Below are positions 1 through 32,955 of a DNA stretch of 32,955 bases, one piece after another. A model generated the notes under the pieces. The model did no database searches and was not told the DNA's origin. It worked only from the letters and a program-made list of their open reading frames with translations. Each line of letters starts with the position of its first letter. The first letter of the stretch is position 1. This stretch comes from Bacteroidota bacterium (lineage in GTDB: Bacteria > Bacteroidota > Bacteroidia > Bacteroidales > Paludibacteraceae). A program made the translations under genes and the position numbers. The stretch is taken from positions 1 to 32,955 of the forward strand of contig JAUZOM010000024.1 in assembly GCA_030706465.1 (NCBI GenBank), read 5' to 3'.

Positions 1-170
1 TAGATACCAATTAACCGTTACGGGATTTATTGATATACTTACCAGTCTAAGTAAAAGCAGCTATTGCATTTTCTTCCGGAGAGGAGAGCAGAATAATTAC
101 ATACGAAGAAAGGCGAAAAACAGGATGATTTCTCAAAAAAAACGTCAATTTCATGTTAAATAACATAAAA

Positions 171-204
171 TTGAGAACAAGTAATAAGATTAGTTGTATA
201 TTTG
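171..204 (+). promoter_or_regulatory. Putative Bacteroidetes-type promoter for marR
   Basis: A -7 box TATATTTG at 197-204 matches the Bacteroidetes consensus TAnnTTTG. A TTG at 171-173 could be the -33 element, though its 23-base spacing is slightly long. The box lies 37 bases upstream of the marR start codon and immediately before the operator-like palindrome at 208-223, so repressor bound there would block transcription. Confidence 0.5.
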
Positions 205-207
205 CAC

Positions 208-223
208 AGTTGTTTATGCAACT
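208..223. promoter_or_regulatory. Putative MarR operator, copy 1
   Basis: The palindrome AGTTG-TTTATG-CAACT lies just after the -7 box and before the marR start. The same half-sites with the same 6-base spacing recur at 692-707 upstream of the tolC-like gene. Repetition at both promoter-proximal positions of one operon suggests the binding site of the encoded MarR protein; binding itself is inferred. Confidence 0.5.
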
Positions 224-241
224 ATTTAAAACCGTACTATT

Positions 242-676
242 ATGAAACAAGTACACAATGATGAAGTATTCAGTATTCTGACGGGCAAAATTTCTTCCGC
301 CATAAACAGGACCTTCCTGCGGGCTTTTGCTGTCGAAGGAATAGACATTACCACCGAACAGTGGTCGGTAATGGCTTGCCTTTGGAAAGAAGACAAGGTA
401 ACCCAACAAGTGCTTTGCGATCTGACATCGAAAGATAAACCCAGTATGACCAGGCTTATTGATAAACTTGAAAAAAGGAATCTGGTAACCCGGGTTTCCG
501 ATCATTTCGATCGACGAACAAATTTGATTCATCTGACGAATGCAGGAAGTGCACTTCAGCAAAAAGCTACTGAAATCGTGCAACAGGTAGCTTCCAAAAC
601 CCTGAATAATATTACAGAAGAAGAATTAGATATAAGTCGATCTGTATTAAAGCGCATCATGACAAATTTACAATAA
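242..676 (+). CDS. MarR family transcriptional regulator
   Basis: This 144-residue protein is the usual length for MarR dimeric winged-helix repressors. Residues about 1-50 form the N-terminal dimerisation helices, about 53-80 the helix-turn-helix (including KPSMTRLIDKLEKRNLV), and about 81-100 the wing with the family-typical DRR turn (residues 90-92) followed by NLIHLT. It is the first gene of an apparent operon with a TolC-like channel, HlyD-like adaptor and two ABC-2 permeases, so it probably controls that exporter and itself in response to a small-molecule ligand. Two near-identical palindromes at 208-223 and 690-709 are the likely operators. The ligand cannot be told from the sequence. 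Confidence 0.92.
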   Translation: MKQVHNDEVFSILTGKISSAINRTFLRAFAVEGIDITTEQWSVMACLWKEDKVTQQVLCDLTSKDKPSMTRLIDKLEKRNLVTRVSDHFDRRTNLIHLTNAGSALQQKATEIVQQVASKTLNNITEEELDISRSVLKRIMTNLQ

Positions 677-689
677 TTTTTTTATTTAT

Positions 690-709
690 ATAGTTGTATA
701 TGCAACTAT
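690..709. promoter_or_regulatory. Putative MarR operator, copy 2
   Basis: The sequence atagttgtatatgcaactat is an almost perfect palindrome with half-sites AGTTG and CAACT six bases apart, exactly as at 208-223. It lies between marR and the tolC-like gene, 39 bases before the latter's start codon. No clear TAnnTTTG box is seen with it, so it may control an undetected internal promoter or act on the read-through transcript. Confidence 0.5.
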
Positions 710-747
710 TGTTTAGACAATAAGAATAAGTATAATTAAAATAAAGT

Positions 748-2253
748 ATGAAGAAAGAAGTAGTCGTCGTAATTGCTTTCATTACATCGCTGCAGATGTA
801 TTCGCAAAAGGTATTACAACTGGAAGATTGTAGACAAATGGCACTTTCACACAACAAAAGTCTGAAAATGGCCCAAGAGAGTGTCAATGCTGCCCGGGAA
901 CTAAAAGCAGCAGCTTTCACCCAATTCCTGCCGAATTTTTCGGCAAATGGAACTTATGCCTGGAATCAGAAGAATCTTTCCCTGCTTTCGGGAGATGCAA
1001 CACTACCAGTTGGAACTAAAATGGCAGATGGTTCATTCGGATTTACCGCTGACCAGATTTCAAACAAATGGACTTTAGTGAATGGTCAAGCGGTTCCACT
1101 TGATGCAAACAACGTTCCTTTTAATCCGAAGACAAGTCCGGACAAAATTCAATGGAAAAGCTATGCTTTACTGCCTAAAAGTGCTATGGAGTATGACATT
1201 CATAATGTTTTTGCCGGAACCATTGGCTTTGTGCAGCCTATATTTATGGGAGGTAAAATTCAGGAGCTTTATCGAATTGCCAAATACGGGGAAAACCTGG
1301 CTAAAGCACAACAGGAGAATAAGGTAACCGAATTATTGCTGGAAGTTGATGAGGCTTACTGGCGGGTTGTTTCGCTGGAAAACAAGGTAAAGTTAGCTAA
1401 AGAATACCGGGATCTGGTGGCACAGGTCGATTCGAATATAAACGTCATGGTAGAGGAAGGTGTGGCCACCAAAGCCGAGAGATTGAAAGTAAAGGTAAAA
1501 CTCAATGAGGCCGATATCACAGTGACCAAAGCGGAAGATGGGTTAAACCTGTCGAGAATGGCCCTCAACCAGTTGTGCGGGATGTCACTTGATGAAGTCT
1601 ACACTCTGGCAGATGAAGATTTGAAAACCCCAACTGAAACACCGCTTATTCCGGTTGATGAGGCCTTAAACAACCGTCCGGAAATCAAGCAACTGAAACA
1701 AATGGAAAACATAGCCAAATCGAATGAAAAGATTATGCTATCGCGTTTCATGCCAAACATAGGCCTTACAGGCAATTATTTGGTTTCCAATCCCAATGTG
1801 TATGATGGGTATAAAAATGAGTTTGGAGGCATGTTTACAGTCGGTGTCGTTGCAAATATACCGCTCTTTCATTTTGGGGATAAAATACATACATTGAATG
1901 CCGCAAAAACACAACATCGAATTGCCACCCTGGAGCTGGAAGAAACAAAAGAAAAACTACAACTGCAAATCAAGCAAAGCTCGTACAAAGTTGCTGAAAG
2001 TTTAAAAAAACAAACATCCACTCAACATAATATAGAACAGGCAGAAGAAAACTTACGGTATGCAAACGAAGGTTTTAATGAAGGCGTAATTACTTCAACC
2101 GATTTATTGGGAGCACAAACTGCCTGGCTTTCGGCACAGTCGGAATTAATAGACGCCAATATCGACGTGAAATTATGCAATTTATACCTGGCTAAATCAT
2201 TGGGGACACTCAGGGCGCCCGAACTGAAAACACAACCGATCATAAAAAAATAA
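748..2253 (+). CDS. TolC-like outer membrane efflux protein
   Basis: This 501-residue protein is the outer-membrane channel component of a tripartite exporter. It begins with a signal peptide (about residues 1-19, a VVVVIAFI core ending before SQK). The mature part has the two-fold repeated organisation of the OEP family: each half opens with a segment like QLEDCRQMALSHNKSLKMAQ (residues about 24-43) and includes long coiled-coil helices rich in Ala, Glu, Lys and Gln. The C-terminal half contains the typical 'GVITSTDLLGAQTAWLSAQ' helix. It follows marR by 71 bases and precedes the HlyD-like gene by 34 bases, consistent with one operon. The length agrees with other Bacteroidetes TolC-like proteins. 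Confidence 0.93.
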   Translation: MKKEVVVVIAFITSLQMYSQKVLQLEDCRQMALSHNKSLKMAQESVNAARELKAAAFTQFLPNFSANGTYAWNQKNLSLLSGDATLPVGTKMADGSFGFTADQISNKWTLVNGQAVPLDANNVPFNPKTSPDKIQWKSYALLPKSAMEYDIHNVFAGTIGFVQPIFMGGKIQELYRIAKYGENLAKAQQENKVTELLLEVDEAYWRVVSLENKVKLAKEYRDLVAQVDSNINVMVEEGVATKAERLKVKVKLNEADITVTKAEDGLNLSRMALNQLCGMSLDEVYTLADEDLKTPTETPLIPVDEALNNRPEIKQLKQMENIAKSNEKIMLSRFMPNIGLTGNYLVSNPNVYDGYKNEFGGMFTVGVVANIPLFHFGDKIHTLNAAKTQHRIATLELEETKEKLQLQIKQSSYKVAESLKKQTSTQHNIEQAEENLRYANEGFNEGVITSTDLLGAQTAWLSAQSELIDANIDVKLCNLYLAKSLGTLRAPELKTQPIIKK

Positions 2254-2287
2254 TCAAAATATAAACGTATTAAATTTTTCTACAACA

Positions 2288-3280
2288 ATGAAAAAAGGGA
2301 ATAAGGATTTAAGAACCGGCTTAATAGCTTTAATAGTAGTCGTGGTTTTGATATTCATCGTAGGCATAATTATCAACAGGCCCGAGTCTATAATTATCCA
2401 GGGAGAAGCGGATGCATCAGAAATACGCATATCGGGCAAAGTACCCGGACGTATCAAAGAATTCAAAGGGGAAGAAGGATCGCATGTACTGGCCGGTGAC
2501 ACGTTAGTTATCATCGACAGTCCCGAACTGACAGCTAAACTGGAACAAGCCAATGCAGCAGAAAGTGCAGCATCGGCACAAGACCGGAAAGCCAATAAAG
2601 GAGCCCGTAAAGAACTGATTTTAGGAGCTTTTGAAATGTACCAAAAAGCCAAGGTTGGAGTTGATATTTCTAAAAAGTCGTATGACCGCGTGCAACATTT
2701 ATTCGATAAAGGAGTTGTTACGGCTCAGAAGCGGGATGAAGCGGAAGCTCAGTACAAGGCAGCCGTAGCTACGTCCAATGCCGCAAAATCGCAATACGAT
2801 ATGGCTTTAAACGGAGCAGAAAAGGAAGATAAAGATGCTGCATTAGCACTAGTCGACAGAGCAAAAGGAGCTGTCAACGAAGTAAAATCGTATCTCAAAG
2901 AAACCATATTAACTTCACCTATTAGTGGTGAGATTACTGAGATATATCCCAAACGCGGAGAACTGGTTGGGACAGGTGCCCCCATCATGAGCATTGTTGA
3001 CTTAAACGATATTTGGTTCACTTTTAATGTCCGGGAAGATTTGTTGGGACAATTAAAAATGGGCAAAACATTCAAAGTAAAAGTTCCGGCATTGAATAAC
3101 CAGATAGTAGATGTAAAAGTTAATTATATCAAAGCATTGGCTTCGTATGCCACCTGGAAAGCAACCAAGACAACCGGGCAGTTTGATGTAAAAACATTTG
3201 AAGTACATGCCCGTCCTGTAGCAAAAGTTGCTGACCTGCGCCCGGGAATGACTGCTTTGTTTGAGGAGACTGTAAAATGA
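2288..3280 (+). CDS. HlyD-family periplasmic adaptor (membrane fusion protein)
   Basis: This 330-residue protein links the inner-membrane permeases to the TolC-like channel. One N-terminal membrane anchor (about residues 12-31, LIALIVVVVLIFIVGIII) is followed by a split lipoyl/biotinyl-like domain (ISGKVPGRIKEF and LAGDTLVIIDSPEL near the start; TSPISGEITEIYPKRGELV around residue 215), a central alpha-helical hairpin with Ala/Lys/Glu-rich helices, and a beta-barrel/membrane-proximal C-terminus ending in LRPGMTALFEE. The architecture resembles EmrA/YbhG-type adaptors. Its stop codon overlaps the start of a possible 49-codon ORF (ATGA at 3277-3280). The next recognised gene is an ABC-2 permease. 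Confidence 0.93.
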   Translation: MKKGNKDLRTGLIALIVVVVLIFIVGIIINRPESIIIQGEADASEIRISGKVPGRIKEFKGEEGSHVLAGDTLVIIDSPELTAKLEQANAAESAASAQDRKANKGARKELILGAFEMYQKAKVGVDISKKSYDRVQHLFDKGVVTAQKRDEAEAQYKAAVATSNAAKSQYDMALNGAEKEDKDAALALVDRAKGAVNEVKSYLKETILTSPISGEITEIYPKRGELVGTGAPIMSIVDLNDIWFTFNVREDLLGQLKMGKTFKVKVPALNNQIVDVKVNYIKALASYATWKATKTTGQFDVKTFEVHARPVAKVADLRPGMTALFEETVK

Positions 3281-3426
3281 ATCCTTCATCCTGTAAAGGG
3301 GAGTTTAAGAATAAACCGATCAGCATTTTCATATTCATAATTCTATTCAATTGTAAAATCGCTGGTATTTTATTCTTAAAACAGTATCTGAAGTTCCCTT
3401 TGGAGGCTATCGGTAATTTTAATTAA
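3277..3426 (+). CDS. Possible small membrane protein ORF (doubtful)
   Basis: A 49-codon reading frame starts with an ATGA overlap on the stop of the HlyD-like gene and ends at TAA 11 bases before the next permease. Residues about 15-35 (ISIFIFIILFNCKIAGILFL) are strongly hydrophobic and could form one membrane span. Against it: the same stretch is bounded by an imperfect inverted repeat (3290-3306 and 3391-3406) resembling Bacteroidetes spacer repeats, and no family is recognised. It may simply be an inserted repeat that happens to be open. Confidence 0.2.
   Translation: MNPSSCKGEFKNKPISIFIFIILFNCKIAGILFLKQYLKFPLEAIGNFN
3290..3406. repeat. Inverted-repeat-bounded spacer element
   Basis: The left arm cctgtaaaggggagttt (3290-3306) and right arm aagttccctttggagg (3391-3406) are imperfect inverted copies around an AT-rich centre. 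The AAAGGGG/CCCTTT core also occurs in the spacers of the flx operon at 16085-16107 and 17126-17144, which suggests a dispersed repeat family of operon gaps. It fills most of the otherwise unexplained 157-base gap between the adaptor and the permease genes. Confidence 0.4.
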
Positions 3427-3437
3427 TCAAATTAATC

Positions 3438-4619
3438 ATGCCCACAAACAAATTCTATACATCCGTACGAAATACACTGGCCCGTGAATTAAGACGCATG
3501 GTGAGCCGTCCGATCTATTTCATTTCAACGGTTGTCATTATGTCTTTTACTTATGTGTTCTTCCTGACTTTCTTCAACGAAGGCCAGCCCAACAGGATGC
3601 CTATCGGGGTGGTCGATCTGGATAATTCTTCCCTGTCCCGCCAATTTACGCGAAATCTGGAGGTAACCCAACACAGCCACATCGTGATGCGGTTAAACAG
3701 CCACAAAGAAGCCCGGGAAGAAATGCAACGGGGCAACATCTATGCATTTGTCGAAATAAAGCACAACTTTGCGAAAGACGCCATCTCCAACCTCCGGCCG
3801 ACCCTTACATTTTATGTGAACGATGCCTACCTGATTGCCGGATCGCTCATTAACAAGGATATTACCTATATGAGCGCCGCAACATCCATCGGGATGCAAC
3901 AAAAAGTATTGAGGGCTAAAGGCGTGGAAGAAAGCCGGATCATGGGGATTATCCAGCCGATTGTGCTGGATGCACACCTGATCGGGAATCCCTGGGCCAA
4001 CTACGGGACCTATTTATTGAATGTGATCCTACCTGCAATTCTCCAGCTAATGGTTTTGATGATGACAGTATTTCCCATTGGCGTGGAATTTAAGGAACGC
4101 ACTTCCCGGGAATGGTTCAATAATTCCGGCAAGTGCTTTTCGGGGGCCTTAACCGGTAAATTATTACCCTACACCGTTATTTTCACCCTAGTGGGAGTTA
4201 TCGGCAATATGATCCTTTACAAATACATGCATTACCCGTTAAATTCGAGTATCGGTTGGATGTTTTTGGCTACTTTTCTGCTGGTGCTGGCAACACAGGC
4301 TATCGGGATACTCTTTATCGGAATAACGCCTGTATTGCGTGATGGGGTAACGTTTTCCGGGGTATTCGGCATGCTGGGGGTTACCTTTGCCGGAGCAACC
4401 TTCCCGATCGAACAAATGCCCGCCGGGACACGGATATTCAGCTATTTCTTCCCGATGCATCATTACTTCGAAATATACGTTAATCAGGCGCTAAACGGAG
4501 TCGGGGTTCGGTATTCATTTATTTATTTCGTTGCCTTGCTTTGCTTTTTAGCATTACCCGTTATCGTCTTTACCCGATTGAAGAAAGCAGCCATTAATCA
4601 GAATTTTCCAATTAAATAA
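3438..4619 (+). CDS. ABC-2 type transporter permease (first of a pair)
   Basis: This 393-residue inner-membrane protein has the architecture of the YbhS/YbhR/YhhJ group of ABC-2 permeases. There is one N-terminal membrane segment (about residues 27-47), then a large extracytoplasmic domain (about 50-195, starting MPIGVVDLDNSSLSRQFTR), then five or so C-terminal membrane segments between about 195 and 385, with a conserved 'TFPIEQMPAGTRIFSYFFPMHHYFE' type loop. It is followed 8 bases later by a paralogous permease, with which it should form a heterodimer. No ATP-binding subunit is encoded before, between or after them, which is unusual for ABC transport. The two permease genes look more GC-rich than marR and tolC by eye. 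Confidence 0.9.
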   Translation: MPTNKFYTSVRNTLARELRRMVSRPIYFISTVVIMSFTYVFFLTFFNEGQPNRMPIGVVDLDNSSLSRQFTRNLEVTQHSHIVMRLNSHKEAREEMQRGNIYAFVEIKHNFAKDAISNLRPTLTFYVNDAYLIAGSLINKDITYMSAATSIGMQQKVLRAKGVEESRIMGIIQPIVLDAHLIGNPWANYGTYLLNVILPAILQLMVLMMTVFPIGVEFKERTSREWFNNSGKCFSGALTGKLLPYTVIFTLVGVIGNMILYKYMHYPLNSSIGWMFLATFLLVLATQAIGILFIGITPVLRDGVTFSGVFGMLGVTFAGATFPIEQMPAGTRIFSYFFPMHHYFEIYVNQALNGVGVRYSFIYFVALLCFLALPVIVFTRLKKAAINQNFPIK

Positions 4620-4627
4620 GTTTAGAG

Positions 4628-5863
4628 ATGAATATTCAACAAAAAATACCTTTGCTAAAAGAGGCTGTCTTAATATTCAACGATACAGTGAACGTAATTA
4701 AAAGTGAATTGCGGACTATGTTTAAGGACCGGGGGGTGGTTATCATGCTGGTACTGGCTCCGCTTGCCTATCCGATACTTTATTGTAGCCTGTATAAGAG
4801 CGAAACGCTGATTGATGTCCCCATGGCCGCCGTGGATTGTTCCCGAAGCCAGGAATCCAGGGAATTGCTCCGTCACCTTGATGCCACCCAGAGCCTTCAC
4901 ATCGCCGGGACCTATTCCACGCTGGCAGAAGCCAAACAAGCTTATAACGAACAGAAAGTACATGGGGTGGTTTACATACCCGCCGATTTCAGCAAAAACC
5001 TGAATACCGGCCATCAAACCACTGTTTCCATTTATGCCGATATCAGCAGCTTTATGTATTACCGGATTATCAACCAGGCCTGTAGTAATTGCGTACTGGA
5101 TATGAGCAACCAGATACAGGTGAAAAGATTGAACGCAAACGGAATTACCGGTGAACCGGCAACCATTGTATCCAATCCTATACCGTACGAAGGAGTGGTA
5201 CTTTACAACGAAGGAGCGGGGTTTGCCAGTTTCCTGATGCCGTCAGTGCTTATCCTGATTATATTCCAAACCCTGTTCCTGGGAATCGGGATCATAGCCG
5301 GCACATCGCGCGGCGAAAACAGGTTTCACGTCCTTGTCAGTTCTTCGGTTCACCGGGGTGGCACCATCCGGGTGATCCTGGGGAAAGGCTTTTGTTACTT
5401 TGTCCTGTATGCGGCCTGGTCGTTCTTTGTCTTAATGATTATTCCCCGGGTGTTCAATCTGCCACACATAGGTATTCCGTATGATATCATGATGTTAATG
5501 GTGCCTTTCCTGTTGGCATCCGTATTTTTTTCCATGACCATCTCGGTATTCATGCCACATAGGGAAACCAGCATGATAATTTTTATGTTCATGTCGCTTA
5601 TCCTGCTGTTCCTAAGCGGGGTATCCTGGCCTCAATCGAACATTAACGGTTTCTGGAAAACATTCTCCTGGATACTTCCCTCGACAAACGGTACCCAGGG
5701 CTATATAAAGATCAACACGATGGGAGCCGATTTACAGCACATTTCATTCGAATATATCAGTTTATGGATTCAGACAGTCGTTTATTTTGCTACTACTTAT
5801 TGGGCTTATCGCTGGCAGATAGAAAAAAGCAGCCGCAAATCGCTTAAGACATCTGAAATTTGA
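4628..5863 (+). CDS. ABC-2 type transporter permease (second of a pair)
   Basis: This 411-residue protein has the same plan as the preceding permease: a first membrane segment at about residues 36-55 (VVIMLVLAPLAYPILYCSL), a periplasmic domain opening with DVPMAAVDCSRSQESRELL, and a membrane bundle from about residue 195 to 400. It contains the conserved 'LFLSGVSWP' segment followed by a 'LPSTNGTQGYIKINTMGA' loop, typical of the family. It starts 8 bases after its partner and is the last gene before a strong terminator, so it closes the efflux operon. The exported substrate is unknown; drugs, bile acids or membrane-active compounds would fit a MarR-controlled TolC/HlyD system, but this is inference. 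Confidence 0.9.
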   Translation: MNIQQKIPLLKEAVLIFNDTVNVIKSELRTMFKDRGVVIMLVLAPLAYPILYCSLYKSETLIDVPMAAVDCSRSQESRELLRHLDATQSLHIAGTYSTLAEAKQAYNEQKVHGVVYIPADFSKNLNTGHQTTVSIYADISSFMYYRIINQACSNCVLDMSNQIQVKRLNANGITGEPATIVSNPIPYEGVVLYNEGAGFASFLMPSVLILIIFQTLFLGIGIIAGTSRGENRFHVLVSSSVHRGGTIRVILGKGFCYFVLYAAWSFFVLMIIPRVFNLPHIGIPYDIMMLMVPFLLASVFFSMTISVFMPHRETSMIIFMFMSLILLFLSGVSWPQSNINGFWKTFSWILPSTNGTQGYIKINTMGADLQHISFEYISLWIQTVVYFATTYWAYRWQIEKSSRKSLKTSEI

Positions 5864-5905
5864 GATAAAAATATTACTTTTTGCAAATTCAAAATCAATT
5901 CAATC

Positions 5906-5940
5906 GGGGGATTTTCTACGGAATATCCCCTTTTTGTTTT
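5906..5940 (+). terminator. Rho-independent terminator of the efflux operon
   Basis: A GGGGATTTT arm pairs with AATATCCCC around the loop CTACGG, followed directly by TTTTTGTTTT. It lies about 40 bases past the stop of the last permease gene, so it ends the marR-tolC-hlyD-permease transcript. Confidence 0.8.
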
Positions 5941-5977
5941 CAGGTATTGAAGCTTTTATGACTGAATTTATTAATTA

Positions 5978-6008
5978 TTGCAAATCCTAATTTTATTATT
6001 TATCTTTG
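5978..6008 (+). promoter_or_regulatory. Bacteroidetes-type promoter for the GH3 gene
   Basis: A TTG at 5978-5980 (-33 element) is separated by 20 bases from TATCTTTG at 6001-6008 (-7 element), close to the Bacteroidetes primary sigma factor consensus. The start codon is at 6130, so the mRNA would have a leader of roughly 110 bases. Confidence 0.65.
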
Positions 6009-6129
6009 CATGCTTTTAAAGATTGTGTAAAGATGACAATTACCTCTCTTAAAAATCGACGATCCTCTATATCTTATTAGAATTTAATCAGAAGATTATT
6101 AATTAAATATTTAAACATCGAAAAAATCA

Positions 6130-8424
6130 ATGAAAAAGAGCTATTTATTTATTTTGCTATTGTTAAGCGTATTCAGTTTAACGAATGCCCAGGAAGTTCG
6201 TCGGATTCCCCAGTTGGGCAAAGACAAAATTGAAGATGTCATCGCCGCCATGACCCGGGAAGAAAAAGTATATCTTTTGATGGGACTGGGTGAGAACTGC
6301 TGGTTAAATCCTCCTACGGGTCCAAAGACCGTGATCATTGCCGGTGAAGCCGGATTAACCTGGGCTATTCCCCGGTTGGGAATTACCCCTGCGGTATTAA
6401 CGGATGGTCCTGCCGGACTGCGTATCGAATCACATCCTGAAGGATTGAATTTCACCCGTTATTGTACCGCTTTTCCAACTGCTACTGCACTTGCCTCGAC
6501 CTGGAATACCGACTTGGTAGAAAATGTAGGAAAAGCAATGGGAAATGAAGTATTAGAATATGGCTCGGATTGTCTTCTTTCTCCGGCTATCAATATACAC
6601 CGAAATCCGTTAAGCGGACGTAACTTTGAATATTACTCCGAAGATCCTGTTATAGCCGGGAAAATGGGTAGCGCTATGGTTCGCGGGGTGCAATCCAACG
6701 GAGTCGGAACCTCCCTAAAGCATTTCGCCGCCAACAATATTGAGACAAACCGGACAACCATCAATGCAGTTGTCAGCCAACGCGCCTTACGTGAAATCTA
6801 TTTAAGAGGATTTGAAATGGTGGTTAAAGAATCGCAACCCTGGACCGTCATGACATCCTATAACCGATTAAACGGCTTTTATACTTCCGAAAATTACGAT
6901 TTGGTTACAACTATATTGCGCGATGAATGGAAATTTCAGGGGATGGTTATGTCCGATTGGTGGGCCGGGGCCGATGCAGTGGCTCAGATGAATGCTGGAA
7001 ATGATATAATCATGCCGGGTTGTCATCAACGGGAAGAATTGCTGAAAGCATTAAAGAATAAAATCATTGACGAAAAAGTGATTGATCGTAATCTAGCCCG
7101 TATCCTGACATTTATTCTACGCACGCCCCGATACAAGGGATATGCCTATTCCAACAAACCCAATTTGGAAGCACACCGGGAGATCTCCAAAAATGCCGCT
7201 ACCGAAGGAATTGTTCTTCTGAAAAATGATAAAAACGCTCTTCCTTTCAACAACGTGAAAAGTGTTGCCCTGTTCGGGAAAACTTCTTACCGTTACATTG
7301 CAGGCGGTACGGGAAGCGGGGAAGTGAATTACCAATATGCGACCACGATCAACGAAAGTTTCGAGAAAAACGGCTTCAAGGTAGCTAAACCACTTGAAGC
7401 CATCTATAAACAGTTTATTGATACGGTCACTAAAAAAGTAACAAAAGAAAACCCTAAATTCGTTGTCGATTTCCATGCCGAACTTCCTTTAGGAAAAGAA
7501 CAAGTGGCTGCTCAGGTGAAAAAGACGGACATCGCCATTATCACGATCGGACGTAACGGTGGCGAAGGTTGGGAACGTAAACTGACTGAGTTTAACCTGA
7601 CAGACACCGAAAAGCAATTAATCAAGGATGTCAGCGAAGCTTATCATGCTGCCGGTAAAAAAGCAATCGTAGTCCTTAATATCGGGGGTGTAGTTGCTAC
7701 TGCCGATTGGCGCGACTATCCGGATGCGATCTTACTGGCTTGGCAAACCGGACAGGAAGGAGCGAATGCAATGGTCGACATCCTTAAAGGGAAAGTAAAT
7801 CCTTCAGGAAAATTGCCAATGAGTTTCCCAATGTCTTACAGCGATGTACCCTCAGCAAAAACATTCCCCGGCGAACCGGCAGATAATCCGGTAAACGCAG
7901 TCTATAATGAAGGCATTTATGTAGGATATCGCTATTACGATACTTTTAAGGTTCCTACCGCATACGAATTTGGTTATGGACTCTCGTATACCCAATTTCA
8001 ATACTCAAATATCCAATTAAGCGGTAAAGAGTTTAATAATGAAATGACGGTGAAACTAACCGTGAAGAATACCGGAAAGACAGCCGGAAAAGAAGCTGTA
8101 GAATTGTACCTGCATGCCCCGAATGTTGAAATTGAAAAACCATCTCAGGAATTAAAGGCATTTGCTAAAACCGGCCTTTTGAAACCGGGAGAGAGCCAAG
8201 AAATCACCCTTAAATTAGACACCCGTTCTTTGGCTTCATTCTGGACAAATATTTCTTCTTGGGTTGCTGAAAAAGGAACCTATGAAGTACGTATCGGAGC
8301 TTCATCAAAAGATATCCGGCTGACTTCAAGCTTTACACTGCCTCAAACAGTAATTGTCGAAAAAGTTCATCAGGTTCTTTATCCAAACAGGCCGGTGACA
8401 GATTTAACCGTAGCGAATAAATAA
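6130..8424 (+). CDS. Secreted GH3 beta-glucosidase-type glycoside hydrolase
   Basis: This 764-residue enzyme hydrolyses terminal beta-linked sugars (beta-glucosidase or beta-xylosidase type). It has a signal peptide (about 1-20, ending NAQ), an N-terminal TIM-barrel domain (about 30-340) with the substrate-binding KHF motif at 197-199 and the catalytic nucleophile Asp276 in the SDW motif (275-277), an alpha/beta sandwich domain (about 360-600), and a C-terminal fibronectin-III-like domain (about 650-745, with ELYLHAPN and LKPGESQEITL). No PA14 insertion is seen. It stands alone between its own promoter and terminator, with no SusC/SusD pair nearby, so it is not part of an obvious polysaccharide utilisation locus. 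Exact sugar specificity cannot be read from the sequence. Confidence 0.93.
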   Translation: MKKSYLFILLLLSVFSLTNAQEVRRIPQLGKDKIEDVIAAMTREEKVYLLMGLGENCWLNPPTGPKTVIIAGEAGLTWAIPRLGITPAVLTDGPAGLRIESHPEGLNFTRYCTAFPTATALASTWNTDLVENVGKAMGNEVLEYGSDCLLSPAINIHRNPLSGRNFEYYSEDPVIAGKMGSAMVRGVQSNGVGTSLKHFAANNIETNRTTINAVVSQRALREIYLRGFEMVVKESQPWTVMTSYNRLNGFYTSENYDLVTTILRDEWKFQGMVMSDWWAGADAVAQMNAGNDIIMPGCHQREELLKALKNKIIDEKVIDRNLARILTFILRTPRYKGYAYSNKPNLEAHREISKNAATEGIVLLKNDKNALPFNNVKSVALFGKTSYRYIAGGTGSGEVNYQYATTINESFEKNGFKVAKPLEAIYKQFIDTVTKKVTKENPKFVVDFHAELPLGKEQVAAQVKKTDIAIITIGRNGGEGWERKLTEFNLTDTEKQLIKDVSEAYHAAGKKAIVVLNIGGVVATADWRDYPDAILLAWQTGQEGANAMVDILKGKVNPSGKLPMSFPMSYSDVPSAKTFPGEPADNPVNAVYNEGIYVGYRYYDTFKVPTAYEFGYGLSYTQFQYSNIQLSGKEFNNEMTVKLTVKNTGKTAGKEAVELYLHAPNVEIEKPSQELKAFAKTGLLKPGESQEITLKLDTRSLASFWTNISSWVAEKGTYEVRIGASSKDIRLTSSFTLPQTVIVEKVHQVLYPNRPVTDLTVANK

Positions 8425-8465
8425 TTCAGCTAAATAAATATTCCTCATTTCAGGGGTAGAACTGG

Positions 8466-8495
8466 AAAAGGACGAATGAAAATTCGTCCTTTTTT
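8466..8495 (+). terminator. Rho-independent terminator after the GH3 gene
   Basis: The perfect 12-base arms AAAAGGACGAAT and ATTCGTCCTTTT enclose a 4-base loop and run into six T residues. It lies about 40 bases after the GH3 stop codon. The converging pcm gene ends at 8541, so the hairpin may also help terminate transcription from the other side. Confidence 0.88.
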
Positions 8496-8540
8496 ACATC
8501 ATACAGAGGTTGGTTAATAGATATAGAGGAAGTTCTGAAA

Positions 8541-9179
8541 TTAATTTTTATGAATCATCGGGACAAACCTGACATGAAGCATTGCAGTCTGTTTGTTTTG
8601 TCCGTTTATCTTTTCTATCAGATAAAGTCGCTGGTTGTAACTGGAACCGATAGGGATAATCATTTTACCTCTTTCAGCCAACTGTTCCAACAGAGCTTCC
8701 GGTACAGCTGAAGGAGCGCAGGTAACAATAATCATATCGAAAGGAGCAAATTCTTTCCATCCTTTATATCCATCGCCTGTTTTCAGGTTGATATTGCTGT
8801 ATCCTGTTTCTTTTAGTAGTTTTTTTGTCTGTTCGCCCAGTGAGGCGTTTATTTCGATAGAAAAGACTTCTTTACAAAGACAGGATAAGATGGCTGCCTG
8901 GTAGCCTGATCCGGTACCGATTTCCAACACCCGCTTGTTCTTGTCGGGTTTCAATGCTTCAGTCATGTAGGCTACAATATATGGCTGTGAAATAGTTTGG
9001 TCAAAGCCGATCGGTAAAGGACAATCTTCGTATGATTGATATCTTAACTCCTCCGGTACAAAAATATGACGGGGTATTTGCATGAATACCTCCAAAATAT
9101 CCGTGGTATGAATCCCTCGACCTTTAATCTGCCAATCGACCATTTCTTTCCGCTGCAAGGTATAATCAATCTCTTTCAT
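8541..9179 (-). CDS. pcm: Protein-L-isoaspartate O-methyltransferase
   Basis: This 212-residue cytoplasmic enzyme transfers a methyl group from S-adenosylmethionine to L-isoaspartyl residues of damaged proteins, starting their repair. The family signature is clear: QTISQP at residues 61-66 (active-site loop), the SAM-binding motif I VLEIGTGSGY at 84-93, and later motifs ending in GKMIIPIG. The length is typical of bacterial PCMT. It begins at an ATG and has no close co-directional neighbour; it converges with the GH3 gene. Confidence 0.94.
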   Translation of the reverse strand: MKEIDYTLQRKEMVDWQIKGRGIHTTDILEVFMQIPRHIFVPEELRYQSYEDCPLPIGFDQTISQPYIVAYMTEALKPDKNKRVLEIGTGSGYQAAILSCLCKEVFSIEINASLGEQTKKLLKETGYSNINLKTGDGYKGWKEFAPFDMIIVTCAPSAVPEALLEQLAERGKMIIPIGSSYNQRLYLIEKINGQNKQTAMLHVRFVPMIHKN

Positions 9180-9276
9180 TTCCTGAAGTAATCGATAATA
9201 AAGTTCTACTAAAATTCAACAATTCTGATTATTAACGTGAGTTTGGGATAAGAAACAGAGACTATTCAGGGAATCT

Positions 9277-9400
9277 ACTCCGTTAGGAGTTGTATATTCA
9301 TAGAAGAGCGGTAGATATCCGGTCTTTTCTCCGTAGGAGATGCACACAGTACCAGCTGTCAATGTCCTACAGACAACATGTGGTGAACCGGAATAATTAA
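9277..9400. repeat. Hairpin-bearing intergenic repeat
   Basis: Two short palindromes, ACTCCGTTAGGAGT (9277-9290) and TCTCCGTAGGAGA (9328-9340), share the core CTCCGT(t)AGGAG and are followed by GTCCTACAGAC. The pattern resembles the 'ctcc-taggag' type of dispersed intergenic repeats of Bacteroidetes. Function is unknown, and no protein frame crosses it. Confidence 0.45.
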
Positions 9401-9694
9401 ATTCATCTGATCAGATAAGTTTTCAGGATTACACCGAACCTGAAGGGGAAAATTAATAAACTTGAAATGAACGTTTTTTGTATTATCTTATTAATGAACA
9501 TTTATTGATTTCTATAATTGTTTTTTATATCAAGAACAAGCGTCCGACTAAAAAACAAAATCTAACTAATGATTGTTCAGTCCGTTGCAGTTCCAATCAT
9601 CCTCATAAATATTTTTTATTCAATATCTACATCTATCCCATAAGGGATTACTGATTACACAGGATATAAATTTTACGTAATGAATGTATTAAAC

Positions 9695-9739
9695 AAAAAA
9701 ACTAAAGCCAAGATTGAGCAGATCAATCCTGACTTTAGT
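9695..9739 (-). terminator. Rho-independent terminator of the lipoprotein gene
   Basis: The arms actaaagccaagattga (9701-9717) and tcaatcctgactttagt (9723-9739) pair at 15 of 17 positions around a 5-base loop. Read on the minus strand, the hairpin is followed by a T-rich run (TTTTTTGTTT). It lies 74 bases past the stop codon of the lipoprotein gene. Confidence 0.82.
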
Positions 9740-9812
9740 CCAGCAAAATCAAAAATCTATTTTCTTAGTTTTAAATATAGGACCGAATCAGTCCTTTAAA
9801 GTAATCCGCGGA

Positions 9813-10940
9813 TCACATATTTTTCTTATTCATATAGATATCCCAAGCTACCCAATCTACTACACTTGTTGCAAAATATACCTGTCGCAATGATGTAAAC
9901 AATGTTCTGACATCAGTTATGGTCGAACCTAGTAACTGGCTCACAGTTTGAGTAGTTCCATCGTCAAACGTAATTTGCAAATCACGGTTATGGCCGACAA
10001 TACTAAACTCGGTAGTATCCGACTTGCTGGTAATATCAATAAACTTAACCGTTGCTTTTGCCTGCAACACTCCCCCTACATATACTTTGGCACTGTCCAG
10101 CCCGTTATTTGCATGAGTAGGACTTCTTACTACCGTTACATTCCCGATAGTTAACGAATATTCCTTTTCACGATGACGGCTGGCTGCATCAGCTTTGATA
10201 GAAGTGAATTTCTCTTCAAAAATAATGGCACCTGCTTTGGAAATATTATAATCGGAAAGAATGGTATCCCCCGTCGAATAAACAATCTTAGCATCATATC
10301 CATTTGCAAATGCAAAATCGGACATAAAATGATAACCGTCGGTTCGGTTATTTGAGGATTGGATATTTAACACACCAGCTTCTGTGTTATCAATGGTGAT
10401 CGTTGAAGTCAGGTCGTAATTCCAAAGGAAACGTCCGAAATTATAATTATATTTTGATACATCAATTACATAGTTATTAACCAATGTTGTATCCGTAGGA
10501 GTAAACCTGAATAATGATCCGGGATTCTTCACTTTAGATTCCGGCAGACGGACTATGAAATCTGTGCTTGTGCCTGTCTTTGCAAAGAAATTAAATAATT
10601 CCGGACGCCATTTTTTATATTTAGCAGCCTTGTAATCATAAATACCGGCAATGGCTGACAGGGGAATGGTGTCTTGTGGAGCAGATACAAATGATGTAGA
10701 AGAAGAAGCGGATTTTACAAGACTTGGACCCAAAGTCGGCCCACTACTTTCTAAAACCTGATAACCTTTAGAATTGGTAATTGCGCTCATAGCAGTTGTC
10801 AGATTCTGAGCACCGGTATTCATGGCTATTTTTAAAGATCCCTGCGAAGCTGAAGTCAGACCCGCCTCATCTTTATTCGAACAGCTCCATGTCAAAAAGC
10901 CTAATAAGACTAAACCTAAATAATAACTCTTAGTTTTCAT
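9813..10940 (-). CDS. Hypothetical lipoprotein
   Basis: This 375-residue protein has a type II signal peptide: a Lys-containing start, a hydrophobic core, and a lipobox-like FLTWSC with the lipidated cysteine at residue 20. The mature part begins SNKDEAG, Ser/Thr-rich and acidic as in many surface-exported Bacteroidetes lipoproteins, and is otherwise rich in beta-strand-like, Thr/Ser/Asn-heavy sequence. No catalytic motif or known domain was recognised. It is a single-gene unit with its own terminator. The initiator is an ATG. A substrate-binding or surface structural role is possible but not shown. Confidence 0.8.
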   Translation of the reverse strand: MKTKSYYLGLVLLGFLTWSCSNKDEAGLTSASQGSLKIAMNTGAQNLTTAMSAITNSKGYQVLESSGPTLGPSLVKSASSSTSFVSAPQDTIPLSAIAGIYDYKAAKYKKWRPELFNFFAKTGTSTDFIVRLPESKVKNPGSLFRFTPTDTTLVNNYVIDVSKYNYNFGRFLWNYDLTSTITIDNTEAGVLNIQSSNNRTDGYHFMSDFAFANGYDAKIVYSTGDTILSDYNISKAGAIIFEEKFTSIKADAASRHREKEYSLTIGNVTVVRSPTHANNGLDSAKVYVGGVLQAKATVKFIDITSKSDTTEFSIVGHNRDLQITFDDGTTQTVSQLLGSTITDVRTLFTSLRQVYFATSVVDWVAWDIYMNKKNM

Positions 10941-11158
10941 AAAATAAATTATTTGATTAATATTAAACTGTTTTGCATTGTAAACTACTTTTCTTACAAT
11001 TAAGCAGTGTCATACAAATATGAAGTAATATTTATCAAAAATCGAACCGTTTCTTTGAAAAAACAGCAGTTTTTATGAAAAACGTAGAAAGAGATTCTCT
11101 ATTTAAGACTTATCGGATAGAATTATTTGTTTTTATCTTTTTTTAGAGAAAATGCTGG

Positions 11159-12055
11159 TTATACAATGTCATCATTTTCCTCAGTTTCCAAATGACTGGT
11201 CTCTTGCGGCTCAGCATGGATATATACTTCACTGCGGTTAACCCGTTTTTTTATTTCCTTTTCTATCTTGTCGCAAACTTCATGTACTTCGCGAATGCTT
11301 AGATCCGGATTAAAATGAACATTAAACTTAATAAAAGTGTCGGCTCCAGCCGTGCGGGCCTTTAATCCATGAAATTTCAATACTTCCGGAAACTCGTTTA
11401 ATATCTCATGAACAATTTTAGTAGTATAAACAGGCGACTTATCCAACAGGACATCAATAGCTTTACGGCCTAACCGATAAGATATAAATAATACAATAAC
11501 AGCCACAAATATCGCTGCAATGGAGTCTGCCTTATGCCAATTCAAAAATTGGTAACAGATTAACCCGAATAAAACGACTGCAGAACTCCATATGTCGGTT
11601 GAAAAATGCAATGCATCTGCTTCGAGAGCCTGGCTGTTGTGCTTTTTGGCAACACGGGATAGGGCCCTGGAACGGGTGAAATCAATAACTATAGAGCTGA
11701 TTACTACCAAATAACTCCAGAGAGTAACCTCTATGCCCGTTTTACCGGAAATAAGCCGGTGAATAGCTTCATAGACAATCCAAATGCAGGTTACAAGTAA
11801 AAGTAGTGTCTCGATTAATGCCGAGAGATTTTCTACCTTTCCATGTCCGTAGTTATGTTCACGGTCGGCTGGTTTATCGGAGACTCGTACGGAAAAATAG
11901 GTAATAAGGGCCGCTACCATGTCGAGACCCGAGTGCAATGCTTCGGAAAGAATACCTAAACTACCGGTTAAGAGTCCTATCAGTAACTTAAAGCCGGTAA
12001 TGAATATGGCGGCAATGACCGACCATAATGCTACATTCTTTTTTTCCTGAACCAT
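11159..12055 (-). CDS. Cation diffusion facilitator, probable Zn(II) exporter
   Basis: This 298-residue inner-membrane antiporter expels divalent metal ions. It has six predicted membrane helices and a C-terminal cytoplasmic domain (about 205-290, ending HAEPQE). Metal-site residues are visible: His41 and Asp45 in the HSGLD motif of helix 2, and His150 and Asp154 in the HFSTD motif of helix 5. An HxxxD/HxxxD pairing is typical of zinc-type CDF proteins, whereas iron or manganese types usually have Asp in the first positions. A His-containing loop (HNYGHGKVE, residues 67-75) precedes helix 3. It is not tightly linked to a neighbour and has a plausible own promoter upstream (12118-12151). Confidence 0.92.
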   Translation of the reverse strand: MVQEKKNVALWSVIAAIFITGFKLLIGLLTGSLGILSEALHSGLDMVAALITYFSVRVSDKPADREHNYGHGKVENLSALIETLLLLVTCIWIVYEAIHRLISGKTGIEVTLWSYLVVISSIVIDFTRSRALSRVAKKHNSQALEADALHFSTDIWSSAVVLFGLICYQFLNWHKADSIAAIFVAVIVLFISYRLGRKAIDVLLDKSPVYTTKIVHEILNEFPEVLKFHGLKARTAGADTFIKFNVHFNPDLSIREVHEVCDKIEKEIKKRVNRSEVYIHAEPQETSHLETEENDDIV

Positions 12056-12374
12056 GATGTGAATGAGTGAAAAATTTGAAATTGTAAACAGACAACTTGC
12101 AATTCAATAAATTTTGCCAAAAATACTCAAAGTATTTATGTTGACATCAAAAAAAGAGAACTATTTAGGATCGGAAACCTAATTTAGAATCATTAAAATT
12201 GAAAATGCAAGGAAGAGAAGAAAAATAAAATCAGGGAGTTAAATACCACTTCAAAATCTGCTTTTTACTTGTATGAGACTTATCTCCTTGCAAAAATGAG
12301 TTTTTATTATCAATAATTAGAAGAGCTGTGACTTTATTTTATTTTTCAAAGAAGAGTTGAGAAGGTGGAAAATA
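12056..12374. other. 319-base gene-free spacer
   Basis: This AT-rich gap lies between two minus-strand genes. It holds the likely promoter of the cation diffusion facilitator gene at its left side. No terminator hairpin with a T-run was recognised after the DUF5916 gene, and no reading frame is credible. Confidence 0.5.
12118..12151 (-). promoter_or_regulatory. Putative promoter for the cation efflux gene
   Basis: On the minus strand, TTTG (12151-12148) is followed after 22 bases by TATTTTTG (12125-12118), a match to TAnnTTTG. The box lies about 63 bases before the start codon at 12055. The spacing is a little longer than the usual 19-21 bases. Confidence 0.4.
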
Positions 12375-14783
12375 TTAGTTTGCTTTTTTCTTTTTCAATT
12401 TATTGAAATCGATATAATAGAGGATCTTTACCGACAAACTATTCAATTGATTTAACCACGAATCATGCAGGTTCAACCAATAATTATTCACATAGGAAGA
12501 CTGATCGGATAAACTTGTGTTTTTCCAGGCACAATCTAATTCGGAACCTGGGGCAAAGTTCCAGGTAAAAATCATATCGACTGAAAAGGCGTTGTAATTC
12601 TGATCCTTGTTTTGAGTATAAGACGAATTATCTACAAGCGATCCGTTTGGCTGAAGTAAATAATAAGCTTTATTCATAGCACCAGACCAATAATGACGCA
12701 ACCGGAAACTTAAACTGGCTTTATTGCTCAAGATATAAGAAGTAGTGAAGATATTTTCCAATGAATGAACATTTCGCTTAGCGAAGATGATCGAATCATT
12801 TGCACTGTTTTTATCCACAAAACCTTTCCCATTGGTTGTGTTATTGAAACTAAATGAATAATCAAATTCAAATCGTTGTCCAACCCGTAACGTGGACTGT
12901 GCATCACCAAAATCACCAAGTTCATCGGTTCCCGGATAATTCGTGTGTCCGTAATGAAAATAAAAGCTCAGGGCTTTTCTGTTGTCTGTGTTCAGATTAA
13001 TGTTGTAGACGTTGAATCCAGGACTTATAAAGTACTTTCCCGGTACCCTGGGTTCGTAATGATCATGGAGTTTAGTCGAAAGAACTCCGTTTATATTCAG
13101 GGCATAATTATTTTTCAAAGTCACATTGGCATTATATCCGGCCTGATTTCCAAAGATTGTACTGGGATTGTACATACGAATGTAATCCCACCAGATATTG
13201 CCGTTGTATTCCCTGATAATCCAGAATGGTTCAACTTTTTGATAATAAATATACGATTCCGTTGTAAGCTGGTTGTTCCGCTGCAAATATCCAAGGTCAT
13301 TCGGATTATATTTGTCGGAATACAGGTTTTGAGAAACTCCATACTGTAACTTCCCTTTATTTTTCAACAATTGCAGGAATCCGTAATAACCTGTATCAAG
13401 GGTAGAGTCCCCGCGCATACTGATTGCTCCCTTTCCTTTCAGAGCATACGTTTTTGATTTATCCCTGAATTGGAATTCTGTGGCAGTAACGTTAGCCCGG
13501 AAAGGGTTATTATACATGTAAACATTTGTATTGATAAGGCTTATATACGAATTATTCTTCAAAGATTTGTCAACGACCATTACATTATAGTTTGTCAGTG
13601 GTTGTACTTCAACTTTTCGTGTATTTCCCGAGAGAGTATCTTTCAGGATAGCATCTGACGCTAACGAAAGTGCATTTAGAACCCCGATTCCCCATCCACT
13701 TGCTGTCCGGCCGGAAATTTTGGTGGCATTTACCAACTGTGTCTCACTGGGGTTATACTTGATAATTTCATTCGGAACAAGGGCATTATCGGCCGTAAAT
13801 AACGGAGAGGCCCCAATACGACGTGAATAAAAGATATTTGCCCGTTGGAAAAGCTCAGTCCCTTCGTTGAAAAATTGCCGTTTTTCACTGTAATACAATT
13901 CATACGGAGTAAGATTAAGTTTCTTATCATCCGACTGAATTTGTCCAAAATCGGGAACAAGCATCATGTCGAGCGTGAAGGCATCATTGATTCCATATTT
14001 CAGATCCATCCCCCCTTTGTACAAAAAGCTTGATGAGGTCGTAGCGTTTTTGGGTTGAAAATAAGTGGCCAGGTAGGGAGTCAGCGAAAGGCGTACCGAA
14101 GGTTTAATATCTTTGATCCCGGTTAACTGGCCTTCCTGATGAATAAACCCGGAGACATTCCTGTCGAGAAAATTCCATGAATTATTGGAGTTATACCTCC
14201 GGAGATTCCTGAATATATTAACACCCCAGGCATTAGCGGCTTTCTCTGAAAACCTAAGTTCGGAAAAAGGGATACGCATTTCTAACGACCACCCTTTATC
14301 AGTTATTCTGGCCTTGCTTTCCCAAACGGCATTCCAGTTAGGATCTTCAACGTCATCGTCACCTTTGATCGCTTTCAGATCCATTTGAACACCTGCAGGG
14401 GTAAGAAAGAACCCATACGCCAGTTGCCCCTGATTATACGGATCAATGTATAAGCCAAAATAATCGGACATGCCGGTGTTATCGCGTGCTGTCAGAAAAT
14501 TGAAAATACTATCGGGTTTGTCATGGAGCATGGCACCTACATAAATTGCCGACTCGTCATAGAAAAAGTAAACTTCTGTTGGTTGATTTGCCGGTTTGCC
14601 GTTATAGGGTTGGATTTGTAAAAAATCTTTTGCCGGCTGAACCTGTTTGTACACATCCTCATCAAGTACACCGTCAATAATAAGCGGAGTGGAAATACGC
14701 ATGGCTTCAACACTCTTCCTAACTTGTGCAAATGAGTTGGTAATAAATATAAATGCGATTAAAAGGCTTGCTAAAAATTTCAT
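12375..14783 (-). CDS. DUF5916 outer-membrane protein with CBM9-like N-terminus
   Basis: This 802-residue protein has a signal peptide (about 1-19, ending SFA). Residues about 28-215 look like a family 9 carbohydrate-binding-type beta-sandwich (TPLIIDGVLDEDVYKQV, then IYVGAMLHD and WSLEMRIPFSELRF). Residues about 235-800 form the DUF5916 domain with its signature MLVPDFGQIQSDD, LTPYELYYSEKRQFFNEG and FYSRRIG, followed by alternating amphipathic strands expected of an outer-membrane beta-barrel. Such proteins are common in Bacteroidetes and their molecular role is not established. The start is an ATG, with a TATCTTTG box about 94 bases upstream. It is probably transcribed alone. Confidence 0.9.
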   Translation of the reverse strand: MKFLASLLIAFIFITNSFAQVRKSVEAMRISTPLIIDGVLDEDVYKQVQPAKDFLQIQPYNGKPANQPTEVYFFYDESAIYVGAMLHDKPDSIFNFLTARDNTGMSDYFGLYIDPYNQGQLAYGFFLTPAGVQMDLKAIKGDDDVEDPNWNAVWESKARITDKGWSLEMRIPFSELRFSEKAANAWGVNIFRNLRRYNSNNSWNFLDRNVSGFIHQEGQLTGIKDIKPSVRLSLTPYLATYFQPKNATTSSSFLYKGGMDLKYGINDAFTLDMMLVPDFGQIQSDDKKLNLTPYELYYSEKRQFFNEGTELFQRANIFYSRRIGASPLFTADNALVPNEIIKYNPSETQLVNATKISGRTASGWGIGVLNALSLASDAILKDTLSGNTRKVEVQPLTNYNVMVVDKSLKNNSYISLINTNVYMYNNPFRANVTATEFQFRDKSKTYALKGKGAISMRGDSTLDTGYYGFLQLLKNKGKLQYGVSQNLYSDKYNPNDLGYLQRNNQLTTESYIYYQKVEPFWIIREYNGNIWWDYIRMYNPSTIFGNQAGYNANVTLKNNYALNINGVLSTKLHDHYEPRVPGKYFISPGFNVYNINLNTDNRKALSFYFHYGHTNYPGTDELGDFGDAQSTLRVGQRFEFDYSFSFNNTTNGKGFVDKNSANDSIIFAKRNVHSLENIFTTSYILSNKASLSFRLRHYWSGAMNKAYYLLQPNGSLVDNSSYTQNKDQNYNAFSVDMIFTWNFAPGSELDCAWKNTSLSDQSSYVNNYWLNLHDSWLNQLNSLSVKILYYIDFNKLKKKKAN

Positions 14784-14876
14784 AAGTCATTTGTATCGTA
14801 CGTAAAATAATAATCCGGATCTTTTCGGATTATTGAATAACGTAAACAACAGATTTTAGTTTTTTATTTTAGTCTG

Positions 14877-14884
14877 CAAAGATA
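14877..14884 (-). promoter_or_regulatory. -7 promoter box upstream of the DUF5916 gene
   Basis: TATCTTTG on the minus strand matches TAnnTTTG and is identical to the boxes before the GH3 gene and purL in this window. No convincing -33 element is seen at the expected distance. Confidence 0.5.
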
Positions 14885-14986
14885 AAGTAACTATCCAATA
14901 AATTAACCTTTAAGCGTAAAAAGATTAAGTTCAGAATTAAATATTGCCGTTTCAATTCAATAGTCCAAGAGTTCCAAGATTGAATG

Positions 14987-15010
14987 CTGACAGGTCTTCG
15001 ACTCTGTCAG
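14987..15010. repeat. CTGACAG hairpin repeat
   Basis: The arms CTGACAG (14987-14993) and CTGTCAG (15004-15010) flank a 10-base loop, and there is no T-run. The 'CTGACAGG ... CTGTCAGG' design is of the kind scattered in Bacteroidetes intergenic regions. It is not a convincing terminator. Confidence 0.4.
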
Positions 15011-15064
15011 GTTTGCTTACGGTCTAACCGCTTATACCTACAAGGTTAATAAGATACACGCCAT

Positions 15065-15108
15065 AAAACAAAAAGAGTTGCACAAGGATTGATTACCCTG
15101 AACAACTC
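15065..15108 (-). terminator. Rho-independent terminator of the flx-hdr operon
   Basis: On the minus strand GAGTTG (15108-15103) pairs with CAACTC (15080-15075), helped by inner GG/CC pairs, and is followed by TTTTTGTTTT. It lies 37 bases past the flxA stop codon, marking the end of the seven-gene transcript. Confidence 0.7.
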
Positions 15109-15144
15109 ATTTCTTTAATTCTTAGCTACTAACTGTTAACTAAA

Positions 15145-15984
15145 TTAGTATTCCGCCGGCATTTTCAGTACTTCTTCGTACGTAAACACAGGACCGTCTT
15201 TGCAAACATAGGTTTTACCCACAGTGCAATGGCCGCATTTGCCTACCCCACATTTCATGCGATTTTCAAGTGTTGTATAGATATTGGCATTATCAAAGCC
15301 GTTTTTACTTAAGATCGGCATTCCCATTTTGATCAGGATTGGAGGTCCGGCAACAATAGCTACCGCATTATCGCTTTTAGGCGGATTCTGTTCCAGGACA
15401 GTCGGTACAAATCCGACTAATCCTTTCCATTCCGGAGTTTCGCCGCCCGGATCTACCGTTACATAAAGCTTTACGTCACTCCGGCTCGACCATTCCTCCA
15501 GTTCCTCTTTATACACCAGATCATTCACTGAGCGTGCCCCATAATAGATGGTTATATCGCCGAACTTCTCCCGTTGATCCAACAGGTTCCAGATCACACA
15601 ACGCAAGGGCGGCAACGCAATACCCCCGGTAACAAAAACAATGTTTTTACCATACCATTCTTCGATTGGAAAGGTATTCCCAAATGGACCTCGCAGTCCG
15701 ATGATGTCATTCAGTTCGCAGTTTGCCAATGCTTTGGTAACACGGCCGGTACTTCGGAATGTACATTCCAGGTAGCCTTCGCGGGTAGGAGAGGAGGCTA
15801 TGCAAAAGGTGCTTTCACCTTCGCCAAAAACACCGTATTCGGCAAATTGCCCGGCTCTGAATGTGAATTGTTCGGCATCTTTTTCATCGACAAATTCCAA
15901 CCTGTATGTCTGAACCAGCGGAGCTTCTTCAGTGATACTCGCTATGCGCATTTTATACGGGATATATTGATTTTTTGGTTCCAT
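15145..15984 (-). CDS. flxA: FlxA: NAD(H)- and FAD-binding oxidoreductase subunit
   Basis: This subunit should oxidise NADH and pass electrons to the Fe-S subunits of the FlxABCD-HdrABC complex. From the ATG at 15984 it has 279 residues; an in-frame TTG two codons earlier (15990) is less likely. The ferredoxin-NADP reductase fold is clear: an FAD domain (about 8-105, with the FAD-contact region STFCIASSP), an NAD domain (about 115-235, with VTGGIALPPL and VAGPPILIKM), and a C-terminal [2Fe-2S] site with Cys245, 250, 253 and 261 (CGVGKCGHC...YVC), as in dihydroorotate dehydrogenase B and sulfite reductase AsrB. The FlxB/C/D and HdrA/B/C genes upstream decide the name. It is the last gene of the operon, before a terminator. 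Confidence 0.88.
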   Translation of the reverse strand: MEPKNQYIPYKMRIASITEEAPLVQTYRLEFVDEKDAEQFTFRAGQFAEYGVFGEGESTFCIASSPTREGYLECTFRSTGRVTKALANCELNDIIGLRGPFGNTFPIEEWYGKNIVFVTGGIALPPLRCVIWNLLDQREKFGDITIYYGARSVNDLVYKEELEEWSSRSDVKLYVTVDPGGETPEWKGLVGFVPTVLEQNPPKSDNAVAIVAGPPILIKMGMPILSKNGFDNANIYTTLENRMKCGVGKCGHCTVGKTYVCKDGPVFTYEEVLKMPAEY

Positions 15985-16084
15985 ATTCAACTAATTAATC
16001 ATTTATAGTTCACAATTCACAATTGCGAATTATTGGATACTTTTAAATTCTACTTAATCTCATTATTTGCAGTTAGCCTCTCTA

Positions 16085-16107
16085 AGTCCCCTATTGGGAA
16101 TTTAGGG
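16085..16107. repeat. CCCC/GGG hairpin in the flxB-flxA gap
   Basis: A short AGTCCCCT-atTGGGA core followed by TTTAGGG resembles the palindrome at 17126-17144 in the next gap of the same operon. The 127-base gap between flxB and flxA also holds a cacaattcacaattg motif near 16015. These look like dispersed spacer repeats rather than signals of a separate promoter. Confidence 0.35.
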
Positions 16108-16111
16108 TTAT

Positions 16112-17116
16112 TCATTGTGTCACACTTAAGATATTTTCAAAGATATTTAGATGGGCAGGACAAACCCGGATACAACGTCCGCAACCAACACAACTCACGA
16201 TGCCGAGGTTTTCAACCGAGTATTGGAATTTGTGCATGAGTCGTTGACGGCGACGCTGGGTTTGGTTCGTCTTTGGATTATGTCCTGAAGCATGCTTGGT
16301 GAACTGCCCGAATCCGCAAGCATCCCAACACCGCAAGCGTTGACCTTTATTCTGTGTTCCTTCGTCCTGGATATCGAAACAGGTACAGGTAGGACAGGAG
16401 AAAGCGCAAGCTCCACAACCAAAGCAACCCATCGATTCATTTTTCCATTCCGCACTGTCATAAGCTGTTTTGATACGTTCCTTGATTTCTGTTAACGAGA
16501 ATTTAGTGTCTATTTTAGCCAGGTATTTCTCTTTACTTCTCTCTTCATTTACTGAGAATAAGGAAGCAGATAGATCAATTGCAGCTTTTCCTTTTTCAGT
16601 TATGACTTCCACGTATACATCTTCACCCATTGTAGTGAGCAATAGATCGCTTCCTTCCGTGCTACCGGGGGTCAGGCCCACCGAGGTGCAGAAGCAGGCA
16701 TCATCAGCTTTGGCACAACTTATAGCAATCAGGGTGGTCTTAGCCTTGCGTGCTGCATAATAGACATCCGGATTTTCTTTCAAAAAGAATTCAGTCATAT
16801 AGTTGAAAGCTGATCCATCACACGGACGAAGCCCCCAGACTATTGTTTCCGGGATATCGGTGATGGAATCTTTTATGTCAATGCCATCATCTGTCTTATT
16901 AAACGAAAATAATACTTCCACCTTCGGAAAAACCACTGACTTCGCCGAGAATCCGGTTTGAATGTAATCGGTTGCCACCTGGCTATACGATTGTACCCGT
17001 TCAAAGAATACCTTTCCGCTCTTTTTCATCACAGGAGCTATTACCACTTTGCCGGACTTAATCAGTTGGTCAAAGAATGCAGGTAGCTGGGATAGTTTTA
17101 TATTTTTTATTTCCAT
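16112..17116 (-). CDS. flxB: FlxB: 4Fe-4S electron-transfer subunit
   Basis: This 334-residue protein resembles the AsrA/hydrogenase-beta-type electron-transfer proteins. The N-terminal domain (about 1-225) contains VWGLRPCDGSA (93-103) and a Cys-containing loop CAKADDACFCTS (134-145). The C-terminal part carries two [4Fe-4S] ferredoxin-type motifs: Cys231, 234, 237 and 241 (CFGCGACAFSC) and Cys309, 312, 315 and 319 (CVGCGRCIRVC). It should relay electrons from FlxA. Although it resembles AsrA, no AsrC sulfite reductase is present, and the HdrABC context makes FlxB the better reading. It starts at an ATG 29 bases after flxC ends. Confidence 0.86.
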   Translation of the reverse strand: MEIKNIKLSQLPAFFDQLIKSGKVVIAPVMKKSGKVFFERVQSYSQVATDYIQTGFSAKSVVFPKVEVLFSFNKTDDGIDIKDSITDIPETIVWGLRPCDGSAFNYMTEFFLKENPDVYYAARKAKTTLIAISCAKADDACFCTSVGLTPGSTEGSDLLLTTMGEDVYVEVITEKGKAAIDLSASLFSVNEERSKEKYLAKIDTKFSLTEIKERIKTAYDSAEWKNESMGCFGCGACAFSCPTCTCFDIQDEGTQNKGQRLRCWDACGFGQFTKHASGHNPKTNQTQRRRQRLMHKFQYSVENLGIVSCVGCGRCIRVCPAHLNIFENILSVTQ

Positions 17117-17125
17117 ATTCTTATT

Positions 17126-17144
17126 CCCCTTTAGGGGTTAGGGG
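17126..17144. repeat. CCCCTTTAGGGG palindrome in the flxC-flxB gap
   Basis: The 12-base palindrome CCCCTTTAGGGG (17126-17137) is followed by TTAGGGG and fills nearly the whole 29-base gap between flxC and flxB. A related copy occurs at 16085-16107. In an mRNA it could form a small hairpin between the two genes, but a regulatory effect is only a guess. Confidence 0.45.
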
Positions 17145-17145
17145 T

Positions 17146-17949
17146 CTATTTAATGAATTGTTCTTTATCTTCCGGTTTAAAGGTATTCAGGGCATAACCG
17201 CTATTACAGGAGAATCCTGTTTTGGAGCCAAATTCCTTTTCAATATCCAGATTCATTTGAGCGGTGAGTAAATGAACCGGAATTCCAACAGGACATATCC
17301 GTCCGCATTCTCCGCAGTTAATGCAGCGTCCGGCCAGATGCATAGCCCGCATGGTGTGCCATTCCAGGTTGCCGGTAGTTTCGGAAGAAACTTTGATCCA
17401 TTGCGGTTGATTACATTCCACTGTGCAGGAAGAACAATAACACATTGGGCAAACTGCCCGGCAAGCATAACATTTTACACATGCTGCGAATTGTTCGGAC
17501 CAGTATTGCCAGCGTTCGGCACGGGTCATGCTGTTCAATTGTTCGAGCAGTTTTTTATCTTCTTCTGTATATTCCGGAAAATTAGCCTGAACGTATTCCT
17601 CTACTTTCTCCATATTATCAAAAACCAACACTTCATTTTGAGCATTGATGGTAATGACCGTTTTTTCAATATCACTGAGTTGATTCTCGGAAGTAAGCTG
17701 CACCAGAGAGCGTAAAGTGGCTATATTAGCCAGTATGCCTATCTTTTTTGCCTGCTTTATTTCTGCCTTATGAAGATAAACCGACAGGTTTCCTTTGCAT
17801 TCGGGTGTATAAATCAGTTGTTCTACCTGAGTGGCGTGGTCGATAAAACAAGGAACTGCCAGTTTATTGATGGCATTTTTATACCCGATCATCAGGCTGA
17901 TTGTTCCGTTTTCAAACAATTCGGCAACTTTATTCTGTAATGGCGTCAT
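17146..17949 (-). CDS. flxC: FlxC: 4Fe-4S electron-transfer subunit
   Basis: This 267-residue iron-sulfur protein has two ferredoxin-type sites in the C-terminal half: Cys157, 160, 163 and 167 (CVKCYACRAVC) and Cys209, 212, 215 and 219 (CINCGECGRIC), plus an extra group of cysteines at 170, 172, 175 and 179 that could complete a further cluster. The N-terminal half (about 1-150) has no recognised motif. Its start overlaps the end of flxD by 20 bases, implying translational coupling and equal output. It should join FlxA/FlxB to the MvhD-like subunit. Confidence 0.86.
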   Translation of the reverse strand: MTPLQNKVAELFENGTISLMIGYKNAINKLAVPCFIDHATQVEQLIYTPECKGNLSVYLHKAEIKQAKKIGILANIATLRSLVQLTSENQLSDIEKTVITINAQNEVLVFDNMEKVEEYVQANFPEYTEEDKKLLEQLNSMTRAERWQYWSEQFAACVKCYACRAVCPMCYCSSCTVECNQPQWIKVSSETTGNLEWHTMRAMHLAGRCINCGECGRICPVGIPVHLLTAQMNLDIEKEFGSKTGFSCNSGYALNTFKPEDKEQFIK

Positions 17950-18394
17950 GGCTTATTTTTTCAAAGGTTGAACAATCCAGTTTTTTGAAATCAGTAAAGG
18001 CACCTTTCTCACGTATTCTCTGCGTGGTTTCATCCACCAGTCCGGCCCATTTGGCACCTTCGGCAGCCGATACCCACGAAAACGTAATCCGGTCGGTATC
18101 GAATCCCATGAAATCAAGCAACGAGCGGAATACTATCCAACGGCGGCGGGCATGGAAATTACCTGAAGTATAGTGGCAGTCATTGGGGTGGCACCCTGAA
18201 ACGATAATACCATCGGCTCCGTTCTCAAATGCCTTCATGAGTAACATAAAGTCAATACGTCCCGTGCACGGAAAGCGGATAATGCTTACATTGGTTGCAT
18301 ACTTGGTGCGGCTTGTTCCAGCCAGGTCGGCACCGGCATAGGTACACCAGTTGCAGACAAAAGCCACTATTTTTGGTTCAAATTGTTCGGACAT
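17930..18394 (-). CDS. flxD: FlxD: MvhD-like [2Fe-2S] linker subunit
   Basis: This protein links the NADH-oxidising subunits to HdrA, as MvhD does for hydrogenase in methanogens. From the ATG at 18394 it has 154 residues; the longer frame begins with a TTG at 18433 and adds 13 residues before the MvhD-like start (MSEQFEPKIVAF), so the ATG is preferred. The MvhD cysteines are all present: Cys14 and 17 in CNWCTYAGAD, Cys43 in PCTGR, and Cys67 and 73 in GCHPNDCHY. Its 3' end overlaps flxC. A REP-like repeat fills the 246-base gap upstream towards hdrA. Confidence 0.9.
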   Translation of the reverse strand: MSEQFEPKIVAFVCNWCTYAGADLAGTSRTKYATNVSIIRFPCTGRIDFMLLMKAFENGADGIIVSGCHPNDCHYTSGNFHARRRWIVFRSLLDFMGFDTDRITFSWVSAAEGAKWAGLVDETTQRIREKGAFTDFKKLDCSTFEKISHDAITE

Positions 18395-18480
18395 ATTTTG
18401 TGTTTTAAAAATGTCTCCGGTCTTTAGTCGCAAGACACCAGACGTTGGATAATTTGTGTTTTACTTGTATTATTCAGTTG

Positions 18481-18559
18481 AACCCACTTCGGGGTTTTGT
18501 TTGTACTTGTTTCTTTCCGCAGGTTTCAGCGGGGTTATTCACCTTAAAGCCTCCGGGCT
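18481..18559. repeat. Three-hairpin REP-like element between hdrA and flxD
   Basis: Three short inverted repeats follow each other: AACCC-acttcg-GGGTT (18481-18496), CCGC-aggtttca-GCGG (18517-18532) and AGCC-tccg-GGCT (18548-18559). On the minus strand they would be transcribed after hdrA and before flxD. This modular hairpin order is typical of dispersed REP-like elements of Bacteroidetes. No T-run follows, so it is more likely an mRNA stability or attenuation element, or just an insertion, than a terminator. Confidence 0.5.
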
Positions 18560-18640
18560 CTTCCTAAAATTAAGCTAATTCCATTTCAATATAAAATAAA
18601 ATTTCCTTCTGATTGTCAACTGCTAACTGTCAACTGTCAA

Positions 18641-20641
18641 TTATGAATTAAGAAGTGCCATGACTTCCGACAGCATCTGGTCATTTGAGAAGCCTTGTAG
18701 GTCGATCGATTTGTTCCGGCACATGGCCACACAGGTCCCGCAGCCCTGGCAAAGCCCTGCGTTTACCTTCACAGCCACTTTGATCAGGTTACCGGTCCGG
18801 TCCTTCATCTCTTCACGCTCAATAGCATGATACGGGCAAACTTCCATGCAAAGCATGCAACCGGTACAGCTGGTAAAGTTTGGAGGAGCCTGACGGTTTA
18901 CTACCGCTACAATCGGTTCGCGGGTCATTTCATTACTCGAAAATAATCCAATGGCTTTACTGGCCGATGCTGAAGCTTGGGATACTGTTTCGGGAATATC
19001 TTTGGCTCCCTGGCATGCTCCGGCCAGCATGATTCCGGCGGTATTTGTTTCTACCGGCCTGAGTTTCGGATGGGCTTCGGCAAAGAAATGATGCTTGTTG
19101 TAGCTGATATGCATTCGTTGGGCAACCGTTTCAGCATCTTGGTTAGCTATCACGGCTGTAGCCAGCACCACCATGTCGGCTTCTATTTCAACCGGGTCAC
19201 CGTTCATTAACGTGTCAACCCCTTTCACGATCAGCTTTCCATTCTTTTCGTAGATGCGCGAAACGCGTCCGCGGATGTAATGGACATCGTCTTCTTCGAT
19301 TGCACGGCGAACAAATTCATCATAATCTTTTCCGGCAGCCCGAATATCCATGTAGAATACATAAGCATCCCCGTCATGTTTTTTGTGTTTATACAGCATC
19401 GCATGTTTTGCCGTGTACATACAACATATTTTAGAGCAATATTCTATGCCTTTCGCTTTATCGCGTGATCCGGCGCAAGCTACAAATACTATTTTTTCGG
19501 GGATCTTACCATCTGATGGACGGCGGATTTCACCGGCAGTAGGACCGGAGGCCGAAGCCAGTCGCTCAAACATCATACCGTCAATCACATCTTTAAACTG
19601 GCCATATCCATATTCAGGGAAGAAGTCGGCATGTTTTAAATCAAAGCCTGTTGCCGTAATGATGGCTCCCACTTTTACATCAAGAAATTCATCCTGTACT
19701 TCATAGTCAATGGCTCCGGCAGGACAGATTTTCTGACAAACTCCGCATTTGCCTTTCTGAAAATAATTGCAATGATCCCGGTCTATAACAGGTTTATTTG
19801 GAACAGCTTGTGGAAAAGGGGAATAGATAGCGGTGCGGAATCCCATTCCTTCATTGAATTCATCCGGAATCTTTTTGGATGGACATTTTTGCCAACAGGT
19901 ACCGCAGCCTGTACATTTGCTATGGTCCACGCTTTTTGCTTTCATTCTGATGGTTACCTCAAAATTGCCGACAAATCCCGTGACTTTTTCGACTTCAGCG
20001 TAGGTATATAACGTAATATTCGGATGTTGTGCTACTTCCACCATGCGCGGTGTCAGGATACATTGCGAACAGTCGAGTGTTGGGAATGTCTCGGATAGTT
20101 GCGACATGTGTCCTCCAATGGATGGCTTTTTTTCCACCATGATTACGCTGTGTCCGGCATTGGCAATGTCCAGTGCCGCCTGTATTCCGGCAATTCCACC
20201 TCCAATCACAAGAGCTGTTTTGGTTATCGGAACTTTAATAGGGGTGAGGGCCGTATTTTTCTTTACTTTTTCCACCATGGTACGGACGATGTCCAATGCC
20301 TTTTGGGTGGTAGCATCCGATTTGGGGTGTACCCACGATACCTGCTCACGGATATTGGCCATTTCGCAGAAATACGGATTGATTCCCGCCTTTTCCGCGG
20401 CCTTGCGGAATGTCCCTTCATGCATCCGGGGGGAACAGGATGCCACTACAATCCCCGTCAGCTTATGTTCTTTGATGGCATCAATAATCAGGGTTTGGCC
20501 CGGATCTGAACACATATATTTGTAATCGACACTGTAAGCAACACCCGAAAGTTTTCCGGCTTTCTCGGCTACTTTAGCCACATCAACAGTGGCAGAAATG
20601 TTCTCGCCGCAGTGGCAGATAAAAACTCCAATTCTTGCCAT
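18641..20641 (-). CDS. hdrA: HdrA: FAD and Fe-S flavin-based bifurcation subunit
   Basis: HdrA holds the flavin that splits electron pairs between ferredoxin and the disulfide branch. The 666 residues show the whole family plan. An N-terminal domain carries Cys9, Cys11 and Cys44 (CHCGENI and YMCSDPG). The FAD Rossmann motif GGGIAG lies at 147-152, with Cys191/194. An inserted ferredoxin has Cys243, 246, 249 and 253 and Cys291, 299, 302 and 306. The flavin domain continues to about 570. A C-terminal ferredoxin has Cys592, 595, 598 and 602 and Cys631, 634, 637 and 641. No selenocysteine or fused MvhD domain is seen. It begins 3 bases after hdrB ends, so hdrB and hdrA are tightly coupled. Confidence 0.94.
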   Translation of the reverse strand: MARIGVFICHCGENISATVDVAKVAEKAGKLSGVAYSVDYKYMCSDPGQTLIIDAIKEHKLTGIVVASCSPRMHEGTFRKAAEKAGINPYFCEMANIREQVSWVHPKSDATTQKALDIVRTMVEKVKKNTALTPIKVPITKTALVIGGGIAGIQAALDIANAGHSVIMVEKKPSIGGHMSQLSETFPTLDCSQCILTPRMVEVAQHPNITLYTYAEVEKVTGFVGNFEVTIRMKAKSVDHSKCTGCGTCWQKCPSKKIPDEFNEGMGFRTAIYSPFPQAVPNKPVIDRDHCNYFQKGKCGVCQKICPAGAIDYEVQDEFLDVKVGAIITATGFDLKHADFFPEYGYGQFKDVIDGMMFERLASASGPTAGEIRRPSDGKIPEKIVFVACAGSRDKAKGIEYCSKICCMYTAKHAMLYKHKKHDGDAYVFYMDIRAAGKDYDEFVRRAIEEDDVHYIRGRVSRIYEKNGKLIVKGVDTLMNGDPVEIEADMVVLATAVIANQDAETVAQRMHISYNKHHFFAEAHPKLRPVETNTAGIMLAGACQGAKDIPETVSQASASASKAIGLFSSNEMTREPIVAVVNRQAPPNFTSCTGCMLCMEVCPYHAIEREEMKDRTGNLIKVAVKVNAGLCQGCGTCVAMCRNKSIDLQGFSNDQMLSEVMALLNS

Positions 20642-20644
20642 ATA

Positions 20645-21517
20645 CTAAGCCTCCTTTTTAACGATACAGGTTACTACTTTGTCAGTCGGCACGTAATGCT
20701 TGTTCAAACCAAGCTGGTCCGCTGGGATACCCATGCTGAGCCCCAATGCCTGGGTGATAAATAAAACGGGCAGATTGATCTCTTTATTCAACTGTTTTTT
20801 TATCTCCGGGCGTCGCATGTCCAGATTTACGTGACACATCGGGCAAGCCACAATGATGGATTCTGCCCCCCGGTCGGCTGCATCTTCAATAATCTTTCCC
20901 GAAAGTTTTGCTACAATGTCGGTACGTGACATGGTAAAACCGGCACCGCAGCATTCGGTTTTAAATGCCCAATCAATAGGCGTTGCACCGGCTTTTACCA
21001 TAACCTTATCCATTTCCATGGGATTTTCAATTTGTTCCAGGGCAGCTGTCTCTTTTGGGCGGGAATATAAACAACCGTAGTAGCAAGCAGTTTTTTGATT
21101 CAGTTTGTTTACAATATGTCCGTCGGCAACCGGAAAAATATATTTTTGCAGGAATTCAAATACGGTCAGAATCTTTATATCGGCCTCCAACGTCAGGTCA
21201 ATATAGCGCTCTATTTTCTTTCGGGTGGCAACATTGTTGCTGATCTCCTGTTTTGTGCCGGCTATCCGGCTGTAACAGGCAGCACAGGGAATTACAACTT
21301 CTTCAAATCCTTGCTTTTCGGCCAATGCCAGGGTACGTGCCGGAAGTGCCAATGCCAGGTCATGATTCAGGTTATGCGCTGCCGAAGCACCACAGCAACT
21401 CCAGTCCTTGATCTCTTCGAGCATAATGCCGCATTTTTCAGCCACTGCAAACAACGAATCGCTGTATTCTTTACTCGATCCTTCGAGCGAGCAACCGGGA
21501 TAAAAACCTATTCTCAT
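20645..21517 (-). CDS. hdrB: HdrB: disulfide-reducing noncubane 4Fe-4S subunit
   Basis: HdrB carries the two noncubane [4Fe-4S] clusters that cleave disulfides in heterodisulfide reductases. Both CCG motifs are complete in these 290 residues: Cys9, 41, 42, 78 and 81 (PGC, SCCGA, PCAACY) and Cys149, 189, 190, 225 and 228 (YGC, ECCGAG, CPMCH). The active site therefore appears intact. In methanogens the substrate is CoM-S-S-CoB; in sulfate reducers with Flx-Hdr the proposed partner is DsrC. Neither partner is encoded here, so the physiological disulfide is unknown. It sits between hdrC and hdrA. Confidence 0.94.
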   Translation of the reverse strand: MRIGFYPGCSLEGSSKEYSDSLFAVAEKCGIMLEEIKDWSCCGASAAHNLNHDLALALPARTLALAEKQGFEEVVIPCAACYSRIAGTKQEISNNVATRKKIERYIDLTLEADIKILTVFEFLQKYIFPVADGHIVNKLNQKTACYYGCLYSRPKETAALEQIENPMEMDKVMVKAGATPIDWAFKTECCGAGFTMSRTDIVAKLSGKIIEDAADRGAESIIVACPMCHVNLDMRRPEIKKQLNKEINLPVLFITQALGLSMGIPADQLGLNKHYVPTDKVVTCIVKKEA

Positions 21518-21631
21518 AAATTTATGTCTAATGTCTAAAGACGAATGTCAAAAGTCTTGTTGACTGTTTGTAATGATGTGAAGCTAATAACAATCAATAA
21601 CGTGAAACAAATAACGGCGAAGCCAATAATA

Positions 21632-22204
21632 TTACTCTTTCGTTCCTTCGCTGATCCGCTTAAAAATCTTCGCTATCTCTTTCGTATTTTGTACCTGATG
21701 CGGGAAGATGGCAAGTTTTCCTTTGGCCATCATCGACGGAGCCAGCAATACATCTTGCATCAGGTTGAGTGATCTGAGTTTATAATCGATCGTTAATCCG
21801 ACTTCATGGAGTTTTCCATTCAACTTGATTGAATCTAAAAAGGCCTTGTGGAAACTCAGGATATCTTTTGCTTTCGGGTTGACTTTGTGTTGACGGATGG
21901 ATTCCTGACGGAGGAAATCCATGACCTGCGAAAGTTTGACTTCTTGCGGACAACGTGAATAACAGGTATCGCAGGCCAGGCAAAGCCAAATAGAAAGGGA
22001 ACTTAAGATCTTGTCTTCGTAGCCCGGAAGTTCAAGCTGTAGCATACGGAGAATCTGATTGGGCCTGACGTCCATCTCTTCGTTGAGCGGGCAACCGGCA
22101 GTGCATTTTCCACATTGGTAACAATGCGAAACAATCACACCGGTAGCTTCTTCCATCTGCGATTTTAAGGTGCCGGCGGGATGTTGGGGAATTATTTCGT
22201 GCAC
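21632..22204 (-). CDS. hdrC: HdrC: 4Fe-4S subunit
   Basis: This 190-residue protein transfers electrons between HdrA and HdrB. Two ferredoxin motifs are visible: Cys28, 31, 34 and 38 (CYQCGKCTAGC) and Cys75, 78, 81 and 85 (CLACDTCYSRC), followed by a helical C-terminal domain. The predicted initiator is GTG at 22204. The next in-frame ATG (residue 17) lies close to the first cluster and would shorten the family N-terminus, and a stop lies upstream, so GTG is kept. It is the first gene of the operon, with a possible promoter about 314 bases upstream. Confidence 0.9.
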   Translation of the reverse strand: MHEIIPQHPAGTLKSQMEEATGVIVSHCYQCGKCTAGCPLNEEMDVRPNQILRMLQLELPGYEDKILSSLSIWLCLACDTCYSRCPQEVKLSQVMDFLRQESIRQHKVNPKAKDILSFHKAFLDSIKLNGKLHEVGLTIDYKLRSLNLMQDVLLAPSMMAKGKLAIFPHQVQNTKEIAKIFKRISEGTKE

Positions 22205-22517
22205 GGGATTGTGTTTTTAATTAAGTATGATTTGGTTGATTTATGGTAATAGGACGCATGGCAATTCAGGCCCGGAAACGGGTAGGAGCGATGCTTTGCA
22301 GTCGGAAAGAGATCAGGAAGACAGGTATTGTTGCACGGGTATTGCCTGCACGGATAGATGGCGTGGTTGATCTGATGTCATACAATTTAAGGTCATTTTT
22401 TAATCTCCAGGCTGGCTGGAATTGATAAATACAATTGTTAGCTATATAAACCGAATTAAAAAAAGAGAAACTGGTAATTAAAGAAATTATTCCTTAATTC
22501 TTCAGCCTTTAACGCCA

Positions 22518-22525
22518 CAAATGTA
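22518..22525 (-). promoter_or_regulatory. -7 promoter box of the hdr-flx operon
   Basis: TACATTTG on the minus strand matches TAnnTTTG. It is the best box upstream of hdrC, leaving a leader of roughly 300 bases. A TTTG further upstream is 25 bases away, longer than usual, so the -33 element is uncertain. Confidence 0.35.
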
Positions 22526-22986
22526 ACCAATAAATTGGTCGACCACATAGCAAATTGGGATTTTTATGCTTAAAAAAACTTAAATAGTGCACAAATGATT
22601 AAATACTGTGCAAAGCATGTTGATTGACGGACAGTTAATACTTAACGGTTATTCGGCAATATGGAACCTGGATGAGCCATTCGTTACCGGTTATTCTGCA
22701 AAAGGATAATGGTATATCCACATCCAAGCGGTAACAGATCTGTTTGGGAAGGAAGTATCACAAACAAAAATGTTCTGATGGTTGGTTTGATAAAAGATAA
22801 TTCTGCAAAGAGTTTGAGGCGCTAAGAATGTTTTGTATTTCCGGAGAGTTAAAGACTAAAGTTGGTTATTCAACACGATGCATTAATTAAACCTATAAAA
22901 AATGGAGGTATCCTGCTCTTGTTGTTTTGTTTTTGTTCATTTTATTCATCCCTGTATAAAGTATAATGGAACTTAACTGGTATCTA

Positions 22987-23095
22987 TTTTAGGTATAAAG
23001 CGGAATCAGAAAGATTTCGGATACGGTTCTAAGGTTCGGATAGGTATACCTAACCGAACCCTAACTGAACCCTAACTGAACCCTAACTATACTAA
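22987..23095. repeat. CCCTAA-containing palindromic repeat, copy 1
   Basis: The element opens with TTTTAGGTATAAAG. It contains a 28-base near-perfect palindrome at 23033-23060 (arms GGTTCGG and CCGAACC around TAGGTATACCTA) and three tandem copies of gaaccctaact at 23056-23088. The same modules, in reverse orientation, occur at 32803-32915. It lies outside any gene. Confidence 0.75.
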
Positions 23096-23173
23096 GAATG
23101 AATGGCGGAAAGAAAGAGAGAGGGGTGTCTTTAGAAAAGAGAGACAAAAGCAATAACGCTTCACCTGTAAAAG

Positions 23174-23203
23174 TTGTGAGATAAAAAAATAATAATAACT
23201 TTG
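23174..23203 (+). promoter_or_regulatory. Promoter for the FMN-binding protein gene
   Basis: TTG at 23174-23176 is followed after 19 bases by TAACTTTG at 23196-23203, fitting the Bacteroidetes -33/-7 pattern. The start codon is 58 bases further on. Confidence 0.65.
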
Positions 23204-23261
23204 CAATTGAATTTTTATTGCAAAACCAGATATATGTGAATCTAATACAAAGATCGAAATA

Positions 23262-23690
23262 ATGAAAAAAACATATGTATTACTGTCATTAGCCCTGGCT
23301 GTTGTTTTGAGTGCAGTTGCTCTGAATAGTAAGAACCATTTCAAAGATGGCGTTTATAAAGGGGAGTCACGGTCGGTGTACACAAACGAACCGTTTTGGG
23401 GGCAGGTAACATTGGAAATTAAGAACGACAATGTAACCCTAATCACCTTCCGGATTGTTGACAAGGAAAAAAATGAAGTGTTTGGGCCTGATTATGAAAA
23501 GCACTTTAAAGATAGCTCGGTTTATGCCGAACAATGTCGGAATGAAGTAAAAGGGATAAAAGCTTATACAAAAGCATTTATAAAAAACAAGAGCCTGGAG
23601 CCAGTGGATGCCATAACCGGTGCTACCTGGTCATATAACCTGTTTAAAGAGGCGTTGAATGATGCATTGGGAAAAGCATTAAATAAATAA
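23262..23690 (+). CDS. Exported FMN-binding domain protein
   Basis: This 142-residue protein has an N-terminal signal sequence (about 1-21) followed by one FMN-binding domain of the RnfG/NqrC type. The key motif DAITGATWS at 116-124 contains the (S/D/T)GAT element in which Thr122 is the expected attachment point for a phosphoester-linked FMN added by ApbE. It therefore probably carries electrons outside the cytoplasmic membrane. Only this single domain is present, unlike RnfG, which has a longer anchor-linked form. It faces away from the flx-hdr operon across 1 kb and may or may not belong to that electron pathway. Confidence 0.85.
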   Translation: MKKTYVLLSLALAVVLSAVALNSKNHFKDGVYKGESRSVYTNEPFWGQVTLEIKNDNVTLITFRIVDKEKNEVFGPDYEKHFKDSSVYAEQCRNEVKGIKAYTKAFIKNKSLEPVDAITGATWSYNLFKEALNDALGKALNK

Positions 23691-23833
23691 TAACTTTAGA
23701 TGTTTATATATATTATCTTCATATAAAACAATTTACTTATAACCTACAGCGAGTAAAATTCAGGTAGTCTCCGGTCTGACTGCTAAAGAATGACGATAAC
23801 AAGATATAATAATTTCCATTCAGGAATATCCCT

Positions 23834-24370
23834 TTGAATAAACAGGTACCCAACACTATTTCGATCCTTCGCATTATCCTCTCGTTGGGATTGTTTTGGG
23901 TCATTAAAACCAAACTGCCGTTTGTTGGTTTAGTATTTGTCATTGGCTTGTCCGATGTGGCCGACGGATACATTGCCCGTAAATACAAGCTGGTTACCAA
24001 AAAAGGGGCCCAACTGGATTCTATAGCAGATCTGGTGTTTTTTATCGCTCTGCTTATCATCTTATTTATTAGGTATGATTGGGTTATACGGAACAACCTG
24101 GGCTTGTTATTATTGGTTCTTGTTGTGAAAGTCACTACTGTCGTTGTTTCAAAAATCAGGCATGGGAAGATTGTTTTTATTCATACCTATGCAAACAAAC
24201 TGACCGGATTCGTTATTTTCCTCGTTATTATGATCCTGCCTTTTGAAGTAAGCCCGGTGCTTATAAAAGGGGTATTCGGGCTTGCAATTCTTGCCGCTAT
24301 CGAAGAGCTGGTTATAATCCTGAAATATAAGGAGATTAACCTGAATCAAAAAAGTATCTGGAAAGAATAA
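23834..24370 (+). CDS. CDP-alcohol phosphatidyltransferase family protein
   Basis: This 178-residue membrane enzyme should transfer a phosphatidyl group from CDP-diacylglycerol to an alcohol such as glycerol 3-phosphate, in phospholipid synthesis. The full CDP-OH motif is present with Asp41, Asp44, Gly45, Ala48, Arg49, Gly58, Asp62 and Asp66 (DVADGYIARK followed by GAQLDSIAD). Several membrane helices surround it. The frame starts with TTG at 23834; the following residues (NKQVPNTISILRI) match the usual N-terminus of the family, and AGGAA precedes it, so a TTG start seems real. PgsA-like activity is possible, but substrate specificity cannot be read. Confidence 0.88.
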   Translation: MNKQVPNTISILRIILSLGLFWVIKTKLPFVGLVFVIGLSDVADGYIARKYKLVTKKGAQLDSIADLVFFIALLIILFIRYDWVIRNNLGLLLLVLVVKVTTVVVSKIRHGKIVFIHTYANKLTGFVIFLVIMILPFEVSPVLIKGVFGLAILAAIEELVIILKYKEINLNQKSIWKE

Positions 24371-24482
24371 TTCAATAGAAAGAGTTAAGTTTTGGCAGTT
24401 TCGGGAAGGGAGCATGTTGGCGGAATTCATCCATTGCACCGGATAAGCGATAATATAACACTTAATAAAAACAAATACGGAT

Positions 24483-24962
24483 ATGAATGAGTTTAAGAAA
24501 AACAATGAAGAACTGCTCGGTTTGCTGGAAGAGTGGGTTCCTAAACTATTAGCCCTTCCCGAAGATACCCTATCAAAAAGGAGGAACAGCCAGGGTAGGA
24601 GTATCAAACAAATTGTCGGACATATGGTTGACTCGGCTTCCAATAATATCCACCGGATAGTTCATTTGCAATATCAACCCAGCCCTTTGCTTTATCCGGA
24701 CTATGCAAACCTGGGCAACAATGACCGATGGATAGCTATTCAGAATTATCAGGATGAAAATTGGGAAGATTTGGTCCGGTTATGGCAGTATTCGAATATC
24801 CATATTGTGCACGTGATTAATCAGGTAAATCCGGATAAATCCGGCAACGTGTGGATTTCTGCACTAAATGAAGAGGTGCCTTTAAAGGCTATGATACTAG
24901 ATTACCCAAATCATTTTAAGTTGCACCTCCGGGAAATTGATGAACTGATAACCGGAAAATAA
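24483..24962 (+). CDS. DinB/YfiT-like putative metal-dependent protein
   Basis: This 159-residue protein has the four-helix DinB-2/YfiT fold. The three metal-binding histidines of the family are visible at His47 (in QIVGHMVDSASNN), His144 and His148 (in YPNHFKLHLREIDEL). Family members are often thiol transferases or hydrolases that bind a divalent metal, but the individual role is rarely known. It follows the CDP-alcohol transferase by 112 bases on the same strand and could share its transcript. No signal peptide is seen. Confidence 0.85.
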   Translation: MNEFKKNNEELLGLLEEWVPKLLALPEDTLSKRRNSQGRSIKQIVGHMVDSASNNIHRIVHLQYQPSPLLYPDYANLGNNDRWIAIQNYQDENWEDLVRLWQYSNIHIVHVINQVNPDKSGNVWISALNEEVPLKAMILDYPNHFKLHLREIDELITGK

Positions 24963-24999
24963 CCGGGGTTAAGTGGCAGGAAACACCCTATTGCCAAGG

Positions 25000-25152
25000 A
25001 TGTTTCGGATCAACTTAGAGGACAAGTTCAATTCTCAAGACTTTAATCGTCACTTAATTTCCAACCTGAATATTAAAGAATGTATTACTACTTTCGACCC
25101 AAGCTTCATCACCAAAAGTGGCAAATGTGCATTTGACGACCTTATTGGATAA
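25000..25152 (+). pseudogene. Transposase fragment
   Basis: A 50-residue reading frame (M..ends at TAA 25150-25152) contains TTFDPSFITKSGK, which resembles the FDPSYI.KSGK segment at the catalytic Asp region of DDE transposases found in Bacteroidetes insertion sequences. The rest of the transposase is missing: it ends six bases before pyrF, and no terminal inverted repeats are seen. It is best read as the remnant of an old insertion. The match was made from memory and is only moderately certain. Confidence 0.5.
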
Positions 25153-25157
25153 GCTTT

Positions 25158-25997
25158 TTATTGAATTAATTCAGCCTCAAAAAGAATTTGCTCCATTTCA
25201 GCTTGTACTTTCTCTGCCTCGAGGCGTGCAGCCTTAGCATAATCTATTCCGGAAGAAGCATAGATAATCTGGCGCGAAGAGTTTACCAGTAAACCACAGG
25301 TACTGTTTAAACCATATTTTGCTACTTCTGCCAGGCTTCCACCTTGTGCTCCGACTCCGGGCACCAACAAGAAATGATTGGGAACAATGGCACGTACGTC
25401 CGACAACATTTCTGCCTTGGTAGCTCCTACCACGTACATCATGTTTTCATCCGTTCCCCAGTTGAGAGAGGTTCTCAGCACTTTTTCGAACAACCGTTCA
25501 CCGGTTTCCTTGTTTTCCATAAACTGAAAATCGAAGGCTCCTTTGTTGGATGTCAACGCCAGCAGTGTCACCCATTTGCCTTCATAGGTTAGGAAGGGCA
25601 TCACAGAATCTTCACCCATATATGGGGCCACAGTTAGCGAGTCGAATTCCATATTACCGAAAAAGGTGCGGGCATACATGGCCGACGTATTACCGATATC
25701 CCCCCGCTTGGCATCGGCAATGATAAACTGGTCGGGATAGTTTTCGCGAATATAATCCACCGTGCGTTCCAACACTTCCCATCCTTCTATCCCAAGGCTT
25801 TCGTAAAAGGCCAGGTTAGGCTTATAGGCTACGCACAGGTCGGCAGTTGCATCAATAATTGCTTTATTAAACTCAAAGATAGAATCTTCAGATTCGTCAA
25901 ACAGATGTTCGGGAATTTTATTAATGTCTGTGTCCAGTCCTACGCAAAGAAATGATTTCTTGCGTTGTATATTTTCATAAAGTTCTTGTTTGGTCAT
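25158..25997 (-). CDS. pyrF: Orotidine 5'-phosphate decarboxylase
   Basis: PyrF catalyses the last step of UMP synthesis, removing CO2 from orotidine monophosphate. The 279-residue length fits the longer (type 2) group. The catalytic DAKRGD motif is at residues 95-100, with Asp95, Lys97 and Asp100 as the charge network, and VPGVGAQGG near residue 215 forms the phosphate-binding loop region. It follows prfA by 107 bases on the same strand, the common Bacteroidales prfA-pyrF arrangement. The gap between them contains a spacer repeat. The start is an ATG. Confidence 0.95.
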
Positions 25998-26100
25998 AAT
26001 ATTGTGTAATTGTTTAATCGTTGAATTGTGTAACTGAATGTAATTGAGATGCCAATTAATAACGCGTAGCTAATAACAATTAATAACGCGCAGCAACTGA
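25998..26100. repeat. Low-complexity operon-spacer repeat
   Basis: The prfA-pyrF gap is filled by near-repeats such as attgtgtaattgtttaatcg (26005-26024) and two attaataacgcg blocks separated by agctaataacaatt (26056-26092). A similar attaataacgcg-like pattern occurs at 21580-21625 in the hdrB-hdrC gap. Such gap sequences are common in Bacteroidetes operons. No promoter or terminator is obvious. Confidence 0.45.
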
Positions 26101-26104
26101 CCTC

Positions 26105-27190
26105 TTATAGTTCGCTTTCTTTTAACCGTTCTGCATTTTCAGCCACAATCAGTTGATCGATCACTCCCTGTATGTCGCCACCCATAAAGGCTGTCAGGTT
26201 ATAAATGGTGAAGTTGATACGGTGGTCGGTGATACGTCCCTGCGGATAGTTATAGGTGCGTATTTTGGCAGAACGGTCGCCTGTCGAAACCATGGTTTTC
26301 CGTTTAGAACCGATTTCATCCAGGTACTTTTGGTGTTCGATAGCATATAAACGTGACCGCAACTCATTCATTGCTTTAGCTTTGTTTTTATGTTGCGATT
26401 TTTCATCCTGACATTGTACGGTGGTGCCTGTAGGAATATGGACTAACCGTATAGCGGAATAGGTGGTATTTACCGACTGTCCACCGGCTCCCGATGAGCA
26501 GAAAGTATCCACACGAACGTCCGATTCCTTCAGCTCATAGTCGAATTCCTCCATTTCGGGAAGTACAGCCACCGTGGCAGCCGAAGTATGAACACGTCCC
26601 TGTGTCTCAGTTTGCGGTACGCGTTGAACCCGGTGAACACCTGATTCGTATTTCATTGTTCCATACACATTTTCACCCGAAACGGTAAAGATGACCTCTT
26701 TAAATCCACCTGAAGTTCCTTCGCTGGTATTGGTTACTTCTATTTTCCAGCCTTTGGTTTCGCAGTATTTGGTATACATACGGAAAAGGTCACCGGCAAA
26801 AATCGCCGCTTCATCGCCTCCGGTACCCCCACGTATTTCAACAATGGCATTCTTGTTATCTTCCGGATCGGCAGGAATCAACAATAACTTGATGTTTTCC
26901 TCCATGATGGGAATCCTCGGTTCGATATCATCGACTTCTGTTTTGGCCATTTCGCGCATTTCAGGGTCATTTTCCGAATCGAGTATCTCTTTAGCTTCCG
27001 CCAAATGGGATAGTGCTGTGCGGTATTCCTTCTGTGCTTCCATGATTCTTTCCAACTCGTGATATTCCTTGTTCAGTTTTACATAGCGTTTCATGTCCGC
27101 TACCATGGCTGGGTCGGTTATTAGGGTCGAAATTTCTTCGAACTTATGTTGTAATCCTTCTAATTTCTCAAGTAATGTTTTTTCAGCCAT
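26105..27190 (-). CDS. prfA: Peptide chain release factor 1
   Basis: RF1 recognises UAA and UAG stop codons and triggers peptide release. The 361-residue protein has the codon-recognition PxT tripeptide as PQT at 192-194, in the RVPQTETQGRVHTS segment diagnostic of RF1, and the peptidyl-transferase-contacting GGQ at 236-238 (SSGAGGQSVN). The length is standard. Its start overlaps the end of the upstream hypothetical gene by 8 bases. pyrF follows downstream. No internal frameshift of the prfB type is present. Confidence 0.96.
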   Translation of the reverse strand: MAEKTLLEKLEGLQHKFEEISTLITDPAMVADMKRYVKLNKEYHELERIMEAQKEYRTALSHLAEAKEILDSENDPEMREMAKTEVDDIEPRIPIMEENIKLLLIPADPEDNKNAIVEIRGGTGGDEAAIFAGDLFRMYTKYCETKGWKIEVTNTSEGTSGGFKEVIFTVSGENVYGTMKYESGVHRVQRVPQTETQGRVHTSAATVAVLPEMEEFDYELKESDVRVDTFCSSGAGGQSVNTTYSAIRLVHIPTGTTVQCQDEKSQHKNKAKAMNELRSRLYAIEHQKYLDEIGSKRKTMVSTGDRSAKIRTYNYPQGRITDHRINFTIYNLTAFMGGDIQGVIDQLIVAENAERLKESEL

Positions 27191-27920
27191 AAATATGTTG
27201 AATCGTGTAATCGTTTAAATTTTGAATTGTGTGATAGTAAACCTGTCGTTTTTTTAATTGTTTACTGATAACCGTTTTCTGATTCTTCTCTCTTCGTTCT
27301 GCTTCATCCTTTAAATTATGAACCAATCGCTTTAAGCGCCATTCCATAATACTTTTAAATCGGTTCTGAGTAATAAAAATATTGAAAAACCAACCAAAAC
27401 GGATGTGAGTTTCAAGGGTAAACAGGGTGGCATTATTTTTTTGGGGAATCACTGTAAATGTTCCAAGCATTTTCTTTAAAAAACCATCTGAGTATAGCAA
27501 ATTAATGTTTACAGTATTCTTACCGTTTGTGAATTTTTTTTCAATGAGACGGCTATCAACGATTATGTTTGGAAACGTAATAACTCCCGGAACAATAACA
27601 TCACCCACACCCCTTATGATGTGTGTCTCTTTATTATATGCAGTTGATTTGAAATAAAAAACCATCAACTCGTTTTTTTCTTTCCGCAAATTTAAGCCTT
27701 TTAATGCCCAACTAAAAAGTGCGTCCAGATTATAATGCATTTGATAAACAAAATCTTTTGTCACTGTATTGCTAATGCTGTCGGAAGCATTAACCCGGAC
27801 CTGACTGTAGGTCACAAATTCTCCATTTTTATAAACAGTAGATATTGAATCGGAAGGGGATGCTTTTAATGTTGAAACAATCATTAGAAACCATAGAAAC
27901 AAAATATATCGTTTTTTCAT
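27183..27920 (-). CDS. Exported hypothetical protein, paralogue A
   Basis: This 245-residue protein has a signal peptide (about 1-20, ending KAS). It is clearly related to the gene upstream (27973-28626): both share a mature N-terminus like YKNGEF..., a SWALKGLNL.. / NWALKGLGL.. segment, VIPQKNN, and FGWFFNIFIT followed by W-R-x-K near the end. The fold may be START/SRPBCC-like, but this is a guess from pattern. It extends about 20 residues beyond its paralogue; the tail (VYYHTIQNLNDYTIQHIYG) is encoded by DNA resembling the spacer repeats of the region, and its stop overlaps prfA by 8 bases. Translation of the tail is plausible but unproven. Confidence 0.7.
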   Translation of the reverse strand: MKKRYILFLWFLMIVSTLKASPSDSISTVYKNGEFVTYSQVRVNASDSISNTVTKDFVYQMHYNLDALFSWALKGLNLRKEKNELMVFYFKSTAYNKETHIIRGVGDVIVPGVITFPNIIVDSRLIEKKFTNGKNTVNINLLYSDGFLKKMLGTFTVIPQKNNATLFTLETHIRFGWFFNIFITQNRFKSIMEWRLKRLVHNLKDEAERREKNQKTVISKQLKKRQVYYHTIQNLNDYTIQHIYG

Positions 27921-27972
27921 TTATCAATATTATTGTTGTCCAGTTAAATAAAATAATAATGATCAGCCTTTC

Positions 27973-28626
27973 TCAATAAGATAATTTTACGGCCTCCCTG
28001 TGCATACATTCTTCTTTCAAATTTTCTGTAAACTTCTTAATTCTCCATTCTACAATGTTTTTATAACGCTTCTTCGTGATAAATATATTGAAAAACCAAC
28101 CAAATTTAATTTTGACACTGGCTATAAACAAAAGCTCGTTGTTCTTTTGTGGAACTATGGTTAATACTCCCAGCGCATTTTTTAATAATAAACTCGAATA
28201 GATTATATTGGCCGTTACTTTCATTTCTCCATTGTTATATTTTGTTTTTGATACAATGACATCCACTATTACATCGTTGAAAGTCTTGATATGCGGCACA
28301 ATAATATCGAATTTCCCGTGAGTTATTCCGGTTTTAGCATCACTGATTGATGATTTTAAAACAAATATCAGCTCATTCTTTTTTTCCTCTTGCAATCCCA
28401 AGCCTTTCAAAGCCCAATTAAAAAGATTATTGGGCTTGTTGTGAAAATCTTTTAATAAATCATTCGTTACTTCAGATGCAATAATTCCGGAACCTTTGAC
28501 TTTCGTTTGATATTGACTAAAGAACTCGCCATTCCGGTAGGTCGTTTCAATTGAATCGTTGGGCAATGCCATTGAGGTCATAGCCAATGATAGAAAGACG
28601 ATTATCGGAAGGACGCGTTTTTTCAT
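27973..28626 (-). CDS. Exported hypothetical protein, paralogue B
   Basis: This 217-residue protein has a signal peptide (about 1-20, ending MAL). It resembles the next gene (27183-27920) over almost its entire length, with the same FGWFFNIFIT motif and a basic-aromatic helix (VEWRIKKFTENLKEE) at the end. The pair is therefore a tandem duplication. The start lies only 25 bases after purL, so it is probably cotranscribed with purL. Function is unknown; the context with purine synthesis, a release factor and pyrF gives no direct clue. Confidence 0.75.
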   Translation of the reverse strand: MKKRVLPIIVFLSLAMTSMALPNDSIETTYRNGEFFSQYQTKVKGSGIIASEVTNDLLKDFHNKPNNLFNWALKGLGLQEEKKNELIFVLKSSISDAKTGITHGKFDIIVPHIKTFNDVIVDVIVSKTKYNNGEMKVTANIIYSSLLLKNALGVLTIVPQKNNELLFIASVKIKFGWFFNIFITKKRYKNIVEWRIKKFTENLKEECMHREAVKLSY

Positions 28627-28650
28627 TTTATAATTAAGTCAATATGCTGT

Positions 28651-31600
28651 TTACATATTGTTTTCCACCCATTTTCTTGCATTTACAAATGCTTCCATCC
28701 ATGGAGTAATCTGGTCTTGCGCTTTTCGGTCTGCCGGGTAATGAGCCCATTGCCAAGGGAAGATCGCACGTTCCGGGTGAGGCATCATGGCTAAATGACG
28801 GCCGTCCTGGGAACAGATACCTGCCACACCGTAATCGGAACCATTTGGATTTGCGGGATACGATTGATATGAATAATTGGCAATGACATGATATTCTTTT
28901 TCAGGTTTTGGCAAATAGAATTTCCCTTCTCCGTGGGCTACCCAAACGCCTAATTTGCTACCAGCCAAGGAACCGAACATGACCGAATGATTTTCCGGAA
29001 TGGTCAGGCCCAGGAAGCTTGATTCAAATTTATGCGAATCGTTATGCAGCATTCTGGTTTTTACATCATGTTCCGGATTTACCAGGTCAAGTTCAATCAT
29101 TAACTGACAGCCGTTACAAATACCCAAGCTCAAGGTGTCGGTCCGTTTGTAGTAGTTGTCCAATGCAATTTTAGCCTTTTCGTTGAATAAGAATCCTCCG
29201 GCCCAACCTTTTGCCGATCCCAATACGTCAGAATTGGAGAAACCACCGCAGAATACAATCATATTTACGTCTTCCAGTGTCTCACGTCCTGTAGCCAGGT
29301 CGGTCATGTGAACGTCTTTGACATCGAATCCGGCGAGGTAAAGGGCATAAGCCATTTCACGATCACCGTTTGTTCCCTTATCACGGATAATTGCAGCTCG
29401 TACACCACTTGGTTTGCGATCCTGCGTCAGATTGAATTGTGAGAATTTTCCGTTAAACGATTTGTTGAAGTTAAATACCAACGCCTGGTTTTTATAATTA
29501 TTGAAACGGGCTTGTGCACATATTTCCCCACTTTGCTTGCGATCCAGCAAATAAGAGGAACGGAACCAAACATCGCGTAATTCGTTTATTGAGAAAGAAT
29601 AAGAAACACTTTTCTTATGAATTTCCAATCGTCTTTCCTTGATTGGGGTGGCTATGCGGGCAAAACCAATGCCGTTATTTTCCAGAATTTTCTCAACCGT
29701 TTTCTTTTCCTTCACCTGAATCAATACTCCCGGATTTTCGGCAAACAGGATATTCACCAAAGAGCTTTCGGCAATGCCATCCAATTTTACACTTAATCCA
29801 CCGGAAGTATTTGCGAAACACATTTCCAGTAAGGCTGTGATTAATCCTCCTTCCGAAATATCGTGACCGGCTAAAATTAATCCTTTTTCGATCAATTCCT
29901 GAATGCTCTCAAAAGCAGCTTTAAAGTATTCGGCATCTTGTACGGTTGGTACCTCGTCGCCTAATTTATTAAGTGTCTGTCCAAGAACCGAACCTCCTAA
30001 TTTTAGCGAATCAAAGGAGAAATCAATATAATATACTGCCGATTTCGGATCGTTTACTATAACTGGACTAACAGTTTTTTGAACATCCGATACTTCTGCA
30101 CCGGCCGAAATAATGACGGTTCCGGGAGAAAATACTTTTTCTCCGTCATATTTCTGGGTCATCGACAAGCTGTCTTTCCCTGTTGGAATATTGATTCCCA
30201 ACGAGCAGGCAAAATCGCTGCAAGCCTCTACTGCTTTATACAAACGGGCATCTTCACCCGGATTCTTGCACGGCCACATCCAATTGGCACTCAACGAAAC
30301 GCTGTCTAATCCATCTGCCAGGGGAGTCCATACAATGTTAGTCAGAGCTTCTGCAATGGCCAGTACAGAACCTGCTTCCGGATTAACCAACGCTGCCAAC
30401 GGTGCATGCCCGATAGAAGTAGCAATACCCGCTTTCCCTTGATAATCCAGGGCAACTACGCCTAAGTCATTCAACGGCAGCTGAATTTCACCGGCACATT
30501 GTTGACGGGCAATTTTACCCGTAATAGATCGGTCGACTTTGTTCGTCAACCAGTCTTTACAGGCCACTGATTCTACCTGCAACACGTTTTGTATATAATC
30601 CTGCAGCTTTTCTTCACTGATTTCTACCGGAGCAAAATGTTCTTCAATTGTCTGGTCTGTAATAACTGTACGGGGCGGTTTGCCGATCATATAGCTCAGT
30701 TTCAGATCAATTGGTTTCTCACCATTCGCTTGTTCGAATACGAAATTCATATCGCCGGTTGTTTCGCCTACCACGTACATGGGTGCGCGTTCGCGTTCAG
30801 CGATAAGACGAACTTTTTCAACATCTTGTTCTTTAATCAACATCCCCATACGTTCCTGGCTTTCGTTGCCTATGATTTCTTTGGCACTCAGGGTCGGATC
30901 ACCTACGGGAAGTTTGGACACATCTATTTTTCCACCGGTAGTTTCCACCAGTTCCGACAGGCAGTTCAGGTGTCCGCCTGCACCGTGGTCGTGAATGGAA
31001 ACGATAGGGTTTATATCACTTTCAGCCAGCGTACGAATTACATTTGAAACGCGCTTTTGCATCTCTGGATTGGCACGTTGAACAGCATTCAGCTCAATGG
31101 CATTCTCGTATTGACCGGTTTCCACAGATGAAACTGCACCACCACCCATACCAATCCGATAATTATCACCACCCATGACGACAACTTTTTCGCCTACTTC
31201 CGGTACCCCTTTCAGTGCATCACGTCTGGTCCCGAATCCGACTCCACCGGCCAACATGATCACTTTGTCATAGCCGTATTTCTTGCCGTTCTCTGCATGT
31301 TCGAAAGTCAATAATGAACCGCAAATAAGCGGTTGCCCGAATTTATTTCCAAAATCGGAGGCTCCGTTCGAAGCCTTGATCAAAATCTGCTCAGGTGTCT
31401 GATACAACCATTTACGAGGTGTGGTAGCTTTTTCCCATACCCGTTCCATCCCATTGGCCGACCCGTTTAAATCAGGACGCGGGTAGCTGGTCATGTATAC
31501 TGCCGTACCGGCTATTGGGAGACTGGCTTTTCCTCCGCCGAGGCGGTCGCGGATTTCGCCACCTGTTCCGGTTGCAGCACCATTGAATGGTTCAACGGTA

Positions 31601-32373
31601 GTTGGAAAGTTATGCGTTTCGGCTTTTAATGAAATAACCGAATCAATCTTTGATACTTTGAAATAATCGGGTTTATCACCGCTGGCTGGTGCAAATTGTT
31701 CGATGTTGGGTCCTTCATTGAAAGCTACATTGTCCGTATAAGCAGAAACAATGTGGTTTGGGTTCTCTTCCGACGTTTTCCGTATCAATTTGAATAACGA
31801 CAATTCTTTTTCTTCGCCGTCTATTACAAATTGGCCGTTAAATATCTTATGTCGGCAATGTTCGGAGTTTACCTGTGAAAATCCGAATACTTCGCTGTCG
31901 GTAAGTTTACGTCCTATTTTTTCGCTGATTCCATTCAAATAGTCTATTTCATCCGAACTCAATGCCAAGCCTTCTTTTTCGCTGTATGCTGCAATATCAT
32001 CAATTTCGAGTATGGGTTCCGGCTGTTTGTTTACAGTGAAAATGTCTTGTCCGACACCGGTGTATATGCGTTGCAACATGGGGTCATACGCTAAACCGCC
32101 TTTTACGGAAGGAGTCTGTGGAAGGGCTCTAAATTCTTCTATACGAATAATGCCGGAAATTCCCATGTTTTGAGTGATTTCAACGGCATTCGTACTCCAG
32201 GGGGTTATCATTTCACGGCGCGGGCCTACATAATTTCCTTCAATCGTCTCATGCATTTGCAATACTGCTTCACCAAAAAGCCATTCTAACTTTCGTACAT
32301 CTTCAGCTGCAAGGAGCTGGTTCGATTGGACTGCATAAAGATGTTGGTCGTTCGTTCGGAAAAATTGAATCAT
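28651..32373 (-). CDS. purL: Phosphoribosylformylglycinamidine synthase (large, single-chain)
   Basis: PurL converts FGAR, ATP and glutamine to FGAM in purine biosynthesis. The 1240 residues contain all domains of the large type: an N-terminal PurS-like region, the two AIRS-related ATP-binding halves (including the signature FSQVNSEHCRHKIFNG near residue 185 and HDISEGGLITAL in the second half), and a C-terminal glutamine amidotransferase domain with the catalytic Cys1086 in GICNGCQLM and His1199-Glu1201 in MPHPERA. Large single-chain PurL is typical of Bacteroidetes and Proteobacteria. It heads a minus-strand run with two exported proteins, prfA and pyrF. Confidence 0.97.
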   Translation of the reverse strand: MIQFFRTNDQHLYAVQSNQLLAAEDVRKLEWLFGEAVLQMHETIEGNYVGPRREMITPWSTNAVEITQNMGISGIIRIEEFRALPQTPSVKGGLAYDPMLQRIYTGVGQDIFTVNKQPEPILEIDDIAAYSEKEGLALSSDEIDYLNGISEKIGRKLTDSEVFGFSQVNSEHCRHKIFNGQFVIDGEEKELSLFKLIRKTSEENPNHIVSAYTDNVAFNEGPNIEQFAPASGDKPDYFKVSKIDSVISLKAETHNFPTTVEPFNGAATGTGGEIRDRLGGGKASLPIAGTAVYMTSYPRPDLNGSANGMERVWEKATTPRKWLYQTPEQILIKASNGASDFGNKFGQPLICGSLLTFEHAENGKKYGYDKVIMLAGGVGFGTRRDALKGVPEVGEKVVVMGGDNYRIGMGGGAVSSVETGQYENAIELNAVQRANPEMQKRVSNVIRTLAESDINPIVSIHDHGAGGHLNCLSELVETTGGKIDVSKLPVGDPTLSAKEIIGNESQERMGMLIKEQDVEKVRLIAERERAPMYVVGETTGDMNFVFEQANGEKPIDLKLSYMIGKPPRTVITDQTIEEHFAPVEISEEKLQDYIQNVLQVESVACKDWLTNKVDRSITGKIARQQCAGEIQLPLNDLGVVALDYQGKAGIATSIGHAPLAALVNPEAGSVLAIAEALTNIVWTPLADGLDSVSLSANWMWPCKNPGEDARLYKAVEACSDFACSLGINIPTGKDSLSMTQKYDGEKVFSPGTVIISAGAEVSDVQKTVSPVIVNDPKSAVYYIDFSFDSLKLGGSVLGQTLNKLGDEVPTVQDAEYFKAAFESIQELIEKGLILAGHDISEGGLITALLEMCFANTSGGLSVKLDGIAESSLVNILFAENPGVLIQVKEKKTVEKILENNGIGFARIATPIKERRLEIHKKSVSYSFSINELRDVWFRSSYLLDRKQSGEICAQARFNNYKNQALVFNFNKSFNGKFSQFNLTQDRKPSGVRAAIIRDKGTNGDREMAYALYLAGFDVKDVHMTDLATGRETLEDVNMIVFCGGFSNSDVLGSAKGWAGGFLFNEKAKIALDNYYKRTDTLSLGICNGCQLMIELDLVNPEHDVKTRMLHNDSHKFESSFLGLTIPENHSVMFGSLAGSKLGVWVAHGEGKFYLPKPEKEYHVIANYSYQSYPANPNGSDYGVAGICSQDGRHLAMMPHPERAIFPWQWAHYPADRKAQDQITPWMEAFVNARKWVENNM

Positions 32374-32475
32374 AATTTATTTTGTAGTTATAGAAGTTTC
32401 AGTAATTCGGGATATCTGAAAGGTCTAGATTATAAGATGATTAACCGTTTTTTGAGAGCAATTTTAATTTGAACA

Positions 32476-32483
32476 CAAAGATA
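32476..32483 (-). promoter_or_regulatory. -7 promoter box of purL
   Basis: TATCTTTG on the minus strand matches TAnnTTTG and equals the box seen before the GH3 gene. It lies 103 bases upstream of the purL start codon. A good -33 element is not evident, so only the -7 box is claimed. Confidence 0.5.
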
Positions 32484-32802
32484 GTTATTTTATAGGACGT
32501 ATGAAATAGCGCTTTAGCTAAAAAAAAACAGAAGAGGTTATTCCAATCTACAGAAATAATGAAATCCTTTTAAGAAAGCAAATTACCACATTTTAAAATT
32601 ATAACTTCAGGTGATTTTAGATTTTGGCTTCCCCTGACATATTGTGGAAGATCTATAATTCTACTGGTAAACGTCATTGAAATCAGATTTTCTATTAAAA
32701 ACTTGATATTCAAGTTAATAAACCATCAAGCCCTTCTATTGACCAGATCATACCCCGAGGAATCCTGGGAGTCTTCTCAGTCTTATTTCAGTCTTATTTT
32801 AG

Positions 32803-32915
32803 TTTAGGTATAGATAGGGTTCAGTTAGGGTTCAGTTAGGGTTCGGATAGGTCAGCCTATTTCAACCCTATCCGAACCCTAACTCAAGTATCTCCGAATC
32901 CACTTTATACCTAAA
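32803..32915. repeat. CCCTAA-containing palindromic repeat, copy 2 (inverted)
   Basis: The element runs from TTTAGGTATA (32803-32812) to its inverted copy TATACCTAAA (32906-32915). Inside are three tandem units of (agttagggttc), the first one variant, at 32812-32844, and a perfect 18-base inverted repeat (agttagggttcggatagg at 32834-32851, cctatccgaaccctaact at 32867-32884) with a 15-base loop. It is the same family as 22987-23095, in the other orientation. Confidence 0.78.
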
Positions 32916-32955
32916 ACGGAAGCATGTTAGGGAGATACATCGAATGAGGATAAGA

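Follow-up and report, generated by a model that had tools for sequence, protein, structure and literature searches.

The window, i.e., the whole 32,955-nt stretch of DNA analyzed in this work, carries on its minus strand (positions 22204–15145) seven consecutive genes in the order hdrCBA-flxDCBA, and all of the encoded subunits are intact (Table 1). The earlier note had claimed that these co-directional genes encode all seven subunits of a Flx-Hdr complex, which was borne out by family searches and structure alignments. As the same gene order recurs in relatives, the cluster is not a product of chance, and the locus is a canonical FlxABCD-HdrABC complex, with its function predicted. Gene content, motifs, and distribution were observed directly, while the direction, substrates, electron route, and acceptor discussed below were deduced from sequence.

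Table 1. Genes of the flx-hdr cluster, listed in the direction of transcription.
Gene	Coordinates	Strand	Product and its main features
hdrC	21632..22204	-	two [4Fe-4S] motifs; 190 aa, GTG start; Fer4 families; presumed electron wire to HdrB
hdrB	20645..21517	-	CCG protein with two noncubane [4Fe-4S] sites; PF02754 (CCG) 79.9 bits; presumed disulfide/thiol site
hdrA	18641..20641	-	FAD and Fe-S subunit; HdrA2 model 769.7 bits (cut-off 1100); presumed bifurcation site
flxD	17930..18394	-	MvhD/FlpD-type; PF02662 163 bits; presumed link from the input module to HdrA
flxC	17146..17949	-	presumed Fe-S wire subunit; family matches generic dicluster Fe-S only
flxB	16112..17116	-	Fe-S subunit like sulfhydrogenase beta/AsrA; Fer4_22 107 bits
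flxA	15145..15990	-	FAD/NAD(P)H-binding [2Fe-2S] subunit; NAD_binding_1 and DHODB_Fe-S_bind; presumed electron entry

HdrB aligned with 5ODC chain B (E 9.8e-34), and ten of its cysteines (Cys9, 41, 42, 78, and 81, and Cys149, 189, 190, 225, and 228) matched up with cysteines of that chain, which we take to be cluster ligands; by this alignment both CCG noncubane sites are intact. HdrA matched 5ODC chain A (E 1.4e-197), and its Lys412 lies opposite Lys409, presumably an important residue and a mark of the bifurcating HdrA type. HdrC reached 74.8 bits with the CoB_CoM_SS_C model, under the cut-off of 160. For flxD, the start at 18394 (MSEQ) was preferred over a TTG at 18433. Three groups of FlxC cysteines (157/160/163/167, 170/172/175, and 209/212/215/219) are invariant across 42 sequences, and the best matches of its predicted fold (pLDDT 85.6) were 7BKB chain E (E 7.2e-9, 14% identity, rmsd 7.5) and 8RVU chain E (E 3.1e-8, 12% identity, rmsd 10.1); the modelled FlxC is similar in fold to a chain of the formate-dehydrogenase-beta type found in Hdr complexes of known structure. 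FlxB and FlxA matched chains B (P. furiosus sulfhydrogenase 1 beta, E 4.7e-37) and C (E 1.1e-57) of 9NEZ, respectively. Among the NCBIfam matches listed for the seven subunits (for HdrA, the best 25 of 87), none passed a curated cut-off and no Flx-Hdr model appeared.

HdrA and HdrB are homologous over their full length to those of methanogen HdrABC (5ODC, 7BKB, and 8RVU), with which the cluster also has HdrC- and MvhD-type subunits in common by family. The input of the methanogen complexes is, however, a hydrogenase or formate dehydrogenase, whereas that of the window cluster is an NAD(P)H module, and CoM-S-S-CoB would not be its expected substrate. The occurrence of Flx-Hdr beyond sulfate reducers is already known: it is called widespread in anaerobic bacteria in the title of Ramos 2015, and its link to fumarate reductase in a fermenter is proposed in the accessible part of PMC7282089. 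According to papers citing Ramos 2015, FlxABCD-HdrABC of Desulfovibrio vulgaris Hildenborough is likewise encoded by seven genes, with NADH input and ferredoxin output proposed, as for the window cluster; the Bilophila operon order, as given in the accessible part of PMC12125255, is identical to that found here. Unlike in D. vulgaris, no dsrC or adh family was present among the window proteins scanned, and the genome gave no match to DsrC; the activity of the window complex is a predicted one. Flx-Hdr stands outside sulfate reduction, as here, also in the succinate operon of Pseudoclostridium thermosuccinogenes (the available part of PMC7282089) and with tfrAB of tubeworm symbionts (PMC6315080). 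In contrast to such fumarate-reductase-linked systems, TfrB (thiol:fumarate reductase, NF004898) was above the cut-off in none of 80 genomes of the window's order, the window genome included, and it was rejected as a partner.

The window contains 46 ORFs of at least 90 aa, many of them overlapping. Among the 24 window proteins scanned (Pfam and/or NCBIfam), there were no DsrC, hydrogenase, alcohol dehydrogenase, or MetF families, in agreement with the earlier statement that no such partner lies in the window. A search of the window against Rfam gave zero matches, and the predicted folding of the 246 bases that separate flxD from hdrA has little advantage over shuffled sequences (z -1.73, 11 of 200 equally good). 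The GC content of the operon (0.448) is close to that of purL (0.446) and prfA (0.448), so transfer is not clearly indicated by base composition, although the remainder of the window has 0.401.

In the proposed mechanism, NADH would donate a hydride to FlxA, and electrons would pass through FlxB, FlxC, and FlxD to the HdrA flavin, from which one electron of each pair would go to ferredoxin and the other, via HdrC, to HdrB, whose two noncubane clusters may reduce a disulfide or similar acceptor. The comparative evidence suggests that the job of the complex in the order would be joining the NADH and ferredoxin pools, otherwise the role of Rnf (ferredoxin:NAD+ oxidoreductase). Rnf joins the same pools but is a membrane ion pump encoded by other genes. 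RnfC (TIGR01945, E 1e-60) was found in 8/32 genomes with Flx-Hdr (scored on FlxC alone) vs. 43/48 without it (Fisher 5.8e-9). This search covered 80 genomes (295 were sampled from the order, 216 of them not among these), and the 48 Flx-negative ones are a non-random set (G295–G348 without a FlxC match, minus G303, G305, and G307, which were left out as less than 90% complete, plus G440 and G533). A tree built from RpoB/RpoC and covering 78 of these genomes indicated correlated evolution of the two systems (Pagel, LR 40.2, p 4e-8), and simulated nulls reached the observed LR in 0/41 and 0/39 runs. The simulations comprised 41, 39, and 39 runs for the respective tests, and the optimiser was started fewer times in them, which gave observed LRs of 38.9 and 28.0; the fitted rates sit at their bounds, and simulating from them would yield a constant Rnf. 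Seven Flx-positive genomes besides that of the window keep Rnf, and only a few families offer an internal contrast: f113 and f124 speak for exclusion and f92 against it, with Rnf unchanged in f1, f75, f85, f101, and f112. On this comparison, Flx-Hdr and Rnf tend to be mutually exclusive in the order. All seven flx-hdr genes are retained even in a 1.2 Mb genome (G275), and the whole cluster is present in the records of Bacteroides cellulosilyticus DSM 14838 and Segatella paludivivens DSM 17968.

A parallel association was found with complex I lacking NuoEFG. A NuoD type of 369–402 residues (among the matches listed, length and match pattern served to tell the types apart) occurs in 25/32 Flx-positive vs. 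9/48 Flx-negative genomes (Fisher 1.6e-7, LR 30.6), and none of 39 simulations reached the observed LR. The nuo genes adjoin flx-hdr in 6 of the 31 loci of one set and in 6 of 80 named loci, together 10 distinct genomes; in G384, an 18-gene run hdrCBA-nuoABCDHIJKLMN-flxDCBA lies on a single contig, with nuo between hdr and flx. A NuoN-like match in locus L098 was excluded from this count, because it was the only Nuo subunit called at that locus. No nuo genes stand beside flx-hdr in the window or in most loci seen, and the window may be described as a Flx-Hdr module without its complex I. Other neighbors include TonB/ExbBD/PstS/TPR genes (5 of 31 loci; families named from representatives only) and a dihydroorotate-dehydrogenase-like gene (3 of 31 and 6 of 80 loci, at least two of which are the same contigs; representatives named only).

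The reading that we favor, with a probability of about 0.6, is that Flx-Hdr takes the place of Rnf in coupling NADH to ferredoxin, which then feeds complex I; where Rnf is missing, reduced ferredoxin would most likely enter the menaquinone chain via the NuoEFG-less complex. A closer tie, in which Flx-Hdr of a Bacteroidales line serves as the input module of this complex I, via ferredoxin or direct contact, seems doubtful. It is also rather unlikely that Flx-Hdr runs mainly in reverse, oxidizing ferredoxin and a thiol to form NADH (confurcation), i.e., in the direction that Rnf takes during fermentation. Such operation would suit the Rnf-like exclusion pattern and is described for D. vulgaris in pyruvate fermentation (the accessible part of PMC10084766), but it would need a continuous thiol source, and the nuo link better suits ferredoxin production for complex I. 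Moreover, according to the available text of PMC7282089, transcripts of Flx-Hdr and Rnf in P. thermosuccinogenes shifted oppositely, which was read as electron flow from NADH to ferredoxin.

As regards the disulfide side, the full-genome search for dsrC that the earlier note had called for gave no match to the DsrC family (PF04358) in the 94% complete window genome; as a control, E. coli matched among 14 control genomes. The expectation that DsrC would not occur in Bacteroidetes was wrong, since DsrC-family genes are present in 26 of 80 order relatives, 13/32 with FlxC and 13/48 without it (Fisher 0.23, LR 7.2, p 0.13, i.e., no association across the 80 genomes). The two-cysteine form was found in 4 of the 13 genomes having both. 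DsrC was rejected as the partner, given the lack of a match in the window genome and of an association, and so was a Qmo-like cluster lying beside a DsrE-like gene, for which matches of at least 60% identity to its membrane HdrC-like protein, used as the query, occur in 6/32 Flx-positive vs. 7/48 Flx-negative genomes. A DsrC or TusE-like partner encoded in sequence that the assembly lacks is improbable: the genome is in 337 contigs and 13 Flx-positive relatives carry the family, but 19/32 Flx-positive genomes have no match, nor do three same-family genomes (99–100% complete, all without FlxC). As for the proposal that HdrB must act on some other disulfide or thiol substrate, neither DsrC nor TfrB over the cut-off was found in the window genome, but no positive candidate replaces them. 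Reduction of an undescribed Bacteroidetes disulfide or thiol protein by HdrB would be the main novelty and is compatible with the favored explanation; the intact HdrB cysteines and the many Flx-positive genomes lacking DsrC point to it, but among DsrC, the Qmo-like cluster, and TfrB no gene tracks Flx-Hdr as a disulfide partner, and we regard it as possible although not favored.

The window genome (G000) itself falls outside the Rnf-replacement pattern, because it encodes Rnf, which here co-occurs with Flx-Hdr despite the exclusion tendency, and, at 94% completeness, gave no NuoD or NuoH of the NuoEFG-less complex I kind. Its best NuoD (E 9.5e-28) and NuoH (E 3.3e-35) matches both belong to a group-4-like complex. 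Flx-Hdr is an added enzyme in this genome, and reduced ferredoxin may pass to Rnf or to the group-4-like membrane complex. In the Flx-Hdr tree, the window copy falls together with those of Bacteroidetes CG23 (0.998) and Ignavibacteria AS10 (1.0), and FlxC is missing in three genomes of the same family, which, together with a bin contamination of 3%, could mean that the contig was misbinned and the locus comes from another organism. This is very unlikely in our opinion, as transfer accounts for the tree equally well and the tetranucleotide correlations to ten other contigs of the genome (left flank 0.58, operon 0.48, right flank 0.47) lie inside the range of those contigs themselves (0.29–0.54) or exceed it; the test is a weak one, because equally high values were obtained with two other genomes (0.53 for G316 and 0.54 for B. 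cellulosilyticus). The cluster was probably acquired by transfer.

The electron donor of the NuoEFG-less complex I of B. fragilis is described as unknown in the accessible part of PMC7002350, and the enzyme replacing Rnf for ferredoxin/NADH rebalancing in order members without it is a gap named in the available text of PMC10542786. Flx-Hdr could fill both, and the openly readable part of the literature searched held nothing linking it to Rnf replacement or to nuo in Bacteroidetes. The presence of the cluster in named species may make gene removal feasible. If the closer tie with complex I, doubted above, is real, it would mean an NADH-driven, electron-bifurcating complex I, would name the donor of the NuoEFG-less enzyme, and would give propionate-forming Bacteroidales an alternative to Rnf that has been overlooked.

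The seven genes of the window's cluster lie where the earlier note had placed them (see the table), with 18394 as the preferred start of flxD. They are tightly spaced, apart from three gaps (flxD/hdrA, 246 bases; flxB/flxA, 121; hdrC/hdrB, 114). The word forming the hairpin in the first of these gaps was absent elsewhere in the 277 fetched loci, save two that overlap the same place. HdrA aligns over its full length to chain A of 5ODC (E 1.4e-197), ten cysteines of HdrB, which we take to be cluster ligands, align with cysteines of 5ODC chain B, and Pyrococcus sulfhydrogenase 1 provides the matches for FlxA (gamma subunit) and FlxB (beta subunit). The family search with FlxC returned generic Fe-S families only. 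The best structural matches of its AlphaFold2 model (pLDDT 85.6, pTM 0.83) were chains E of 7BKB (E 7.2e-9) and 8RVU (E 3.1e-8), with TM by query of 0.70 and 0.65 but rmsd of 7.5 and 10.1, respectively. As the latter chain is annotated as a formate dehydrogenase beta subunit, the modelled fold suggests that FlxC may be the wire joining the input module to FlxD-HdrA. The window's Flx-Hdr is genuine and intact, an ordinary representative of an already known enzyme family.

Features of the window, its genome and related loci
Feature	Location	Strand	Remarks
hdrC, hdrB, hdrA, flxD, flxC, flxB, flxA	window 22204-15145	minus	seven genes
flxD-hdrA gap	window 18395-18640		repeats resembling TGACAGTT, as well as a hairpin, AACCC...GGGTT
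FMN_bind protein gene	window 23262-23690	plus	signal-like start; AITGAT motif of a type that ApbE presumably flavinylates; some 1 kb away from hdrC, in divergent orientation
QmoABC-like cluster	G000:C277 (window's genome), L075 66-6232		a FlpD-like, two HdrA-like, one 114-aa and one HdrC-like (349 aa) protein; DsrE/DsrF/DrsH-like gene nearby
Separate flxA	G275, C5:211652		intact, 59% identity, away from the cluster
nuo downstream of flxA	G418, G360, G535, G515
nuo divergent from hdrC	L123, L125, L129, L141		close relatives in the cluster tree; L123 nuoAB only
nuo between hdrA and flxD	G384, G484		nesting only inferred in G484, since both halves sit at the ends of two contigs
ExbB/ExbD/TonB/PstS-like/TPR genes close to flx-hdr	L034, L054, L058, L059, L060		5 of 31 loci

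Flox-Hdr is recorded for Krumholtzibacteriota and Desulfobacterota in PMC7382037. In our two samples of 295 genomes each, FlxC (E 1e-15) was found in 3 genomes for the class and 31 for the order, the window's own being counted in both, and in 0 of 3 genomes of the same family. The scan of named genomes matched at least 588 stretches, at least 584 of them relatives; the best 80 include Bacteroides cellulosilyticus, B. oleiciplenus, Dysgonomonas, Alistipes sp. and Segatella paludivivens, as well as Candidatus Azobacteroides, Ignavibacteria, Chlorobiaceae and Phycisphaerales (names from record titles, those of some MAGs being open to doubt). Not every genome keeps the seven genes in one cluster: hdrA lies apart in G481, flxC, hdrA and flxA occupy three separate contigs in G349, and two Candidatus Azobacteroides-like genomes (L032 and L144) have a cluster without flxA. 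G275, a 1.2 Mb genome placed beside L144 in the tree of 96 clusters and presumably of a Candidatus Azobacteroides-like organism, keeps all seven genes, because an intact flxA is present outside its cluster. In the same tree, the window's copy is not in the clade of most Bacteroidales copies but forms a group with those of Bacteroidetes CG23 (0.998) and Ignavibacteria AS10 (1.0); the node connecting this group with all other copies has a support of 0.195. The copies of G515, G300, G390, G488 and G572 are likewise not in the clade of most Bacteroidales copies. Transfer of Flx-Hdr into the window's lineage is a likely reading.

The complex interacts with DsrC according to PMC10504309. The earlier note reported no known disulfide partner near the cluster, and a profile search (PF04358) of the window's genome gave no DsrC match; TfrB did not exceed its cut-off in any of the 80 genomes compared, and no known acceptor was assigned to the window's copy. 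The premise that DsrC is not expected in Bacteroidetes proved wrong, since the family is present in 26 of these 80 genomes: 13 of the 32 with FlxC (31 from the order sample and G170 from the class sample) and 13 of the 48 without it, with no association between the two (Fisher 0.23, Pagel p 0.13). A two-cysteine tail, which we take to define the DsrC type proper, occurs in 4 of the 14 proteins from the 13 FlxC-bearing genomes; the remaining 10 have a single conserved cysteine close to the C-terminus. Within the QmoABC-like cluster, the 114-aa protein had no Pfam match and the 349-aa protein has a long hydrophobic part; relatives of the latter with at least 60% identity occur in 6 of 32 genomes with FlxC and 7 of 48 without it.

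RnfC (TIGR01945, E 1e-60) was found in 8 of the 32 genomes with FlxC versus 43 of the 48 without it, and at least one of Flx and Rnf is present in 75 of the 80. On a tree of 78 genomes built from RpoB/RpoC (G335 and G338, which yielded no RpoB, were left out; seven genomes have fewer than 1800 residues), the dependent model was favored over the independent one with LR 40.2, or 36.4 once six genomes below 90% completeness were set to unknown. The observed LR was reached in 0 of 41 null simulations of Flx with observed Rnf and in 0 of 39 of Rnf with observed Flx. A NuoD match stronger than 1e-40 was present in all 29 Rnf-less genomes versus 27 of the 51 with Rnf, and among the matches listed, a NuoD type 369-402 residues long whose match is split occurred in at least 25 of 32 genomes with FlxC versus at least 9 of 48 without it. 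Loci with nuo next to flx-hdr number 6 of 31 (several ended by contig edges) and 6 of the 80 named ones; two of these are, by their length, identical contigs, leaving 10 distinct genomes. A single contig of G384 carries hdrCBA-nuoABCDHIJKLMN-flxDCBA, with no room for nuoEFG there, because its nuoD and nuoH matches are 38 bases apart. For complex I without NuoEFG, the electron donor is unknown according to PMC7002350; six alternatives to Rnf are weighed in PMC10542786, whose main text contains "Flx" and "heterodisulfide" 0 times (other literature: PMC8674449, PMC6129605, PMC5861303, PMC6085437, PMC7282089, PMC6315080, PMC12887300, PMC10084766, PMC12125255).

In the replacement model, Flx-Hdr would join the NADH and ferredoxin pools where Rnf is missing, with ferredoxin passing to complex I without NuoEFG. 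The window's genome has Rnf (contig C37), and neither a NuoD nor a NuoH of complex I type was found in it; its NuoD- and NuoH-like genes on C292 are part of a membrane complex that we regard as group-4-like. No CxxC motifs, presumably nickel motifs, were seen by eye in its large subunit. This group-4-hydrogenase-like complex (C292, L170) is possibly a ferredoxin-linked ion pump. G349 resembles the window's genome in having Rnf and missing the complex I-type Nuo. The model therefore accounts for the order-wide pattern rather than for the window's genome in itself, which is one of the exceptions. The exclusion of Rnf and the linkage to nuo in the relatives, both correlations, are a stronger and more testable result than the question of the acceptor.
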